Shown in pieces: positions 1 to 64,000 of a stretch of DNA of 64,000 nt. A model generated the notes under the pieces. The model did no database searches, was not told the DNA's origin, and saw only the letters and a list, made by a program, of their open reading frames with translations. The translations under genes were made by a program, and so were the position numbers. Every line of letters begins with the position of its first letter. Within the stretch, counting starts at the first letter, position 1. Location: the NCBI RefSeq assembly GCF_017696315.1, contig NZ_JAAORJ010000001.1, positions 331,526 through 395,525 on the forward strand, given 5' to 3'. This DNA is from Prochlorococcus marinus XMU1412. GTDB taxonomy: Bacteria; Cyanobacteriota; Cyanobacteriia; PCC-6307; Cyanobiaceae.

Positions 1-155
1 GCGAACCATGCAGTACTAGCAGTGATGGTAAAAAAATAGGGTTTCCATCTTCTTTGATATAAGTAACCCGATCCTAAACCAGGAAGAAAATTCAAAAAAG
101 ATGCTACCCACCCTTTTGAAGATGCAAGTATTTCGTCTCTTGAAGGATAAGACAT
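1..155 (-). CDS. Partial small membrane protein, N-terminal part only
   Basis: An ATG at 153-155 on the minus strand opens a frame of 51 codons that runs off the left edge. The visible protein begins MSYPSRDEILASSKGW and then has a Leu/Gly-rich stretch with GLGSGYLYQRRW followed by Tyr-Phe-Phe. The pattern of a short hydrophilic head, a glycine-rich turn and a basic Gln-Arg-Arg resembles TM2-type small membrane proteins, but too little is visible to place it in a family. The start is well supported because the frame is open throughout and the upstream 230 bases hold no other frame. The function is unknown. Confidence 0.5.
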   Translation of the reverse strand, partial: MSYPSRDEILASSKGWVASFLNFLPGLGSGYLYQRRWKPYFFTITASTAWF

Positions 156-329
156 TTATGTTAGGTATTTATTAAATGTGAATTTATATAAGCAAAAGAT
201 ATTGCTGCACAAATTACCCAACTAAAGGGTAAGAACATTCTTATTTTTTCTTTATTGTTATTCATTTTTTAATTATGGAAAATATTTTTAAAATCTGTGG
301 ATTTAATAGATACCTTAAAACTAGAAGAA

Positions 330-358
330 TTAAAAAAGACGGTTTTTAACCGTCTTTG
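330..358 (-). terminator. Rho-independent terminator of the 385-735 gene
   Basis: A ten-base-pair stem (335-344 with 348-357, loop TTT) is followed on the minus strand by a run of T (plus-strand A at 332-337). It lies 27 bases past the stop of the minus-strand gene at 385-735, so it most likely ends that transcript. Confidence 0.75.
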
Positions 359-384
359 AAAAAAGTAATTTCTCTAAAAATAAA

Positions 385-735
385 TTATTTATCTTTTGAG
401 GCTGAGAGCACTTTAAGTTGTTTTTTTACTTCTTTTTCTCTCTCTTCAAGATGTTTTAGTTGAGCTTTAAAAGCATCTTCAAGTCTTACTTTTTGTGTTG
501 TAATTTCATCAAGCTCTTCCTGATGTTGGTTTTTCTTTAACTCCTTCATTTCACTATCGGAAATAACATATACAGGGCGATATGAAGGTGTTTCAAAAAG
601 AAGATCAAACATTGAATACATAAGTGACCTTTGAATTAGTACCAATTCAATATCTGATAATTCTTTGGAATATGAAAGGATAAATACCGAAGATATTGAT
701 ACGGCAAATACACCGAATTTCGGTTTACCTAACAT
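385..735 (-). CDS. Hypothetical protein, charged coiled-coil C-terminus
   Basis: This 116-residue protein is not recognised. The first 55 residues are fairly hydrophobic with a stretch FGVFAVSISSVFILSY that could be a signal anchor. Residues from about 65 to the end are Glu/Lys/Gln rich and heptad-like, suggesting a coiled coil. The start ATG at 733-735 is the only one giving full length. It is a single-gene unit with its own terminator just downstream. No catalytic motif is visible. Confidence 0.6.
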   Translation of the reverse strand: MLGKPKFGVFAVSISSVFILSYSKELSDIELVLIQRSLMYSMFDLLFETPSYRPVYVISDSEMKELKKNQHQEELDEITTQKVRLEDAFKAQLKHLEEREKEVKKQLKVLSASKDK

Positions 736-825
736 AACCGCCCAGTATTTACCGATCGAATTTTAAGGTATGTTTTAAAGTATTAAGAAAATGCTTCTAA
801 AAATTTAAATTAAAAAGAACTAAAA

Positions 826-1254
826 ATGGATTTAAAAATTACTAAAACATTAGTAATCCCATCCAACGAAATTAAATGGCGATTTTCCAGATCCTCCGGT
901 CCTGGAGGGCAAAATGTAAATAAAATTGAAAGCAGAGTAGAGATTATTTTTGATTTAGAAGATTCCAAAGTATTAAATAATTATCAGAAAGAAATTCTTA
1001 AAAGAAACTTGAAAAACAAATTAGTAAATAATAGCTTGCGTTTAGCGGTTCAAGAACACAGAAATCAAGTATTAAATAGGCAGCTAGCTTTAATGAAATT
1101 TAGTTCAATCATAAAAAATGCTTTAAATAAACCATTTAAATTAAGAAAATCTACACAACCTACTAAAGCATCACAAAAGAAAAGAGTTGAGGTTAAGAAA
1201 AAACGCGGCGAATTGAAAAAAAGTCGACAAAAAGAAAAAATTTATCAAATATGA
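826..1254 (+). CDS. arfB: Alternative ribosome-rescue factor / peptidyl-tRNA hydrolase ArfB
   Basis: This 142-residue protein has the class-I release-factor signature SSGPGGQNVNK with the catalytic GGQ at about residues 27-29. It ends in a long Lys/Arg-rich tail (about residues 110-142). That combination is diagnostic of ArfB (YaeJ), which frees stalled ribosomes on non-stop mRNA by hydrolysing peptidyl-tRNA while the basic tail sits in the empty mRNA channel. Length matches the family, and there is no codon-recognition domain as in RF1/RF2. It is transcribed away from the gene at 385-735. Confidence 0.93.
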   Translation: MDLKITKTLVIPSNEIKWRFSRSSGPGGQNVNKIESRVEIIFDLEDSKVLNNYQKEILKRNLKNKLVNNSLRLAVQEHRNQVLNRQLALMKFSSIIKNALNKPFKLRKSTQPTKASQKKRVEVKKKRGELKKSRQKEKIYQI

Positions 1255-1326
1255 ATTAACTAAATAAATTTTTTCCTCGCAGATTGCAATCAAAGCATGT
1301 GATAAATTTAATTTTATTTTGATTTA

Positions 1327-1575
1327 TTGAATTCAACTAATGATTTCTGGTTAATTGACTCTAATTTTGTAGGGGTGATGCGTTTCTACAAAGATAGAGA
1401 TTATTCTGATAAATCTATTGATTATATGTTTATTGAAGAAGGAATTATTATGGGAATTCATGGAGAAAATCCTCCATTAATGAAAACTAGAAAAAAAATT
1501 GTTATTGAAGAAGCAAGATTATTATGGCAAAAATTGTTAAATGAAGGTTGGCAAAAAACTAATAAAAAATGGTGA
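1327..1575 (+). CDS. DUF1651-like small protein
   Basis: This 82-residue protein appears to start at TTG 1327, since no in-frame ATG gives a fuller protein. The C-terminal half contains basic residues, then EEARLLWQKLLNEGW near residues 60-75. This Ala-x-x-x-Trp-x-x-Leu-x-x-x-Gly-Trp ending is typical of the cyanobacterial DUF1651 family, many copies of which occur in marine picocyanobacteria. No biochemical role is known for the family. The family call rests on this motif only. Confidence 0.7.
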   Translation: MNSTNDFWLIDSNFVGVMRFYKDRDYSDKSIDYMFIEEGIIMGIHGENPPLMKTRKKIVIEEARLLWQKLLNEGWQKTNKKW

Positions 1576-1597
1576 GGAAATTCTACAAAAATTTTTT

Positions 1598-1768
1598 TTA
1601 ATTTAAGAAAGTAAATGAACCTTTAGGGTATAGCTTGGAAATTTTTTCCTGTTGCAAATATTTCTTTTTTTTGACGTCGTTTTCATATCTTCTCAACATC
1701 ATTAGATAGTTTGTAACTCCAAAAATTATTAAAAACACAATAAATCTTATTCCTGCATCAAAGTTCAT
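1598..1768 (-). CDS. Small single-pass membrane protein
   Basis: I place the start at the internal ATG at 1766-1768, giving 56 residues (MNFDAGIRF and on). A longer frame to 1810 adds a polar 14-residue leader that would separate the transmembrane segment from the N-terminus. One transmembrane helix spans about residues 6-24, followed by a basic tail with Arg-Arg and Lys-Lys-Lys-Lys. Function unknown. Confidence 0.5.
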   Translation of the reverse strand: MNFDAGIRFIVFLIIFGVTNYLMMLRRYENDVKKKKYLQQEKISKLYPKGSFTFLN

Positions 1769-1830
1769 ATGAATATTAAGCTTTATTTTAATCTGACAAT
1801 TACTAATCAAAAATCAATCGGTATTTATAT

Positions 1831-2691
1831 CTAATTAATACGTCTAGTAAAAATCTTTTTTGATTGTACGGTATAAAAAATACATAATAAAAGTAATATC
1901 AAAATTGCACTAAAGCTTCCGATTGGGTTTGGAATATTTTGTGTAAAAGGCCCTGCTAAAAAAGAAGGTGTATTTTCTTTGAATTCTATTAATCCGTTAT
2001 TTAATAAAAACCAAATACCCACTAGTCCTCCATGAATTCCTATGCAATTCCATAAAGAACCTTTATCTCTAATTTTTACTAATGATAGAAATATCCCAAG
2101 TAAAATAAATCCCAAACGTAATCCTACTATGTTCCAAAAGATCTCATTTGATAAATTATGAACGAAGCTAAATATTATAGCTTGTAAAGCTATTGATATT
2201 TTTGTGCCATATTCAAATTTTAATTCTTCTAGTAACCAGCCCCTAAATATTATTTCCTCTGCGAATCCAACACCTAATCCCAGTAGAATAGAATTTAAAA
2301 ATATTATTGGCGAGAATTCACCTATCCAAGAAATATAATTTTTTTGCAATAGTGGTACCAGAATTAGCATTATTAAAACTAAAGCAAATAAAATACCTTG
2401 TGAAAAATTGAAAAAGTTTTTCAAGAATTTGTCTTTTGTTATCCCAAGAAGTATCCAAGCACTTGATTTGTTATGTTTGATATAAAACCAATATGGGAGT
2501 AAAAAGATAAAAAGTAAGAAAGTAATAATAGTACCAATTAATGATAAATTATCTTTTTCAAAATTAAACAATAAAAGTGGCTGAGATAAAGCCCAGCCAA
2601 TGCCATAAAGAATAGGAATAAAAAATATAGTGGATAAAAATCTTGGTCTTAAAAGAAAAAAACTTCTAATTAGTATCATTAAATTTTTCAT
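1831..2691 (-). CDS. CPBP-family intramembrane metalloprotease (CAAX/Abi type)
   Basis: This 286-residue polytopic membrane protein carries the three CPBP motifs: EEIIFR (E145, E146, R150), a His in FSFVHN (H178) and a late His in IGIHGG (H220). These residues bind the metal and act in catalysis in CPBP/Rce1-type proteases. At least six hydrophobic segments are visible. Bacterial members are linked to bacteriocin immunity, protein maturation or unknown substrates, and cyanobacteria carry several. The substrate cannot be inferred here. The neighbouring small genes do not suggest an operon role. Confidence 0.88.
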   Translation of the reverse strand: MKNLMILIRSFFLLRPRFLSTIFFIPILYGIGWALSQPLLLFNFEKDNLSLIGTIITFLLFIFLLPYWFYIKHNKSSAWILLGITKDKFLKNFFNFSQGILFALVLIMLILVPLLQKNYISWIGEFSPIIFLNSILLGLGVGFAEEIIFRGWLLEELKFEYGTKISIALQAIIFSFVHNLSNEIFWNIVGLRLGFILLGIFLSLVKIRDKGSLWNCIGIHGGLVGIWFLLNNGLIEFKENTPSFLAGPFTQNIPNPIGSFSAILILLLLCIFYTVQSKKIFTRRIN

Positions 2692-2708
2692 TTTACTTTG
2701 AATATTAA

Positions 2709-2906
2709 TTAACCCCAGCCTTTGCCTTTTATTATTCTAACTACTTGTTCAAAAAGTTTTAGCTTTTTCTTTTTACTATAATTTATGTTTTTTGAAAGAT
2801 TAGATAAATCTTTATAAAATTGCCGAGTTATTTTATCTTCTTTATCACTAGGCCATAGTAAGTCTGAGCCCTCTTCATATTCTTCTTTATATCTTTCTTT
2901 ATTCAA
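2709..2906 (-). CDS. Hypothetical small charged protein
   Basis: This 65-residue soluble protein is unrecognised. It begins MNKERYKEEYEEGSDLLWPSD, is rich in Lys and Glu, and ends in GKGWG. It lies 17 bases upstream of the CPBP protease gene in the same direction, so the two may be cotranscribed. Confidence 0.6.
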   Translation of the reverse strand: MNKERYKEEYEEGSDLLWPSDKEDKITRQFYKDLSNLSKNINYSKKKKLKLFEQVVRIIKGKGWG

Positions 2907-2995
2907 ATTTTTTTTATATCGTAATAATTTAAATTTTACTTATTGCAAATGCTTAAAAGTGATGTTTATTAAATTTGTGTATTTATTTAAAATTT

Positions 2996-3085
2996 ATGCT
3001 GATTAATCTTTCAACTTTAGTTTTTACATTATTATCTCCATTGCTTATTTTTGCAGTAATAGTATCGGTTTACTTATTTCATTAG
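2996..3085 (+). CDS. Very small single-transmembrane protein
   Basis: An ATG at 2996 opens 29 codons ending at TAG 3083-3085. The protein is almost entirely a hydrophobic helix (begins MLINLSTLVFTLLSP, ends SVYLFH). The size recalls small photosystem or cytochrome b6f subunits, but it does not match any I know by sequence. No clear ribosome binding site is visible, so it could be a chance frame. Confidence 0.35.
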   Translation: MLINLSTLVFTLLSPLLIFAVIVSVYLFH

Positions 3086-3283
3086 GAAGTATTTAAAAAT
3101 AAACTTAATTAATTTAAGGGTGTATTATGCCTACTTTTTCTAATGCAAATGATAAAACTGCAATTACAGCCATTAGTGTTAAGATCTTGTTCTTTTTAAT
3201 GAAATCCATAATGCATATTAATAATCTTTTTATTAAATTCTTATATAAAATAATAAATAATTATAATCATTATAACAATTACA

Positions 3284-3424
3284 ATGGAACCCATTTATTT
3301 AGGAGATTTAGTTCCCTCAATAGCTTCTTATAAAAAGATAATTGAAAAATTTGATAAAGGTATAAAAGAAGGGGAATTTTATGAAGAACCTATTGGAGGA
3401 GATTTTAATTACCCTGATTGGTAA
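3284..3424 (+). CDS. Hypothetical 46-residue protein
   Basis: An ATG at 3284 opens a 46-codon frame ending at TAA 3422-3424 (begins MEPIYLGDLVPS, ends FNYPDW). The stop is two bases before the ATG of the next gene at 3427, which is the tight spacing of a two-gene operon and the main reason to believe it. Composition is ordinary soluble. Not recognised. Confidence 0.5.
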   Translation: MEPIYLGDLVPSIASYKKIIEKFDKGIKEGEFYEEPIGGDFNYPDW

Positions 3425-3426
3425 AT

Positions 3427-3609
3427 ATGCTTACTACAAAAATAACTTTTGCCTTGGCAGATTGGATTAGAGAGTGGCGTAAGTGCCGGGATAATAATCC
3501 TTCTATTGATGAGTGTGTAAAATTTGTTCAGTGGAAATTAGAAGATTATAAACTTTCTGATAGTGATAAAAGAATAATTGAATCTATTTTGCTCTATGAA
3601 TCTGAATAA
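3427..3609 (+). CDS. Hypothetical small cyanobacterial protein
   Basis: I take ATG 3427 as the start (60 residues), because the nine upstream bases in frame overlap the end of the preceding small gene. The protein has WIREWRKCRDN near residue 13 and SDKRIIESILLYESE at the end and looks helical. No family recognised. It is tightly coupled to the small gene before it. Confidence 0.55.
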   Translation: MLTTKITFALADWIREWRKCRDNNPSIDECVKFVQWKLEDYKLSDSDKRIIESILLYESE

Positions 3610-3689
3610 ATAAGGGATTATAGACTTTAATTTTTATTTTTATCTATAAAAAACAAAGGATCATTAAAATCCTCTTACAAATTAAGAAA

Positions 3690-4045
3690 AAAGTAAATCA
3701 GCATATTTACGGATTTACTGAAAATATAAAAAGGAGTAATTTATAAATGTTGAGTTCGGAGGCAATCTAAATGATTGATAGTCCGCCTGAAATTTAGCAA
3801 ATTCCAAAATATAGGAAGCGTATTCCTGAGAATGGGATTATTCGAAAATTAAAGTTCAATCAATTAGTCTGATAAGACTTCGCTTTATAATTACTAGCGA
3901 CAATAGGGACTGAAATTATCGAGAGAAATCCCCGAATTCACGTATTCTAGGTTTATGAGTAAATAGACTTTAAAATATGTAATTTTATATCCTGTAAGAA
4001 GGAAATCAAATATTAAAAAGGACTGTACAAGCAGTCCTTTTTTTG
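3690..4045 (+). ncRNA. Candidate structured RNA in a 500-base gene-free stretch
   Basis: Between 3610 and 4119 no frame longer than a few codons survives on either strand, yet the sequence is unusually rich in complementary segments. A stem GTAAATC / GATTTAC lies near 3692-3717. CAATC / GATTG with loop TAAAT lies near 3763-3777 inside a partly paired GGAGGC / GTCCGCC. AGTC / GACT lies near 3867-3880, CGCT / AGCG near 3882-3900, and GGGATT / AATCCC closes a domain from about 3834 to 3934. The region ends in a strong rho-independent terminator. It also has locally higher G+C than the neighbouring spacers. The promoter and exact ends are not determined. I compared it by eye with tmRNA, SRP RNA and RNase P hallmarks and saw none. 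6S RNA remains possible. Confidence 0.45.
4016..4045 (+). terminator. Strong rho-independent terminator
   Basis: A ten-pair stem AAAAGGACTG / CAGTCCTTTT with a six-base loop is followed by a run of seven or more T. No protein gene on the plus strand ends near it (the last stop is at 3609), so it most likely terminates the RNA transcribed from the preceding stretch. Confidence 0.85.
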
Positions 4046-4119
4046 TTTAACAAATTTCTTCTAAATTAGACTTCTTTTTGGATAATATGGATTAATAAAG
4101 TGATTAAAAATATTTCAAA

Positions 4120-5070
4120 ATGAAAGATCAAGTCTTGTTTCCAAAAATTGCAGTACGTGAAAAGGGTTTTTTACAAGTAAGTGATATTCATACTATTTAT
4201 TGGGAAAGATCTGGTAATCCAAATGGCAAAAAAATTCTTGTTATTCATGGAGGTCCAGGAGGAGGAAGTCAACCAAGATATAGAAGATACTTTGACCCAG
4301 ATAAATTTGATATTATTCAATTTGACCAAAGAGGTTGCGGTTCTTCAACTCCCTTCTCCGAATTAAAAGAAAATACGACCAATCATTTAGTTGATGATAT
4401 TGAGAAATTAAGGATTCTTTTAAAAATAGATACTTGGCATTTGTTTGGTGGATCTTGGGGCTCAACACTTTCACTTATATATGCGATTAAAAATCCCTCA
4501 AGAGTTATCAGCTTAACTTTGCGAGGAATATTTTTATGTAGAAAGTTTGAATTATTGTGGTTCTATCAATATGGTGCAAGTGAGATATTCCCAGATGAAT
4601 TTGAAGAATATATTTCTGTAATACCAAAAGAAGAAAGAAATGATTTAATAAGTTCTTTTTATAAATATCTAACATCATCAGATGCAAATCTTAGATCAAA
4701 AGCAGCAGCAGCTTGGACAAAATGGGAACTCTCTACAAGTCATTTAATAAATAAAAAATTTGATTTTGATAAGTCTGAAGTTAATTCTTTTTCTGATGCC
4801 TTTGCAAGGATCGAATGTCATTATTTTATTAATAATATTTTCTTAGAAGATGATTTTATTTTGAAAAATATAAAAATAATAGAATCGATTCCTACAAAAA
4901 TAATTCAGGGGAGGTATGACGTTGTATGTCCTGTTAGGAGTGCTTGGGATCTAAATAAGAAATTAAAGAATTCTGAATTAATTATTGTTAATGATGCTGG
5001 TCATTCAATGAGTGAAAAAGGTATAAGTATCGAATTAATAAAAGCTGTAAAAGGAATTGAAAATCTCTAA
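4120..5070 (+). CDS. pip: Proline iminopeptidase, alpha/beta-hydrolase
   Basis: This 316-residue protein has the iminopeptidase oxyanion motif HGGPGGG (about residues 43-49), FDQRGCGSS (68-76), and the nucleophile elbow GGSWGS with Ser112. The acid is likely the Asp in GRYDVVCP (about residue 268) and the base His in AGHSMSE (about 293). It should release N-terminal proline from peptides in the cytoplasm, serving peptide turnover. Length and motif order match the S33 family. It follows a strong terminator, so it should have its own promoter in 4046-4119. Confidence 0.93.
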   Translation: MKDQVLFPKIAVREKGFLQVSDIHTIYWERSGNPNGKKILVIHGGPGGGSQPRYRRYFDPDKFDIIQFDQRGCGSSTPFSELKENTTNHLVDDIEKLRILLKIDTWHLFGGSWGSTLSLIYAIKNPSRVISLTLRGIFLCRKFELLWFYQYGASEIFPDEFEEYISVIPKEERNDLISSFYKYLTSSDANLRSKAAAAWTKWELSTSHLINKKFDFDKSEVNSFSDAFARIECHYFINNIFLEDDFILKNIKIIESIPTKIIQGRYDVVCPVRSAWDLNKKLKNSELIIVNDAGHSMSEKGISIELIKAVKGIENL

Positions 5071-5093
5071 TAAAGTGAATATGCTTTTAAAAA

Positions 5094-5267
5094 TTAAAGG
5101 CCATTATCTTCAATATTTTGTGCAATACTCCTAAGAAGTTCGACTATATCAGAATCTTCGCATTTAGTATCTTCTTTGAGCAAAATGCACTCGTCTCTGA
5201 TACTTACATTAGTACTCCACCATATACCTGAACTATTGGTATCGTCCCATTCAAATCTTTTAGACAT
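5094..5267 (-). CDS. Hypothetical 57-residue acidic protein
   Basis: A minus-strand ATG at 5265-5267 opens 57 codons ending at 5094. The product begins MSKRFEWDDTNSSGIWW, is acidic, and ends in EDNGL. It is convergent with the iminopeptidase gene. It resembles the many short acidic orphan proteins of picocyanobacteria but is not recognised. Confidence 0.55.
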   Translation of the reverse strand: MSKRFEWDDTNSSGIWWSTNVSIRDECILLKEDTKCEDSDIVELLRSIAQNIEDNGL

Positions 5268-5394
5268 AATTAATAAAATCTAATAAATACATTAAAGGTT
5301 GCATTAGTTCATCGTGGGTTTATATATTTAATTTCAAAATTTAAAAAACTTTCCTAGGAGCTAAAAGTAATCTGGAAATTTCTGACAATAAAAT

Positions 5395-6891
5395 TTAGAA
5401 ATCTAATTTCAGTTCGTATTGTTTTTCCTTTTCCCTAGAAACAATTTTTTTATTAATTATGTTTTTTCTAAGCCTTTTTCTAGAGCCATGCTTTAAATAA
5501 ATTTCTTTTGAGATATCCCAATATCCATCCTTTTTAGTGATTTCCTGAATTTTCTTCTTTGCAGTTTTAGTACTATTTGGGATGTCAATTATTGGTCTTA
5601 TGTAATTAATTTGTTCATATTCTTCTTGATTAAATCTAGATAATAGCCATGGTTCATGAATGAAATTAAGTGATATATCCTTTAATTCTGGTATCCATTT
5701 TTTTATAAATTTACCTTGAGGATCATGATCTTTTCCCTGCTTAATAGGATTATAAATTCTAGTGGTATTTATAGACGTAGTTCCAGATTGCATTTGGCAT
5801 TGGTTCCAATGTATTCCAGGCTCATAATCTACAAATTTATTTGCTAATTCAGAACCTGAATCTTGCCATGGTAGCCATAAATTATAGCTAGCAAAAGACA
5901 TTAACATCGCTCGCATCCTAAAGTTAATCCATCCATTGAAATTTAATGAACGCATACATGCATCTATAAAAGGAAAGCCCGTATTGCCTGAACTCCATGA
6001 ATAAAGTAATTCATTATTTTTTTCTCTAATATTTTTAAAAAAAGGATGGTATTCCCTAAACTCTAGTTCTGGTTCACTTTCAAGTTTCTGAATAAAATGA
6101 CAATGCCAAGTTAATCTGCTTTTTAACATCCTGGAATTATTGTTTTTTGATATATTTGCCTCTTTAAAAATTTCTTTTAATGAAATACATCCCCAACAAA
6201 TATATGGGGATAGTCTTGTACAACTATCAAATGATTTTTCTGGGCTAGATATATCTTTTGAATAAGAATCTAATTTATTACTAAAGAAGTATTGCATTCT
6301 CTCTAAACCTTTCTTTCTTCCACCTTGCATTCTTCCTGGACAAATTCCTTTTTTAAAGGTAAAAATTTCGTCTGAGGGTATTTCTCCAATATTAAAGTTA
6401 ATAGAATTAATTTTTAATGGAGCTTTGAGTAAGTTTTTTTCGGAATTTTCTTGCCATTTTTTAGACCAATTATTCCTATCTAAATTTCCTCTAAAAACTG
6501 AAAATTGTAGAAATTCCTTCCAAATAATATTTTTGCTTAAAGCCCATTCTCTTACTTTTTGATCTCTTTTATAAGTAAGCCAATCTCCGGTTTCTTGATG
6601 GCTATATATACCTTTGATTTTAAATTTTGAACTAATTTCATCAAAAATATTAATAACATTTCCAGTCCTAATAATTAATGGTTGTCCAATCTCAGTAAGT
6701 GCATTTCTTAAATCTATTAAACTTTCTTTGCAAAATTGCCATTGTCTATCTGAATGAGTATTTTGGCTCCAAATATCTAACTCAATAATATAAATAGGTA
6801 AAATATCATTATTTTTTATAGCCTCACAGAGAGCCTCGTTATCAAAAATTCTTAAATCTTTCTTAAACCATAAAATATTTATTTCTTTCAT
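5395..6891 (-). CDS. DNA photolyase / cryptochrome family flavoprotein
   Basis: This 498-residue protein opens with the photolyase signature INILWFKKDLRIFDNEAL. The N-terminal third is the Rossmann-like antenna domain and the C-terminal two thirds the FAD domain. Typical FAD-domain blocks are visible: a Trp-His-rich stretch near RLTWHCHFIQKL, GNTGFPFIDACMRSL, NFRMRAMLMSFASYNLW, and the Asn-rich YEPGIHWNQCQMQSGTTSIN. These fit an enzyme that uses blue light to split UV-induced pyrimidine dimers, a sensible function for a surface-water phototroph. A cryptochrome role cannot be excluded without alignment of the tryptophan triad. It is divergent from tenA with an 87-base gap that should hold both promoters. 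Confidence 0.88.
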   Translation of the reverse strand: MKEINILWFKKDLRIFDNEALCEAIKNNDILPIYIIELDIWSQNTHSDRQWQFCKESLIDLRNALTEIGQPLIIRTGNVINIFDEISSKFKIKGIYSHQETGDWLTYKRDQKVREWALSKNIIWKEFLQFSVFRGNLDRNNWSKKWQENSEKNLLKAPLKINSINFNIGEIPSDEIFTFKKGICPGRMQGGRKKGLERMQYFFSNKLDSYSKDISSPEKSFDSCTRLSPYICWGCISLKEIFKEANISKNNNSRMLKSRLTWHCHFIQKLESEPELEFREYHPFFKNIREKNNELLYSWSSGNTGFPFIDACMRSLNFNGWINFRMRAMLMSFASYNLWLPWQDSGSELANKFVDYEPGIHWNQCQMQSGTTSINTTRIYNPIKQGKDHDPQGKFIKKWIPELKDISLNFIHEPWLLSRFNQEEYEQINYIRPIIDIPNSTKTAKKKIQEITKKDGYWDISKEIYLKHGSRKRLRKNIINKKIVSREKEKQYELKLDF

Positions 6892-6978
6892 AATTTTTTC
6901 TTTTAATCCTAGAAAAATAAGATTAAGTTTGTAGGTAAAAAATTTAAAAAATTTTAGAATAACTAAAAAATCAAAAAA

Positions 6979-7602
6979 ATGAAAATAACAAAAAAACTTT
7001 GGGAGGATAATTATGAGATTGCTTTACTAAGTTTAAATACAAAATTTGTTCAAGGTTTAAAGAATGGAAGTCTACCTAAAAATATATTTCAAGAATATTT
7101 AGCTCAAGATTATTTCTTTTTAGAGACTTTTGCTAAGGCTTATGGTCTTGCTGTTTCCAAATCAAAAGATAAGTACTCAATAAGGAAGTTAAGTGAACTG
7201 TTAATGGGCGTTTCAGAGGAGTTAATACTTCATGAAACGTATGCAAAAGAATGGGACATTGATTTGTCTAATAACTATATAAAAAAAGCCACTAAAAATT
7301 ATACAGATTTTCTTGATGATACTTCCAAAAGACTTAGCTCCGTTGAAATAATGTTTGCAATGACTCCATGTATGCGACTTTATTCTTGGATAGGAAAAAG
7401 TTTGTATGAGGGGGATTTTGACACTAAATATAAAGAATGGATAATTACTTATTCTGATGAGAGCTTTGAAAAGCTAGCAGATTCACTTGAAATTCTTATT
7501 GAGACTAATAAAGAAAAATATGATATTAATCAGGCTAAATATTTATACAGGAGAGCTATGGAATTGGAGTTAGATTTTTTTAATGCATATTCAGATTTCT
7601 GA
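6979..7602 (+). CDS. tenA: TenA-family thiamin salvage enzyme
   Basis: This 207-residue all-helical protein has TenA landmarks: Asp44 in EYLAQDYFFLETFAKAY, a Cys at 131 in MTPCMRLYSWIG, a Tyr near 158 and an acidic residue near 196. TenA proteins hydrolyse aminopyrimidine breakdown products of thiamin so that the pyrimidine can be reused. The TPCMRLY form resembles the plant/algal TenA_E type as well as TenA_C, and I cannot separate them by eye. The next gene is thiD, which phosphorylates the pyrimidine, so the pair forms a salvage operon (49-base gap). Confidence 0.88.
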   Translation: MKITKKLWEDNYEIALLSLNTKFVQGLKNGSLPKNIFQEYLAQDYFFLETFAKAYGLAVSKSKDKYSIRKLSELLMGVSEELILHETYAKEWDIDLSNNYIKKATKNYTDFLDDTSKRLSSVEIMFAMTPCMRLYSWIGKSLYEGDFDTKYKEWIITYSDESFEKLADSLEILIETNKEKYDINQAKYLYRRAMELELDFFNAYSDF

Positions 7603-7651
7603 TTTAAATTAAAATTTACTTATAGTACTTTCAAAGTCGAATTAATAAATC

Positions 7652-8431
7652 ATGTATTCTAAAATTGCACTTTCAATAGGCGGTAGTGACTCCGGGGGTG
7701 GAGCAGGCATCCAGGCTGACTTAAGAACTTTCATGGCCCTTAAAGTGCATGGATGTTCTGTTATTACATGTATTACAGCACAAAATAGTATAGAGGTTAC
7801 ATGCGTTCAACCAGTAGAGAAGAATACTTTATTAAATCAGTTAGATACTTTATTTGCTGATTTTGGTATTGATGCTTTAAAAACTGGAATGTTATTAAAT
7901 GAAAGGATAATTAATGATACTGCTTCAAAATTAAATACATATAAAATAACCAAAATTATTGACCCAGTAATGGTTACAAGAACTGGTTCTAAATTACTGG
8001 AAGATTCTGCTATTAATGCTTATAAAAAACTCTTATTACCAATTGCTGATTTGGTAACTCCAAATATTTATGAAGCAAATCTACTTTCTGATTTAGAAAT
8101 AAGGAGTAAAGAAGATATCGAAAATTCAGCAAGAAAAATTATTAGTCTTGGAGCTAAAGCGGTACTTATAAAAGGTGGCGGTTTAAAAGATATGAAAGGG
8201 AAGGATTTTTTCCTTGACTTAAATGGTAGAAAAGAGTGGCTATTTAATAATTTTATAAATACAAAAAATACTCACGGTAGCGGCTGTACTTTGAGTGCTG
8301 CTATTTGTGGTTACAAGGCTTTAGGTTTTGATCTATTAGATTCTATACAAAAAGCGAAATTATTTGTTGAGAAATCTTTAGACAATTCTTATCAAATAGG
8401 CTCTGGCCCTGGTCCCTTAGGCCATCATTAA
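7652..8431 (+). CDS. thiD: Hydroxymethylpyrimidine / phosphomethylpyrimidine kinase
   Basis: This 259-residue ribokinase-fold protein begins with [21 protein letters not shown], the classic ThiD N-terminus. It contains GLKTGML-like ALKTGML (about residue 76), DPVMVTRTG (about 107), and the C-terminal anion-hole motif [12 protein letters not shown] with the catalytic Cys/Gly turn. It carries out the two phosphorylations that turn HMP into HMP-PP for thiamin synthesis. Length is typical of stand-alone ThiD. It is cotranscribed with tenA. Confidence 0.96.
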
Positions 8432-8449
8432 TTATTTATAGAAGTCGAG

Positions 8450-8635
8450 TTAGAACCACCATTTTCTGTAGGGCTTTTTTAAAAATAAGATTTCTTCAGT
8501 CTCCCATCCTCCCTCCAACCACTCAAGATGCTCAAGTAATAAAGACTCACTTTCCCTTTTGCTTAATTGCCCAATTCTATTAGCAATACCATCGAACCTT
8601 ACTTTCATCAATTCCTCAATCTTGATGTTATTCAT
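8450..8635 (-). CDS. Hypothetical small protein
   Basis: This 61-residue minus-strand frame is convergent with thiD (19-base gap). It contains SKRESESLLLEHLEWLEGGW and ends in aromatic residues KWWF. Predicted helical and soluble. Not recognised. Confidence 0.55.
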   Translation of the reverse strand: MNNIKIEELMKVRFDGIANRIGQLSKRESESLLLEHLEWLEGGWETEEILFLKKPYRKWWF

Positions 8636-8817
8636 AGGTTAAATAATAAATTTTTTCTACTCTTACTTGTATACATTTTCTTGTCAACGATTTAATTTTA
8701 TTTGTTTACTAGCAGTTCTTAAATATGTATTAAATACAACTTTTTAAAATAGATAGTAATTAAGACTTATTCACATAGATTTAATTAAAGACTAACTTAT
8801 ATGAAAATACTTTAACT

Positions 8818-8961
8818 ATGAATAAAGAAGAAACAGCAAAGCAAAAAACTATTTTAAATGTAGGCTATTGTGAAACGACCTCTGAATGGCTCAATAGAAT
8901 CATTACTGAACTGGCAGATGAAAATAAAAATTTTGTAGATTTGTCAGTTATTTGTGCTTAA
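8818..8961 (+). CDS. Hypothetical 47-residue protein
   Basis: ATG at 8818-8820 opens a 47-codon frame ending TAA 8959-8961 (MNKEETAKQKTILNVGYCETT at the start, SVICA at the end). Composition and codon use look like a real gene of this genome, and it fills an otherwise empty 400-base gap. No family recognised. Confidence 0.45.
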   Translation: MNKEETAKQKTILNVGYCETTSEWLNRIITELADENKNFVDLSVICA

Positions 8962-9042
8962 TTTTTTAGAAAATATAGATTATTTTGATTTTATTTCAGT
9001 TAGCTTCTAAGTATAAGGGAAATTTAAAAGATATTTTGTGAT

Positions 9043-9510
9043 GTGAATCCTAATAAAAAAAACATAGAAATAATTAAACAATTCAATTTATCTCCTCATC
9101 CTGAGGGTGGATGGTTTAGAGAGATAGTAAGGAGTGAAAATTCTCTAATAAGGGAAGATGGCCAAAGTAGAAACTTTATTACGGGAATTTATTATCTTTT
9201 GGAGAGAGATGCAAAAAGTGCTTGGCACAGAGTAAAAAATGCTGATGAAATTTGGATTTATCTAAGGGGCGACCCTCTGAATTTATGGTGCCTAGATAAT
9301 GATAATAAGTTAATAAGAAATTTAATTTTAGATTCCAATAATCCAGTAGAAATGATCCCATCTGGATGTTGGCAAGCTGCAAAAAGTACAGGCGAATTTA
9401 CTTTAGTGAGTTGTTGTGTTGGCCCCGGCTTTGATTTTAAGGATTTTGAATTACTCAGAAATACAAATCATACTTCTAGATTGGATAAAGCAATTAATGA
9501 TCTTATTTGA
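9043..9510 (+). CDS. DUF985 (cupin_5) family protein
   Basis: This 155-residue protein starts at GTG 9043. It has the DUF985 hallmarks HPEGGWFRE (about residues 18-26), SAWHRVKNADEIWIYLRGDPL (about 64-84) and SGCWQAAKSTGEFTLVSCCVGPGF near the end. The family adopts a cupin barrel with conserved His and Glu that can hold a metal or sugar-like ligand. No reaction is established. It appears to be a single-gene unit. Confidence 0.87.
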   Translation: MNPNKKNIEIIKQFNLSPHPEGGWFREIVRSENSLIREDGQSRNFITGIYYLLERDAKSAWHRVKNADEIWIYLRGDPLNLWCLDNDNKLIRNLILDSNNPVEMIPSGCWQAAKSTGEFTLVSCCVGPGFDFKDFELLRNTNHTSRLDKAINDLI

Positions 9511-9580
9511 GTTATTTTTTTGTTTATATTTTTGAAATTATCCTCTAGATTTATAAGGCTACTCAATTAATCTATATTTA

Positions 9581-9958
9581 ATGAATCAAAATTCTGTCAA
9601 AACAATTGGTATTAATGATGAACCAAGAAAAGATTCATGCTTAGTATATGTAAATCAGGCTGATGGCTTAAAAGGCATCCTTGATAGGGATTTTAATGAA
9701 TGGTCGAATTTTGATAGTTGGGAAAGTATTTCAGTTCAGCAATGGATTTTTTCTAGAGCTTTAGAGGTTTTCAGAGGTAAGAAAATTGATATTAAATGCG
9801 ACTGTTGTGAAAATAATACTTTAATCCCAAATGATTTTGAGAGTATTAAAAAAGAAAAATGTTTTGGTAAAAAAAGTGCTTATATGATTGAAAAAGTTGT
9901 AGATGAAATTGTATTAGCTAAGGCGAGAAGAGAAAGTGATGGAACATATTCTGCGTAA
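9581..9958 (+). CDS. Conserved-looking hypothetical protein
   Basis: This 125-residue protein has a tryptophan-rich middle (EWSNFDSWESISVQQWIF) and a CDCC cluster at about residues 80-83 that might hold metal with further Cys at about 99. The C-terminal helix VDEIVLAKARRES is charged. Not recognised. It follows the DUF985 gene in the same direction by 70 bases. Confidence 0.6.
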   Translation: MNQNSVKTIGINDEPRKDSCLVYVNQADGLKGILDRDFNEWSNFDSWESISVQQWIFSRALEVFRGKKIDIKCDCCENNTLIPNDFESIKKEKCFGKKSAYMIEKVVDEIVLAKARRESDGTYSA

Positions 9959-9994
9959 GATTCATAAATATATATGGAGTGAAAAATCTTATAC

Positions 9995-10183
9995 TTACCA
10001 GTGAAAATTATCAGAAGAACCAATCGTTAAATTTCTAGTGGACATCTTATGGAACTTAAAGTGTACCGAATCACTGAACTCCTTTTCATCTGAGTAATTA
10101 ACAAGATCCACTGGGTCGATGTTTTCATCGAACCATTCATCATATTCAATATGGTTTGGTTCAGCAAAATAACTCATATCCAA
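9995..10183 (-). CDS. Hypothetical small acidic protein
   Basis: This 62-residue protein is very acidic in its first half (NHIEYDEWFDENIDPVDLV), then has a basic C-terminal third. It is convergent with the preceding gene. No family recognised. Confidence 0.5.
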   Translation of the reverse strand: MDMSYFAEPNHIEYDEWFDENIDPVDLVNYSDEKEFSDSVHFKFHKMSTRNLTIGSSDNFHW

Positions 10184-10317
10184 TTAATAGCTTTCAAAAA
10201 ACATATAAACGGTACAAGCGATACCAAATTAATATTCTTAATTTTTAGATAATCCATATTTTTAACTTTTTCATAAAGATTAGTTGCTAGAAAGATAGGA
10301 GAAATATCTATAAATTA

Positions 10318-10671
10318 ATGTCTCTAGATACAACCATGGTTTCTATCCATCCCCACTTCACAATCAAGGATGGGAAGATGGACCAGTGCATAGCTCTTTT
10401 AGAAGAAATTTTGGTACTGACAAAAGCTAATGAACCTGACTGTCTTTTTTTTAATATCACTACTTGCGGTTCAAATAAGGCTTATGTAAGAGAGGCATAT
10501 AAAGATGGTGCCGCCGCTTTATTTCATCTCAAAAATATGGGACATATAATTCCCAAGCTTTTTGAAGTGTCAGATATTACTGTGCAGGTCCAAGGCCCTG
10601 CCAAGGAGATTGAACCCTTGAAGGAAATACTGCCAGACGCTGATTTCTATGAAGCAATATCTGGATTCTGA
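10318..10671 (+). CDS. Antibiotic-biosynthesis-monooxygenase (ABM)-like protein
   Basis: This 117-residue protein begins VSIHPHFTIKDGKMDQCIALLEEIL and contains FFNITTCGSNKAYVREAYKDGAAALFHLKNM split over residues 46-76. The beta-alpha-beta-beta pattern and the 'region of a single small barrel that dimerises' are those of the ABM / YgiN fold. ABM enzymes oxidise quinol-like substrates without cofactor, but the fold is also used for non-enzymatic roles. Two further small proteins of likely similar fold follow, and this gene is closed by a clear terminator. Confidence 0.65.
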   Translation: MSLDTTMVSIHPHFTIKDGKMDQCIALLEEILVLTKANEPDCLFFNITTCGSNKAYVREAYKDGAAALFHLKNMGHIIPKLFEVSDITVQVQGPAKEIEPLKEILPDADFYEAISGF

Positions 10672-10685
10672 TTTAGATTGTATAT

Positions 10686-10727
10686 ATTGACAGTCGATCG
10701 CTAGGGGCTTTTAGCCCCCTTTTTATT
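10686..10727 (+). terminator. Terminator preceded by the ATTGACAGTCGATC motif
   Basis: The 14-mer ATTGACAGTCGATC lies at 10686-10699, 14 bases past the stop codon of the ABM-like gene. It is followed at once by a stem GGGGCT / AGCCCC (704-709 and 713-718 of this kilobase, loop TTT) and a T run. The same 14-mer precedes another terminator at 17297 and, with one change, occurs after the next gene at 11152. Confidence 0.8.
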
Positions 10728-10801
10728 TAGGAATTCAAAATAAATTAATCTTCCCTTTACTTATATCAAGTAACTTTATTATCAGCTCAAATATTATTTT
10801 T

Positions 10802-11149
10802 ATGGCATCAACTTTTTATATTGTTCATCATGAATTTAAGGCAGGAAAAGCTGAAAAATGGTGGGATACAGCTTATGCGGCAATGTCACCAGGTGGTGGA
10901 TGGGATGATGCGGTAGCAGCTAATAAAGAAAAAGGATTTTTTAACCATTCTGCAAATGCCGTAACTAAAACTGGTCCTGTATATTGTTTTTGGGAAGTAA
11001 AAGAGGGTATTTCAGCTGAGGAGTTTCAGGAGTTTATAGACGGTCCCTCTGGACCAGGTTTCGGACAAGATGCTCTGATGAATATCTGTAAACCAATTGA
11101 CATATCATTAATGAATGGACAAACACCTTATCCACCAGTTTTTTCTTGA
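10802..11149 (+). CDS. Small alpha/beta-barrel-like protein
   Basis: This 115-residue protein starts MASTFYIVHHEFKAGKAEKWWDTAY and ends in TPYPPVFS. It has the strand-helix-strand beginning seen in dimeric ferredoxin-like barrels, and PVYCFWEVKEGISAEEFQEF in the second half. It appears related in fold to its two neighbours but not closely in sequence. No function known to me. It lies alone between terminator 10703-10727 and the DUF3764-like gene. Confidence 0.65.
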   Translation: MASTFYIVHHEFKAGKAEKWWDTAYAAMSPGGGWDDAVAANKEKGFFNHSANAVTKTGPVYCFWEVKEGISAEEFQEFIDGPSGPGFGQDALMNICKPIDISLMNGQTPYPPVFS

Positions 11150-11151
11150 TT

Positions 11152-11165
11152 ATTGACAGTTGATC
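11152..11165 (+). repeat. Third copy of the TTGACAGT(C/T)GATC motif
   Basis: ATTGACAGTTGATC starts two bases after the stop codon region of the preceding gene. It differs at one base from the copies at 10686 and 17297. A weak stem (AAGC / GCTT) and a T run follow just ahead of the next ATG, so it may be a weak terminator or, given TTGACA, a promoter element for the next gene. Confidence 0.5.
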
Positions 11166-11193
11166 TAAAATAAGAAGCAATTAGCTTTTTGTT

Positions 11194-11478
11194 ATGACTA
11201 TTGAAACTACTGTTTTCACCTTTAAACTTTCAAATACATTTGAGGAGTGGGTAAAAATGTTTGATAGTCCAGAGATAGATGAATTTCATAAAACGGTAGG
11301 ACTTACTCCTCTATATCGTGGCAAAAGTTTAATTGATCCAAAAGAAGTTATTGTTATTCATCAAGCTGAAGAAGGTGTGGCTAAGCATGTTTTTTCAGAT
11401 CCTGAAACCATTAAGAATATAGAATCTGGAGGACATATTTATAGCACAACGAAAATCACAAGTTGGGTTTCTGATTAG
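11194..11478 (+). CDS. DUF3764 family protein
   Basis: This 94-residue protein begins METTVFTFKL-like (MTIETTVFTFKLSNTFEEWV), contains FDSPEIDEFHKTVGLTPLYRGKS, and ends HIYSTTKITSWVSD. This organisation matches the cyanobacterial DUF3764 family, which has no assigned function and probably the same ferredoxin-like barrel as ABM proteins. It is the third of three such genes in 1.2 kb. Confidence 0.75.
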   Translation: MTIETTVFTFKLSNTFEEWVKMFDSPEIDEFHKTVGLTPLYRGKSLIDPKEVIVIHQAEEGVAKHVFSDPETIKNIESGGHIYSTTKITSWVSD

Positions 11479-11603
11479 TCGAAAAAGTAACTATGCAAAT
11501 TTATATAAGTTTAATGCGGAACAGGAATCCCATATAAGATCTTTAAAAACTAAATTAGGATATAGCTGAGTTTAAGGATAAGAGTATTAACTAATTAGTT
11601 CGA

Positions 11604-11723
11604 CTAAATTATTAATAAGAATCTGAGTGCAAGCGGTAACCACAAGCATAGAAGAAGCATTAGTAAAAGAGTAATAGCATGGATATTTGGAATGTAATGC
11701 TCTTTTAAAATTTGTGTTTTCAT
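11604..11723 (-). CDS. Small membrane protein, second of a pair
   Basis: A minus-strand ATG at 11721-11723 opens 39 codons ending TAG at 11604-11606. Residues 14-38 form a strongly hydrophobic helix with TLLLMLLLCLWLPLALRFLLII. The start lies three bases beyond the stop of the 29-residue frame at 11727-11816, an operon-like spacing. Confidence 0.5.
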   Translation of the reverse strand: MKTQILKEHYIPNIHAITLLLMLLLCLWLPLALRFLLII

Positions 11724-11726
11724 AAT

Positions 11727-11816
11727 TTATCTCGCCTTCTTAAGTTTGATTTCTCTTCTGATAAGCAACGCTATTACCACAACACACATGTTCATTAGAA
11801 ATACGTCTAATGGCAT
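11727..11816 (-). CDS. Small membrane protein, first of a pair
   Basis: A minus-strand ATG at 11814-11816 opens 29 codons: a hydrophobic segment (MPLDVFLMNMCVVVIALLI) followed by a basic tail RREIKLKKAR, a positive-inside single-span topology. It is followed after three bases by a second tiny hydrophobic frame. Confidence 0.5.
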   Translation of the reverse strand: MPLDVFLMNMCVVVIALLIRREIKLKKAR

Positions 11817-11958
11817 TTTCTAAAAAAGTCTCTATTTAATTAATAGCAAGATTATTGATCTACGAATCAAGAGATGATTACAAATGTTTATTGGCTTAAT
11901 AAAAAGGAATTTAAAAATTAAATTTATGCTTAAATATCTCAGTTCACATAACTATTAA

Positions 11959-12261
11959 ATGGCTTATTCAGAAACAAGAATAGTAATAGGCGGTCTAGCT
12001 CATGTACCTGTTCTTATTTTTATAGCCAATTTTATTAAAGGTAAGTTTGGGATTAAAACTGAAGAGACAAAAGATACTGTAGTCAAAGGAGAGCCAGTTA
12101 AAATTATTGAGGTAAAAGATACTGTAGTTAAAGAAGGAAAAGCAGAAGCTATAAAAGAAATCTCTAGTAAGCTAGACAGTATCGAAAAGAAGGCTGATAA
12201 GCTTTATGAAAAGGTAAAGAAGAAAAAAAAGGATAAGAAGAAGAAAAAAAAGAATAACTAG
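11959..12261 (+). CDS. Hypothetical protein with membrane anchor and Lys-rich tail
   Basis: This 100-residue protein has a hydrophobic stretch at about residues 8-27 (IVIGGLAHVPVLIFIANFI) that could anchor it. A Val/Lys/Glu repeat follows in which KDTVVK occurs twice (about residues 38 and 54), and it ends in an extremely basic Lys tract. Such a tail could bind nucleic acid or membrane. Not recognised. Its last four bases overlap the end of the convergent gene. Confidence 0.6.
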   Translation: MAYSETRIVIGGLAHVPVLIFIANFIKGKFGIKTEETKDTVVKGEPVKIIEVKDTVVKEGKAEAIKEISSKLDSIEKKADKLYEKVKKKKKDKKKKKKNN

Positions 12262-12443
12262 ATTGAGATCCTATCAAGCATTAATATGTCTTGAGCTTGT
12301 ATTGTATCTCTCTTATCTTCATCTTCGGGGTCTTTATAAGATTCAATTTCAGCTTGAATTTTTCTCTTGTAAACTCCTTTGATATAGTCCATTTCTCTTT
12401 TGTCTTTGTCCAGAATTGAGAATGGTGATCTTTTTAAGTTCAT
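12258..12443 (-). CDS. Hypothetical small charged protein
   Basis: This 61-residue protein (MNLKRSPFSILDKDKREMDY at the start) is strongly charged and probably helical. It is convergent with the Lys-rich protein gene and follows the 45-residue acidic gene at 12471 by 27 bases, so those two may share a transcript. Confidence 0.5.
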   Translation of the reverse strand: MNLKRSPFSILDKDKREMDYIKGVYKRKIQAEIESYKDPEDEDKRDTIQAQDILMLDRISI

Positions 12444-12470
12444 AACTTTCTCCTAAAAAAATAAATTTAA

Positions 12471-12608
12471 TCAGCTCCAGTTTTTATCAGATTCAACAAA
12501 GCTATCTAATGTTTGCTGGTTCCTGATTTCTTCTTCAAGAAGTTCTTCTTCTGATCTTTCTTCAATCTCAGATTTATAATCTTCTTTTAGTGTGGATTTC
12601 GTAGACAT
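12471..12608 (-). CDS. Hypothetical 45-residue acidic protein
   Basis: The minus-strand ATG at 12606-12608 gives 45 residues, about a third of them Glu or Asp (EERSEEELLEEEIRNQQ in the middle), ending in DKNWS. It is probably a single helix. No family recognised. Confidence 0.45.
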   Translation of the reverse strand: MSTKSTLKEDYKSEIEERSEEELLEEEIRNQQTLDSFVESDKNWS

Positions 12609-12750
12609 TTGCTCATGAAGACTACATCTATGTTCTAACTAGTTAGAGAGGCTATTCGACTAATAAATTTGTACGGTTTGAGGTACTCCCATATACGGAT
12701 AAAGGATCAACAATTTAATTTAAATATGGATAAAATGTATGAAATTTTGA

Positions 12751-12837
12751 TCAATTTTTGCCTTTAAGAATCATCAATAAAGGTAGACCAACAAGCATCA
12801 AACTCTCATCAATTAATAAAAAAGTATTCAGGTTCAT
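12751..12837 (-). CDS. 28-residue hydrophobic protein, partner in a duplicated gene pair
   Basis: The minus-strand ATG at 12835-12837 overlaps the TGA of the upstream 67-residue gene (ATGA), implying translational coupling. The product starts MNLNTFLLIDESLMLVG and is mostly one hydrophobic helix ending in KGKN. A near-identical partner (22626-22721) lies downstream of the related 62-residue gene inside the integrated element, with nearly every change being conservative. That shows the frame is under selection. Confidence 0.65.
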   Translation of the reverse strand: MNLNTFLLIDESLMLVGLPLLMILKGKN

Positions 12838-13037
12838 TTATCCATTCCTTCTGGGGTATCCCAATTTAGAAAAATCCCTTTTTTAATTGGTTGTCTTTTC
12901 ATATCATCCATCTCTTTTCTGATTTTGTTGTAGTAGGCCAACTCCTCTGGATCATCAGAACCAAGACCATAATTCATGATTGCTGCAATATATATTTTGT
13001 GCATCCGGTATGACGATAGTGGTATAACTACAGGCAA
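12834..13037 (-). CDS. Hypothetical protein, first gene of a duplicated pair
   Basis: This 67-residue protein contains SSYRMHKIYIAAIMNYGLGS and EELAYYNKIRKEMDDM. The protein at 22721-22909 keeps almost the same sequence, with differences mainly at the N-terminus and in the basic/linker segment before LNWDTPEGMD. Function unknown. This copy lies just outside the left repeat of the element and the other lies inside it. Confidence 0.7.
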   Translation of the reverse strand: MPVVIPLSSYRMHKIYIAAIMNYGLGSDDPEELAYYNKIRKEMDDMKRQPIKKGIFLNWDTPEGMDK

Positions 13038-13111
13038 ATTTTTTTAAATATATTTGAATTCTAGTTAAAATGCTGATTTACGAGATCTCAGTTATATTAA
13101 TCAATTTCTCA

Positions 13112-13209
<98 letters not shown>

Positions 13210-13223
13210 CCGTTCATGATTGC

Positions 13224-13252
13224 CTGCAGCACAATGATTCTGAAGTGTGCAG
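13224..13252. repeat. Inverted repeat next to the left att repeat
   Basis: CTGCAGCACA and AAGTGTGCAG form a nine-pair stem with one bulged G, starting 15 bases inside the element. Together with the hairpin at 38434-38461 it puts an inverted repeat close to both ends, as arm-type recombinase sites or regulatory sites might be. The rest of 13210-13407 has no gene. Confidence 0.5.
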
Positions 13253-13407
13253 AATAAATTTAGACGGCCTATCTGTAACTGTCAAATTATTTCCAGGGAG
13301 TGCTGTAGTAGTGGTTTAGTCCATTTATTTTCATAAAAACTTTTTAAAGGGACATTTAAAGAACTTTCTGCTAATTTTCTATTAAAATCAGGCTTCTATT
13401 CATTCAG

Positions 13408-13974
13408 ATGTCCAAGGAATATCCTCTTTTATTTCCTGAATTGGTTAAACAGTTCAACTCGATAGATCAGTTAAATGACGAAGATAGTAATTTGATTGAA
13501 GATGAATGGGATGAGGAGGGCATAAATTATAAAATTATTGAATATGAGGCAGAGGGTAGTTTTTATAATGACTTCAGAGTTTTATGTTATAAAAATAAGT
13601 ACTATAGATGTTCATTCGATGATCATGTAATAGAAGGCTATATGTCTAAGGAACTGTATGAAAAATTCTATGACGTTTACTTTAATGAAGAATGGATAGT
13701 TGCAGGAGAATGGATAGAGATTGATAAGGAATTAAATGATGATGAGGTGCCGGAAGGTAATTATTTCTTTTCGATCCCATCTATTGTGCAACTTCTAGAT
13801 GGTGGAAAGAAGATCGACAATAGATGTATTAATGAAGATTATGAGATTGATACTGATTGGTTAATTGATACTGATGAAAAGGATTTTAAAAATATAATTT
13901 ATGGCGTTTATGGATTTGGAAAAGAAGTTTTATTCAATGATGAATTTGTAATTAAACATAGATATATAGGCTAA
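13408..13974 (+). CDS. Very acidic hypothetical protein at the left end of the element
   Basis: This 188-residue protein is dominated by Asp, Glu, Tyr and Phe (EDEWDEEGINYKIIEYEAEG near residue 32, a further Glu/Asp run near 110-117) and has hardly any basic clusters. It is a soluble mixed alpha/beta protein by pattern. I do not recognise it. Its acidity is compatible with a DNA mimic or an inhibitor of a basic partner, but this is only a thought. It converges on the acidic 735-residue gene with a 44-base gap. Confidence 0.65.
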   Translation: MSKEYPLLFPELVKQFNSIDQLNDEDSNLIEDEWDEEGINYKIIEYEAEGSFYNDFRVLCYKNKYYRCSFDDHVIEGYMSKELYEKFYDVYFNEEWIVAGEWIEIDKELNDDEVPEGNYFFSIPSIVQLLDGGKKIDNRCINEDYEIDTDWLIDTDEKDFKNIIYGVYGFGKEVLFNDEFVIKHRYIG

Positions 13975-14018
13975 TAAATAATAAATTTTGACTAACTACT
14001 TTTGCAGATAATGACCCC

Positions 14019-16226
14019 CTAATAATCTGAATAAACATGGAGGTCGCCAAGTTTTAAAATATCATAATTTTCAAAGTAAGAGCATTCAAAATCATTTTCA
14101 AAAACATATGAGTTTATATTCGCTTCTTTATTAATGTAATTATCATCTACTTTTATACAAATAATACAATTTGAACTTTGAAAATATCTTCCACCATTAT
14201 CATCACTAAAACTACTTTCATCTACACCAGGAGCTATCATTATAAATTGCCTATCAGAACTTAATTTAATAACTCCTTCATTAGGATCTATACCTTTTTC
14301 TTTTTTTAAAAATTCTTCAAAATTATATGGGGACAAAAAATATTCATCATCAGGAACATCATTTTGTTTTTCAAATGATTTTAATTCGTTCACTATTTTT
14401 TTATCAGCAATACGTAAAACCTTCTCAAAATCTCCAATAAGATATTTTCCTCTAGGTAGTTTGCCAATTTTCCATTCAGCCGGGAATTCGTAGTCAGGTA
14501 TTTCAAACCCACTATTTTTTTTATTTTTTAAAGCTTTAGTATGTTCTATAAAAAAGTCTTCCACTAGAGCAATATCATCACTATTCTTATTGGTTGAATT
14601 ATATCCATATGATTTAATATTTTCATATCTTGGAAGAATATCTTTTTCAATTTTTCCAAGTAATTCTTCGCCTTTAAGTTTTTTATAATTAGAAAAATCT
14701 GTTTTAAATTCGGGGAAGTCTTTTGTTAATTGTCTTCCTTTTGGATATTCATATTTGCATGATCTTTCCCAACACTTTTTAAAAATTTTCAAAATCATAT
14801 TTATATCAAGTTCCGACTTAAATTCTTGATAGTTTTTATAAGGACAACTTGAACTATTACCTATATAAAATAACCATGTTTCATCATCTCCTTCTAATGG
14901 GTCATCAACAGCTTCATGGTATCTAGTTTCTAAATAATCCAGTATTCCCTCTTCAGTACTAACCCAATCAAATAAAGCAGGAAATTCTTCTTCTAAAAAA
15001 GTTTCATCTAGTCCATGAGCATCAGGATCAGAATCATCTAGAAAAATTGTGATTGCTGAATATGTTGCAGATGAAATCTTTTTTTCATGAAAATATGTAC
15101 AAACTTCATTTGAATAACAATACAAATGTATAAAGAAAGCGTTAACGGAAACTGGTTTCATTTTTGTAAATTTTTCTTTAATAGAACCATTAAATACTTT
15201 CAGCATTATTTCGTAGTTGAGATCATCTAAAAATTCTGTCAAATCTCTATATTTCAGCGATTCCCCAATTTTGAATCTTTTCTTGATCACTTCCCAAACT
15301 TCAATTTCCCCTTCTAAGGGGGTTAGACCTCCTTTTATTTGATTTTTAAATGAATCAACAGATGATATATCATCAAAAAATTCTTCTTTTTCTTCAAGTA
15401 GTTCCTTACTTTTAAGACCTTCAGCAACTATTGTGAAGCATTGAAGCGTGGCTTCATTAATTTTTTTGTTCAAATAAAGAATTTTTATAATCCTAGTGAC
15501 CTCTTCTGAGTTAGGAATTTGTTGGATAGGTTTATTTTCAGAAAGTTCTAAATAATTATCTAACCAATCTGCATAAAAATCCCAATCAGGCATAATATCA
15601 ATCTGATCTTCTTCATTTTCCAAATAGATTGAATATCTAAGTATGTCTTTCCAATCGAATGTATTTCTTTTTAAAACATCCCATACAGACTCATCATCAT
15701 TAAAAATTAAACCAATATTAAGACATTTGTTAAAAAGATTTGGAGCGGTATAGAAACCTAAATTCTTCATCTTCTCTTTAATAGCATCTTCATCAGGTAC
15801 ATGAATTCCCAAAATCAAATCAAATGGGTCTTCATGATTTTGTAAGTCTTTGTCCAAGACAATTATTATATAAGAATCAGGATCTTCGTCCCATACAATT
15901 TCAAACCCTTCAGATTTCAAAAATGTGTAGACTTCTTTTCCAATAATTCTTGTTTCATCAAGTGATGGATTTTCTTTACCTAAACCAAAACCCAGACACA
16001 TTGCTTTTTCTTTATGTGCCCTCTCTTCTTCTGCTTGAGTGAATACTACAAATTTTTTATCTTTACCGTATTCTCTTGCATCTTGAATAGCATCACGCCA
16101 CATCTCCCAAGCTCCGCAATCTATGTAAAAGTTTTTTTCTTTTTCTAGCTTTGAGAGAGATTTTTGAAGTTCCACAATATTTAGAGCAACATTCACACTC
16201 AATTTTTTATCTATTCCTAAAGGCAT
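14019..16226 (-). CDS. Large acidic hypothetical protein, N-terminus DUF6891-like
   Basis: This 735-residue cytoplasmic protein is rich in Asp/Glu. Residues about 30-125 (a Cys-Gly-Ala-Trp segment, FVVFTQAEEERA, then LGFGLGKENPSLDET, IIGKEVYTFL, and GFEIVWDEDPDSYIIIVL) resemble what I remember of DUF6891, a family of immunity-like bacterial proteins. That match is unverified. The remaining 600 residues have no motif I know. There are repeated Trp-Phe-Asp patches and a late segment around LPRGKYLIGDFEKVLR that is reminiscent of small beta-rich 'calcium-binding / DUF4241-like' immunity proteins. A chain of immunity-like domains is one possible reading. No signal peptide or membrane segment. Confidence 0.6.
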   Translation of the reverse strand: MPLGIDKKLSVNVALNIVELQKSLSKLEKEKNFYIDCGAWEMWRDAIQDAREYGKDKKFVVFTQAEEERAHKEKAMCLGFGLGKENPSLDETRIIGKEVYTFLKSEGFEIVWDEDPDSYIIIVLDKDLQNHEDPFDLILGIHVPDEDAIKEKMKNLGFYTAPNLFNKCLNIGLIFNDDESVWDVLKRNTFDWKDILRYSIYLENEEDQIDIMPDWDFYADWLDNYLELSENKPIQQIPNSEEVTRIIKILYLNKKINEATLQCFTIVAEGLKSKELLEEKEEFFDDISSVDSFKNQIKGGLTPLEGEIEVWEVIKKRFKIGESLKYRDLTEFLDDLNYEIMLKVFNGSIKEKFTKMKPVSVNAFFIHLYCYSNEVCTYFHEKKISSATYSAITIFLDDSDPDAHGLDETFLEEEFPALFDWVSTEEGILDYLETRYHEAVDDPLEGDDETWLFYIGNSSSCPYKNYQEFKSELDINMILKIFKKCWERSCKYEYPKGRQLTKDFPEFKTDFSNYKKLKGEELLGKIEKDILPRYENIKSYGYNSTNKNSDDIALVEDFFIEHTKALKNKKNSGFEIPDYEFPAEWKIGKLPRGKYLIGDFEKVLRIADKKIVNELKSFEKQNDVPDDEYFLSPYNFEEFLKKEKGIDPNEGVIKLSSDRQFIMIAPGVDESSFSDDNGGRYFQSSNCIICIKVDDNYINKEANINSYVFENDFECSYFENYDILKLGDLHVYSDY

Positions 16227-16396
16227 TTATAAGGATCTAATTGAACTAGATTTTATATCTTTATTTAAAAAAAACATATTTACCTAAAAATTCTTGAAAA
16301 CTAGTATTTACTTTATTACCTATAAAAATAATTTTGTTATTAGTTTCTTGTATAGATAATCTATAGATAAGAAAGATTATTTATGAATTAAAAATC

Positions 16397-17251
16397 ATGA
16401 TAGATCTGAAAAGAAATAGTAAAAAAGAACCTGTAAAAGCAACTGGATTAAGGACAAGAGCATCTTCGTCTTATTCTCCTAATCAGAAAGATGATTTCAA
16501 AATAAGTAGAGGAAGGTTTTCTAATTTTTTAACCTGTAAAAGATGTTTTTACCTGGATAGAGTAAAAGGTTTAGACCCCCCTGGAACGCCCGGATGGACT
16601 TTAAATGAGACAACTGATTTGCTTTTAAAAAAAGAATTTGATTATTGCCGAGAAAGACAAATTCCACATAGATTATTTATCGAAAATGATTTAAGTCATT
16701 TAGTTCCTTTTGATCATCCTGAGATAGATGATTGGCGTAATTCTCTTCACAAAGGATTGATGCTTCGTCATAAGGATACAAATATCATTTTGACTGGAGG
16801 AGTTGATGACATCTGGCAGCACAATATTACAAAGGAATTAATAGTTGTTGATTATAAATCTCAGGCAAAACTTGGAAGAGTAGATAAACAGGATTATCTT
16901 GATGATCCATATCATGAGGGTTATAAAATTCAAATGGATTTCTATGCTTATCTTCTTAAGGGGATGGGATTTGATGTTCATAAAACAGCTTATTTTTTAG
17001 TTTGTAATGCAAAAAGAGATGACGAGGAATTTAATAAAAGAATGAATTTTGATGAATATTTAGTTCCCTATGATTGGAATATTGATTGGATTGAAGAAGA
17101 AATAGATTCAATGGTTTCTTTAATGAATAGTGATCAGATCCCGGAACCAAATCTATCCTGTAAAAATTGTGCTTATTCCGAGCAATATGCCAAGTTAGTT
17201 TGTAATCCAGTGAAAGATGATAGTGAAGAGATTCAGGGAAATCTTTTTTAG
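16397..17251 (+). CDS. PD-(D/E)XK nuclease, Cas4/RecB-like
   Basis: This 284-residue protein has the core of a PD-(D/E)XK nuclease: an early ISRGRFSNFLTCKRCFYLDRV (Cys at about 50 and 53), GGVDDIW (about 134-140) and VVDYKSQ (about 152-158) giving Asp...Asp-x-Lys, then QMDFYAYLL as motif IV. Cys residues at about 254 and 257 (SCKNCAY) plus the early pair could bind an iron-sulfur cluster as in Cas4 and AddB. There is no CRISPR array or cas gene in the window, so an adaptation role is unlikely. Cargo nuclease or defence effector is more likely. It diverges from the acidic gene; TATA-like -10 boxes lie near 16353-16378. Confidence 0.82.
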   Translation: MIDLKRNSKKEPVKATGLRTRASSSYSPNQKDDFKISRGRFSNFLTCKRCFYLDRVKGLDPPGTPGWTLNETTDLLLKKEFDYCRERQIPHRLFIENDLSHLVPFDHPEIDDWRNSLHKGLMLRHKDTNIILTGGVDDIWQHNITKELIVVDYKSQAKLGRVDKQDYLDDPYHEGYKIQMDFYAYLLKGMGFDVHKTAYFLVCNAKRDDEEFNKRMNFDEYLVPYDWNIDWIEEEIDSMVSLMNSDQIPEPNLSCKNCAYSEQYAKLVCNPVKDDSEEIQGNLF

Positions 17252-17296
17252 CAAACTTTTTGCCTATGCTTAAGCTGGAATGGGATAATTTAATTG

Positions 17297-17341
17297 ATTG
17301 ACAGTCGATCTAACATAGAGGGATAAAACCCTCTTTTTTAT
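17297..17341 (+). terminator. Terminator with the ATTGACAGTCGATC motif, inside the element
   Basis: The 14-mer at 17297-17310 is identical to the one at 10686. It is followed by stem AGAGGG (17317-17322) / CCCTCT (17329-17334) with loop ATAAAA and a T run. It ends the nuclease gene transcript 46 bases after the stop codon. Confidence 0.8.
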
Positions 17342-17349
17342 TTTCTTTG

Positions 17350-17817
17350 ATGGGAGATGAAGCTTATACAATACAAGATTACGTTCATGATGAGGCAGTA
17401 GCTTTTGCTGGAGCGATGCATCCCAAAGGTAGCCTGGCTCACAATTCAGATGAGATGTATTCATCTGACCGATATAAGTTAGAGAGTTGGAACCCTGAAG
17501 ATACAATTCCAGTGGCAACTTTTTTTTATGAAAAGTACTCCCCAAAAAAAGCATATTTTTATGTCGCATCTTTTACCGAAACACAATGGAAAGAATCTCA
17601 TATGGAAGTTTATTCACTCTTTTCTATCTGGTGGAATAAAGAATGGAGTCACTGGGAAAAAATACCTGAGTACTGTTGTTCCGTAATATCTGAAAAACCT
17701 CAACCACCTTTACATAAAGAAGCAGCAAATTGGATGTTGAAAAGAATGACTACCGAAGGATCTGGTTTCGCAGATGTAGACTATTTTAGAAAAGGCAAAC
17801 TAGAAATATTCAAATGA
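17350..17817 (+). CDS. Hypothetical tryptophan-rich protein
   Basis: The start is ATG 17350 (155 residues); a TTG one codon earlier is also possible. The protein has conserved-looking blocks FAGAMHPKGSLAHNSDEMYSSDR at about 18-40 split by charged residues, and several Trp around 96-108 (SIWWNKEWSHWEKIP). Soluble, not recognised. Its TGA overlaps the ATG of the next gene (ATGA), so the two are translated together. Confidence 0.6.
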   Translation: MGDEAYTIQDYVHDEAVAFAGAMHPKGSLAHNSDEMYSSDRYKLESWNPEDTIPVATFFYEKYSPKKAYFYVASFTETQWKESHMEVYSLFSIWWNKEWSHWEKIPEYCCSVISEKPQPPLHKEAANWMLKRMTTEGSGFADVDYFRKGKLEIFK

Positions 17818-18308
17818 AACGCTTACTTCTTGTCACAATAATATTTTTATTTCCTTTTTACGCTCAAGCTGGCTTCCCAGAAGGTGAGAATGGATATGAT
17901 CTAAAAAAAATTGAAGAGTCTTTTAGATTACCCTGTGATGAGATTGGAAATGATGATTGCATAGCAAGAGCATTGGGTGTCGGTGCCTGTACCTGGGTAT
18001 TTGGAATCAACAAAGATAAAGAGCCTGCGGAAGCTTTAAAAATTGCAGATAATGTTTTAATTGCTCTCCTGAAAGGAAATAATCTTGATTTAAAATCAAT
18101 GCTTGAAAAAGATGGATTAATTAAAAATAATATTAAAAAAGAAGCCACTTACAGAATTAATTTTTGCAGAGAAGAGACAAAAAAAGCTATCCCAAAGTTA
18201 GTAAAGAAATTGCCGGAGGGTGTTGTATTGGATGAAGAGAGAATAGAAAATTTAACCAGCGTCTTTCCTCTGCAATATTTAAGTATGTTTGAGCAATTTA
18301 GCAAATAA
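17814..18308 (+). CDS. Secreted hypothetical protein
   Basis: This 164-residue protein has a clear signal peptide (MKRLLLVTIIFLFPFYAQA, cleavage after Ala19). The mature part contains four Cys at about residues 40, 48, 58 and 134, likely forming two disulfides in the periplasm. It is helical and not recognised. It overlaps the upstream gene by four bases. Confidence 0.65.
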   Translation: MKRLLLVTIIFLFPFYAQAGFPEGENGYDLKKIEESFRLPCDEIGNDDCIARALGVGACTWVFGINKDKEPAEALKIADNVLIALLKGNNLDLKSMLEKDGLIKNNIKKEATYRINFCREETKKAIPKLVKKLPEGVVLDEERIENLTSVFPLQYLSMFEQFSK

Positions 18309-18313
18309 AAAAA

Positions 18314-18463
18314 GTGAAACTTTTACTATTGACTCCTATATTCAAACGTTTTAAAAAGAGTGCTTTTTTCTCATCACTTAATCAGAATACTTGTCCTGTT
18401 TATGATGCTGAAGAAATAAAAAAACAAGAACAGCAAGAAGCTATTAAAAAGTTATATCCATAA
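18314..18463 (+). CDS. Hypothetical 49-residue protein
   Basis: GTG 18314 opens a 49-codon frame ending TAA 18461-18463. It starts MKLLLLTPIFKRFKKSAFF and ends in a charged helix EEIKKQEQQEAIKKLYP. It begins just after the secreted-protein gene in the same direction. The codon pattern looks coding but there is no family match. Confidence 0.4.
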   Translation: MKLLLLTPIFKRFKKSAFFSSLNQNTCPVYDAEEIKKQEQQEAIKKLYP

Positions 18464-18500
18464 AAAAATATTCCATGTTTAAAAGAAAAGCTTTCTGTTT

Positions 18501-18914
18501 TTATGACCTAAATTTTCTATGTACTTTGCTTCTTAATTTTAAAAACTTCTCGTTTTGCTTTTCAAAATCATTAGTATCCCACTTATTTCCATAAAAATTA
18601 TATGCTTCATCTTTTGTTGAAGCCAGTTCGCAATCCTTTCTCCAATAAACTTCTAGACGACAATCTTTGTTTGAACAAACCCAGTTAGCTTTAGGAACTT
18701 GGCAAATATAAACATTACCGCTTTTATCCTTTATTTTTACTTCTCTAAAAGGTCCCATGCAACAGCCTCTAATATCATATTCGGCAATATTATCCACTAC
18801 TTCTTCGCTTGGCATACCATAGACAACTTCAAGTAGTTGCTTTTGCCCGCATTCAGGGCAAGCTTTTGGTTTCCCGCATCTAATTATTCTTTTTGGCTTA
18901 CCTCTTTTCCCCAT
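18501..18914 (-). CDS. Zinc-ribbon-type hypothetical protein
   Basis: This 137-residue basic protein has CPECG (about residues 19-23), Cys-Cys at about 51-52 and CSNKDC (about 81-86). That is three Cys groups suitable for one or two zinc sites. Basic patches at both ends suggest nucleic-acid binding. It is not recognised as a family. Its ATG overlaps the stop of the 59-residue gene just upstream (TAATG). Confidence 0.65.
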   Translation of the reverse strand: MGKRGKPKRIIRCGKPKACPECGQKQLLEVVYGMPSEEVVDNIAEYDIRGCCMGPFREVKIKDKSGNVYICQVPKANWVCSNKDCRLEVYWRKDCELASTKDEAYNFYGNKWDTNDFEKQNEKFLKLRSKVHRKFRS

Positions 18915-19093
18915 TACATCATGTCATTGAGCATATAATTCCAGTCAATCACTCCCCCCATTTTTTTCGTTTTTTCATCTTCTGCCCTTATGGCTTTTCT
19001 GATCTTTTGTCTTTCTTCAGAGTAATTTTTATCTAAGCTTTCATCAGGGTTACTAAGATAATCTGTGATGTTTCTTTTCGTCCATAGATCCAT
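18914..19093 (-). CDS. Hypothetical 59-residue protein coupled to the zinc-ribbon gene
   Basis: A minus-strand ATG at 19091-19093 opens 59 codons (MDLWTKRNITDYLSNPDESL at the start). It ends with TAA, whose last base is the first base of the next gene's ATG. The overlap and the clean codon pattern support it as a true gene. Product charged, helical, unknown. Confidence 0.6.
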   Translation of the reverse strand: MDLWTKRNITDYLSNPDESLDKNYSEERQKIRKAIRAEDEKTKKMGGVIDWNYMLNDMM

Positions 19094-19107
19094 AATGTTT
19101 TTGATAT

Positions 19108-19854
19108 TTAAAGGGTCCGAAGGAAACAGTAGGGGTCAGTAATAACCTTATAAAAGAGTTTATATTCTTTTGGTGGAACATATCCATTATTTTTCGCCAA
19201 TTGATAATCTTCACAGGCCCCCCGTCTATCTCCTGAAAGATTTCTTTCTCTTGCTCTTCGCATTAGTAATTTATTTTTAGTTTTTACTTCGAACTTTGCA
19301 AAATTGCTGGGCAGACAATTCTCTGCGAAAACATTTTTTGCTCTTTTATTTCCTTTCTCAATCCCTTTCCTCCAGTCATTACATGCTCCCTGAGCATCCC
19401 CAATCATTTCTTTAAGAATCGCTCTATTGAAGAATGAATATTGAAGTTCTATATCTTTTGAAATCGCCCTTGAATAATCTTTAATAGCACTTATGTTTCT
19501 TCTTAAATTTGCATTAGCTCTTGCACGATTGTAGACAGCAGCTCCATTGCCAGGATCAATTGATAAAAGTAAGTTGAGATCATTTACAGCACCTTCATAA
19601 TCTTTCAATTCACTTTTTGAATTTGCTCTATTGAATAATGCATAGGTATTCTTTGGATTGAATTTCAAAGACTCTGTATAGTCTTTTATTGCCCCTTTAT
19701 GATCATCATAAAAGTATATTTTCTTGTCGCCTTCGAAGTTATATTCTATTGATTTATTTGTATCAGTAGTAATACTTTTTGCTTTGGATTTGTTGCTAAA
19801 TATTGTTGGACTTGCGGCCAAAAAAATTGAGAAAAGTAAAGGGTAAATTTTCAT
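19108..19854 (-). CDS. Secreted TPR-repeat protein
   Basis: This 248-residue protein has a signal peptide (MKIYPLLFSIFLAASPTIFS). Three tetratricopeptide repeats follow between about residues 50 and 155: AIKDYTESLKFNPKNTYALFNRA, AVNDLNLLLSIDPGNGAAVYNRA and AIKDYSRAISKD units, each shown here only in part by its helix starts. A C-terminal segment with GDAQGACNDWRKG follows. TPR arrays bind partner peptides; this one would act in the periplasm or at the envelope. It is a paralogue of the gene at 20709 in the opposite orientation. An operon with the downstream small genes is possible. Confidence 0.8.
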   Translation of the reverse strand: MKIYPLLFSIFLAASPTIFSNKSKAKSITTDTNKSIEYNFEGDKKIYFYDDHKGAIKDYTESLKFNPKNTYALFNRANSKSELKDYEGAVNDLNLLLSIDPGNGAAVYNRARANANLRRNISAIKDYSRAISKDIELQYSFFNRAILKEMIGDAQGACNDWRKGIEKGNKRAKNVFAENCLPSNFAKFEVKTKNKLLMRRARERNLSGDRRGACEDYQLAKNNGYVPPKEYKLFYKVITDPYCFLRTL

Positions 19855-19992
19855 ACTTCAAAAAATATAAAGTTCTAGTTTTTTTAAATTAATGCATATT
19901 CAAAATATTGCCATGTCCTCTTTTTTTAATTCGTTATTTTTTGTACATAAATAAAATTCTTTAATATTGATTCTTATAAAAAAAACTAAAAA

Positions 19993-20145
19993 TTATTTCT
20001 TAAATAAATCTTGAATAATATAAATATCCTCTGCATTTGGATATTTCTGTTTAAACACGCTGATTGCACTATTTGGCGACAAAGCAAATAAATTTATTTT
20101 GATTCTATATTTATCTACCAAGCCAGAGATTAAATACTTTTTCAT
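19993..20145 (-). CDS. Hypothetical 50-residue protein coupled to the 20142 gene
   Basis: The ATG at 20143-20145 overlaps the TGA of the upstream gene (ATGA). It runs 50 codons to 19993, starts MKKYLISGLVDKYRIKINLF and ends in IIQDLFKK. The compact strand-helix-strand pattern and a Asn/Ser/Pro turn suggest a small folded domain. Function unknown. Confidence 0.6.
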   Translation of the reverse strand: MKKYLISGLVDKYRIKINLFALSPNSAISVFKQKYPNAEDIYIIQDLFKK

Positions 20146-20618
20146 TTTAAAGCAGAAAAGTTTTTTTCTAATTCTTTAGTTTTCCAATATTCTTCAACTA
20201 CGACAACACTTACTTTTTTAAAAGCTTTAAAAGTATCTATGTAATGTTGATAATCATCTTCAGGAAAATGCGAAGGAAAATTATAATAATCCTCTCTCTC
20301 ATCTATTAGAAAATTTTTAGAAGGAACTTTTTCAATCCAATCTAACCAGTGATTCACCTCAGAATCGAGAGAAATATATGAATACCTTTCATTACTGTAA
20401 TTAAACCAGTCAATCCCATTTATATTTACCAAGATATCAAATACAAATCCGCGTTGATATGATCCTATCGAACATTCAACAGGAGGAATTTTTGGAATAA
20501 AAATATCAACTGGACTTTTAATTATCCAGTTATAGAAGTTTGTTTTTTCGGGTTCCTTTATTGCAGCATTATCCATCCAACTCTCAAATTCTTGTCTCTG
20601 TGAATTAACAACGAACAT
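20142..20618 (-). CDS. Hypothetical protein
   Basis: This 158-residue soluble protein starts MFVVNSQRQEFESWMDNAAI. It contains GSYQRGFVFDILVNINGIDWF (about 52-72) and a Trp/Asp patch near HWLDWIEKVPS. No membrane span or known motif. It diverges from the TPR gene at 20709 and is coupled to the 50-residue gene downstream. Confidence 0.6.
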   Translation of the reverse strand: MFVVNSQRQEFESWMDNAAIKEPEKTNFYNWIIKSPVDIFIPKIPPVECSIGSYQRGFVFDILVNINGIDWFNYSNERYSYISLDSEVNHWLDWIEKVPSKNFLIDEREDYYNFPSHFPEDDYQHYIDTFKAFKKVSVVVVEEYWKTKELEKNFSALK

Positions 20619-20708
20619 TTTTAGTTTTATTAATAAGAGAAAAGGACCATAGCGTTATTTTGCATCTGTTCTAAATTAAATAAACAAGATCTTTATATTT
20701 TTTGAAGT

Positions 20709-21257
20709 ATGAAAATTTACCATTTTATAATTGCAACTTCATTAGCAATTCCATCTCTTATATTTTCTCCAAATGCAGAAGCTCATAAACATTTTAATAA
20801 AGTCAAAAATATTTCTTCATCTGAAAAAATAACAGGCAATGGGTATGAGATCTTAAAAGAAAAAAATTATATTCATGCAAGTGAAAAATTATCAGAAGCG
20901 TTAAAAATTAATCCTAAAAATAAGTTTGCCTTACTTTTGAGAGCATATTCAAAAAAGGAATTAAAAGATTATAGAAGTGCCTTAAAAGATTTAAATACAA
21001 TTTTAAAAATCGATTCAGAATATAATGCCGCAGTAGCTCTTAGGGCATGGGTCAATATTAAGTTGCGAAATTATACGGAGGCGATTGATGATTATTCAAA
21101 ATTAATAGCATACGATCTAATGCTTAAAGATTCATATGGAAATAGGGGATTTCTAAAAGAGATAATGAATGACAATGAAGGAGCATGCTCAGACTGGCAA
21201 AAAGGAGGTTTGCTTGGTAATAAAAAAGCATCTTTGGCTTTTGAAAATCATTGTTGA
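20709..21257 (+). CDS. Secreted TPR-repeat protein, second copy
   Basis: This 182-residue protein has a signal peptide (MKIYHFIIATSLAIPSLIFS) close to that of the 19108 gene. Three TPR-like units run from about residue 57 to 145, and the same ending type DNEGACSDWQKGGLLGNKKA is present. Compared with the paralogue it lacks about 60 C-terminal residues. The two lie 850 bases apart in opposite directions around the 20142 gene. Role unknown, presumably envelope or periplasm. Confidence 0.8.
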   Translation: MKIYHFIIATSLAIPSLIFSPNAEAHKHFNKVKNISSSEKITGNGYEILKEKNYIHASEKLSEALKINPKNKFALLLRAYSKKELKDYRSALKDLNTILKIDSEYNAAVALRAWVNIKLRNYTEAIDDYSKLIAYDLMLKDSYGNRGFLKEIMNDNEGACSDWQKGGLLGNKKASLAFENHC

Positions 21258-21565
21258 TTCGAATAAGTTTCATTTTTATATTTGATGAAAAAATTAAAAG
21301 ATGCCTTATACAAACTATTCGCTCTTAGGTCTAGCTCATAAAGTTCGGGATCATCAAAAAAATCTTTTTCTATTTTTTCTAATTGATTAATGTCATTAAT
21401 TTCTTCTAATGAATTTTCTATAATTTTTTTTTCTCTAAGAATAAAATTAATTTTCTCTAGTGCATTTAAAAAAGCATTTACCACAATTCTTCTATCAATT
21501 AATTTAGAAATTTCCTTAGAATGATTTCCTGAAGAAATCCAATTTTTTAAGTTATCCAAAGTCAT
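21248..21565 (-). CDS. Hypothetical helical protein
   Basis: I choose ATG 21563-21565 (105 residues) over an upstream TTG at 21598, because GGAGG lies about 15 bases before this ATG and the extra residues look like leader. The protein is Leu/Ile/Asn/Glu rich and helical, with LEEINDINQLEKIEKDF in the middle. Its end overlaps the TPR gene end by ten bases (convergent). Confidence 0.5.
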   Translation of the reverse strand: MTLDNLKNWISSGNHSKEISKLIDRRIVVNAFLNALEKINFILREKKIIENSLEEINDINQLEKIEKDFFDDPELYELDLRANSLYKASFNFFIKYKNETYSNQQ

Positions 21566-21838
21566 AATATTAATTTTATAACCTCCAAAAAATTCCAAAA
21601 TAAAAAATCTCTTTATTTTCTTTTAGTTCTAAATAACTTTTCTCATAATACAAATATACTTCTTGCCTACAATTATTTCATTTGGCAATATTGGTAACCG
21701 ACTCCCAAATTGGCACATCCAAATTAGATGTTTCCATTAATGGCCAGATAGAAACGAAGGAATACAAGTCAGGGATTTTCAAATAATTTTTCTTTCGGTT
21801 CAGCTGTTAAAAAGCTCCTACACACATACTGATAGACA

Positions 21839-22621
21839 ATGAAAATTATTAAGAGACTCAGGTCGCTGCCAGGCGATTCTTTGGACGTTATACGCCGTAC
21901 ACCGCCCCTTGTTTTCGCAATGGCTGTCTTATCTCTCGGGGGATTTATAGGCGCTTCCACGGTCCTTGTGAGAGGGTTCAGAACAGTTGAGAATACTATC
22001 ACTGTTACCGGTGCAAGTACTGAAAGTTTCGAGAGTGATATCGCAAAATGGTCAGTCCAGGTAAAGACATCAGGTACAACTCAGATTGACTCATTTACCA
22101 AGCATAAGCAGTCCATTAATAAGACAATGGAGTTCCTTAAAGCCAATGGAATTGAGGACAGTTTAAAGCAGGATGTTTATATTGGACCCGCGAGTATCAG
22201 TGAATATAAAACCAAGCATCCCAAGACTAATGAAATCATTAGAACTGAATGGATTACTTATCAGAATATTGAGATTGAAAGTAGGGATGTTTATAACATC
22301 CAGAAGACCCATAGTCAGATAACAGAATTGCTTGGAAAAGGGGTAAGGGTGAAACCAAGTCGTCCTGAATTCACCTATTCAAAGCTGGCTGATAAACGCG
22401 TTGACATGCTTGCGAAGGCGGCAAAGGATGCACGAATCAGAGCTGAGGCAATTGCGCTTCAGGCAGGATCTGAAGTAGGTGGTTTAAAGAGAGTGAACAC
22501 CGGTGTTTTTCAGATAACTGTTCCGAACTCCACGAAGGTGAGTAGCTGGGGTTCTTATGACACTTCAACTATCAAGAAAGATATCACTGCCGTAATGGGG
22601 GTAACTTTCGCAGTTAAGTAG
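21839..22621 (+). CDS. SIMPL-domain (DUF541) envelope protein of foreign composition
   Basis: This 260-residue protein has one N-terminal membrane segment at about residues 25-45 (LVFAMAVLSLGGFIGASTVLV), then the DUF541 fold with VTGASTESFESDIAKWSV, the KADKRV-like LADKRVDMLAKAAKDARIRAEAIALQAG and a closing VMGVTFAVK. SIMPL proteins are periplasmic barrels tied to oxidative or envelope stress, mechanism unclear. One sampled 60-base line (22321) contains 26 G or C, far above the A/T-rich neighbours, so it looks recently transferred from a higher-G+C donor such as marine Synechococcus or another bacterium. Confidence 0.87.
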   Translation: MKIIKRLRSLPGDSLDVIRRTPPLVFAMAVLSLGGFIGASTVLVRGFRTVENTITVTGASTESFESDIAKWSVQVKTSGTTQIDSFTKHKQSINKTMEFLKANGIEDSLKQDVYIGPASISEYKTKHPKTNEIIRTEWITYQNIEIESRDVYNIQKTHSQITELLGKGVRVKPSRPEFTYSKLADKRVDMLAKAAKDARIRAEAIALQAGSEVGGLKRVNTGVFQITVPNSTKVSSWGSYDTSTIKKDITAVMGVTFAVK

Positions 22622-22625
22622 ATAT

Positions 22626-22721
22626 TCAGGGAGTCTGTTTTTTGCCTTTTAGAATCATCAGCAAAGGTAGACCAATAAGCATTAGGCTCCCATCAATTAA
22701 TAAAAAAGTATTCAGATTCAT
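22626..22721 (-). CDS. 31-residue hydrophobic protein, second copy of the duplicated pair
   Basis: The ATG at 22719-22721 overlaps the TAA of the 62-residue gene by one base (TAATG). The product starts MNLNTFLLIDGSLMLIG and ends in KGKKQTP. It matches the 28-residue product of 12751-12837 except for a few conservative changes and a longer tail. Confidence 0.65.
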   Translation of the reverse strand: MNLNTFLLIDGSLMLIGLPLLMILKGKKQTP

Positions 22722-22909
22722 TAATCCATTCCATCGGGAATATCCCAAGTAAGGGGTATTCCTTTTTTAACGGCATCTTTCTCCATCTCATCCATTTCTT
22801 TTCTTAGCTTGTTGTAATAGGCCAACTCTTCTAGATCATCAGAACCAAGACCATAATTCATGATCGCTGCAAGATAAATTTTATGCATGCGGTATGAAGA
22901 TAGTGGCAT
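22721..22909 (-). CDS. Hypothetical protein, second copy of the duplicated pair
   Basis: This 62-residue protein shares SSYRMHKIY, AAIMNYGLGSDD, EELAYYNK and RKEMD blocks with the 12834-13037 product, and ends LTWDIPDGMD against LNWDTPEGMD. It lacks the five-residue N-terminal extension. The role is unknown. The pair (this gene and its overlapping hydrophobic partner) travels as a unit. Confidence 0.7.
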   Translation of the reverse strand: MPLSSYRMHKIYLAAIMNYGLGSDDLEELAYYNKLRKEMDEMEKDAVKKGIPLTWDIPDGMD

Positions 22910-22945
22910 TATTTAAGACAAGCTATTTAAATTATAAGATTGTTT

Positions 22946-23332
22946 TTATCCGCATTGCTTATCTTCTCCACTAATACAAAATCTTTCAGCTTCAGTATTT
23001 AATCTCATTTCACAGGAAATTATCATTAAGGGTTTAACTGTTCCCTGCCCAAAATGTTTTGACTTGTAGTGAGAACAAATCCTACGTCTAGCACTCATCC
23101 AGTCTTTCCATAGTTTATCGTCATTCAATTCCTGTCTTAAATCCCAGTCTCTTTTATTCGCTTTCTCTGCGTAACACCTTGTATATTCTGGTGTTGCTCC
23201 TGTCTCTACACATTCAAAAGGATAATCTTCCCACTGTTTAGCGTTCCAGCTTTCAAAGGTGTGATCATGAGCTCTAAGAGGTATTTGTGATAAGACTAAT
23301 AAAAGAGGGAATAGAAAGGTTTTTATCTGCAT
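22946..23332 (-). CDS. Secreted LprI / DUF1311-like protein
   Basis: This 128-residue protein has a signal peptide (MQIKTFLFPLLLVLSQIPLRA). A LprI-type region follows: Cys-Val-Glu-Thr-Gly, TPEYTRCYAEKANKRDWDL, W-x-x-W-x-x-ARRRIC, then a Gly-rich turn and a final SCEMRLNTEAERF. Cys residues at about 40, 53, 87 and 105 probably pair in the periplasm. LprI was named as a lysozyme inhibitor, but most family members are uncharacterised. It sits next to the duplicated small pair and ends the left cargo region. Confidence 0.7.
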   Translation of the reverse strand: MQIKTFLFPLLLVLSQIPLRAHDHTFESWNAKQWEDYPFECVETGATPEYTRCYAEKANKRDWDLRQELNDDKLWKDWMSARRRICSHYKSKHFGQGTVKPLMIISCEMRLNTEAERFCISGEDKQCG

Positions 23333-23382
23333 AAAAACTAAATATAGGAATTTTTATGGTATCTCAGATCCCAATCATTGCA

Positions 23383-23475
23383 AGGGATTACGTAACCCCT
23401 CCATAATACACGGGTAGAAGGGTTAAAAGACAAGAAATTGACAAGCTACTACTTACTGGATGTGTGTAAACACAT
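23383..23475. promoter_or_regulatory. Two palindromic sites upstream of vsr
   Basis: The 18-bp near-palindrome AGGGATTACGTAACCCCT (one mismatched pair) is at 23383-23400. A second imperfect palindrome ATGTGTGTAAACACAT is at about 23460-23475. Both lie in the 211-base gap before vsr and after the divergent LprI-like gene, where operators would be expected. No regulator gene is recognised in the locus. Confidence 0.35.
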
Positions 23476-23544
23476 AATGCACGTACAGAATATAGGTACT
23501 TATATGTTGATATTGGTTATATTATTTAGAAATTAATTTTTTAG

Positions 23545-23967
23545 ATGAGTAGTGAAGTAATTCATGAGGTGAGTGAGCAGAGATCAAGGAATATGTCTGC
23601 AATAAAGTCGAAGAATACAAAGCCAGAAATCACTGTAAGAAAACTTCTCCATTCAATGGGATATAGATTCAGATTACATAAAAAAGATTTACCGGGTTCT
23701 CCTGATATTGTTCTGCCAAAATATAAAACAGTAATTTTTGTGCATGGATGTTTTTGGCATAGACATCAAAATTGTAAGTATGCCTCTAATCCAAAAACTA
23801 GGAGAGAATTCTGGGAAAAAAAGTTTAAAGAAAATATTGAGAGAGATAAAAAAACTCAAGAAAAGTTAAAAAATTTAGGTTGGAAAACAAACATTGTTTG
23901 GGAATGTGAAGTTAAAAATAGAGAAATATTATTCCTTAAGTTAGAAGAGATTTTAAGGAAAAAATAA
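23545..23967 (+). CDS. vsr: Very short patch repair (Vsr) mismatch endonuclease
   Basis: This 140-residue protein has the Vsr core: RSRNMSAIKSKNTKPE near the start, SPDIVLP with the catalytic Asp54, VHGCFWHRHQNC (about 66-77), a second acidic site around E99-D101, and LGWKTNIVWECE. Vsr nicks T:G mismatches left when 5-methylcytosine deaminates. Its presence fits the C5 methyltransferase of the same locus. It faces the minus-strand operon, meeting the AIPR gene end with a 26-base gap. Confidence 0.95.
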   Translation: MSSEVIHEVSEQRSRNMSAIKSKNTKPEITVRKLLHSMGYRFRLHKKDLPGSPDIVLPKYKTVIFVHGCFWHRHQNCKYASNPKTRREFWEKKFKENIERDKKTQEKLKNLGWKTNIVWECEVKNREILFLKLEEILRKK

Positions 23968-23993
23968 TTTATTTAAAAAAAAATTCTTAAAGA

Positions 23994-26084
23994 TTAATTT
24001 TGAAATCCACTATCTTTAGCTCTTTCAATGATTTTTATCAATCTGGGATATTGCCAATCAACTGGTACAAAGCTTACCTGAATTGCTTTATATAATAAAT
24101 TCTGATCTCTAGGAGAAATTATTCTTTTTTGCATACAAAACTTGAGAACTTTTTTCCAGTAATCCGGACCTAAACTTACGATATAATTTTCAGTCTCAAG
24201 CTGGTTATCTAACTTTTGTTTTTTTGATGCTTCTTTAAGTAAACTTTTTTCTTCTTCTTTATTTAATAAAGTATTTTCAAAATCTTCACTTAAATTTATT
24301 TGTACTTTTTTAAATAATTCCCAGCAATCTAAACTCTTTGCATATTCTCCTGTATTAAGTGGAGCATTTTTGGGACGTTCTGCTTCAGTGAGATGTATTA
24401 CTGCTTCACGTCCCACCTCTAGAAGTGTATTTTCTAATTCTTGATTCAAGGATTGAGATTTCCAAATATTGTTGTAATTTATCGCTTTGTTTTTCCTCTT
24501 TATTGTGTGTAATAATTTTGCAATTCCATAGGCAACTATATTTCTTTTATAACCTTCTGCATACCAATCTGCTTTTTTTACTAATTCATCAAAACGTCTA
24601 AAAATGAGTACTTTGGCCATTGAATATTTAAAAAATGTTTCATCGAAAAATGTCTTATTACCTTCTTCACTCTCCTGTTTTTTAGTAAACGCTTGAGTAA
24701 ATTCTATATAGCATTTTTGTGATCCTTTACTTACTAAATCAGGCTTGCATAAAAATGTATTTATTACTATTGCTAATTGGTCTTTAGTTACCTTTTGATT
24801 CTTTGGATTTAATGCATCAAATTTTTTCTTTTCTCCCGTAGATTTTAACAATGCTTTTTCTTGATTGTATTGTCCTCTTGCTCTCTCATAAAACCATCTA
24901 GATTGTATTGTAGTGCCTGTTTTTTGAGGAGCTAAAATTTTTCTTGAATAATTCTCCATATCCACGTGGAATTTATTATTTGAGGTGAAGTCAATATGAT
25001 TTACTTTATTTTGGCTATTTGCATATTCGGAAATTTTTGGGACTATTTCTTCTGCTCGACTTTCGTTAGATATAACTGATAACTTCATTTGAATTTGAAT
25101 ATCTTTTAAGTTTTCTTCGAAACCTCTTTTGATAGCTTCATGAACCGATGCGGTAGTTTGCCCTCCATTAACTATTTGAAAATTAGTTATTGAAGATATA
25201 AAAAGACCTCCTTTTTCAGAAGTTGAATTAAAGTCTTTTTTTATATTTGATGCAGTCGCAGTAATGCCATTGTTATAACTAAAAAACATGTTTGGGTTTT
25301 GCTCAATGGTAGACCTTATTCCTTTATTAACTTTTCCCTTTGCCTGTAAAAAGACACGTACATTTTGTTCTAATAATCTGCTACCCCAAGCTTTAAAAAT
25401 TTTTGCAAGAGTATATCCTGGCATTATGCAAAGATAACTTTCAAAATCATTATTGGCACTGGATGCATTAAGAGCAGTTATAGAGCCGCCATATTCGGCT
25501 AGATTAATAATGATTTCCTCTTTTTCTTTACCTGAAATCATTAGGTCATAAAATCGATTGACATCCCAAGGTACAAATTCTGCATGGATACCATTTATTG
25601 GAATTGGATCAAAATCTCTATTTCTAATATTTAAAGATTTATTTGTAATAAAAACTATTTTTATTTTTTGTATTTGATCCCAAGTCGTAGAAATAAGATC
25701 TGACAATCCAAATTCAGTACTTGTCATATCCAATTCTTCTCTGAAATTTGGATCTAATGATTTGGAGATGAAATTAATTGCTTTTTTACACATTGAGTCA
25801 ATTTCAGCTCTGTTAATTGAAACTATTTCTTCTTGATTTGAAAAATCACAAACAATTAAACTTAAAGTTCCTTCATCATCAATTGGATTGCCACCATAAC
25901 CATCTATCTTTAATCCGGGTTTATCAAAAAAACATCTATCTGCAGTTGGAATAACTTCTGCTTTTATTAAGTCTTCAGAAAAAAAATAAAAGAATGCATC
26001 TTCTGTTAGTTCGTTGCTGCTTTCTGCTTCAACTAATATTTCATTTCTTAATTGAGAGTGAAAATCCTCTAAGGTTTGTTCCAT
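23994..26084 (-). CDS. AIPR (abortive phage infection) family protein
   Basis: This 696-residue protein shows the AIPR core: FFSYNNGITATAS (about 267-279) and FQIVNGGQTTAS (about 302-313), then KVNHIDF and SRWFYERARGQY (about 360-410). AIPR proteins are found in phage-resistance loci, including Lactococcus abortive infection systems. The biochemical activity is unproven, with nuclease-like use suspected. It is the last gene of the minus-strand defence operon; its ATG overlaps the stop of the DUF4420 gene by one base. Length is typical. Confidence 0.9.
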   Translation of the reverse strand: MEQTLEDFHSQLRNEILVEAESSNELTEDAFFYFFSEDLIKAEVIPTADRCFFDKPGLKIDGYGGNPIDDEGTLSLIVCDFSNQEEIVSINRAEIDSMCKKAINFISKSLDPNFREELDMTSTEFGLSDLISTTWDQIQKIKIVFITNKSLNIRNRDFDPIPINGIHAEFVPWDVNRFYDLMISGKEKEEIIINLAEYGGSITALNASSANNDFESYLCIMPGYTLAKIFKAWGSRLLEQNVRVFLQAKGKVNKGIRSTIEQNPNMFFSYNNGITATASNIKKDFNSTSEKGGLFISSITNFQIVNGGQTTASVHEAIKRGFEENLKDIQIQMKLSVISNESRAEEIVPKISEYANSQNKVNHIDFTSNNKFHVDMENYSRKILAPQKTGTTIQSRWFYERARGQYNQEKALLKSTGEKKKFDALNPKNQKVTKDQLAIVINTFLCKPDLVSKGSQKCYIEFTQAFTKKQESEEGNKTFFDETFFKYSMAKVLIFRRFDELVKKADWYAEGYKRNIVAYGIAKLLHTIKRKNKAINYNNIWKSQSLNQELENTLLEVGREAVIHLTEAERPKNAPLNTGEYAKSLDCWELFKKVQINLSEDFENTLLNKEEEKSLLKEASKKQKLDNQLETENYIVSLGPDYWKKVLKFCMQKRIISPRDQNLLYKAIQVSFVPVDWQYPRLIKIIERAKDSGFQN

Positions 26085-27064
26085 TAAATTGCCTTGAGAA
26101 CATCTTCTTTACTTATTTCAAAATCTTTTAGTTCATTCATATCCAAAGAGTAAGAAACATCATCAATTCCCGAAGATAATTTACTACCTACAATCTTTGG
26201 AAAATCATTTGTAACTTTATAGTAAACAATTTCTTTTATTTCCCATTTTGATTCTGTGTAATCATCCTCCCAATCGAATCCATACTCTGAAATTAAATTA
26301 TTAAATTGAGAAATTAAGTTTGGATTTCTTTTCTCAATTTCTTGCTCAACATATAAACACCATTCACTAAGATCTTTGCTTTCTTTAGATTCAGAAAAAT
26401 CAATACCGAATACTGCTAGAAATAAATTTGTTTCCGGATTTTCTTCAAGCTGATCTTCAGAGGAAATCTTAATTTTTGGTTTTGAAATAGTTCTTTTTGC
26501 TTTGATTTCTATTTGATTTTCTTTTAAATCGAAGTCTTTGCTTCCACCTAAAGGCCCTTGCCAACTTTCTAAAGCCATTTCAGGCGAAATATTTTTTTTA
26601 TTTATTAAGATCTCACTTAAAAAATAAAGTTCCCCAATTAAACCTTTTTGAGCAGAATTAGGTAACTTATTATCCCTTTTGCCTGCAAGTAAATTAACCC
26701 ATCTCCAACATCTTCTCAAAAGAACTGATAAAGTACCCTGCTCACTTTCTTCATTTACACTTGCATTAATAAGCAAGCAACATAATTCTGCGAATATTTC
26801 TAATTGTGTTATGTCTAAAAGAGTAATTTTCAGGAATTTTCTTTTAGAAATAATTTCATTAATTGAAAGACCTCTTAATTTAGGTAAATTTTTTTTGGGA
26901 GGAATAATAGTCTTATCTTCTTTGGTTTCAAATAATAAGCAATGATTCTTTTCTTCATCAATAGCCCAAAGGAATCGTCTTTGAATTTTTGGATCAGTAA
27001 AAACTGGAATAGCTTTTTTGCCAGGTGGTATTTTTCCCCAAGGGTTTTTTTCTTTAACTTCCAT
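26084..27064 (-). CDS. PD-(D/E)XK motif protein (DUF4420)
   Basis: This 326-residue protein has the restriction-endonuclease-like core at about residues 141-190: GLIGELYFL with Glu145, GGSKDFDL with Asp177/Asp179, then IEIKAKR with Glu186 and Lys188. In Z1/MORC restriction loci this family is the expected nuclease subunit. It overlaps the Z1 gene by eleven bases and abuts the AIPR gene, so all three are translated in step. Confidence 0.88.
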   Translation of the reverse strand: MEVKEKNPWGKIPPGKKAIPVFTDPKIQRRFLWAIDEEKNHCLLFETKEDKTIIPPKKNLPKLRGLSINEIISKRKFLKITLLDITQLEIFAELCCLLINASVNEESEQGTLSVLLRRCWRWVNLLAGKRDNKLPNSAQKGLIGELYFLSEILINKKNISPEMALESWQGPLGGSKDFDLKENQIEIKAKRTISKPKIKISSEDQLEENPETNLFLAVFGIDFSESKESKDLSEWCLYVEQEIEKRNPNLISQFNNLISEYGFDWEDDYTESKWEIKEIVYYKVTNDFPKIVGSKLSSGIDDVSYSLDMNELKDFEISKEDVLKAI

Positions 27065-29777
27065 CGCTTCCTTTTAGTTCAATAAGTTCATTTGATTCTA
27101 AATTATCGAAGAAATTCATTTGTCTCCAAGTTTTATTAACAAAATATTGTGTGGCTTCTTGATGTTTTTTAGTTGGAGGAAAACTTATTGACCAAGTTGC
27201 ATGTGCGAAATCATTATCTTCGAATGAATATCTCAAACTATCTGTATCTTTAAAAAGATCTATGAAATGTAAAACTAATAATGGCTTTCTTCCTTTAACT
27301 CTAAATATAGAATCAGGATAACCATCTTTATCAATTTCGTTTTTTAAGATCTTTAATCTGTTTTGGTCTCTCCATTTATTTATTTCATTCTCAACCGCTA
27401 ATTCACTTAACCCAACTTTTTCAATATATCTTCCAGATATCTTTCCATTAGCAAATTTAATCTTGTCATCTGATGCAATTATAAGTTGCCTTCCTGAAGT
27501 CCCAATTGAAATATCGCCGACTTTAATATTCCTAAATGCATATCGTGATTTTTTTCTAGGCGAGGTTACAAATACATCCCAACTACTTAATTCATCCGAT
27601 CTATCATTTATATATTTTATTATTGGTTCAATGGGATTAGTTAAAGGACTTCTAGACACAAATTCACATATAAAATCCTCAATATCATTAATACTTACTT
27701 CTTTAAATAAAAGTCCTGGTAAACCATGATGTTTTTCTACTGATATTTTTTGATTAAGAGATAAAGCATTTATTAATTTCTTTGAAAGATCAAAATTTCG
27801 TTTAAGGATATTTTTATCCTTTGGGAGAGTAGTTGTTTCAATAAATCTTGAAGACAGAGATACATTTATTGTCCTTTTCTGACCAACTCCCATTTTATTT
27901 AATGCAGTTATATGTAATGAGAGAGGATTATCCCTAACCATAAGTCCAAATTCTAATGGAGATTTTTTTAACCTTTCCATTTGTTTTACTTGTTCACCGA
28001 TATTATTCACCTCTTCAGCAATAAACTGGTAAAAATCTATAGCATTTAACGTCATCCAGATTTTACATAAATCCTCATAGCCATCTCTATAACCAAACCA
28101 TCTACCCATTTGTAGAAGAGTATCGCACATTTGGGTATTCCTTAAAATATATGTAATGGCTAACCCATGAACTGTGAATCCTCTTGATAAAGAGTGGCCT
28201 CCGATTACAATATAAGATTTTGCTTTTATTTTTGGATCGCCATCTTTATATTCAACAGGATCAGAAGACTCTTGATTTATAGATTTTATTTCTATTCTGA
28301 GATATGTTTTTTTTATTGCATTTTTAATATCTGGCCATTTCTCTTTGATGTTATTTGAATAATATTTGATAAAAACATCTTCAAAAATCTTTAATCTATT
28401 TTTTGCATCTTCATTTTCTAAAAATAAATTATGTCTTAATAAATTATCGAGCCTATCTTTTTCTCTTGTAATTTCCAATTTCAATTGCTCTTGAACAGAA
28501 GTAAATAATGAAACATTGATCATCATGGAGACATCTTTAGAGTCAAAAATATCCCTTAAATAAAAAATTGCATTTACTAAATAAAAAGCTATTATTGCTT
28601 CTTTTAAGCTTGTAGGGATTTTGGGCTCAAGAACCTTCTTATGCTTAAGAGGTATATAGTCTTCATTATCAGTTATTTTTTCAATAGTATTTGAATTATA
28701 TGGATCATCATCCAAGAATATTTTTTTAGGACCAAAATAATTTGTGGGAGGAGAAATTCTTGTTATGAAATTTTTTGGGAAAAGATCCCCGCCAATCATT
28801 TCATCCTTATCATCAGGATCTATAAAAATATTTGCAAAAGGTGTTGCTGTATATCCTATGTAAGAACTTTTGGTAAAGATATTTAATATTTCTCTTATAT
28901 CTTTATTTATTCTTGTTGGGTCATCATTATCGCTGCCATATTTTGTATTTATTGAAGCATTATCGGCTTCATCATCAATCAATATCATTGGTAAATTAAT
29001 TTTCCCATCTCTAAATAATTTTGAGCTACTAAAGTAACTTTTTACGTTGTTAAGAACGTTAGTATTTTTTTTAATTACTGCGACCACTGGTTTTTCATCT
29101 CTCGAAAATTTAAGTCTCTCAAGAGCAGGAGCATCAAAGTCAAATTTATCTGTAATAGAAACTGGTTCTTTTACATCATTAATAATGATCTTTGGCTTTA
29201 TAAATCCATCATTTATTCTTTTTTGTGTTTGTTCTCGAAGATTATTATCTCTTCCTGCAATAACAATAATTACTTTATAACCTAAGTCAGCTGCTTTGGT
29301 TATCAAGGCAATATAGTTTGCAGTCTTGCCACTTTGAACTGATCCGATAACTAATCCTTTTCTGTCCCATCCATTTTTTTTTGTTGGATCAGGGTCTCCG
29401 CATTTAGATATTATCCTGTCAGTGTCTAATCCTATTGTTGTTAGAACGTTATCAGAGAAACTTCCTTTTTTGGATAAGAGATTTTTGTAGTTAGACCAGT
29501 ATCCTTCATTTAAAACTTGCTTCCTCTCAGGAGTTAACCATTCTTCAAAGTTTTCAGAATCATCTTCAATCGTCGAACATATATCCATATCTATTCCTTC
29601 TATTTCCTGAATCTTTAAAATAACTTCTTGAATATCTTCTTCGTTTAAACTAGAAAAATTTGGTGCTTGAGAATTGAACCTTACGGAATGTTCGATTGCT
29701 TCTTCAGATGAATCTCCAGGGAAAGCAATGTGTAAATGGTTTTGCGATAGACGTTGTAGTAATTTTTTTAAATCCAC
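27054..29777 (-). CDS. Z1-domain superfamily-2-type ATPase
   Basis: This 907-residue protein has Walker A GSVQSGKT (145-152), Walker B IDDEAD (267-272), a motif around GYTATPFANIF (near 310), and the Z1 signature blocks GGHSLSRGFTVHGL and LQMGRWFGYRDGYEDL in the second half. Z1 ATPases pair with MORC-type ATPases, methylases and nucleases in bacterial restriction systems, and by analogy should move on DNA or remodel the complex. It starts 15 bases after the MORC gene stop. Confidence 0.94.
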   Translation of the reverse strand: MDLKKLLQRLSQNHLHIAFPGDSSEEAIEHSVRFNSQAPNFSSLNEEDIQEVILKIQEIEGIDMDICSTIEDDSENFEEWLTPERKQVLNEGYWSNYKNLLSKKGSFSDNVLTTIGLDTDRIISKCGDPDPTKKNGWDRKGLVIGSVQSGKTANYIALITKAADLGYKVIIVIAGRDNNLREQTQKRINDGFIKPKIIINDVKEPVSITDKFDFDAPALERLKFSRDEKPVVAVIKKNTNVLNNVKSYFSSSKLFRDGKINLPMILIDDEADNASINTKYGSDNDDPTRINKDIREILNIFTKSSYIGYTATPFANIFIDPDDKDEMIGGDLFPKNFITRISPPTNYFGPKKIFLDDDPYNSNTIEKITDNEDYIPLKHKKVLEPKIPTSLKEAIIAFYLVNAIFYLRDIFDSKDVSMMINVSLFTSVQEQLKLEITREKDRLDNLLRHNLFLENEDAKNRLKIFEDVFIKYYSNNIKEKWPDIKNAIKKTYLRIEIKSINQESSDPVEYKDGDPKIKAKSYIVIGGHSLSRGFTVHGLAITYILRNTQMCDTLLQMGRWFGYRDGYEDLCKIWMTLNAIDFYQFIAEEVNNIGEQVKQMERLKKSPLEFGLMVRDNPLSLHITALNKMGVGQKRTINVSLSSRFIETTTLPKDKNILKRNFDLSKKLINALSLNQKISVEKHHGLPGLLFKEVSINDIEDFICEFVSRSPLTNPIEPIIKYINDRSDELSSWDVFVTSPRKKSRYAFRNIKVGDISIGTSGRQLIIASDDKIKFANGKISGRYIEKVGLSELAVENEINKWRDQNRLKILKNEIDKDGYPDSIFRVKGRKPLLVLHFIDLFKDTDSLRYSFEDNDFAHATWSISFPPTKKHQEATQYFVNKTWRQMNFFDNLESNELIELKGSDGS

Positions 29778-29792
29778 TTTATTTAAAAATTC

Positions 29793-31208
29793 TCATAAAC
29801 TGTCTTTGATAGATTCCCAGTTTTCTCTAAATATATCAATACCTTTCAAAATATCATAACTATCTTCCACAGATAAACCTTGTTTAATGTAGTAATCAAT
29901 AATATTTTTTGCGTGGTCTAAAATTTCTTTAATAGTTAATTCTTCGGTTATGAGATTTTTTGGGTTTTCAGCATAATCAGAAGATATTAATTGCAGTGGA
30001 ATTCTTTTTTCTACTAAAGAAAATATTTTTTCTGCTTCATCAGCTAATTCCTCGCTTAAAGAATTTAGTAGAAACTTTATGGATGGATGATCTTTGCTGA
30101 TTTTGTAAATTATTTGTCTATCAGTAGAAACAAATCTTTCCCAAATTGGAGACTTTTGCTTGTTTATTAAAGCTTTAGCTCTTTTTGCAAATTTCTTTAT
30201 TGCAGGTCTTGAGAAGGCATGTATTAAGTCTCTTAATCTCCCACGAACTTGTTGAGGAGGAGTCGCCCTGCTTTTTTTAACATCCAATTGCCATTCTGCA
30301 TCTGAACTATTGTCAATATCGATGGATATTCTGCAAAGTTTTCTCATTTCTAATTTTCTTGCTAAACCAAACCATGTTGACTTACAAATTAATCTCCCAT
30401 TTCTATATAAATAAAATCCTTGATTTTCTAAATAACCTTCTTCTCCTCCATGATATTCCCATTCTTCAGAAGTGCAGTTAGTGTGATGAGGTAAAGCATA
30501 AGATATGACCTTGCATTTATTAGCTATGATTTCTGCTGGCTGAGTAGTTGACTTTTCTTTGAAAAATGGATCTGCTGAAATACAGATATTTCCGTTTACT
30601 GTAAAAATAATTTTATTGCCATAATCACCACTTATGTATCTATGAAAAACAAGACTTATATGTTTTATTAATTGATTGGTAACTGATTCAAAATATTCTT
30701 GAGCATTTATTTTATCTTTTTTTTCTAAAGTATCAATTTTTTCCCATCTTATTGTTGTACCTTTTTCTTTAAATGCATTTTTGCCATCAAGTTTTTCAAG
30801 ATCCATAAACCATTTATTTTCTTTCTCGATAAGATCTAAATCCCATATTGCCGCATATGTGTTTTCATTTTGTTTTGTTTTTACAATTAGTTTCTTCGCT
30901 TGTGAAAAGGAAGCTGTTTTAAGTCCTAATCCAAATCTTCCAAGATCTTCTTTATCCCTTTCATGAAGTGGATTTTTGCTTCCTAGTCTCATGGCTTCTT
31001 CAAGTTCCTCACTTGTCATACCAATGCCATTGTCCTTGATTTCAACGAAAGGTTCTTGATTATCCCAGCTACAAATAATGTCTATTTTTGTTGCTTTTGC
31101 CGAAATAGAATTATCGATTATATCTGCAACCGCATTATTTAAGGAATAACCTAAGCTCCTCATACTCATAATCAATGAGTTTGCATTAGGTGGTATTTCC
31201 TTCCTCAC
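29793..31208 (-). CDS. MORC/MutL-like GHKL ATPase
   Basis: This 471-residue protein has the GHKL nucleotide site: N-box DIIDNSI (29-35), DNGIGM (59-64) and GRFGLGLKTAS (90-100). An S5-like domain and a helical C-terminal region follow (around ARKLEMRKLCRISIDIDNSS and the Lys/Ala-rich helix near 335-345). This matches the bacterial MORC-type ATPases found beside Z1 proteins. ATP-driven dimer clamping on DNA is the known behaviour of this fold. The start at 31208 follows a 60-base gap from the small coiled-coil gene. Confidence 0.92.
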   Translation of the reverse strand: MRKEIPPNANSLIMSMRSLGYSLNNAVADIIDNSISAKATKIDIICSWDNQEPFVEIKDNGIGMTSEELEEAMRLGSKNPLHERDKEDLGRFGLGLKTASFSQAKKLIVKTKQNENTYAAIWDLDLIEKENKWFMDLEKLDGKNAFKEKGTTIRWEKIDTLEKKDKINAQEYFESVTNQLIKHISLVFHRYISGDYGNKIIFTVNGNICISADPFFKEKSTTQPAEIIANKCKVISYALPHHTNCTSEEWEYHGGEEGYLENQGFYLYRNGRLICKSTWFGLARKLEMRKLCRISIDIDNSSDAEWQLDVKKSRATPPQQVRGRLRDLIHAFSRPAIKKFAKRAKALINKQKSPIWERFVSTDRQIIYKISKDHPSIKFLLNSLSEELADEAEKIFSLVEKRIPLQLISSDYAENPKNLITEELTIKEILDHAKNIIDYYIKQGLSVEDSYDILKGIDIFRENWESIKDSL

Positions 31209-31268
31209 TTCGCAAATAAATAATATTTATTGAAAATAAACTTTTTCTCTATATCTTTCAACATGATG

Positions 31269-31445
31269 TTAAGGCTTCTGATTATTTAGAGATTTTGGAT
31301 ATTCTTTTTCATATTCCTTTTGTAGCTCATGATCAATTTGTTTTTTTAGAGATGTTAATTTTTTTGTTCTTTCGTCAAGTAATTCTTTATAACGCAAAGT
31401 CTCTTTTTTAAGTTCATTTAAAAGTGATTGAACTTTTTTTGTCAT
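31269..31445 (-). CDS. 58-residue coiled-coil protein coupled to the methyltransferase
   Basis: The minus-strand ATG at 31443-31445 overlaps the methyltransferase TGA (ATGA), and the frame runs 58 codons to TAA at 31269-31271. Nearly the whole product is a charged heptad helix (VQSLLNELKKE, then LLDERTKKLTSLKKQ) ending in SLNNQKP. It lies between the methylase and MORC genes. The overlap and position argue for a working subunit, perhaps an adapter for dimer or complex assembly. It resembles no named family I know. Confidence 0.72.
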   Translation of the reverse strand: MTKKVQSLLNELKKETLRYKELLDERTKKLTSLKKQIDHELQKEYEKEYPKSLNNQKP

Positions 31446-33544
31446 GAGGCAATTGATGAATCAGAAGCTGGAATTTTAGAAATTTGATCTTTTGAATCAA
31501 AATTTATTGCCGAATTTGCTTTGATTATTTTTTCAATTATTTCCTCTTTTTTCCCTTGTTTTGATAAGGCAAGTAATGAGCAATACCCTGTTCCTTCTCT
31601 ATCGGTTTCTAATAAGTGACCTATATGTATATCTCTATTCATATTGCTAAATTTTAAAATTTCATGATCGATATCCATTATCTGTGAAATAATTCTGCTA
31701 ATTCCTATGGATTGTTTTATCTCTGTGGTTAATCCAACTGTAGCTAAAGCACCTCTTACGGAATTCCTGGAAAACAAATCATATTCTTTTCTTGCGATTT
31801 CACTCCAGTCGATTTCATCTTTTGTAAGTTCTTCAGCAAGCAGTTCTAGTGAAGGGATATATTTCTCAAGACTAAAACTTTTTATTTTAATTTTTCTAGC
31901 TTTATCTTGTAGAAAAATCTCAGGAGTAGGCCAAAAGTTTTTTAATCTTTGATAGGTATCTTTCTTTCTTTTTTCAAGATCTTTATCTCCTAAGATCGCA
32001 GGTTTATTTTTTTCTTTAGTATTTTTTTTGAAAGTCTCTGGAAGTAAATTCCCAAGACATGCATTCCATGCCCTTATATTGCTTGGAATTATTTTTCTTC
32101 CTTCCCTTTTTTTTGTCCATATAAGTTCAACTTCTTTTTTATTTGATTCATACCAGTTAATTAGATTTTCTCTAAGTTTGGGAACTATATCAGGTTGGGT
32201 AAATTCTTTCTCATTTTTAATTGATTTCATTAAAGATTTACCGAGTTCAAAAGCAACAATGGGTGCAACGGCTTCTCCAATTTGGTGGAATCTATTTGAA
32301 GGCCCTCCATAAAAATTGAAACCATCGGGGAAAGATTGAACTCTTGCCGCTTCCCTAACTGATAGGGTTCTATTCTGGTGGGGATGAATATACCAATAAC
32401 CATCTTTTGACATGTGAGCAGTTATTGTCAGACATGGTTCGTTAGGTTTGAGGATATTGTATTTATCACCAAAACTTATTTTCTGACTTTGCTTTACTTG
32501 CTTACCTTCTCTGAAAGCTTTGCTCGTAACTGAATATCTTCTTTGCTCTTCTGATAATTGAGAATATTTGATCCCAGTTGATCGCATCAATTTAAATGTC
32601 TCAAGATCATCCTCTCTAACTTTTCTTATAAGGTGATCGTGAATCATCTCATCACCAATATCCAACCAATTCCTCATTAATTTCTGATAATCGTTTTTTG
32701 GTCCTTCATAGCTATATTTTTCATCCCACTTTTCATCCCATCCTCCTTTGAGTGGAGGGAGATCTGAAATCGCCTCGTTCAATGTGACTGCCTCTTCGAC
32801 AGAATCATATTTTGGCTTTGGCCATTTCATAGGAGCGCATTCATTTATTTTTGTTCCGGAAATAAATAATCTTGGCCTTAGTTGAGGCACTCCATATTGC
32901 CATGCATAAATCAATTTAGGATTTATTCGATAGCCAGCTTTCTCAGCTCTATTAATGATTGATCTATATATTTCCTGCTCACCTGTCTGCGCAATATCAG
33001 TAACATTCTCCATTAGAAAAGCTTTTGGTTTAACCTGCTCCACTATCGAAATAAATGATTCCCATAATTCTCTTCTATCTTCATTCAGTTCATGATGTTG
33101 AGCAGAAACTTCTTCGTTATGTTTTCTCCATTTGATATTTCGGGAGAAAGGCTGACATGGTGGTCCGCCTGCTATAAGTGATATTTCTCCACACTTATTA
33201 AGTTGTTCTGAAATTTCATTAATTACTTTTCTTTTGCTTAAATCGCATTCATATGAACATCCACCAAAGTGATGCCTGTGAGTCATTATTGAATCGTTTC
33301 TGATATCGCAGGCCAGTATTACATCAAAATTTGCACGATGCAGTCCAAGGCTTAAACCACCGGCACCTGAAAAAAGGTCAACAGCAAAATAAGGTACTTT
33401 TTTTATTGATCGAACTTTTGCTGCATATTCAGGAAGTTCATCAAAACTGCATGAATCTACATGTGCTTCAAGTTCTGATGCAGGCCCTCTTACAGGACTT
33501 AATCTATGTGGATCACTTTTCCCTACTGCATTTTTATGAATCAT
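31442..33544 (-). CDS. DNA C5-cytosine methyltransferase with long C-terminal extension
   Basis: This 700-residue protein has motif I DLFSGAGGLSLGL (56-68), motif IV GGPPCQPFS (126-134) with catalytic Cys130, motif VI ENV (179-181), motif VIII QLRPRLF (221-227), and late motifs TITAHMSKDGYWYIHP, REAARVQSFPDGF and IGEAVAP near 375-430. It methylates cytosine at C5 and marks self DNA. About 50 residues precede motif I and about 260 follow motif X, well beyond a minimal enzyme of 330-400 residues. The extension (with AWNACLGNLLPETF and NSVRGALATVGLTTE) is unrecognised and could contact the other subunits. It overlaps genes on both sides. Confidence 0.95.
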   Translation of the reverse strand: MIHKNAVGKSDPHRLSPVRGPASELEAHVDSCSFDELPEYAAKVRSIKKVPYFAVDLFSGAGGLSLGLHRANFDVILACDIRNDSIMTHRHHFGGCSYECDLSKRKVINEISEQLNKCGEISLIAGGPPCQPFSRNIKWRKHNEEVSAQHHELNEDRRELWESFISIVEQVKPKAFLMENVTDIAQTGEQEIYRSIINRAEKAGYRINPKLIYAWQYGVPQLRPRLFISGTKINECAPMKWPKPKYDSVEEAVTLNEAISDLPPLKGGWDEKWDEKYSYEGPKNDYQKLMRNWLDIGDEMIHDHLIRKVREDDLETFKLMRSTGIKYSQLSEEQRRYSVTSKAFREGKQVKQSQKISFGDKYNILKPNEPCLTITAHMSKDGYWYIHPHQNRTLSVREAARVQSFPDGFNFYGGPSNRFHQIGEAVAPIVAFELGKSLMKSIKNEKEFTQPDIVPKLRENLINWYESNKKEVELIWTKKREGRKIIPSNIRAWNACLGNLLPETFKKNTKEKNKPAILGDKDLEKRKKDTYQRLKNFWPTPEIFLQDKARKIKIKSFSLEKYIPSLELLAEELTKDEIDWSEIARKEYDLFSRNSVRGALATVGLTTEIKQSIGISRIISQIMDIDHEILKFSNMNRDIHIGHLLETDREGTGYCSLLALSKQGKKEEIIEKIIKANSAINFDSKDQISKIPASDSSIAS

Positions 33545-34254
33545 GCGACCTCTTCACTCTGAGTATCAATTAACTGCTGGAGTTGCTCTTCACTTAAAAG
33601 ATCAAGACATATTGAACCTCCAAGGGAATTTAGTTTTCTTATCGCAATTCTTACTTTGCTGTCGGGTAATTCAACTAGCTTTTCAGTAAGTATTCTATTT
33701 ATCTTGGGAATCAGGCCAAATTCTCGATCACTCAACCCAAGATGAAGTTCCTGACTGGTAAATAATTTTTTGACCAGGGAATAGTCAGAATGATCATTCT
33801 CCATCATCCTGTCGGCGGCAAAAAAAAGTCTCGAGAAAGTATTTCTGCCATGTCCATTTATTGATGATGTCCCTAGAAATCTTAGTGATGGAACATGTTT
33901 CTTTCCTGTTCCAACAGTAAATCCATCTTCCGGATCAATCGGAATATTACCTCTCCATCTAAGCCACGGAATATTTGGATATCTTATTACGCATAGCCAG
34001 TGCCACATCCTCATATCAGTAAGAATATGAGAAGGCAGAGATTTGAATGTTGTATGAACGCACTCAACTAATCTTGCATCCAGACTCGCACCAGTAACTT
34101 TTTCAAGAATAAGTTGATCTATAAGTGCTGAGAGATTTGTAAGGTCAACCTTGCATTTCACTTCCTCTATACTCACAATATCTGGATTCCTCAAAGCAGA
34201 AATAAGTCCATTACTGATTAGAGGTGCTTTTAATCTGAATAGTTTTTCGCTCAT
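33541..34254 (-). CDS. Unrecognised operon protein (possibly DUF6339-like)
   Basis: This 237-residue soluble protein has MRMWHWLCVIRYPNIPWLRW (about 81-100) and NGHGRNTFSRLFFAADRMM (about 133-151). The spacing 'Arg-x-Trp ... Arg-Trp ... Arg-Asn-x-x-x-Arg-Leu' recalls DUF6339, which I remember as an uncharacterised family near methyltransferases; I have not been able to verify this. Its end overlaps the methyltransferase start (ATGA) and its start overlaps the upstream gene (ATGA). Base composition is higher in G+C than the genes downstream of the methylase. Confidence 0.7.
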   Translation of the reverse strand: MSEKLFRLKAPLISNGLISALRNPDIVSIEEVKCKVDLTNLSALIDQLILEKVTGASLDARLVECVHTTFKSLPSHILTDMRMWHWLCVIRYPNIPWLRWRGNIPIDPEDGFTVGTGKKHVPSLRFLGTSSINGHGRNTFSRLFFAADRMMENDHSDYSLVKKLFTSQELHLGLSDREFGLIPKINRILTEKLVELPDSKVRIAIRKLNSLGGSICLDLLSEEQLQQLIDTQSEEVA

Positions 34255-35282
34255 GCAACCTCCTCTTTTTCAAGGTTAGTTGGAATCTCCGATTCAAAAC
34301 TGCACCCTCTCGCCATTATTTCCGCCAATTCCAGAATCTTCGTTTCCTGCTGAATTATGGAACTCATTTTAAGAATAAATTTCTGAAAAGACTCAGGTGA
34401 CCTAAGTTCATTGGCCAGAGCAATAACCGCTTCATGTGGAGAGATATTTGTTTCTAGAAGATTTGTCGAAAATAGAGATAGAGTCTGAAGTTGTGATGGC
34501 GGCAATTGCTCAACAATTTCTTCACTGCTCAGGTCATTGTTTGTATTCAACATATTCTGGATGGAGTTCATCGAAATAGAAAGAATCATGGTCCAAACAG
34601 TGGAACAAATTGAGGTGAAGATGATATCTCTCTGAAGGGAATTGATATCTTTCCTCAAGGCCTTACTCATCAGAAGTTTTTTCAATGATGCAGTCACATC
34701 TGCATTCATTTCAATTACTGGAGGTTCACTTGGGATTAATCTCCATAACTGATCTTTACTTTCAGGGGGAAAGGATTGCCACTTTATGTTGAAGATGGAG
34801 TCATTATTAGCTTCGGTGGTAGCAAAACGAATGGTATGAATCAGACTTCTTCCAATTATCTGACCCATTTCTGTGGCATAGCCGCTCCTTGATTTTTCTC
34901 CGGCAAATTGTTCTGTTCTTACAAGAAGTGCTTCTGCCCTGACTTCTTCTCCATTTAAAAAAGGTATATAGGAAGTCTCTGAAAAAAAGAATCCACCACC
35001 ACCATCCTCTAAATCAATTATTTCTCTTCTACCTGTTGATCTGCTTATAAGACGGCATATGAATTTAACAGGAGGATTTTCCCTTTCTGAGGGATGAAGA
35101 GTTTCTTCCCATTCAAAAGGTGCAGTTAGCAGTATCTCAAGTTTTGTCTTTTCAAGTTTGCCATTGAACTTGAAAGTAATTCCATTGCTTACTTCCTGAA
35201 TTACCTCTTCAGAAATGCTGTCTGGAGCTGTTATTCGAAATGCTCCATCAAGATCTATTGTTTTCCAGGGGACAAAATGCAT
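34251..35282 (-). CDS. Unrecognised operon protein, 343 residues
   Basis: The N-terminal half looks beta rich (HFVPWKTIDLDGAFRITAP, then FKFNGKLEKTKLEILLTAP). A polar linker with a Gly run (LEDGGGGFFFSE) follows, then a mainly helical C-terminal half with STVWTMILSISMNSIQNML. No catalytic motif is visible. It lies two bases after the GHKL ATPase gene stop and overlaps the next gene by four bases, so all should be produced in fixed ratio. It is plausibly a structural subunit of the ATPase. Confidence 0.7.
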   Translation of the reverse strand: MHFVPWKTIDLDGAFRITAPDSISEEVIQEVSNGITFKFNGKLEKTKLEILLTAPFEWEETLHPSERENPPVKFICRLISRSTGRREIIDLEDGGGGFFFSETSYIPFLNGEEVRAEALLVRTEQFAGEKSRSGYATEMGQIIGRSLIHTIRFATTEANNDSIFNIKWQSFPPESKDQLWRLIPSEPPVIEMNADVTASLKKLLMSKALRKDINSLQRDIIFTSICSTVWTMILSISMNSIQNMLNTNNDLSSEEIVEQLPPSQLQTLSLFSTNLLETNISPHEAVIALANELRSPESFQKFILKMSSIIQQETKILELAEIMARGCSFESEIPTNLEKEEVA

Positions 35283-35284
35283 GA

Positions 35285-37249
35285 TTAACCTACCTTCCTG
35301 AAGCCTGCAATTTCAGGGTTGACTCCGGATGGAGGTTTTACTATGCACTCAAAAGGAACTGATGAAAATTGGTTTTCGGCAGAGAATACAAATCTCCTTG
35401 AATCAGAATCGTCATATGAAATATATTGTTCACTCCCCATAATTCTCATATCACTTATTCCCCACATTTCTCCCTGGCCACTGTCTGCAATGCTCTGGAA
35501 AGATAAATGTACTTTTGCAGTTCTGATTGATTCACCTGATCGTACTAATTCGCCGGCTATTCTCCATCCATTGGCTTTTTTAATGAAGGAGCATTGATCT
35601 CTATCTATAACAACTTCAAGTGCGGAACTTTTTGTCTTGGATAGACTTTTCTTTTCTTTAATTCCTCTGCCAAGATTAATCATTCTTTTAAGCATTTCTG
35701 GTCCTTCATCAGGAGGTGCAATAAATGAAGTCAGTAAGTTCTGAATGAGGATCTGCCTTAGTTCATATCTGATTCCTCTAAGTCTGTTAGCATGACCTCT
35801 CCATGTATAACTTTCTCTCAGTCTTCTTGTTGTAGGCAGCCAGTCATCATGAGTCACTGGTTCACCTGCACGGAAATATTCTTCAGCGAATGCGTTATTT
35901 TCCCTGCTCAACTCTGTCTTGTCAGATTCGGCAATCTCATTCAATGATGTACCTACAAATGCAGCTGCACAATAGGAACCTCCATCACTTAACTTTGTAC
36001 CTTCGGCATAATCAATAACCATTCCAGAACCCCTTATAAGTGCAATAGTTGATCGGCATGGCAGACATTCCTCTTTGGAAGGGACTCTTGTAACTCCAAG
36101 TCTGACAGTACTTTTAAGCTCATCATGAAGAAGTTCAGGATTGTCTGAGGGTTCCACTCGTCTAGGTATGGGAAACTCAACATCAATTGAGGAACTGTCG
36201 CCCGGGAATAATGATTTTGCACCTTCAAAAGGTTCTACTCTTCCACACTCAACGAATGGAGACCATATTTCATCAGCACGCGCTTCAGATATATATTCAG
36301 CTGATTTCCCCTCTTCCCGAAATACTCTTGCTTTGAAATCAAGTCTTTCCCAGCTGATTGCAGGCCAGAACCATTTTGATGCAGCTTTTGTGAAATCTCT
36401 GCAGAGTTCCTCTGGATCTCTTATTCCTGATGAACCGGTATCATCACGATCAGGTTCATGAAAAGTTGGAATGAGGATAGTTGTTCCGCACTCAGTTTCA
36501 TTGTCACGATTGAGAAGAATTTTTTCTGCATCTCTTTCTTTCATCCAGGTGGATTCTGCAATAGGAATTCCATCTTTTTCACTTTCAGATCCCATGTAGG
36601 CACCATCAAGCCATGATTTTCCGTCCATTTCATGAGCGGGAATTTCGCTTCTTCCAAAAATTCTTAATTTCTTTCTGCCTTCAATTCTTGAAGAGAAAAG
36701 AACAGTGAATATTCTTGAATGCATCCAGCTGACTGCCTTTCCCAGCCCAAAGCTTCCTCCTAATCCAGACTCTTTACCGGTTGAAAAATTCTGCACACAT
36801 AGCTTACGGAAATTTCCTTTCTCGTCCCAGTCATCACCTGTCAGACCATCAGTTCCGTAATCACTGATTTTCAGACAGACAAGATCAGATGATTTCATGG
36901 ATTCAAGTCCGGCCTTCAGGGTGAGGGCAGTTCCACTTGAACCTTTAACTGATGAAAGGTGAGGGATAAGAGTTTCACTGTTGATTAATTTAAGAAATTT
37001 CTCTTTTTTCTCTCCCTTGAGCACAATCAGATCAAAAAATATTTTCACCTTTTTATCCCTTCTCTGATCGAGACTGTTCTGACAGATTTCTCTGACAAGA
37101 GTTTCCAGCAGTGATCTTTTTCTCTGTGATCCACCTGCTTCAAAAATTTCACTTGCGGCATTACCACCACTGGACCTACCCTGTCCGAGCGATGGTGTCC
37201 CAATCCATTTCAGTTGTGTCTTTGCTGTTTTCAAATCCCCTTCAGACAC
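35285..37249 (-). CDS. Second GHKL-type ATPase, first gene of the defence operon
   Basis: This 654-residue protein has a GHKL nucleotide site: N-box VREICQNSLDQ (52-62), KISDYGTDGLTG (127-138) in place of DxGxG, and GGSFGLGKAVSW (164-175). It is longer and clearly different from the MORC-like protein at 29793. The C-terminal half is of unknown fold with VHLSFQSIADSGQGEMWG near 585-600. It is not a histidine kinase, since no H-box or DHp helix is seen. It probably provides an ATP-driven clamp for the two following proteins. The upstream 164 bases must hold the operon promoter. Confidence 0.82.
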   Translation of the reverse strand: MSEGDLKTAKTQLKWIGTPSLGQGRSSGGNAASEIFEAGGSQRKRSLLETLVREICQNSLDQRRDKKVKIFFDLIVLKGEKKEKFLKLINSETLIPHLSSVKGSSGTALTLKAGLESMKSSDLVCLKISDYGTDGLTGDDWDEKGNFRKLCVQNFSTGKESGLGGSFGLGKAVSWMHSRIFTVLFSSRIEGRKKLRIFGRSEIPAHEMDGKSWLDGAYMGSESEKDGIPIAESTWMKERDAEKILLNRDNETECGTTILIPTFHEPDRDDTGSSGIRDPEELCRDFTKAASKWFWPAISWERLDFKARVFREEGKSAEYISEARADEIWSPFVECGRVEPFEGAKSLFPGDSSSIDVEFPIPRRVEPSDNPELLHDELKSTVRLGVTRVPSKEECLPCRSTIALIRGSGMVIDYAEGTKLSDGGSYCAAAFVGTSLNEIAESDKTELSRENNAFAEEYFRAGEPVTHDDWLPTTRRLRESYTWRGHANRLRGIRYELRQILIQNLLTSFIAPPDEGPEMLKRMINLGRGIKEKKSLSKTKSSALEVVIDRDQCSFIKKANGWRIAGELVRSGESIRTAKVHLSFQSIADSGQGEMWGISDMRIMGSEQYISYDDSDSRRFVFSAENQFSSVPFECIVKPPSGVNPEIAGFRKVG

Positions 37250-37413
37250 TATATAAAGTGTTAATAAATGATAGATGCCACGATCAGATTGTCATCTCAA
37301 GGCCAGAGAATTGCAACATTTGAACGAAATATTCTAAAAATTAATTACAAATTTTTTTACAGGTTTTATACGCTCCATCACTTGCAATAACCCCCCTATG
37401 GGGGACTGCTGAT
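37250..37413. promoter_or_regulatory. Operon leader between the integrase and the defence operon
   Basis: No gene here. A G-C stem CCCCC / GGGGG with loop TATA-like bases (37389-37404) follows the integrase end without a T run, so it is a possible weak terminator. Closer to the operon, AT-rich hexamers such as TATAAA-like 37251-37257 (minus-strand -10 candidates) are visible but not decisive. Confidence 0.4.
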
Positions 37414-38379
37414 TTATATGGAAAGTTGAAAGTGGCTGTAGCGCATCAGCATTTTTATATCTCTGTGACCACTGCAAGCACTTATCTCCAGTGCATTCAT
37501 TCCGCATCTCCACATTCTGCTTATGGCTATATGTCTTAGATCATGAAATCTGAGAGTTTCAAGTCCGGCTTTTTTTCTTGCCTTATCAAATCCATGCCTC
37601 GCGCTACCTTTTGAAAGTTCTATAACTTTCCCATCTCTTCTCTGTGATTCCTCAAGAATCTTCTGCGCCTTTTCAGGGAAAGGAACAAGCCTCATTCCGG
37701 ATGAATTATCTATGGCGGCACATTTCTTTCTACATATATAGAGTAATTTTTTCTTCAGATCTATATTTCTCCAGGTCAGGCTCAAAAGTTCGGAACGGCG
37801 GAAGCCAGTCGTCAGGGCAAGTTTTGTGAGTCTCAGATGATTTTTGTTGGACATCTGAGACAGTTCAAACAGGAGTCTTTTTTCATCTTCATTCGTTAAA
37901 AAAGGAGCTCTTGCATCTCCTGTCCCTCTCACTCTCAGATTCCTTGCTGGGTTGTCTTTGATTTCAGCTCCTCTTTCATCTCGCACCCAGTCGATTAATA
38001 CTCTCAATATCCTCAGTTCCCGCATAACTGTATTTGGTTTCACCTTCAGTAATCGTTCATCTCGCCAGACTGCGAAATGTTTTATCTGCAGATCCTTCAG
38101 AGGAATATCTCCAAGCCAGCTTTCTGCCGTCACCCTGAGAGGATATTTTTCATTTTCCGCACTGCGGTGCAGAAGCAGCGGACCATTTATATAGTCATTG
38201 ATTGCCTCTCCCAGGGTGATAGGGATATTCGGAAAAACTTTTTTTGTCCTCTCTTCGACGGCATCTGCCCATGATTCAGCCAGATCTCTGGAAAGGAAAT
38301 TTCTGGACCTCGGACCGACATAATTCTTCCTTCTGATAAGGACCTGCCAGCCGCTGCCGCTTCTTCTGATTGTTGCCAT
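37414..38379 (-). CDS. Tyrosine recombinase (integrase) of the element
   Basis: I start it at the ATG at 38377-38379 (321 residues, MATIRRSGSGWQVLIRRKNY), the usual N-terminus of phage-type integrases. A GTG at 38406 is an alternative. The catalytic set is complete: Arg194 in TTGFRRSELLSLTW, His279 and Arg282 in FHDLRHIA, His305 in SGHRD, Tyr314 in MRYSH. The core-binding domain spans about 55-155. Only seven residues follow the Tyr, short for the family, so the C-terminal tail is trimmed. Composition is the richest in G+C of the window. It lies beside the right att repeat and reads away from it. Confidence 0.95.
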   Translation of the reverse strand: MATIRRSGSGWQVLIRRKNYVGPRSRNFLSRDLAESWADAVEERTKKVFPNIPITLGEAINDYINGPLLLHRSAENEKYPLRVTAESWLGDIPLKDLQIKHFAVWRDERLLKVKPNTVMRELRILRVLIDWVRDERGAEIKDNPARNLRVRGTGDARAPFLTNEDEKRLLFELSQMSNKNHLRLTKLALTTGFRRSELLSLTWRNIDLKKKLLYICRKKCAAIDNSSGMRLVPFPEKAQKILEESQRRDGKVIELSKGSARHGFDKARKKAGLETLRFHDLRHIAISRMWRCGMNALEISACSGHRDIKMLMRYSHFQLSI

Positions 38380-38433
38380 TTCGGTGTCATCGTTTGTGTG
38401 ATGCACCTCCAGATATCTGCCTTTAAAACAGAA

Positions 38434-38461
38434 AAGTGGACCCGAAAACGGACGTCCACTT
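38434..38461. repeat. Strong inverted repeat between integrase and right att repeat
   Basis: AAGTGGAC (38434-38441) pairs with GTCCACTT (38454-38461), and CCG / CGG extends the stem inside with an AAAA loop and a two-base bulge. It lies 55 bases upstream of the chosen integrase start and 56 bases from the repeat. It could be a recombinase arm site or an integrase autoregulatory operator. Confidence 0.65.
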
Positions 38462-38517
38462 CTGAATAATTTCTTTGTGCGATAGTGGTAATCTCACTGA
38501 TACCAAGCTATCCCGCG

Positions 38518-38601
<84 letters not shown>

Positions 38602-38615
<14 letters not shown>

Positions 38616-38683
38616 TTTGAACCAACGTAGGCAGAGCCAGCGGATTTACAGTCCGCCCCCTTTAACCACTCGGGCACCGACCC
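38602..38683 (-). tRNA. tRNA-Tyr(GTA)
   Basis: An 82-base class II tRNA with acceptor GGGTCGG / CCGGCCC, anticodon stem ending in CTGTAAA (anticodon GTA), a long variable arm, and T loop GGTTCAAATCC. The 3' end overlaps the element's right repeat. CCA is not encoded. Confidence 0.96.
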
Positions 38684-38785
38684 CCACTATTTGAACTTAT
38701 CAGTTAATGGACACTTTGTGTGAAATTGTTTTGGTTTTTTTGTTTCTTTCTAGATAGCATTTGTAAAGAAAAGATTTTATTGATG

Positions 38786-39226
38786 ATGAATATTTTATTG
38801 ATAAATGGACCAAATCTAAATCTTTTGGGCACTAGAGAACCTGAAATATATGGTAATAAAACATTGAGTGATATAGAAAAAGATTTAACTAAAGTTGCTA
38901 AAGAAAAAAGTATTAATCTTGAATGTTTTCAAAGTAATCATGAAGGAGAAATAGTAGATAAAATTCAGGAGTCTGTAAAAAGTATCCAAGGTATTCTTAT
39001 AAATGCTGGTGCTTTCACGCATACCTCGATTTCTATTCGTGATGCTTTAATTGGATCGAAAATTCCTTTTGTAGAGTTACATATTTCAAATATTTTCAGT
39101 AGAGAAGATTTTCGAAAAGAATCTTTTCTTACAGATAAAGCTATAGGAATTATTAGTGGATTTGGCATATCAAGTTATTCCTTAGCTCTTGAAGGAATTA
39201 TTGGATATTTGAGTATTAAAGATTAA
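38786..39226 (+). CDS. aroQ: Type II 3-dehydroquinate dehydratase
   Basis: Start at ATG 38786 ([15 protein letters not shown]; a second ATG directly upstream is also possible), giving 146 residues. An upstream in-frame extension to 38720 would add a hydrophobic leader foreign to the family. The motifs [16 protein letters not shown] (Tyr24 region), [12 protein letters not shown] and [10 protein letters not shown] are all present. It carries out the third step of the shikimate pathway. It starts the core block right of the element, read away from the tRNAs. Confidence 0.95.
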
Positions 39227-39835
39227 ATGCTAGTCGATTTTAAAAGGCCCACTTCTCATATTAAATATTTATCGTCATTCACCTCAGATGAGTGGATCAA
39301 ACTCGCATTATCTAATCCAATAGATATTCTTATTGATCATGCTCATTGTGAAAGAAAAGCAGCAGGAGTAGCTATTCAATTGATGTTTAGATATCCATCA
39401 GAACCAAATCTGGCAGAAGTTCTAAGCCCAATAGCGAGAGAGGAATTAGAGCATTTTGAAAAAATACTTTATTTTTTAAAGGATCTTGGACATTCTCTTG
39501 AGTCATTAAAACCACCTCCATATGGAACTGAACTGTCCAAAAATATAAGAAAGGAAGAGCCCAATAGAATGCTTGATAGTTTCTTAATAGCAGGACTTAT
39601 TGAAGCAAGAAGTCATGAAAGATTAAGCTTGCTTGCGCTGAATTATGAAGATAAATCGTTTAAATCCCTTTATGAGTCTCTGCTAGAGAGTGAGGCAAGA
39701 CATTTTGGAGTTTACTGGAAATTAGCGCAAACTAAATTCTCTAAAAATCAAACTTTCAAAAGGTTAGAGGAATTGTCTGAAATTGAGTCATCAATACTGG
39801 CTGAAACTTACATATTGCCAAGGGTACATAGCTAA
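39227..39835 (+). CDS. tRNA hydroxylase, MiaE-like
   Basis: This 202-residue helical protein has four ligand-bearing helices typical of MiaE diiron enzymes: HAHCERKAAGVAIQLM (about 39-54), EELEHFEKIL, EARSHERLSLLAL, and LESEARHFGVYW. MiaE hydroxylates the isopentenyl group of ms2i6A37 in tRNA. It follows aroQ directly (stop and start adjacent) and overlaps the N-terminal extension of the next frame, so the true next start lies at 39852. Confidence 0.9.
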   Translation: MLVDFKRPTSHIKYLSSFTSDEWIKLALSNPIDILIDHAHCERKAAGVAIQLMFRYPSEPNLAEVLSPIAREELEHFEKILYFLKDLGHSLESLKPPPYGTELSKNIRKEEPNRMLDSFLIAGLIEARSHERLSLLALNYEDKSFKSLYESLLESEARHFGVYWKLAQTKFSKNQTFKRLEELSEIESSILAETYILPRVHS

Positions 39836-39851
39836 AGTTAATAAAATAAAA

Positions 39852-40607
39852 ATGATAATAAAAAATTTCTTAAGTTTACTTAATCCATATAAAACTGATT
39901 TGCCAACATTCACCATCGTTGGTGTAGGCCCTGGAGATCCATCGCTTTTAACAATTGCTGCTGTGGATGCAATAAAAAAAGCGAAAGTTATAGTTTTCCC
40001 AATATCAGATGATAATAAAAAGAGTTTTGCTGCGGAAATAGTCAAGAAATACACCAAATTTAAAAAAAATATCCCTATCATCTTTCCAATGGCTAGGAAG
40101 GATTTTGAACCAGATGAAATATGGTCTAATGCTGTAGAAAAAATTGTGGAATTTATACAAAATGGCGAATCAGTTGTTTTACTGTGTCTTGGAGATACTT
40201 CACTATTTGCAAGCTCTTCTAATATCTTGAGGTTAATAAAAAATAATCATGCTGAAATTATTACCAAAACCATACCTGGTATTTCCTCTATTTCAGCAGC
40301 AGCAGCTTTAAATGAGTTTGATTTGGTAAAAAAAGGCGAGACATTGATCATCAAAGAATGCTCTTCTTCAGAATCTGAATTAACAACCCTAATTAGGGAA
40401 AGTAAGGCAAATAGAACTGTATTGGCCATTATGAAAGTTGGCAAAAGATGGAATTTAGTCAGGGAAATTTTGAAAAAAGAGGATATCATCAATACAACAT
40501 TAATAGCTTTAAGTGTTGGTATGCCTGATCAAATTATTCAATATGCATCGCAATATAAAAAGGAATTTATGCCTTATTTTTCATTAATTTTGATAAGGTT
40601 CGATTAA
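39852..40607 (+). CDS. cobI: Precorrin-2 C20-methyltransferase
   Basis: I take ATG 39852 (251 residues), because the longer frame to 39783 would overlap miaE by 53 bases and add an unrelated leader. The protein shows the tetrapyrrole methylase start TFTIVGVGPGDPSLLTIAA and LLCLGDTSLFASSSNIL, TIPGISSISAAAALN. It uses SAM to methylate C20 of precorrin-2 on the route to (pseudo)cobalamin. Its stop TAA overlaps the next ATG (TAATG). Confidence 0.92.
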   Translation: MIIKNFLSLLNPYKTDLPTFTIVGVGPGDPSLLTIAAVDAIKKAKVIVFPISDDNKKSFAAEIVKKYTKFKKNIPIIFPMARKDFEPDEIWSNAVEKIVEFIQNGESVVLLCLGDTSLFASSSNILRLIKNNHAEIITKTIPGISSISAAAALNEFDLVKKGETLIIKECSSSESELTTLIRESKANRTVLAIMKVGKRWNLVREILKKEDIINTTLIALSVGMPDQIIQYASQYKKEFMPYFSLILIRFD

Positions 40608-41092
40608 TGTATAAAAAAGAAAAATTAGTTGAAAATCAATTTACATGGCCAATATGTAAAAAACTATTATTTCTTATTCTTGAAGATAAGCTTAGTGATG
40701 TATTTGTTTGTGAATTAGTTTGGGAGAGACTTTTTTATACTAAAGAACTATCTATAAATGATTGGGTCTTTAGCGCATTAACTCCTTCTTATTGGTCAGA
40801 AAAATTTGAAAAAGCTCCTCAAATCATTTCTGAGCGACCAGCCTCAGTACATTTGACTCGATCAATTCCTAAAGACTATAAAAAGGGATTGAAAAATTTT
40901 CTTAATTTTAAAGGTTATAAAATTAATGAACTCTATCCAAGAAGAACTAGAAGAGCGACTGCAGTAAATTGGTTGATTTATTGGGCGATTGAAAATGATT
41001 GTTTTTCAAAAGATAATGGATTAATCCCAATTCCTAGTTCACCCCCTGTTAATCCAGTTAAAGGACATTTTGGCGATCCAGAAATTAAATAA
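40607..41092 (+). CDS. Conserved cyanobacterial hypothetical protein
   Basis: This 161-residue protein begins immediately at the cobI stop. It contains INDWVFSALTPSYWSEKF and, near the end, YPRRTRRATAVNWLIYWA and VKGHFGDPE. The Arg-rich stretch with conserved Trp suggests nucleic-acid or protein contact. No domain name can be assigned. Confidence 0.75.
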   Translation: MYKKEKLVENQFTWPICKKLLFLILEDKLSDVFVCELVWERLFYTKELSINDWVFSALTPSYWSEKFEKAPQIISERPASVHLTRSIPKDYKKGLKNFLNFKGYKINELYPRRTRRATAVNWLIYWAIENDCFSKDNGLIPIPSSPPVNPVKGHFGDPEIK

Positions 41093-41166
41093 GTTTTTTT
41101 GAATAAGGTAAATGATTCTATTAAAGGTATAGTTGTAATGGATACTACTTTCTTTGGAGAGAAGAA

Positions 41167-42540
41167 TTGATTCTTCCTACAATAGCAATTATCGGAAGAC
41201 CGAACGTTGGGAAATCTACCTTAGTTAATCGTCTTTGCCAAAGTAATGATGCAATAGTATTTGATAAGCCTGGTGTTACAAGAGATAGAACTTATCAAAA
41301 TGCTTCATGGGGAGGTAAGGAATTTCAAATAGTTGATACTGGAGGTTTAGTTTTTGATGATGATAGTGAATTTCTCCCAGAGATAAGGACGCAAGTTTTC
41401 TTGGCTCTAGAAGAGGCTTCAATAGCGTTACTGGTGGTAGATGGGAATCAAGGCGTTACTGATGGTGATTTATCAATAGCAAAATGGTTAAGAAACTCAA
41501 GCTGTAAAACCATTGTTGCTGTTAACAAATGCGAATCGACTACTCTAGGAATATCCCTAGCTTCAGAGTTCTGGAAATTAGGATTGGGTGAACCTAACCC
41601 TGTTTCGGCTATTCATGGTTCAGGTACTGGAGATCTTTTAGATCTCGTTATTGGCGAACTTCCTGAAAATAATATCCAAGATGATGAAGAAAAGATAATG
41701 ATGTCAATAATTGGTAGGCCTAATGTTGGTAAATCTAGTTTGTTAAATTCAATCTGTGGAGAAAAAAGAGCAATAGTTAGTGATATTAGTGGTACAACAA
41801 CTGATTCAATAGATACGCTTATTAAAAAAGGGGATAATCATTGGAAAATTATTGATACTGCTGGGATTAGAAGAAAAAAAAATGTTAAATATGGCACTGA
41901 ATTCTTTGGTATTAATAGGGCTTTTAAATCTATAGATAGAAGTGATGTTTGTGTTTTAGTTATAGATGCGGTTGACGGAGTAACTGATCAAGATCAGAAG
42001 TTGGCTGGGCGCATAGAAGAACAAGGCAGAGCTTGCATAATTGTTGTTAATAAATGGGATCTTGTAGAAAAAAATAGTTCAACAATTTATCAAGTAGAAA
42101 AAGAACTTAGATCCAAACTTTATTTTTTACACTGGTCAAAAATGATATTTATATCTGCCCTAACTGGTCAAAGAGTTGATAATATTTTTGGACATGCTCT
42201 CAATGCTGTAAATCAACATAGAAGAAGAGTAACAACATCTGTAGTTAATGAAGTACTTAAAGAATCAATCAGTTGGAAAAGTCCTCCAACGAAGAGAAGC
42301 GGCAAACAAGGTAGGCTTTATTACGGTACTCAAGTAAAGAACAAACCTCCCACTTTTACTCTTTTTGTAAATGACCCTAAATTATTCGGAATAACTTATA
42401 GAAGATATATTGAAAAACAAATTAGAGTAAATTTAGGTTTTGAAGGCACACCCCTCATTTTACTTTGGAGAGGAAAACAGCAAAGAGCTTTAAATAAAGA
42501 AGTCGAAAGAGAAAATATTGAGTTAATTCAAAAAGATTAA
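41167..42540 (+). CDS. der: Ribosome assembly GTPase Der (EngA)
   Basis: This 457-residue protein starts at TTG 41167. It has two tandem GTPase domains, each with GRPNVGKS (about residues 9-16 and 184-191), DTGG (55-58) and DTAGIR, NKCE and NKWD, followed by a C-terminal KH-like domain with the [12 protein letters not shown] start. Der is essential for 50S maturation. It overlaps the next ATG (TAATG). Confidence 0.97.
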
Positions 42541-43454
42541 TGAATTTGCTAACCAAATTTTCTGTTGGTCAATACGTTCATGGTAATAGAAGTTGGCTAA
42601 GGATTATAGATAGTAGATTAAAAATAATTATCGTAATGATATTTTTAATCACTCCAATTTGGGCAGGTCCAATATGGAGATTGAGTTTAGTTGGTTTTTT
42701 ACTATTAATTACTTTTTTAAGTTTATTGCCATCTAGAGTATGGTGGCGATCTTTATTTTTTCTCTCATGTTTGTCACTACTAATTGGATGTATATCAATA
42801 CTTGCCTCGCCTGATATTCAATCTCTTGATGGCTACTTAAGAAATCCCAATGAGTTGCAAGTAGTTCTGGAAAGTCAAAAAGAATGGAATATTTTGCAAA
42901 TTCCTTCGCAGAAGATATGGTTTATTAATTTTGGTCCCTACAACTTATCAAGAAAAGCCTTTGAACTAGGAATAAAAACCTCCACTTTAATATTTACCGT
43001 TATTCATAGTGTGAATTTGATGCTTTTAACCACATTGCAGGAAGACATTGTATGGGGATTAAGTTGGTTTATGTATCCATTAAGAAAGATTGGATTGCCA
43101 ACTAGTAAGTGGCTTTTTCAGTTGTTAATTGCATTACGTTTTATTCCTCTAGTGCAGGAAGAACTTCAAAATATCATTAAATCTGTGTCAGTGAGATCAA
43201 TAAATTTTAGAAATTTAGGATTAAAGAAATCCTTTAATGTTTTATTAATCTTAGTGGAAAGGTTATTTCAAAATATATTTCTGAGAGTTGATCATGGAGC
43301 AGAATCATTACTCTCAAAGAAAAAAATTATTATAAAAACCAACAGATTTAGAACTCTTTATCCTTCAAAATCTCTCAATGTAATTGTTAATACATTATCG
43401 ATTTGTTTTATTTGCATAGCAATTTTTCTTAGAAAACTGTATGGTGCATTATAA
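42540..43454 (+). CDS. CbiQ/EcfT-type membrane protein
   Basis: This 304-residue protein has six or more membrane helices (blocks LKIIIVMIFLITPIW, LSLVGFLLLITFLS, LFFLSCLSLLIGCIS), the EcfT-type coupling region SWFMYPLRKIGLPTSKWLF, and LVQEELQNIIKSVSVRSINF, which carries the Ala/Ser-Arg motif area. ECF transporter transmembrane subunits link a substrate-binding subunit to ATPases. The substrate here is not evident. It is coupled to der by one base overlap. Confidence 0.85.
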   Translation: MNLLTKFSVGQYVHGNRSWLRIIDSRLKIIIVMIFLITPIWAGPIWRLSLVGFLLLITFLSLLPSRVWWRSLFFLSCLSLLIGCISILASPDIQSLDGYLRNPNELQVVLESQKEWNILQIPSQKIWFINFGPYNLSRKAFELGIKTSTLIFTVIHSVNLMLLTTLQEDIVWGLSWFMYPLRKIGLPTSKWLFQLLIALRFIPLVQEELQNIIKSVSVRSINFRNLGLKKSFNVLLILVERLFQNIFLRVDHGAESLLSKKKIIIKTNRFRTLYPSKSLNVIVNTLSICFICIAIFLRKLYGAL

Positions 43455-43473
43455 ATAACACAATATTTTAGGT

Positions 43474-43740
43474 TTGAGTTCTGAGCGTTATTTAAACCAT
43501 CCAACATTTGGCATGTTATACCAAGTTTCTCCAGGAAATGATGGGAGAGATATTTATGCGACTTTATACGCTCAAAAAATGTTTTTCTTGGTAGAAGTTC
43601 GACAGAGAGAAGTTTTTTTTGAAGTTATACCTTATTTAGATGCCCGTAACCAGGCCGAACTAAACCTTCAAAAAGCTAAAAGAAAAGGATCTGAAGAACT
43701 ATCTAAATGGGAGAATTTATTTACGCAAACTTTCTTATAA
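43474..43740 (+). CDS. pipX: NtcA coactivator PipX
   Basis: This 88-residue protein starts at TTG 43474. It shows the PipX order: NHPTFGMLYQVSP, the beta segment FFLVEVRQREVFFEVIPYLDARNQAELNL in halves, and a final helical SEELSKWENLF. PipX binds NtcA in 2-oxoglutarate excess or PII otherwise, tying nitrogen status to gene expression. It is directly followed by yggS, the usual cyanobacterial pair; the stop and next GTG are three bases apart. Confidence 0.94.
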   Translation: MSSERYLNHPTFGMLYQVSPGNDGRDIYATLYAQKMFFLVEVRQREVFFEVIPYLDARNQAELNLQKAKRKGSEELSKWENLFTQTFL

Positions 43741-43743
43741 AAG

Positions 43744-44379
43744 GTGAACCCTGCAAATTATTTAAAAATAAAAAATAAAATACCATCCAATGTAAATATT
43801 CTTGCCGTAAGTAAAGGATTTAAAAGTCAAGAAATCAAGACTATTCAAAATATAGGTCAGAACGATTTTGGTGAAAGTAAGGTGCAAGAGGCGTTTGAAA
43901 AACAATTAACCTTAAAAGATCTTAAACAAATAAATTGGCACTTTATTGGAAGAATTCAAAGTAATAAAATAAGAAAAATAGTTCAAAATTTTAAATATAT
44001 TCATTCAGTAGATTCATTTCAAAAGTTGCAAAAGATTTCTAATATTTCACGTGAAGAGAAGAAAAATCCATTAATAATGTTGCAGGTTAAGTTGAGTGAT
44101 GATCCTACTAAAGGAGGCTTTAATCCTGAATTTTTAAATTTGAAATGGAGAGAAATTCAAGAGTTGAAAAATATTTCATTAACCGGTTTGATGACTATCA
44201 ATCCTAAAGGACTTAGCTCTAGAGAAAATTCAGGGTTGTTCAAAAAATGTCGTGCTCTCGCTGATTCTCTCCAACTACCAGATTGTTCCATGGGGATGTC
44301 AGGTGATTGGGAGGAAGCTATTGACGCTGGATCAACTTGGTTAAGATTAGGATCATTGATTTTTGGAGGTAGATCCTAA
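43744..44379 (+). CDS. PLP homeostasis protein YggS family
   Basis: This 211-residue protein begins at GTG 43744. It has LAVSKGFKSQEIK with the PLP-binding Lys, DFGESKVQEAFEK, NWHFIGRIQSNKIRK, IHSVDSF, LMTINPKG, SMGMSGDWEEAI and WLRLGSLIFGGR. The family keeps the cellular PLP pool in balance. Cotranscribed with pipX, as usual in cyanobacteria (pipY position). Confidence 0.95.
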   Translation: MNPANYLKIKNKIPSNVNILAVSKGFKSQEIKTIQNIGQNDFGESKVQEAFEKQLTLKDLKQINWHFIGRIQSNKIRKIVQNFKYIHSVDSFQKLQKISNISREEKKNPLIMLQVKLSDDPTKGGFNPEFLNLKWREIQELKNISLTGLMTINPKGLSSRENSGLFKKCRALADSLQLPDCSMGMSGDWEEAIDAGSTWLRLGSLIFGGRS

Positions 44380-44528
44380 TTAGTTATTTTTTATAAAAAT
44401 CTTATCTATAAACTTGCAGTAAAGTTCAACTAACGTTATTTAAGTATAGGTAGTTTATTCATTTAAAAAATGAATCTATTACTCAAGGTTCTTAAACCTT
44501 AGTAATCAATTTCAAGAGGATTTAAAAG

Positions 44529-45104
44529 GTGTCACTTATTTCTAGATTAAAGGCAGTTGTTGCAGGGGATGAGTATCTCGATGATGATTTTGATGAGTTG
44601 GATTATGCTTCAGAGGATGAATTAAATGATATTAATAATTTCAAACAAAATCCAAAGAATGCAAATGCCCTCGCAAATTCAAACCCATTTGATTTTATGA
44701 ATAACAACAGATCATCAAAAGTAGTTGGTATGCCAGGAATCTCAAATTCATCCTCAGAAGTAAGCTTAATGGAACCAAGAAGTTTTGATGAGATGCCTCA
44801 AGCTATACAGGCATTAAGAGAGAGAAAAACTGTAATACTCAATTTAACTATGATGGATCCTGATCAAGCTCAAAGAGCGGTTGATTTTATTGCTGGGGGC
44901 ACATATGCAATTGATGGACATCAAGAGAGAGTCGGTGAAAGTATTTTCCTTTTTGCTCCAAGTTGTGTAAATGTAACTAGTTCTTCCCCAGAAGAAGCTT
45001 CTCCTTCTTCTGTATCTACAGAAAATACACCACAATATAGTTTGGGCAAAAATACTACTCCTGAACCAGCATGGGGTAATTCTAAATTAAGTGCTTATTC
45101 ATGA
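44529..45104 (+). CDS. sepF: Cell division protein SepF
   Basis: This 191-residue protein starts at GTG 44529. It has an acidic N-terminal tail ([14 protein letters not shown]) and the SepF core [22 protein letters not shown] followed by [11 protein letters not shown], with a C-terminal Ser/Pro tail. SepF anchors and bundles FtsZ at the division site. It precedes proC by seven bases, so the two may share a message. Confidence 0.95.
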
Positions 45105-45111
45105 TTAATCT

Positions 45112-45924
45112 GTGACAGATAAAATTGCGATTATTGGTTTTGGAAATATTGCAAGTGCCATAGTTACCCCTCTATTAGATAACAAATTAATTCAGCCAGA
45201 GAACGTTTTTTGTGTTGTAAATACAGAAAAAAGTTTAGAAAAAATAAAAAAAAATTATAAACATAATATAAATATTTATAAATCAGGTTCTAAAGAGTCA
45301 AAAATAATTTGGGATTGTCAATATAAACTTCTTTCGATAAAACCCCAACAATTAAATGATATAAGTGAGGCCAATCACATAACAAACAAGGACAATTTAA
45401 TAGTTTCAATTCTTGCCGGGGTTTCAATAAATAGACTTGCTCAAAAATTTCCTAATCATAAATGTGTGAGGGTGGTTACAAATATTCCAATAACTATTGG
45501 AAAAGGTTTAACAGGGATTACTTGGGGAGAAGAAATTACAGAAGATCAGAAACAATTTGCAAAAAAATTATTTGAAAATACTAGTAAAATTTATGAATTT
45601 ACTGAAGATTACCTTGATATATTTTTAGCTTTAACTTCATCAGGTCCTGCAATTATTGCTTTAATTATAGAAGCATTAAGTGATGGAGGATTAAGCGGAG
45701 GATTGCCAAAAATAATTTCAGAGGAACTTGTTATGGAAATGATACTAGGAACTATTTGTCTAATAAAGGAAAATAGGCTTACTACTTCTGAGCTTAAAAA
45801 TTTAGTAACCTCTCCAGGTGGAACAACTATTTCTGCTTTAAGGGTTTTAGAAAAAAAGAGTGTAAGGTCAGCATTAATTGAATCAATAGTTTCAGCTAGT
45901 AATCGAAGTAAAGAGTTTCGTTAG
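45112..45924 (+). CDS. proC: Pyrroline-5-carboxylate reductase
   Basis: This 270-residue protein starts at GTG 45112. It has the NAD(P) fold start IAIIGFGNIASAI, SIKPQQL (the usual 'KPQ'), VSILAGVSI, RVVTNIPITIGKGLTGIT, SSGPAIIALIIEALSDGGLSGGL, and VTSPGGTTISALRVLE. It makes the last step of proline synthesis. Its end overlaps the convergent glycosyltransferase gene by four bases. Confidence 0.95.
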   Translation: MTDKIAIIGFGNIASAIVTPLLDNKLIQPENVFCVVNTEKSLEKIKKNYKHNINIYKSGSKESKIIWDCQYKLLSIKPQQLNDISEANHITNKDNLIVSILAGVSINRLAQKFPNHKCVRVVTNIPITIGKGLTGITWGEEITEDQKQFAKKLFENTSKIYEFTEDYLDIFLALTSSGPAIIALIIEALSDGGLSGGLPKIISEELVMEMILGTICLIKENRLTTSELKNLVTSPGGTTISALRVLEKKSVRSALIESIVSASNRSKEFR

Positions 45925-47087
45925 TTTTTTAAATTATCTTTTAAATTCATATAAACTTTTTCAAGTGAATTTATATTTTTAGTAATTGTGTATCTTTCAA
46001 GGATACGTTCTCTAGCTTTTTCTCCAAGATCTTTTGTAAATGAAGGGTGTTCTACAAGAATTGGGATTATAGTTTTTAATTGTGCGGCCACATTATCAGT
46101 TGAAATTACTATTCCTGCTCCATTATCTAAAACTTCACCATCAGCTCCGGCATCTGTAGCTACACAAGCAGTACCAGAAGACATTGCCTCTAAAAGTGAT
46201 AATGATAAACCTTCTACTAAGCTTGGTAAGAAAAATACTTCTGCTATTTGCATTATTGCTACCCTAGTTTCTAAATCTAATTCGGCGCCCCACCAAATTA
46301 ATTTCTCATTACCAAGGTTAGAAAAACTATTTTCTAAAGTTGGCTTCATTGGTCCATCTCCAACAATAACTAATTTGCAATTTTGAGTTTTTGTTTGGCG
46401 CCAAGAACGTAAAAGTGCCTCGATATTTTTCTCATTGGCAATCCTACCCATATATAAGAAGATTCTTTCATTTCCAAGTTTGTTTTTTACCTGATCATAT
46501 TTTTTATTTTTTTCACAAAAAGGTTTCCAAATATTCTCATCAACACCGTTTGGAATAACTATTTGTTTTTCTTTAGGTACTCCTAATTTAGAAAGAACAT
46601 TTTTTTGAAGTTCGGAAAAAATGATTATCTTATCGAACTTTGATAAAGAGGGAGCATAAAGTTGATATGTTAGCTGTTGAGTGCTAGCAGTTAAATTTCT
46701 ATTTTTTGCATCAAATGGTGGGTGAAATGTTCCTATGAGCGGAAGATTAATTTCATCACAAATCTCTGGAAGTCTAAAGTCTAAAGGAGATAAAGTTAAG
46801 CTTGCATGTACTAAATCAGGCTTTAATCTTTCCAAGGATAGCCTTAGCTCTTTTTCTGCTCTTGGTGAGGGTATTGTGTAAACTTGGGACTTAATTAAAT
46901 ATGGAAGACTTACATCAGGGTCATTTGCCAGAAATAATGGTTTTGATGAATTTGAACTAGAAGGATTGTCGAAATGAATGAAACTAACTTTATGACCTCT
47001 AGCCTTTAATTTCTCATTAGTTGAGTTGCCATAAGTTACATTTCCACAAAAAGGAGATTTCTTACCTAACCAGGCAACATGAGCCAC
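45921..47087 (-). CDS. Glycosyltransferase, GT4 family
   Basis: This 388-residue GT-B protein starts MAHVAWLGKKSPFCGNVTYGN. It has the C-terminal donor domain blocks IFLYMGRIANEKNI (about 209-222), KLVIVGDGPM, and EVFFLPSLVEGLSLSLLEAMSSGTACVATDAGADGEV with the Glu of the E-x7-E motif. It transfers a sugar from a nucleotide donor to an unknown acceptor, possibly a cell-surface polymer or glycolipid. It lies alone on the minus strand upstream of a 85-base gap from recO. Confidence 0.88.
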   Translation of the reverse strand: MAHVAWLGKKSPFCGNVTYGNSTNEKLKARGHKVSFIHFDNPSSSNSSKPLFLANDPDVSLPYLIKSQVYTIPSPRAEKELRLSLERLKPDLVHASLTLSPLDFRLPEICDEINLPLIGTFHPPFDAKNRNLTASTQQLTYQLYAPSLSKFDKIIIFSELQKNVLSKLGVPKEKQIVIPNGVDENIWKPFCEKNKKYDQVKNKLGNERIFLYMGRIANEKNIEALLRSWRQTKTQNCKLVIVGDGPMKPTLENSFSNLGNEKLIWWGAELDLETRVAIMQIAEVFFLPSLVEGLSLSLLEAMSSGTACVATDAGADGEVLDNGAGIVISTDNVAAQLKTIIPILVEHPSFTKDLGEKARERILERYTITKNINSLEKVYMNLKDNLKN

Positions 47088-47172
47088 ATTGATTGAATTA
47101 ACTATTTATTAAATTAACAGTCAGAGCACCCAAGATCATAATTTTAAAATTTATTCATAGTTTATGAAAATG

Positions 47173-47958
47173 TTAACTATATATTTCTCTCAACATTTTT
47201 AGTGAAGATAGATCTTTCTCTAGTTGAGTAGAGATCCAAGTTTCAATAATAAATAATATTTTAAGCCAGACTTTTTTAGGTCCCAATAACTCTCCATTAG
47301 ATTTTATTGGTAATTCAGGGAAAAGAAGTCTCTGTAGTAGAGCAACTTCAGATGCATTTATTTTTAGATTACTTTGAGGATCTTCCATAGACGAAAACCC
47401 TTCACTTGGCAAATAATAACAACTCCATTCCCAATTCCCTACAGGCGGAATAATAGGTTCTCCAGTTTTACAGCAATGATGAATCGGTAAATTTATCCCT
47501 CCAATGGCTAATAGATGGATTAAAGATTGAATACTCATTGAGAGCATTTTAATATCCTCTTCTTTGGATTCTTCATACAAATAAATCCTATCAAGATGTG
47601 CAAGAACACAAGATAAATAGTTTTGTTGCTTGTCATTATTACCTACTAATAAAAAAGTTAATTCAGTTATTGCTTGCGCGGCTGCAAGACATTCAATATT
47701 TTTCCCGAGACCAGAATAGCTTTTTAATATTTTAATTTGACGTACAGATTTAAGATTTCTTTTCCCAAAAATCTGGAGACTTAAATATGTTAATGGAGTA
47801 GCTGCGGCAAGGCTACTTTTAGGACGTCTAGCACCAGGTGCCGCTAATCGAACAATCCCTTGCTCATCAGTAAGAATAGTTATTAATCTATCATTCTCGC
47901 CTAATGGAGAAGCTTTGATGCAGAGACCTTCTAGTCTGCACTCACCAGAACCAGACAT
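47173..47958 (-). CDS. recO: Recombination mediator RecO
   Basis: This 261-residue protein has the RecO N-terminal OB-fold with SPLGENDRLITILTDEQGIVRLAAPGARRPKSSLAA and a helical C-terminal part with HLLAIGGINLPIHHCCKTGEPI, where family members hold a zinc-binding Cys cluster (here Cys-Cys). It helps load RecA on SSB-coated gaps. The deoC-like gene stops immediately before its ATG, so it is the last gene of hpf-deoC-recO. Confidence 0.94.
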   Translation of the reverse strand: MSGSGECRLEGLCIKASPLGENDRLITILTDEQGIVRLAAPGARRPKSSLAAATPLTYLSLQIFGKRNLKSVRQIKILKSYSGLGKNIECLAAAQAITELTFLLVGNNDKQQNYLSCVLAHLDRIYLYEESKEEDIKMLSMSIQSLIHLLAIGGINLPIHHCCKTGEPIIPPVGNWEWSCYYLPSEGFSSMEDPQSNLKINASEVALLQRLLFPELPIKSNGELLGPKKVWLKILFIIETWISTQLEKDLSSLKMLREIYS

Positions 47959-48618
47959 TTAAATAACCTTTACTTCTTGAAAAATCTCACAAAAATTAGA
48001 AGTTCCTACGCAACTAATTCCATTATCAAGCAAATCAATAACTTGTGTCAGTTTTTTTATACCACCTACAACTTTGATGTGATTTTGGGAGCCTGTTATT
48101 TTTAATATTTCCGCTACATCATTTACTGTAATAGGGGGTCCAAACCCGTCCCCGAATTGAAAATTTTTTATTCCTAATTCCAAAGATATTTCTATCGCAT
48201 TGTGCAAAACTTCTGTTTTTAGTTTTGATTTATTTATGATTATTGAAACAGGTAATCCTGATAACTTCACTTGCTCAATTTCAGCAGCGAAAGTTTCTAA
48301 GTTTCTTTTGGATAAATTGATAAAGTTTGGGATATATTCAATTCCGTTTGCACCTTTATCTTTTGCAAAATTAACTAATTCTTCAATAAATGTAACTGGC
48401 AAATCTGCTAAAGGGTAGGAAATGAATGCGTTTATGTTTGCACTGTAATTGCTCAAACGGTTTTTAAAATCATCTAAATAATTTAGTGAAGTAGAAATAT
48501 TCTTGATATTATATTTTTTTATTAAATCGCAATTCGCGCAGAAATCTTCCCAAGTTAAATACGGATTAATTATTATTGCATGAATTTTTTCGTTTAATTC
48601 ATATTCAATATTAGGCAT
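47959..48618 (-). CDS. DeoC-like aldolase lacking the Schiff-base lysine motif
   Basis: This 219-residue TIM barrel protein aligns with deoxyribose-phosphate aldolase: SAN-INAFISYPLAD, AKDKGANGIEYIPNF, and IKVVGGIKKLTQVIDLLDNG with GTSN at the end. But the catalytic FIKTSTGFG site is replaced by NFQFGDGFGPP, without Lys, and the usual EIDMV segment reads GIEYI. The second active-site Lys in KVVGG is kept. It is therefore either a degenerate aldolase or has a changed reaction. It is cotranscribed between hpf and recO (0- and 7-base gaps). Confidence 0.8.
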   Translation of the reverse strand: MPNIEYELNEKIHAIIINPYLTWEDFCANCDLIKKYNIKNISTSLNYLDDFKNRLSNYSANINAFISYPLADLPVTFIEELVNFAKDKGANGIEYIPNFINLSKRNLETFAAEIEQVKLSGLPVSIIINKSKLKTEVLHNAIEISLELGIKNFQFGDGFGPPITVNDVAEILKITGSQNHIKVVGGIKKLTQVIDLLDNGISCVGTSNFCEIFQEVKVI

Positions 48619-48625
48619 TTAAAAG

Positions 48626-49210
48626 TTATTTGGATTGAATCAGTCCATAACCTCCATGATTCCTTTTATATATAACTTGAAGATCATTATTTTTCTTGTT
48701 TCGAAAAACATAAAAATCATGATCAATTAGATCTAATTGTTTTCTTGCTTCGTCTGATGAAATTGGAGTCATTTCAAAGTATTTATTTTTTATAGATGGC
48801 TCAGGCAGACTTGCTTCAGTTCCTTCTTTAAATAAAGCTTTATCTAAAAAATTTGATTCCATACTTTCAATTGGTAAAGAATCTTTATTTTTAAATTGTT
48901 TATTATGAATTGTTTTATTGTTTCTTTCTTTGTATTTGCGTAATTTTCTACAAAGTTTATTTGAAACTAAATCAATGCTTGAGTATAGATTTTCAGTTTT
49001 TTCTTCAGCTCTAATTACGGTACCATTTGCAAAAATAGTAACTTCTGCAGTTTGGAACGAGACTCTTGGATTCTTTTCAATTGAAAGGTGTATGTCAGCT
49101 TCTTTAACGATATCCTTATAGTGATGTGTTGCTTTTTCTATCTTTGCCTCAGTATATTCTTTTAATGCTCCAGTGAGCTCAAGATTCTTTCCATGGATTA
49201 AAATTTTCAT
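48626..49210 (-). CDS. hpf: Long-form ribosome hibernation promoting factor
   Basis: This 194-residue protein has the S30AE N-terminal domain (MKILIHGKNLELTGALKEYTEAKIEKATHHY region, then IHLSIEKNPRVSFQTAEV) and a C-terminal dimer domain with FEMTPISSDEARKQLDLIDHDFYVFRN, characteristic of long HPF/LrtA, a light-repressed protein in cyanobacteria. It makes 100S ribosomes under stress or darkness. It diverges from lipB across 44 bases. Confidence 0.95.
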   Translation of the reverse strand: MKILIHGKNLELTGALKEYTEAKIEKATHHYKDIVKEADIHLSIEKNPRVSFQTAEVTIFANGTVIRAEEKTENLYSSIDLVSNKLCRKLRKYKERNNKTIHNKQFKNKDSLPIESMESNFLDKALFKEGTEASLPEPSIKNKYFEMTPISSDEARKQLDLIDHDFYVFRNKKNNDLQVIYKRNHGGYGLIQSK

Positions 49211-49254
49211 AACAAATCTAAAAATATTTACTTACTTTCTAAATCTACTTAAAT

Positions 49255-49905
49255 ATGGATAATAGAACAGCAATAATTAAACAACCTGATAATATTTCTT
49301 CTTTTAATGATGTTTATAAATTACAAAAAGAATATCAGGAGGCATTGATTTTAGATAATTCTAACCCTGATTTTATTTGGATAGGGGAGCATCAACTCTG
49401 CTATACATTGGGGAGAGGATCTAATTACGATAATTTACTATTTTCTCTGAATGATGCTAAATATGATGTTTTTAAGATTGATAGAGGTGGTGAGGTAACT
49501 TGTCATATGCCAGGACAATTAGTTACGTATTTGGTTTTAGATTTGAAAAATTTTAATAAAGATTTAAATTGGTACTTAAGAAAAATCGAAGAAATTATTA
49601 TAAAAATCCTTGGAGTTTTTAATATAGATTGTCACTCTAGAAAAGGGTTTACTGGTGTTTGGATAGGAAATAGGAAAATCGCATCAATTGGAATTGGGTG
49701 TAAAAGATGGATTACGATAAATGGATTTTCAATCAATATTAACTGCGAATTAGAAAACTTTAATAAGATTGTTCCTTGCGGAATAGAAAATTGTCTTATG
49801 GCAAATATGATTGATTACAACAAAAATTTAAATATTCAAGAAGTCAAGAGAATTGTTAAAAAAACCATCGAGGAAGAATTTAATTTTGATTTTATATCAA
49901 AATAG
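49255..49905 (+). CDS. lipB: Octanoyl-ACP:protein octanoyltransferase
   Basis: This 216-residue protein has LipB blocks [20 protein letters not shown] (about 81-100), [34 protein letters not shown] (about 137-170) with the catalytic Lys, and [10 protein letters not shown] with the catalytic Cys near 181. It moves octanoyl groups to lipoyl domains such as the E2 subunit encoded by pdhC nearby. It is 27 bases ahead of the acyl-CoA synthetase gene. Confidence 0.95.
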
Positions 49906-49932
49906 AAATTAAAATTTCAAATTCAATTTAAT

Positions 49933-51876
49933 ATGGGTGATTTAGCGTATTGGCCTTCAGCCAAACCTCTTTCTAAAAAAAATAAATTTGCCAAAAATAG
50001 AGATTTTATTAAGAGCCTTGATCATATAGATCAAATTTGGGAAAAATTAAAATTTAAATGTGGTGATGCTTTAGCTGTTTGCGATTTAAGAGGGAAATAC
50101 AAAGAAAAATTTTCTTATTCTGAGCTGGCTGATTTAATAACAAAAGTCTCTTTTTCTTTCGAAAATTATGGTTTAAAAAAGGGGGATGTAGTTACTGTAA
50201 TATCTGAAAATTCTCCAAGATGGCTAGCAGTAGATCAAGGCTTAATGCGAATGGGAGCTATAAATGCAGTGAGAGGTATTAATTCTCCTTCAGTAGAATT
50301 AGACTATATTATTCGGCACTCTAATTCAGTAGGACTAATAGTTCAATCTAAGGAAATTTGGCTAAAGTTAAATAACAAAGAAGAATTAAAAAAAAGACTG
50401 AAATTTATAATCAATTTAGAAGATGAACAATTTGAAGGTTTAATAAGTTGGAGTACATTCATAAGTTCAGGAGAAAAAGAAAATTCACAAAATAATAATC
50501 TTGAAAAATTAAATCCAGAAATTGATGACGTCGCTACTATTCTTTACACTTCTGGGACGACCGGAAAACCTAAAGGTGTGCCTTTGACTCATGCAAATTT
50601 TTTACATCAAATAATCAATTTAGCCTATATCGCTGATCCAGAACCAGGGACCTCTGTATTAAGCGTTTTGCCTATCTGGCATTCTTATGAGAGAAGTGCT
50701 GAATACTTCTTTTTTTCATGCGGTTGTTCTCAATACTATACAATTCCAAAATTTCTTAAAGATGATATTACACAAATAAAACCTGTTGTCATGGCTACTG
50801 TACCGAGACTATGGGAAGCAATACATGATGGTTTTTTTCAGGCTTTGAAAAAAATGCCTTCCAAAAAGCAAAAACTTATTAAGTTTTTGATAAGAAATAG
50901 TTCGTTTTTCAAAAGAAGTCTTAGAAAGATAAGAAATATAGATATAAATCAAATAACTTTTAAATCAAAAATCCCCTTACTGGGTTCTGTTATTAGCCGA
51001 TATCCTTTACATAAATTGTCTACTATTTTTTTATGGCCGAATATTCTTAGACAACTATGCGGAGAAAAACTGAAATTTCCCATTAACGGTGGAGGTGCAT
51101 TGCCAGAACATGTAGATCTTTTTTTTGAATCTTTAGGTGTAGATGTTTTGGTGGGATATGGCCTCACAGAAACTAGTCCAGTATTAACTTGTAGGAGAAG
51201 AGAATTAAATGTTAGAGGATCATCTGGTCAGCCTCTAGCATTTACTGAAATCAAAATAGTGAATGATGATAAAAAAAAGATTCTGAAGTTCAGAGAAGTC
51301 GGGAAAATTCTTGTTAGGGGGCCGCAAGTAATGAAAGGTTATCTTAATAATGAAATAGCTACAAATGATGTTTTATCCAAGGATGGTTGGTTTGATACTG
51401 GTGATTTAGGTTTTCTAATACCAAATGGTTCTCTCTTTATAACAGGAAGAGCCAAGGATACAATAGTGCTATCAAGTGGTGAAAATATAGAACCGAATCC
51501 GCTAGAGACTGAAATCCTTAGTTCTGAATTTATTAATCAGATTCAACTAGTAGGACAAGATAAGAAATGTTTAGCAGCCCTTGTAGTTCCTAATGTCGAA
51601 TTGGTTAAAAGCAAGTTTTTGGAGGAAGACCTTTCAAAATTAAACTTGAATAAGAATATTGGTACATTTTTCAAATCACAAATTAATAATTTGCTTAAAA
51701 GTCGATTAGGAGCAAGATCAGAAGAACAAATATTAGATTGTTATTTTGTTGATGCCTTTACTCTAGAAAATGGGTTGTTAACACAAACTCTTAAACAAAA
51801 AAGAAAAGAAATAGAAAAAAAGTATTCATTGCAAATAGAAAATATGTATGAAAACAAATTTAGTAAGAAAATTTGA
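49933..51876 (+). CDS. Long-chain acyl-CoA / acyl-ACP synthetase
   Basis: This 647-residue AMP-forming enzyme has the P-loop ILYTSGTTGKPKGVPLTHANFL (about 202-222), GYGLTETSPVLTCR (about 413-426), GWFDTGDLGFL and ITGRAKDTIVLSSGENIEP. The size and motifs match FadD/Aas-type synthetases that recycle free fatty acids in cyanobacteria. The same operon position as lipB makes a lipid or acyl-metabolism link plausible. It precedes the ylqD-like gene by 38 bases. Confidence 0.93.
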   Translation: MGDLAYWPSAKPLSKKNKFAKNRDFIKSLDHIDQIWEKLKFKCGDALAVCDLRGKYKEKFSYSELADLITKVSFSFENYGLKKGDVVTVISENSPRWLAVDQGLMRMGAINAVRGINSPSVELDYIIRHSNSVGLIVQSKEIWLKLNNKEELKKRLKFIINLEDEQFEGLISWSTFISSGEKENSQNNNLEKLNPEIDDVATILYTSGTTGKPKGVPLTHANFLHQIINLAYIADPEPGTSVLSVLPIWHSYERSAEYFFFSCGCSQYYTIPKFLKDDITQIKPVVMATVPRLWEAIHDGFFQALKKMPSKKQKLIKFLIRNSSFFKRSLRKIRNIDINQITFKSKIPLLGSVISRYPLHKLSTIFLWPNILRQLCGEKLKFPINGGGALPEHVDLFFESLGVDVLVGYGLTETSPVLTCRRRELNVRGSSGQPLAFTEIKIVNDDKKKILKFREVGKILVRGPQVMKGYLNNEIATNDVLSKDGWFDTGDLGFLIPNGSLFITGRAKDTIVLSSGENIEPNPLETEILSSEFINQIQLVGQDKKCLAALVVPNVELVKSKFLEEDLSKLNLNKNIGTFFKSQINNLLKSRLGARSEEQILDCYFVDAFTLENGLLTQTLKQKRKEIEKKYSLQIENMYENKFSKKI

Positions 51877-51914
51877 TTTGTTCTATCTATATTGAAAAGG
51901 TAATTTAATTTTTT

Positions 51915-52358
51915 ATGGAAACAAAAAACTCAATATCTATAAAGCGCTCAATAGCTATTAAAGCTGTAGTTACACCAACTTGGAAGGAAGATGCTGAAAA
52001 AGAATTAAGTAAAGCAATTTCAAACACTGATCAGCAATTATCGCAACTGGAGAAGGAGGGGCAGCAAATAGTAAATAATATTAGATCCCAATCGGTTAAT
52101 CCTCTAGATCCAAGGGTTCAAGAACAGGTTAGTCAAGTGCAACAACAAGTCGCAGCAAAACGAAATGAAATTGAAGAACAAAAAAGAAATCTACTTCAAC
52201 AACAGAGTCAAGTTCGCGAATTAAAAATGGACGAAATTGTTGATCAAGGGCAAGTGGATAGTTTCTGTGATGTCACTGTGGGAGACAATCTTATTGAGAA
52301 AATGCAGGTCTCGATTACGGTTAAAGATGGAGTTATTCAATCTATAGATAATAATTAA
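51915..52358 (+). CDS. YlqD-family protein
   Basis: This 147-residue protein has an N-terminal strand SIKRSIAIKAVVTPTWKEDAE, then a Gln/Glu coiled coil (about 30-95) and a C-terminal strand region VTVGDNLIEKMQVSITVKDGVI. The order matches YlqD proteins, whose function is unknown. Gln-rich heptads suggest oligomers. Confidence 0.85.
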   Translation: METKNSISIKRSIAIKAVVTPTWKEDAEKELSKAISNTDQQLSQLEKEGQQIVNNIRSQSVNPLDPRVQEQVSQVQQQVAAKRNEIEEQKRNLLQQQSQVRELKMDEIVDQGQVDSFCDVTVGDNLIEKMQVSITVKDGVIQSIDNN

Positions 52359-52480
52359 AGAGAAGATTTAGTATTTTTGATAAATATAAGTAAATCTTAA
52401 TTTCAAAAAGTTTAAATTCTAATCGATCTAAATTATTACTTTCTTAAGTTTTAAGAGTTCCCACTGTGAACATGATTTCG

Positions 52481-52486
52481 TATAAT
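52481..52486 (+). promoter_or_regulatory. Candidate -10 box for pdhC
   Basis: TATAAT at 52481-52486 is preceded by C-G and followed 90 bases later by the pdhC start. No good -35 hexamer is seen at the usual spacing. The gap 52359-52575 contains nothing else recognisable. Confidence 0.4.
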
Positions 52487-52575
52487 TAGAACAAGAGTTT
52501 AAAGGGTTCTTAATCATAAAAACTTTAGGAAGTTTGGTAGAAATCCCTTGAAACTTATGCAATAACAATTTTCTT

Positions 52576-53943
52576 ATGTCTCACGAAATATTCATGCCTG
52601 CCTTGAGTTCTACTATGACAGAGGGCAAGATTGTGGAATGGTTGAAAAATCCAGGAGATAAAGTTGAAAGAGGTGAATCTGTCTTGGTTGTTGAATCTGA
52701 CAAGGCAGATATGGATGTTGAATCTTTTCAAGATGGATATCTTGCAGCTGTTTTAATGCCTGCTGGCAGCACTGCACCAGTAGGAGAGACTATCGGTCTT
52801 ATTGTAGAAAATGAGGATGAGATAGCTTCTGTTCAAGAACAAAATAAAGGAAATCAACCCGAAGTTGCTAGTTCGGATCAACTTGAATTGGTAAGCAATA
52901 AAACTGAAGAAAAACCTTTGGTTCAAAGTGAAATTGTTGAAAAACAAGCAAAAGAAGTCGTATTAATGAGTGAAAAGGCAGCTCCATCTGTTAATAGTGA
53001 TCAAATAAATGCTGCTACGAGTAATGTTTCTTCGAGGGTGATTGCATCTCCAAGAGCTAAAAAACTTGCCTCTCAAATGGGTGTTGATTTGGCAAAGGTT
53101 CATGGATCAGGACCTCATGGAAGAATTCAAGCAGATGATATTTTAAAAGCTAATGGCCAACCAGTCTCTATACCATGGATAGGCGAAGGTGGTTCTCCTG
53201 CAAGTATCCCTGGTGCAAATTTGGGAGTTGAAAGTAAACCAGAAGCTTCAGGAAATAGTTTTGGTAATCCTGGAGAAACAGTTCAATTTAATACTCTTCA
53301 AAAAGCAGTAAATAAAAATATGGAATCTAGTTTAGATGTGCCATGTTTTAGGGTGGGTTACTCCATCAACACAGATAAATTAGATAATTTCTATAAAAAA
53401 GTAAAACAGAACGGAGTGACTATGACTGCTTTACTAGTTAAAGCAGTTGCAAAAACACTAAAGAAACATCCTCAAGTTAACTCAAGTTTTTCAGAAAATG
53501 GAATTTCTTATCCAGAAAATATAAATATTGCTGTTGCTGTTGCGATGGAAGATGGTGGACTAATAACTCCAGTTTTAAAAGAACCATGCAATACTGATTT
53601 ATTTGAATTGTCTAGGGAATGGAAAGATCTCGTAAAAAGATCAAGATCAAAACAATTAGAACCTGATGAATACTCAACGGGAACTTTCACTTTATCTAAC
53701 CTTGGGATGTTTGGAGTTGATAGATTTGACGCAATTCTTCCTCCAGGTACCGGTGCTATTTTAGCCATAGCATCATCGAAACCAACAGTTGTTGCTAATA
53801 GTGATGGTTCAATATCTGTTAAAAAAATAATGCAAGTAAATCTAACAGCTGATCATAGAGTGATCTATGGAGCTGATGGGGCTTCATTCTTAAAAGACTT
53901 GGCTTCCCTAATTGAAGATGAGCCAGAGACTCTTGTCTCCTGA
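52576..53943 (+). CDS. pdhC: Pyruvate dehydrogenase E2, dihydrolipoamide acetyltransferase
   Basis: This 455-residue protein has an N-terminal lipoyl domain with VESDKADMDVESF (lipoyl Lys at about 43), a Ser/Glu/Gln hinge, a peripheral-subunit domain with ASPRAKKLASQMGVDLAKVHGSGPHGRI (about 160-187), and a catalytic domain ending with LTADHRVIYGADGASFL. It makes acetyl-CoA from pyruvate with E1 and E3 located elsewhere. Cyanobacterial/plastid type by the ADHRVIYGAD ending. Its lipoyl group would come from the LipB route encoded 2.7 kb upstream. Confidence 0.95.
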   Translation: MSHEIFMPALSSTMTEGKIVEWLKNPGDKVERGESVLVVESDKADMDVESFQDGYLAAVLMPAGSTAPVGETIGLIVENEDEIASVQEQNKGNQPEVASSDQLELVSNKTEEKPLVQSEIVEKQAKEVVLMSEKAAPSVNSDQINAATSNVSSRVIASPRAKKLASQMGVDLAKVHGSGPHGRIQADDILKANGQPVSIPWIGEGGSPASIPGANLGVESKPEASGNSFGNPGETVQFNTLQKAVNKNMESSLDVPCFRVGYSINTDKLDNFYKKVKQNGVTMTALLVKAVAKTLKKHPQVNSSFSENGISYPENINIAVAVAMEDGGLITPVLKEPCNTDLFELSREWKDLVKRSRSKQLEPDEYSTGTFTLSNLGMFGVDRFDAILPPGTGAILAIASSKPTVVANSDGSISVKKIMQVNLTADHRVIYGADGASFLKDLASLIEDEPETLVS

Positions 53944-53949
53944 ATTTAA

Positions 53950-55074
53950 TTGATTTCTCAAATTAATAATGAAAAGAGAGATTATAAGCTTGAAGCTTAT
54001 GATTATTTACTTGATCCTTCATTAATTGCTAGTAAACCTTCTGCAATTAGGCATGAATCAAGATTGATGATAGTTAGAAATAGTGTTTTAGAAGAAGACT
54101 GCTTAACTAATAAATTTACCAAGAATCTTTTAGATGAATTTAGAGAAGGGGATCTTGTAGTTGTAAATAATACTAAAGTTATGAAAGCTAGGTTAAAGGT
54201 TGAATTAGAAAATAAGAAATTAGTCGAATTATTAGTTTTAGAAAGATCCCATGAATGTGTTTGGTTATGTTTGGCAAAGCCAGCGAAAAAGTTAAAAATA
54301 AATAGAAAATTAAAATTAAAATCTCCTTTAGATCAAGATATTAATTTGATTGTTGATGGAGTTGATGAAGAAACTGGAGGGAGATTTATTAAATTTCCGG
54401 AAAATATTACTTGTCTCAACTCAATGAATGAACTTCTTGATAGATACGGGGAAATCCCTCTCCCTCCTTATATAAAAAATTCTGAAGAAGAATCTTTTCA
54501 TGAGAAAAATTATCAAACTGAGTATGCAACTAATCCGGGGGCAGTTGCTGCACCAACAGCTGGTTTACACTTAAGCAAAAGTCTTATTTCCAACCTAAAA
54601 AAAAAAGGAGTAATAATCTTACCGATAACTTTGCACGTGGGTTATGGAACATTCAAACCAATTGATCAAGAAGATTTAAGTAACTTAAAACTTCATAAAG
54701 AATGGGTAAGTGTTAATAAGGAAGTAGTGGAGGAAATAAAAAGAATAAAGAAAACAGATAGAAAAATAATTGCTATTGGTACAACTAGCGTAAGAGCTCT
54801 TGAAAGTTGTTATTGTCGCGAAATTAATGACTTTATTCCCATAGCTAAATACGTAGATTTAGTAATTAAGCCAGGTTATAAATTTAAGGTAGTTGATGGA
54901 TTATTAACTAATTTTCATCTCCCTAAAAGTTCATTATTACTTTTAGTAAGTGCAATGATTGGTAGAGAAAGATTATTAGATTTGTATAAAAAAGCCATAA
55001 AAGAAAAATTTAGATTCTTCTCTTATGGCGATGCGATGTATATTTCACCAGATTCACTACTGGAGAAAAAATAG
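53950..55074 (+). CDS. queA: S-adenosylmethionine:tRNA ribosyltransferase-isomerase
   Basis: The frame starts at TTG 53950 (374 residues). It has YDYLLDPSLIASKPSAIRHESRLM at the front, GDLVVVNNTKVMKARL, GRFIKFPE, YGEIPLPPYI, the Tyr/Ala/Pro turn GAVAAPTAGLHLS and ITLHVGYGTFKPI, then TTSVRALESC and LTNFHLPKSSLLLLVSAM. It makes epoxyqueuosine in tRNA. It lies six bases after pdhC, and is convergent with cysK with a two-base gap. Confidence 0.95.
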   Translation: MISQINNEKRDYKLEAYDYLLDPSLIASKPSAIRHESRLMIVRNSVLEEDCLTNKFTKNLLDEFREGDLVVVNNTKVMKARLKVELENKKLVELLVLERSHECVWLCLAKPAKKLKINRKLKLKSPLDQDINLIVDGVDEETGGRFIKFPENITCLNSMNELLDRYGEIPLPPYIKNSEEESFHEKNYQTEYATNPGAVAAPTAGLHLSKSLISNLKKKGVIILPITLHVGYGTFKPIDQEDLSNLKLHKEWVSVNKEVVEEIKRIKKTDRKIIAIGTTSVRALESCYCREINDFIPIAKYVDLVIKPGYKFKVVDGLLTNFHLPKSSLLLLVSAMIGRERLLDLYKKAIKEKFRFFSYGDAMYISPDSLLEKK

Positions 55075-55076
55075 AT

Positions 55077-56063
55077 TTAGGCTTTGACTGGTTCTTGAAT
55101 GATTCCGCTTGGAACTTCAGTAAACATAATTGATGATAAATACCTCTCTGCTAAATCAGGAAGAACAACTACAATTGTCTTCCCAGCATATTCATCTTGT
55201 TCAGCTAATCTAACAGCAGCCGCGGCCGCTGCTCCACAAGATATTCCCACTAATAGACCTTCTTCTTTTGCTAATCTAAGAGCCATCTCGATTGACTCGT
55301 CATTTGTTACTTGTTCAACCTTATCAACAATTGATAAGTCAAGGTTCTTAGGAATAAATCCTGCTCCAATTCCTTGGATTTTATGAGGTCCAGATTTAAC
55401 CTCTTCACCATTCATTGTCTGTGTAATAACAGGACTATGTGAGGGTTCTACAGCTACAGAAGTAATATTTTTTCCCTTCTCTTGCTTAATGTATCTTGAA
55501 ACTCCTGTAATTGTGCCGCCAGTTCCAACCCCTGCAACTAAAACATCAATTTCACCATCGCAATCATCCCAGATTTCTGGTCCAGTAGTTTTGAAATGAA
55601 TTTCAGGGTTTGCTGGGTTATCGAATTGACCTGGCATGAAATATTGAGAAGGATTACTTTCTGCAATTTCTTTAGCCTTAGCTATTGCTCCAGGCATACC
55701 TTTAGATGCTTCTGTTAAAACAATTTCAGCACCCAACACTGCCATAACCCTTCTTCTTTCAATTGACATTGATTCTGGCATAGTAAGAATGAGTTTATAA
55801 CCTCTTGCTGAAGCAGTAAAAGCTAGGGCAATTCCTGTATTTCCAGAAGTTGGCTCAACAATAGTTTTATCTTTTGTAAGCTTCCCACTTTTCTCTGCAT
55901 CCCAGATCATGTTTGCGCCAATCCTACATTTGACACTATAAGCAGGGTTTCTACCTTCAATTTTTGCAAGTACTGTAGCTTTCGCGTTTTTAGTAACTGA
56001 TTTTAATTTTACTAATGGAGTGTTTCCAATAGCAAAACTGTTGTCCTCATAAATTTTTGCCAT
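55077..56063 (-). CDS. cysK: Cysteine synthase A
   Basis: This 328-residue PLP enzyme has [14 protein letters not shown] with the PLP Lys, [27 protein letters not shown] and the late [13 protein letters not shown]. It makes cysteine from O-acetylserine and sulfide. It is transcribed from its own gap (56064-56147) and follows the methionine-pathway genes in the same direction. Confidence 0.94.
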
Positions 56064-56147
56064 TTATATATTGAGAAAATATATTTTAATACTAACTATT
56101 ATTCAGAAAAAGAGTATATAAGTTTCTATACGGTAAATACTAGGAAT

Positions 56148-57617
56148 TTAGAAATTATTGAGTGCTTCAGAAAAGCTTTTCCATAATTGATCTTGGTCCT
56201 CTAATCCAACTGATACTCTAATAAGGTGCGAGGGTATACCAAAACTTTCAGCCCATTCCAACTCGTCATAATGAGCTAGTAAAACATAAGGACAAACTAG
56301 AGTAAATTTTGTACCTAAACTAGGACCTTTAGATACTTTTAGAGAATCATAAAATTTCATAGCTTTGTTTAATCCTCCATTTAATTCAAATGATAATAAG
56401 CAGCCGTATCCTCCATCAGAAGTAAGTAAAGAATTATAATTTGGACAATTTTCAGGATGGAAAATATTTTTAATCTCGCTATGGGTCTCTAATCTTTTTT
56501 TTAATTCTAAACATGCTTTATTTTGTTCAAAAACTCTTTCATTTACATCTCTACTAACCTTCTCTAGATAAACTATATCTCCATCGGAAAGTATTGGAAG
56601 ATAAATCTCGTTTAATGCATTTCTAAACTGATCAATCCATTTGCTTTTTGGATTTAGGATTAATGATCCGGCAAGAATATCACCACTACCTGAAAAAATT
56701 TTTGTAAGCGAAGTAAAAACTATATCTGCATGTTCCAGAGAATTTATATTTAAATTCGAACCAATTGTATCGTCAACAATTAACGGAATATTTAGCTTTT
56801 TTGCAATTTTTGAAATTTTTTTAATGTTTACACATTTGAGCATTGGATTACTTGGAAGTTCAATAATTAATGCTGATGGATTTATTCTTTTGATTTCTAA
56901 TTCAATATCCGAGCAATTTTCTTCTGTAATTAACTTTGCTCCGTGAAAGATTTTCATTGGTAATTTAAGTACATCTACATATGGAAAACCAACTTGGAGT
57001 GTTGGTTTAGCTGGAAATAATTTATATATGATTTCTAATGATGTATGCAATGCAGACATTCCAGATGAAGTTAAGTGAATATCATTAGAGTTAATTTTTG
57101 TAGATTTAGAAATTCTATTTTTTATCATTTGAGAACATTCATCTACGTAAGATTTTGGGGGGCAATCTTCAAGACCTAGTTCTATAGCGGCAGTTCTTGA
57201 AGATAGACCAAGACCAGTATGTTGCCAAAAATATTTTGCATAAATACTTCCTTCTTTTTCAGTTATTAAGAAAGCTAAATTATCTCTTTTTTCTATTAAC
57301 GAGAATTTTTCAGAAGTATTTCTATCAATGTATTTTTTAGCTTTAAAAGCTATGCGGTCATTGGGATATGGCCAGATACTTTTATTGTTGTAGTAATTTT
57401 GCTTTTTTACTTTTTCACATAATCTTTTCACTATGGGGTTTAGCCCGAATCGTGGGTAAATGGACTTCAATAAATTCATGCATTCTTGATCTTTTTCCTC
57501 GTAATTTATTACATCATTCCAAGTTGGTAATGCTACAGAAACGGCATGAATGCTATCAGGGATAGCATATCCCAACTCTAAATTTTTCCATATAGGTTTT
57601 TTAAGTAAATCTCTCAA
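56148..57617 (-). CDS. Cystathionine gamma-synthase homologue with fungal-type N-terminal extension
   Basis: This 489-residue protein has the PLP site SLTKIFSGSGDILAGSL (Lys at about 312) in the C-terminal 390 residues. Ahead of it is a 100-residue extension with GYAIPDSIHAVSVALPTWNDVINYEE and RFGLNPIVKRLCEKV and Asn-Asn-Lys-Ser-Ile-Trp-Pro-Tyr-Pro. Fungal Str2/met-7-type enzymes have that sort of opening. The next gene upstream is an ordinary cystathionine gamma-synthase (gap three bases). The pair suggests two steps or two substrates in methionine synthesis. Confidence 0.8.
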   Translation of the reverse strand: MRDLLKKPIWKNLELGYAIPDSIHAVSVALPTWNDVINYEEKDQECMNLLKSIYPRFGLNPIVKRLCEKVKKQNYYNNKSIWPYPNDRIAFKAKKYIDRNTSEKFSLIEKRDNLAFLITEKEGSIYAKYFWQHTGLGLSSRTAAIELGLEDCPPKSYVDECSQMIKNRISKSTKINSNDIHLTSSGMSALHTSLEIIYKLFPAKPTLQVGFPYVDVLKLPMKIFHGAKLITEENCSDIELEIKRINPSALIIELPSNPMLKCVNIKKISKIAKKLNIPLIVDDTIGSNLNINSLEHADIVFTSLTKIFSGSGDILAGSLILNPKSKWIDQFRNALNEIYLPILSDGDIVYLEKVSRDVNERVFEQNKACLELKKRLETHSEIKNIFHPENCPNYNSLLTSDGGYGCLLSFELNGGLNKAMKFYDSLKVSKGPSLGTKFTLVCPYVLLAHYDELEWAESFGIPSHLIRVSVGLEDQDQLWKSFSEALNNF

Positions 57618-57620
57618 TTT

Positions 57621-58784
57621 TCAGAATTTATTTAAAGCAAATAAAATGTCCGAGATTAAATCGTTTGTATCTTCACATCCAATTGATAATCTGACAAGAG
57701 CATCATCTATCCCTAGCAGATTTTTTGTTTTGTCATCAACAGAAGCATGAGTCATCGTTGCAGGGTGGCAAATTAAACTTTCAACTCCTCCAAGGCTTTC
57801 TGCTAGAGAGAAATATTTGAGAGATTTGCAAAATTTAAAAGTATCCTCTTTATTTAAATTTAATTTTAGGGTGATCATTGAACCTCCAGATTTCATTTGC
57901 GATTTTGCTAAATTAAATTGCGGATGTTCTTGATTAAAAGGGTAAATTACTTTACTAATTATTTTATGATTCCCTAATTGTTCAGAAATAAAATCTGCAC
58001 TTTTAGTTTGATGTTCGATTCTTAAAGGAAGAGTTTTTACTCCTCTCGTAATGAGCCAACTATCAAAGGGAGATGGTTGAAGTCCGAGAGCTTTTTGAGA
58101 GAAAAGCATCTTACTATTCCATTCCTCATTATTTGTCAGTACTGCTCCGCCAAGTGCGTCACTATGTCCATTAATGAATTTTGTGGTGCTTACAACCGAT
58201 AGTGTTGCACCAAGGTCCAATGGTTTTTGAATAAGCGCTGTAGAAAATGTGTTGTCTACAACTACTGGTATTTCGAGTTTATTCGCTTCATTACAAATCG
58301 CCTTAATATCAAGTACCTTCAAAAGTGGATTAGTTGGACTTTCGAGCCATATCAAGGCTGGCTCGAAGTTTGAAATCTTTTTGATATTATTTTCATTTGT
58401 AAAATCTGTGTATAAAACTTCTAGTCCAAATTTCTTGAAAACTTTTTCGAACATCCTCACTGTACAACCATAGAGATTTGACTCGCAGAGTATCTTGTCA
58501 CCTGATTTTAGTGTTGATGAAATTGCAGTTACCGCGCTAATTCCAGATCCGAAAACTGTACAGTATTTAGAATCTTCTATTGATTTAAGGATGTTTTCTA
58601 GAATTCTAAAGTTTGGATTGCCTGATCTGGTGTAGTCGAAATTATCTTTATTTCCATGTTTGAAAGTAGATGTAGAAAAAATAGGAGGCATAACGCATCC
58701 AGTTTCTTCTGCAAATGTTTTCCCATGGTGAATAGATAAGGTCTTAAAACCTGGCTTTTTTATATTATCTTCCTTATTTCCCAT
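57621..58784 (-). CDS. metB: Cystathionine gamma-synthase (MetB type)
   Basis: This 387-residue protein has FKHGNKDNFDYTRSGNPNFRILE, FGSGISAVTAI, LWLESPTNPLLKVLDI, VDNTFSTALIQKPLDLGA, the PLP-Lys motif VSTTKFINGHSDALGGAV, and the final VRLSIGCEDTNDLISDI. It joins cysteine to an activated homoserine, or releases sulfide; substrate choice among the related lyases cannot be read here. Confidence 0.9.
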   Translation of the reverse strand: MGNKEDNIKKPGFKTLSIHHGKTFAEETGCVMPPIFSTSTFKHGNKDNFDYTRSGNPNFRILENILKSIEDSKYCTVFGSGISAVTAISSTLKSGDKILCESNLYGCTVRMFEKVFKKFGLEVLYTDFTNENNIKKISNFEPALIWLESPTNPLLKVLDIKAICNEANKLEIPVVVDNTFSTALIQKPLDLGATLSVVSTTKFINGHSDALGGAVLTNNEEWNSKMLFSQKALGLQPSPFDSWLITRGVKTLPLRIEHQTKSADFISEQLGNHKIISKVIYPFNQEHPQFNLAKSQMKSGGSMITLKLNLNKEDTFKFCKSLKYFSLAESLGGVESLICHPATMTHASVDDKTKNLLGIDDALVRLSIGCEDTNDLISDILFALNKF

Positions 58785-58808
58785 TATTTTTAAAAATAAG
58801 AATTAAAT

Positions 58809-58839
58809 TAAATCTCTCTTTTAAAAAATGAGAGATTTA
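58809..58839 (-). terminator. Hairpin after rpsD
   Basis: A ten-base stem (TAAATCTCTC / GAGAGATTTA, loop TTTTAAAAAAT) lies 22 bases past the rpsD stop and before the metB start. The T run on the minus strand is weak, so it may be a leaky terminator. Confidence 0.45.
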
Positions 58840-58860
58840 ATAATCCAAAGAAAAGTAGTA

Positions 58861-59469
58861 TTAAACTTTTCTTGAATAATATTCAACAACTAGTAGTTCG
58901 TTTATTTCAAGAGCAACCCACTCTCTATCGCATTTCCCATTTATTTTTCCCGTTAATTTAGGCTTGTCTAAATCAAGATGAGGAGGGACATTTGCTAAGC
59001 CAGGGAATTCTATATTACCTTCAACAAGTTTTTTGCTTGCTTTGTTTTCTTTAATTCCGATTACATCGCCTGATTTGCATTGATAACCTGCAATATCAAG
59101 AACCTTTCCATTAACGGTTACATGGCCATGATTTACTAATTGTCTTGAGCCTGGAATGGTACCTCCAAAACCTAATCTAAAACAAACATTATCAAGTCTA
59201 TTTTCTAAAAGTCTTAGTAGGTTAGTACCTGTTGATCCTTCTTGAGCTCTAGCTTTTTTCACATAACGTACTAGTTGTTTTTCAGAAACTCCATAATTAA
59301 ACCTAAGTTTCTGCTTTTCTTCTAGACGAATAGCATATTCTGATCGCTTGCGACGGGCTTGGCCGTGCTGACCTGGAGGATTAGACTTCTTTGAAGCTTT
59401 CCTGGTGAGACCTGGTAGTTCTCCCAAGCGACGCGTAACCCTTAATCTGGGGCCGCGGTATCTTGACAT
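58861..59469 (-). CDS. rpsD: 30S ribosomal protein S4
   Basis: This 202-residue protein opens [23 protein letters not shown], then has the S4 RNA-binding domain with [15 protein letters not shown] and [19 protein letters not shown]4 nucleates 30S assembly and can bind its own mRNA leader in some bacteria; nothing of the kind is evident here. It stands alone, away from the ribosomal operons, as in other cyanobacteria. Confidence 0.97.
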
Positions 59470-59563
59470 AATTTTAAATTAAATAGAAATTTGCAATAAA
59501 TTGGATAATTGATTAAATTCAATTAAACTAATTACTACTGAGATATTATTTTACATCATTAAA

Positions 59564-59800
59564 GTGTTCAAAACTATTAATAAATCAATTACTTCTATAC
59601 TTCTTTTTATGATTTCGTTCTATCAAAAGTGGTTTTCTCCTTTTTTCGGACCAAGATGTAGATTTATTCCAAGTTGCAGCTCTTATGGATATGAGGCAAT
59701 TACTAGACATGGTCCTTGGAAGGGAGGGTGGTTAACTTTAAGAAGATTAAGCAGATGTCATCCTTTAACTCCCTGTGGATGTGACCCTGTGCCTGACTAA
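59564..59800 (+). CDS. yidD: Membrane protein insertion efficiency factor YidD
   Basis: This 78-residue protein has a short hydrophobic start, then CRFIPSCSSYGYEAITRHGPWKGGWLTLRRLSRCHPL and PCGCDPVPD split here by family motif: three Cys groups. YidD supports insertion of membrane proteins by the Sec/YidC route. Divergent from rpsD. Four bases precede the next gene. Confidence 0.95.
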   Translation: MFKTINKSITSILLFMISFYQKWFSPFFGPRCRFIPSCSSYGYEAITRHGPWKGGWLTLRRLSRCHPLTPCGCDPVPD

Positions 59801-59804
59801 ATGA

Positions 59805-60107
59805 ATGAAAATATTTATTTTTGTTAGGCAGGGATGTTGCCTTTGTGATTCATTAAAAAATAAACTGGCAAAAATAAATCTTAATGAGTTATTCCCTAAT
59901 CTGGAGGAGCTTAAAGAAATTGATATTGATAGGGTCGATTTATATAAAGATAAATATAAAAAATATGATTATGAAGTACCTGTTATTGCTGTTGAAGGAA
60001 TTAGGTCCGAGGAGATTATAGAATTGCCTCGCATTTCTCCAAGATTAAAAGATGATCAATTAAAGAATTGGTTTCAAAAAAATATTAGTACCATTCTGGA
60101 GAAATAA
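59805..60107 (+). CDS. Glutaredoxin-like (thioredoxin-fold) protein
   Basis: This 100-residue protein starts MKIFIFVRQGCCLCDSLKNKL with CCLC in place of the usual CPYC, and has a cis-Pro in YEVPVIAVEG. It is the YruB/DUF836 type that reduces small disulfides or acts in iron-sulfur work. It lies between yidD and murE with tight spacing. Confidence 0.85.
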   Translation: MKIFIFVRQGCCLCDSLKNKLAKINLNELFPNLEELKEIDIDRVDLYKDKYKKYDYEVPVIAVEGIRSEEIIELPRISPRLKDDQLKNWFQKNISTILEK

Positions 60108-60115
60108 TTTTTCAT

Positions 60116-61651
60116 ATGAGATCTATAAAATTACATAAACTTTTAGATTTGGTAGGAATTATTCCTTCATTAGATTTAATCAATCACGAAATCAATAATA
60201 TTTCTTTTAACTCTAAAGAAGTACAAAAAGGAACTTTATTTTTAGGTATGCCTGGTTTAAATGTTGATGGAGGAAAATATTGTATTGAGGCAATTGAAAA
60301 TGGTGCAGAGGCTGCCATTATTGGGTCTGCTGCAAAAGAGAAAATTGGATCTATTGATCTAGAAAGGATTTTGGTTATAGAGGATAATTTAGATTATTTG
60401 TTTGGTCAAATAGTCGCTGAGTTTTGGAATAGGCCTTCAAGAAAACTTAAACTTATTGGTGTTACTGGTACAAATGGAAAAACCACAATTACTTTTTTAT
60501 TGGAATATCTTTTAAAAAAATTAGGGAAAAAGACTGCATTATTTGGGACCTTGCTCAATAGATGGCCTGGCTTTTCAGAAGTGGCTCTTCATACAACTGA
60601 TTTCGCCGATAAACTCCAAAAGAAATTAAATGCTGCTGTTGAGGCAGAATCTGAATTCGCGATATTAGAGGTAAGTTCTCATTCTATTGCGCAAAACAGG
60701 ATATCAGGATGCGAATTTGAGGCGGCTATTTTTACTAATTTAACTCAAGATCATCTTGATTATCACCCAGATATGGAATCATATTTTCAAACAAAAAAAA
60801 AATTATTTTTCCCACCTTACTTAAAAGAAAAAGATGGGATTTGTGTATTAAATCATGATGACCATTGGATATCTAAATTATCATCTGATCTTAAAAAAAG
60901 ATCTTTATTAGTCTCTACAAAGATTACTGAAAGTGAATTTGAAAATGATGATTTTTTTTTCGTAACAGATAAAAAATTTACTGAAAGTGGTTCCACTTGT
61001 ATTTTCCATACACCTAGGGAAAAAATTCAACTTTTTGTTCCACTTGTTGGTGAATTTAATTTAATGAATGCGATTCAAGCAATAACAATTTTGTATAAAC
61101 TGAATTTTTCTTTAAAAGATTTATCAAAGTTAATACAATCTTTCCCTGGTGCTCCTGGGAGAATGGAGAAAATACAAATTGATGATAATGACGTTTCAAG
61201 ATCTCTTCCAACAGTAATTGTTGATTATGCCCACACTCCTGATGGATTAAAAAAAGTTTTGCAATCAATTAAAAAACTTTGTGAAGGGAAACTAATAACT
61301 GTTTTTGGCTGTGGCGGAGATCGTGATCGTAGTAAAAGGCCTTTGATGGGATCAATAGCTGAAGAGTTGTCTGATCAACTTTTTATAACTTCAGATAATC
61401 CAAGATCAGAAGAACCCCAAAAGATAGTAAATGATATTTTGATGGGTATAAAAAAAAGAGAAAAAATAACAATTGAAATTGATAGATTTAAAGCAATAAA
61501 TGAATCTATTAAATTTGCCAATAAAAAAGATATTGTTTTAATTGCAGGAAAAGGACATGAAGACTACCAAATTCTCAATGATAAAGTTATTAATTTTGAT
61601 GATAGAAAAATAGCTTATAAATTATTAAAAGAAAAAAATAAATCTCAATAA
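60116..61651 (+). CDS. murE: UDP-MurNAc-tripeptide synthetase MurE
   Basis: This 511-residue Mur ligase has the P-loop GVTGTNGKTTITFLLEYL (about 119-136), EVSSHSIAQNR, NLTQDHLDYH, LVGEFNLMNAIQA, VDYAHTPDGL, CGGDRDRSKRP and DNPRSEEP with the m-DAP-selective Asp/Asn-Pro-Arg. It adds the third amino acid of the cell-wall stem peptide. Gap 8 bases after the glutaredoxin-like gene. Confidence 0.96.
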   Translation: MRSIKLHKLLDLVGIIPSLDLINHEINNISFNSKEVQKGTLFLGMPGLNVDGGKYCIEAIENGAEAAIIGSAAKEKIGSIDLERILVIEDNLDYLFGQIVAEFWNRPSRKLKLIGVTGTNGKTTITFLLEYLLKKLGKKTALFGTLLNRWPGFSEVALHTTDFADKLQKKLNAAVEAESEFAILEVSSHSIAQNRISGCEFEAAIFTNLTQDHLDYHPDMESYFQTKKKLFFPPYLKEKDGICVLNHDDHWISKLSSDLKKRSLLVSTKITESEFENDDFFFVTDKKFTESGSTCIFHTPREKIQLFVPLVGEFNLMNAIQAITILYKLNFSLKDLSKLIQSFPGAPGRMEKIQIDDNDVSRSLPTVIVDYAHTPDGLKKVLQSIKKLCEGKLITVFGCGGDRDRSKRPLMGSIAEELSDQLFITSDNPRSEEPQKIVNDILMGIKKREKITIEIDRFKAINESIKFANKKDIVLIAGKGHEDYQILNDKVINFDDRKIAYKLLKEKNKSQ

Positions 61652-61732
61652 AATTTCCTAATCAAATAAGAAAGATTTTTACGCAAATCACAAGAAAAGT
61701 TTCTTAGAATCAATGGAGTTATTTTTAATAAA

Positions 61733-62437
61733 ATGAAAGGCTTAGCCTTAGTTGTAGGCGCAGGTGGAATTGGAACACAACTAGCTAAAGATCTGAATGA
61801 AAGTGAAAAAGATTTAGATGTTGTTTTGTGTGGAAGAAAAAGTGAATTTAATCCTTTTTGGGAATTAGATATAGAGGATTCTCAATCCCTTTTGCAGTTG
61901 AAAAATAAAATATTAAATCATCCTTCAAAATTAAGGCTAGTTGTTAATGCTACAGGTAGACTTCATAGTGATTCTCTTCAACCAGAAAAAAGATTACAAC
62001 ATCTTGATAAAAAAAATATGATGGAAAGTTTTTCAATTAATGCCTTTTCTCCTATTTTATTAGCTAAAGCGATTGAAGAATTTATACCAAAAGATTTTGA
62101 TTTTAATTTTGCAAGTATAAGTGCAAGAGTTGGTAGTATTGGAGATAATCAAACAGGAGGTTGGTATTCATATAGAGCTGCAAAATCTGCGCAAAATCAG
62201 TTTTTTAAATCTTTAAGTATTGAATGGGCTAGACGTTTCCCAAAGGCTGCTATCACATTGCTTCATCCAGGAACAGTAGATACTGATTTATCTAGACCTT
62301 TTCATAGATTTGTTCCAGAACATAAATTATTTAGTAAAGAAAAATCCTCCCAATTCTTGATCAATATTATTAAAAATCAATCACCAGAATCTACAGGAAA
62401 ATTTATTGCATGGGACAACTCGGAGATACCTTGGTAG
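61733..62437 (+). CDS. Short-chain dehydrogenase/reductase
   Basis: This 234-residue Rossmann protein begins ALVVGAGGIGTQLAKDL (cofactor Gly motif), VVNATGRLHSD (Asn-Ala), FNFASISARVGSIGDNQTGGWYSYRAAKSAQNQ (Ser/Tyr/Lys catalytic triad in two blocks), and LLHPGTVDTDLSRPF. It is NAD(P)H dependent. The substrate is unknown, as is usual for this small cyanobacterial SDR group. Confidence 0.9.
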   Translation: MKGLALVVGAGGIGTQLAKDLNESEKDLDVVLCGRKSEFNPFWELDIEDSQSLLQLKNKILNHPSKLRLVVNATGRLHSDSLQPEKRLQHLDKKNMMESFSINAFSPILLAKAIEEFIPKDFDFNFASISARVGSIGDNQTGGWYSYRAAKSAQNQFFKSLSIEWARRFPKAAITLLHPGTVDTDLSRPFHRFVPEHKLFSKEKSSQFLINIIKNQSPESTGKFIAWDNSEIPW

Positions 62438-62464
62438 ACTAAATTTTTTTATATCAATAGATCT

Positions 62465-63640
62465 TTAAGTCAATATTTTTTTTATTTCTCTAGCAAGTAA
62501 ATCAATCTCAGCTTCTGTAGTCATTTGATGTATGCATGCTCTAAACCATTTTGGATCTTCTAAAACTCTAATCCAAATTTTCTTTTCTCCAAGTTTCTTT
62601 ACATATTTATCCTTATCTTTAATATTTTCGATATTAAAACTAACAATCCCGTTTAAATATTTTTTTTCTAAAACTAATTCAACACCCTTTGATTGATTTA
62701 ATTCATCCCAAAGTTTTCCACTTAATTTTTTGATAGTTTTGTTTTTTTCTTTTTCATGGCAGTCTTTATCCAAAAGATCTAAAGAATTCCGAAGCCCAGC
62801 AAGTAAAGGAATACAAGAGGTAGCTATTTCAAATTTTCTTGCATCATCATGAAAAAGATTATCTGAAGGCTCATAAATGCCTTGTTCTTTTTTTAAAGAT
62901 TTCCAACCAATTATTGTTGGATCTGTTTCAAGAATAAATCTATCTGAGACATAAATGGCTCCAAGTCCTTCTGGTCCACATGCCCATTTGTGAGAAGTTA
63001 TTGAATATAAATCAGCATAAAAAACTTCTTTTTCAATATTTATGTGCCCAAAGGTTTGAGCACCATCAACAAGTAAATAAGAGTTTTCTCGATTATTTTT
63101 TAATTCGATAGAAATTTGTTTTAAAGGAATTTTATATCCAAAGTTCCATAAGATATGAGAAATAATTAGGATCTTAGTCTTACTATTTAGATTTTTCAAA
63201 ATCTCTAAAATTATATTTTCGTCGTTTAGATTTTTAATTTTTTGGATTGGCAAAATTTTGAATATTAATTTATTTCTTCTGCAAAATTCTCGACTTGCAG
63301 CCACTACTCCAGGATGTTCACAGTCACTTATTAACAACTCTTCTCCCTCTTTTACTTTTATTCCCCAAAAGGGCAAAATCATACCGGAAGAGATATTTTC
63401 GGTAAAAGCTACATTCTTTGAATTGACACCTAATTTTTGCGCAATGATTCTTTTTGTTGTCAATATTTCTTTGTAAATAAAAGGCCACATATCATTGGTA
63501 AATGGTCCTAAATCTTGGATAATTTCCCAAGTTTTAACTATTGCTTCTAGAGAAGATTTTGGTAATGGTCCTTGACCGCCATAGTTGAAATAATACTTAT
63601 TTTTTAATGCGGGTATTTGATCTCTTAGATTATTTCTCAT
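62465..63640 (-). CDS. Class V aminotransferase (Csd/SufS-like fold)
   Basis: This 391-residue PLP protein has FTENISSGMILPFWGI, ISDCEHPGVVAA, LLVDGAQTFGHINIE and the PLP Lys in TSHKWACGPEGLGAIYV. Cysteine desulfurase-type reactions are possible, but the usual reactive Cys loop near the end is absent (the C-terminal block reads RACIHQMTTEAEID), so another transamination or isomerase reaction is at least as likely. It is convergent with the SDR gene across 27 bases. Confidence 0.85.
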   Translation of the reverse strand: MRNNLRDQIPALKNKYYFNYGGQGPLPKSSLEAIVKTWEIIQDLGPFTNDMWPFIYKEILTTKRIIAQKLGVNSKNVAFTENISSGMILPFWGIKVKEGEELLISDCEHPGVVAASREFCRRNKLIFKILPIQKIKNLNDENIILEILKNLNSKTKILIISHILWNFGYKIPLKQISIELKNNRENSYLLVDGAQTFGHINIEKEVFYADLYSITSHKWACGPEGLGAIYVSDRFILETDPTIIGWKSLKKEQGIYEPSDNLFHDDARKFEIATSCIPLLAGLRNSLDLLDKDCHEKEKNKTIKKLSGKLWDELNQSKGVELVLEKKYLNGIVSFNIENIKDKDKYVKKLGEKKIWIRVLEDPKWFRACIHQMTTEAEIDLLAREIKKILT

Positions 63641-63671
63641 GGAAATTTATATTTTCAACTCTTGAATTTTT

Positions 63672-64000
63672 TTAAATATTGCCCACTAAAGTTACTGTTC
63701 TAAATTCAATATCCTCAATTACTTTCCAAGGTTCAGCACTCCTTTCTACAAATTTTAAATTTTTAAATCCTACTTCTTTAAAATCACTTATAAACTCTGG
63801 CTCATACCATGCTCCACTAATACAGCCTGTCCATAAATCATGATCATTTTGCAATCTTAAAGGAATTTTTTTGTTAGAGACGATATCGCTAATTGCAATT
63901 CTTCCATTATCGTTTAAAACTCGTTTTATGTTATTAAGAAGGTTATTTCTAGATACTGGACTTACCAAGTTTAAAACGCAATTACTTAAAATAATATCAA
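63672..64000 (-). CDS. Partial SAM methyltransferase, arsenite-methyltransferase-like C-terminal part
   Basis: The frame is open to the right edge. It contains DIILSNCVLNLVSP (the Asn-Cys-Val-Leu-Asn block of ArsM proteins), IKRVLNDNGRIAISDIVS, and LWTGCISGAWYEPEF with the GCISGA cysteine typical of ArsM. The missing N-terminal part would hold the SAM site. ArsM enzymes methylate arsenite, and the missing N-terminal cysteines would have to be checked to settle this. Confidence 0.75.
   Translation of the reverse strand, partial: DIILSNCVLNLVSPVSRNNLLNNIKRVLNDNGRIAISDIVSNKKIPLRLQNDHDLWTGCISGAWYEPEFISDFKEVGFKNLKFVERSAEPWKVIEDIEFRTVTLVGNI

What the first reader, a model, noticed from the sequence alone, without database searches (positions are those of the whole stretch)
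23545..37249. Composite defence operon with two different GHKL ATPases around one C5 methyltransferase
Seen: nine minus-strand genes with four-base overlaps or gaps of 2-60 bases code for GHKL ATPase, two unknowns, C5 methylase, coiled coil, MORC-like GHKL ATPase, Z1 ATPase, DUF4420 nuclease and AIPR, faced by vsr. Known: MORC-Z1-nuclease loci with methylase and Vsr were described from comparative genomics as restriction-modification-type systems. The extra ATPase plus two partner proteins fused upstream by overlap is the part I do not recognise. Two ATP-driven clamps in one operon suggests separate sensing and effector steps.
Basis: partly seen in the sequence, partly recalled or inferred. 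Interest (0 to 1): 0.8.

Follow-up and report, generated by a model that had tools for sequence, protein, structure and literature searches.

The report
Two-module cytosine-methylation restriction locus
A Prochlorococcus genomic island carries one cytosine methyltransferase shared by two different ATP-powered defence modules, one kept constant and one exchanged between strains, and a similar pairing around one methyltransferase recurs in other bacteria and in archaea.

Summary
In detail: eight well-supported minus-strand genes faced by vsr form one tight operon; the ninth, a 58-aa coiled coil, is not conserved in the relatives compared. The downstream half (MORC-like GHKL, Z1, DUF4420, AIPR) is diverged MZA-like. 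The upstream triad is catalogued: it matches PADLOC candidate PDC-M33, and its GHKL carries the ExxxH that Iyer et al. (2008) gave for paraMORC2. Two library searches found no paper naming PDC-M33 or DUF6339.

New here: (1) in 13 Prochlorococcus loci M33ABC plus methyltransferase is near-constant, while the next segment is exchanged (MzaBCDE; Z1-DUF4420-second triad; second triad; nothing). (2) M33C follows M33A in 84 of 84 copies with room. Outside picocyanobacteria 30 C5 methyltransferases lie within 2 kb of the triad, 2 at 4-10 kb. (3) In 22 same-locus pairs of a reduced tree, the partner is never the nearest relative. (4) 17 of 20 haloarchaeal loci carry an HhH glycosylase; none shows Vsr. 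Triads also occur without a nearby C5 methyltransferase (16 of 47).

Best reading: two GHKL-driven restriction modules share one methyl mark. No phage data exist.

The parts
35285..37249 (-). M33A: GHKL ATPase, 654 aa, PDC-M33A / paraMORC2-like (N box 53-61, G1 box 130-138, G2 box 164-171, conserved R406 and E463xxxH467)
34251..35282 (-). M33B: 343 aa; predicted Ig-like beta-sandwich (about 1-158) plus helical C-terminal part (198-332); no family match in the libraries above weak level
   Evidence: the homologue in a type-c second triad matches PDC-M33B
33541..34254 (-). M33C: 237 aa, DUF6339 / PDC-M33C; predicted mostly helical, no confident PDB match
31442..33544 (-). C5 cytosine DNA methyltransferase, 700 aa, with C-terminal extension; last about 38 aa vary with the neighbouring cassette
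31269..31445 (-). 58-aa coiled-coil ORF overlapping the methyltransferase stop; not conserved in the relatives compared, doubtful gene
29793..31208 (-). MzaB-like MORC-type GHKL ATPase, 471 aa
27054..29777 (-). MzaC-like SF2 ATPase with Z1 domain, 907 aa
26084..27064 (-). MzaD-like DUF4420 putative PD-(D/E)XK protein, 326 aa
23994..26084 (-). MzaE-like AIPR protein, 696 aa
23545..23967 (+). Vsr T:G mismatch endonuclease, 140 aa, convergent with the operon
37414..38406 (-). tyrosine recombinase next to the operon; a whole copy is beside the triad in 5 of 12 relatives, a fragment in 1
38519..38591 (-). tRNA-Thr(GGT) at the integrase end; identical copy at 13113-13185, within a perfect 98-bp repeat

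Best explanation
A two-layer restriction locus built on one cytosine-5 mark, in an integrase/tRNA-Thr island. The C5 methyltransferase marks host sites; Vsr repairs the T:G mismatches that arise when 5-methylcytosine deaminates. Two separate GHKL-driven modules act on DNA without the mark. M33ABC (paraMORC2-type ATPase with two accessory subunits) is the constant module, linked to this methyltransferase in the picocyanobacterial loci that have enough sequence in view. The second module is exchangeable; here it is MzaB-E, in which the MORC-like clamp, the Z1 motor and the DUF4420 nuclease would cut and AIPR adds a further effector. Shown: gene order, intact motifs, linkage of triad and C5 methyltransferase, exchange of the second module, pairing of unrelated triads. 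Inferred: that both modules restrict phage DNA, that the methyl mark protects from both, and that GHKL dimers clamp DNA.
For: C5 methyltransferases cluster at the triad: 60 loci outside picocyanobacteria give 30 within 2 kb (223 kb covered), 4 at 2-4 kb, 1 at 4-6, 0 at 6-8, 1 at 8-10 kb. 5mC-damage repair comes with it: Vsr within 6.5 kb in 15 of 73 genome loci, all bacterial; an HhH-GPD glycosylase in 17 of 20 haloarchaeal loci, which show no Vsr. Of the 41 genome loci with triad plus C5 methyltransferase within 6 kb, my hand assignment finds a second restriction-type module in 31: second triad 17, MZA/Z1 without second triad 4, type II or HNH nuclease 6, GmrSD 2, another GHKL 1, halo508 family only 1. 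Same-locus triads are of different lineages: 22 pairs in 18 loci of a redundancy-reduced tree, 0 with the partner as nearest relative. Triad and second cassette assort independently in 13 Prochlorococcus loci: 7 label changes against a shuffled mean of 6.8; well-supported branches alone force at least 3, 2 and 3 changes for types b, c and a. Loci with triad, methyltransferase and vsr only (G146) and with triad plus methyltransferase (Synechococcus elongatus plasmid) are expected if the triad works alone.
Against: No nuclease fold was recognised in M33B or M33C; M33A's C-terminal third was not modelled. 16 of 47 well-flanked loci have no C5 methyltransferase within 6 kb, so a methyl mark in cis is not always needed. 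10 of the 41 triad-methyltransferase loci show no recognised second module (two of them, L074 and L079, end soon after or within the methyltransferase). Neighbours of bacterial triad-methyltransferase loci also match other defence families, such as type IV restriction, PbeA, TmtA and HmaB models, so some 'second modules' may be ordinary defence-island clustering. No expression, methylome or phage data. Independent assortment could come from homologous recombination without functional coupling.
Confidence: 0.45

Rival explanations
1. Sensor-executor split: M33ABC (with the methyltransferase) reads the unmethylated site and switches on a specificity-free executor, which is whichever cassette follows; the methyltransferase's C-terminal tail may dock it.
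For: Methyltransferase residues 1-650 are 60-100% identical to the window's in 50-aa blocks (mostly over 90) across exchanged cassettes, while the last 38 residues go with the cassette (27 and 24 of 38 identical in the two other type-a loci, 6-13 in the ten others). MZA cassettes only 41-45% alike in Z1 sit behind near-identical triads.
Against: MZA also occurs with a different methyltransferase family and no triad (G005, G046: methyltransferase reads, both partial, 91% identical to each other, Z1 33%). The tail could simply be where recombination broke. Triads without methyltransferase and the type-d locus lack a visible executor.
Confidence: 0.25
2. Linkage without function: triad plus methyltransferase is one defence system and the second cassette an unrelated one, brought together by island recombination and defence-island clustering.
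For: Vsr lies beyond the exchanged segment in 11 of 12 relatives, a setting for cassette exchange between homologous arms; island with a 98-bp tRNA repeat; mixed defence neighbours elsewhere.
Against: Second triads or other restriction-type modules recur in 31 of 41 triad-methyltransferase loci (hand assignment). The triad-methyltransferase pair itself stays together where no integrase was found beside it (6 of 12 relatives) and in seven phyla without a match to this integrase, so it is not merely carried by that flank.
Confidence: 0.18
3. M33ABC is a repair or tolerance partner (MutL-like) that handles deaminated 5mC or self-damage with Vsr or the HhH glycosylase.
For: GHKL/MutL kinship of the family; co-occurrence with Vsr or HhH-GPD; MutL acts with Vsr in E. 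coli as described in Iyer 2008.
Against: Triads occur without Vsr, HhH or methyltransferase in view; two triads per methyltransferase are hard to explain this way.
Confidence: 0.1

Closest known systems
PDC-M33 (PADLOC candidate, models A, B, C)
   Same: M33A matches PDC-M33A (1.1e-28), M33C matches PDC-M33C (5.1e-12) and DUF6339; the type-c second triad of G006 matches A, B and C models strongly.
   Different: The window's B is below detection; this branch adjoins a C5 methyltransferase and MZA-like genes. No paper naming PDC-M33 or DUF6339 in the library searched (openly licensed PubMed Central papers).
paraMORC2 GHKL family (Iyer, Abhiman and Aravind 2008, PMC2292703; abstract and sections 4-6 read)
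   Same: GHKL plus S5 architecture, conserved ExxxH motif, mainly cyanobacteria and Gram-positives; beside methylases, Vsr and nucleases. Here E463 and H467 have weighted frequency 1.00 in 110 sequences.
   Different: The sections read do not mention obligate B and C partners, pairing of two lineages, or cassette exchange; the figures were not available.
MZA (mzaABCDE, Gao et al. 2020; paper not held, known here only as cited in PMC9523054)
   Same: Window genes match MzaB-E models in order B-C-D-E.
   Different: All four are far below the NCBIfam cut-offs (311/850, 418/1500, 115/420, 313/1050 bits); no MzaA match seen; methyltransferase, Vsr and M33ABC added.
Putative system types I and II of PMC9523054 (2022; section 11 and passages read)
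   Same: Core Z1 + PD-(D/E)XK + cytosine methyltransferase; type II adds AIPR and is associated with MORC, like the window's 3' half; type I adds three genes not named in the text, which may be an M33 triad (type b here; inference).
   Different: The text read does not describe both together in one operon; supplements not seen.
VcSduA, a GHKL-Shedu protein (PMC12137116, passages read)
   Same: A paraMORC3-type GHKL with shown anti-phage activity needing ATPase and nuclease residues.
   Different: Nuclease fused in one protein; no methyltransferase mentioned in the passages.
HEF_HK / Response_reg_2 pairs (PMC8011034, passages read)
   Same: paraMORC-related GHKL genes beside C5 methylases and Vsr.
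   Different: Different domains and a two-gene partnership.

Membership tests
PDC-M33 | A-B-C triad in order | tested here: met
   Order in the window; A and C match the PADLOC models; with my own profiles B and C follow A in 77 of 84 copies, C in 84 of 84.
PDC-M33 | M33B recognised by the PADLOC model | tested here: inconclusive
   No match for the window protein at E 0.1; it aligns with B of triads outside Prochlorococcus at 17-27%; the type-c copy of G006 matches at 2.4e-28.
paraMORC2 | intact GHKL motifs | tested here: met
   E54, N58, D130, G135, G164, G165, G168, G170 at weighted frequency 0.90 or more.
paraMORC2 | ExxxH in the C-terminal part of the S5 domain | tested here: met
   E463 and H467 at 1.00 in 110 sequences; that the segment is the S5 domain is inferred from position, not modelled.
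MZA (mzaABCDE) | MzaB, C, D, E homologues in one operon | tested here: met
MZA (mzaABCDE) | equivalog-level score of the components | tested here: not met
   311 of 850, 418 of 1500, 115 of 420, 313 of 1050 bits.
MZA (mzaABCDE) | MzaA (sigma factor) | tested here: inconclusive
   No MzaA hit for the ten main proteins nor for the 58-aa ORF, but I did not check that the libraries hold an MzaA model.
C5 restriction-modification with Vsr | C5 methyltransferase and vsr together | tested here: met
C5 restriction-modification with Vsr | methylation-sensitive cleavage | not testable with these tools
   Needs biochemistry or phage plating.

The most novel reading that the evidence does not exclude
A plug-in restriction platform: site specificity and self-marking sit in the constant methyltransferase (with M33ABC), and interchangeable, specificity-free executors (MZA, Z1-DUF4420-M33', a second M33) are attached through the type-specific methyltransferase tail, so that a strain changes its weapon without changing its methylome.
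Probability: 0.2. Interest if true: 0.85.

Novelty: new variant of a known kind. Interest (0 to 1): 0.6.

Why it matters
In ordinary restriction-modification the nuclease and methyltransferase must share a specificity and so travel together. Here near-identical methyltransferases sit with very different effector cassettes, which poses a direct question: where is the specificity? The locus also links a catalogued but, as far as I could search, unstudied candidate system (PDC-M33) to the paraMORC2 ATPases predicted in 2008, shows that its genes keep together across bacteria and archaea, and gives small natural variants (triad plus methyltransferase with or without vsr) in which function can be tested. 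It concerns Prochlorococcus, a dominant marine phototroph.

Tried and rejected
Rejected: that the triad is a wholly unknown trio (matches PDC-M33). Rejected for the pairs tested: that paired triads are recent tandem duplicates. Not supported: the 58-aa coiled coil as a conserved gene. Led nowhere: PDB sequence search with the M33A, B and C profiles (nothing for A, only matches at E 0.13 or worse for B and 0.36 for C) and with M33A alone; Foldseek with the B and C models gave nothing below E 0.001. For B the structural second look gave mostly Ig-like and other beta-sandwich domains (best Z 8.6, rmsd 3.8, 110 aligned), for C nothing above Z 4.9; this does not exclude a nuclease or a known fold. 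Viral contigs: one relative only. The 508-aa haloarchaeal protein has no Pfam match or PDB match; its GIY-YIG-like look is by eye and from recall.

Limits: the genome scan used one peptide pattern and kept the best 80 of 84 relatives, 73 loci. Gene calls for neighbourhood scans in high-GC genomes were home-made (GC3-weighted ORFs). Family scans of alignments gave tallies (best 25 families), not a row per protein. ORFs left out: 98 of the 128 printed went into, with one ORF of L135 and none of L134 and L137; L129, L138 and L139 were not sampled; 84 of 100 went into; 64 of 65 into. The partner classes of the 41 loci were put together by hand; a third GmrSD_N match was not assigned to a locus. 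The M33A tree is a quick one of 101 rows; near-identical and short copies were dropped, so several same-locus pairs were not tested. In one search, three of 20 genomes (G039, G132, G264) had only weak partial hits and were left out of the count of 17.

Full report
WHAT IS THERE. The window lies in a genome of 1.73 Mb in 5 contigs with GC near 0.3 over most of the window; loci with 94-99% identical M33A bear the name Prochlorococcus. The operon runs on the minus strand from 37249 to 23994 and faces vsr. Gene junctions are overlaps of 1-11 bases or gaps of 2-60. Pfam, NCBIfam and PADLOC identify DUF6339/PDC-M33C, a C5 methyltransferase, MzaB-, MzaC-, MzaD- and MzaE-like proteins and Vsr; the first gene matches only PDC-M33A in PADLOC. 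GC falls from about 0.41 in the first genes to about 0.30 in the MZA-like half, a first sign of two origins. The 58-aa coiled-coil ORF is present but not kept in G112, G216 or G004, which share the MZA-like half.

THE TRIAD. M33A has intact GHKL boxes and, at weighted frequency 1.00 in 110 sequences, R406, E463 and H467. ExxxH in the S5 domain is the mark that Iyer et al. [quoted passage not shown] M33B is predicted (mean pLDDT 89, pTM 0.65) as a beta-sandwich followed by helices, M33C (pLDDT 92, pTM 0.90) as mostly helical; neither gave a convincing relative in the PDB. Searches of the paper library for PDC-M33 and DUF6339 returned none.

CONSTANT AND EXCHANGED HALVES. M33A was found in 20 of 266 Prochlorococcus genomes at E 1e-6, 17 of them true (three weak partial hits left out); Z1 in 24 of 266. 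I fetched 20 regions. In 13 loci (the window and 12 relatives) the triad and methyltransferase residues 1 to about 650 are near-constant, while the segment that follows differs: type a MzaBCDE (window, G112, G004), type b Z1-DUF4420 plus a second triad on the opposite strand (G021, G001, G136, G018, G182; its B is only positional), type c a second triad without Z1 (G029, G006, G252, G022), type d nothing (G146). A further type-a genome, G216, is split over contigs, with its MzaB read in two pieces, and was not used in the trees; G261, with only part of the methyltransferase on its contig, and the broken-up G074 and G229 were not typed. Vsr is in view in 11 of the 12 relatives; G136 runs to a contig end first. 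On the triad tree the types need 7 changes against a shuffled mean of 6.8; only 4 of 10 inner branches are well supported, but these alone force at least 3, 2 and 3 changes for b, c and a: cassette and triad assort independently. The last 38 methyltransferase residues follow the cassette. G005 and G046 have an integrase of the same kind (only a part in G046) and an MZA cassette with a different C5 methyltransferase and no triad; there too the methyltransferase reads (both partial) are 91% identical while Z1 is 33%. MZA therefore does not depend on M33ABC.

BEYOND PROCHLOROCOCCUS. The scan with the M33A profile gave 73 distinct loci (84 relatives, best 80 kept) in picocyanobacteria, Actinomycetota, Myxococcota, haloarchaea and a few others, and one viral contig. 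Of 84 M33A copies with at least 2 kb of room downstream, C follows in 84 and B was found by profile in 77. C5 methyltransferases lie within 2 kb of the triad far more often than further out in the same loci (30 in 223 kb against 2 in about 456 kb at 4-10 kb). Of 47 loci with 5 kb before and 7 kb after, 31 have a C5 methyltransferase within 6 kb and 16 do not; by record titles and tree labels those 16 are 9 Myxococcota and 7 Actinomycetota (the phylum of L139 is recalled from its genus name); one of them, L138, has a methyltransferase, Z1 and a second M33A further off, and L137 a NaeI relative. In the 14 sampled loci without a methyltransferase no Pfam family matched more than 3 of 98 neighbour ORFs. 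Some bacterial triad-methyltransferase loci carry Vsr and a type II or HNH nuclease (NaeI, NgoMIV, EcoRII, MvaI/BcnI, HNH) or Z1 genes; haloarchaeal ones carry an HhH-GPD glycosylase in 17 of 20 loci and no Vsr. PADLOC models of other defence systems also match among the neighbours, so ordinary defence-island clustering plays some part. Type-a order (triad, methyltransferase, MzaB-C-D-E) also occurs in Synechococcus lacustris (L082). M33B was found in 19 of 399 genomes drawn from the order, 6 of 44 genera; DUF6339 in 9 of 386 drawn from the phylum and in 0 of 14 control genomes.

TWO GHKL MODULES PER METHYLTRANSFERASE. Of the 41 loci with triad and C5 methyltransferase, 17 have a second triad in view. 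In the M33A tree none of 22 same-locus pairs (18 loci) are nearest relatives; at least four rows from other loci are closer to each member than its partner. The tree is a quick one with several long branches and without near-identical copies, so deep positions are unsure, but the counts do not rest on deep order.

HOW IT MAY WORK. Best supported: one methyl mark shared by two GHKL-driven modules, each able to act on unmarked DNA; the MZA-like one has a putative nuclease (DUF4420) and a Z1 motor, the M33 one has no recognised nuclease and may use an unrecognised site or host factors. The sensor-executor reading explains exchanged executors behind a constant methyltransferase, but is weakened by MZA without the triad. 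Iyer et al. proposed that these GHKL proteins loop DNA between recognition and cleavage sites; either reading can use that. No step of function has been shown by experiment for this locus in anything I read.

MOBILITY. A whole copy of the integrase lies beside M33A in 5 of the 12 relatives and a fragment in one; in six none was found. The tRNA-Thr next to it is repeated perfectly over 98 bp at 13112-13209, but neither that repeat nor the left edge near vsr was proved to be the element's end; of 10 relatives' regions searched, 6 show tRNA-Thr near the integrase end, one of them with a second copy, and 4 show no tRNA. It resembles the tRNA-linked islands called tycheposons (recalled; papers with that term seen only in search listings).

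CHECK.

Noticed in passing
window 13112-13209 and 38518-38615: Perfect 98-bp direct repeat holding an entire tRNA-Thr(GGT) and 24 bases of 5' flank; possible trace of island integration or tRNA duplication.
   Followed up: partly
L104, L106, L107, L110, L117, L119, L123 and ten other haloarchaeal loci: An HhH-GPD DNA glycosylase gene is present in haloarchaeal triad loci (17 of 20), where no Vsr was found; a likely archaeal stand-in for repair of deaminated 5mC.
   Followed up: partly
L107:17445-18962, L097:5945-7528 and ten other haloarchaeal loci: Conserved protein of about 508 aa in 12 of 20 haloarchaeal loci with a GIY-YIG-like stretch (seen by eye, no Pfam match); candidate nuclease of that system.
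   Followed up: partly
L071 (Arthrobacter agilis plasmid NZ_CP117870.1): dcm, vsr, an EcoRII-like type II nuclease, M33ABC and a Shedu nuclease side by side.
   Followed up: no
L086:13806-15578: A second, different 591-aa HATPase_c_3 protein between triad and vsr-methyltransferase in Knoellia; relatives in haloarchaeal loci L107 and L068.
   Followed up: no
L145 (IMG/VR contig, 21.8 kb): A complete A-B-C triad on a contig classed as viral; the only viral hit.
   Followed up: no
L064:6918-7814 and L063:15206-16000: C5 methyltransferase reads in MZA loci without the triad lack the N-terminal part (L063 is cut by the fetched region; L064 may be split or have another start).
   Followed up: no
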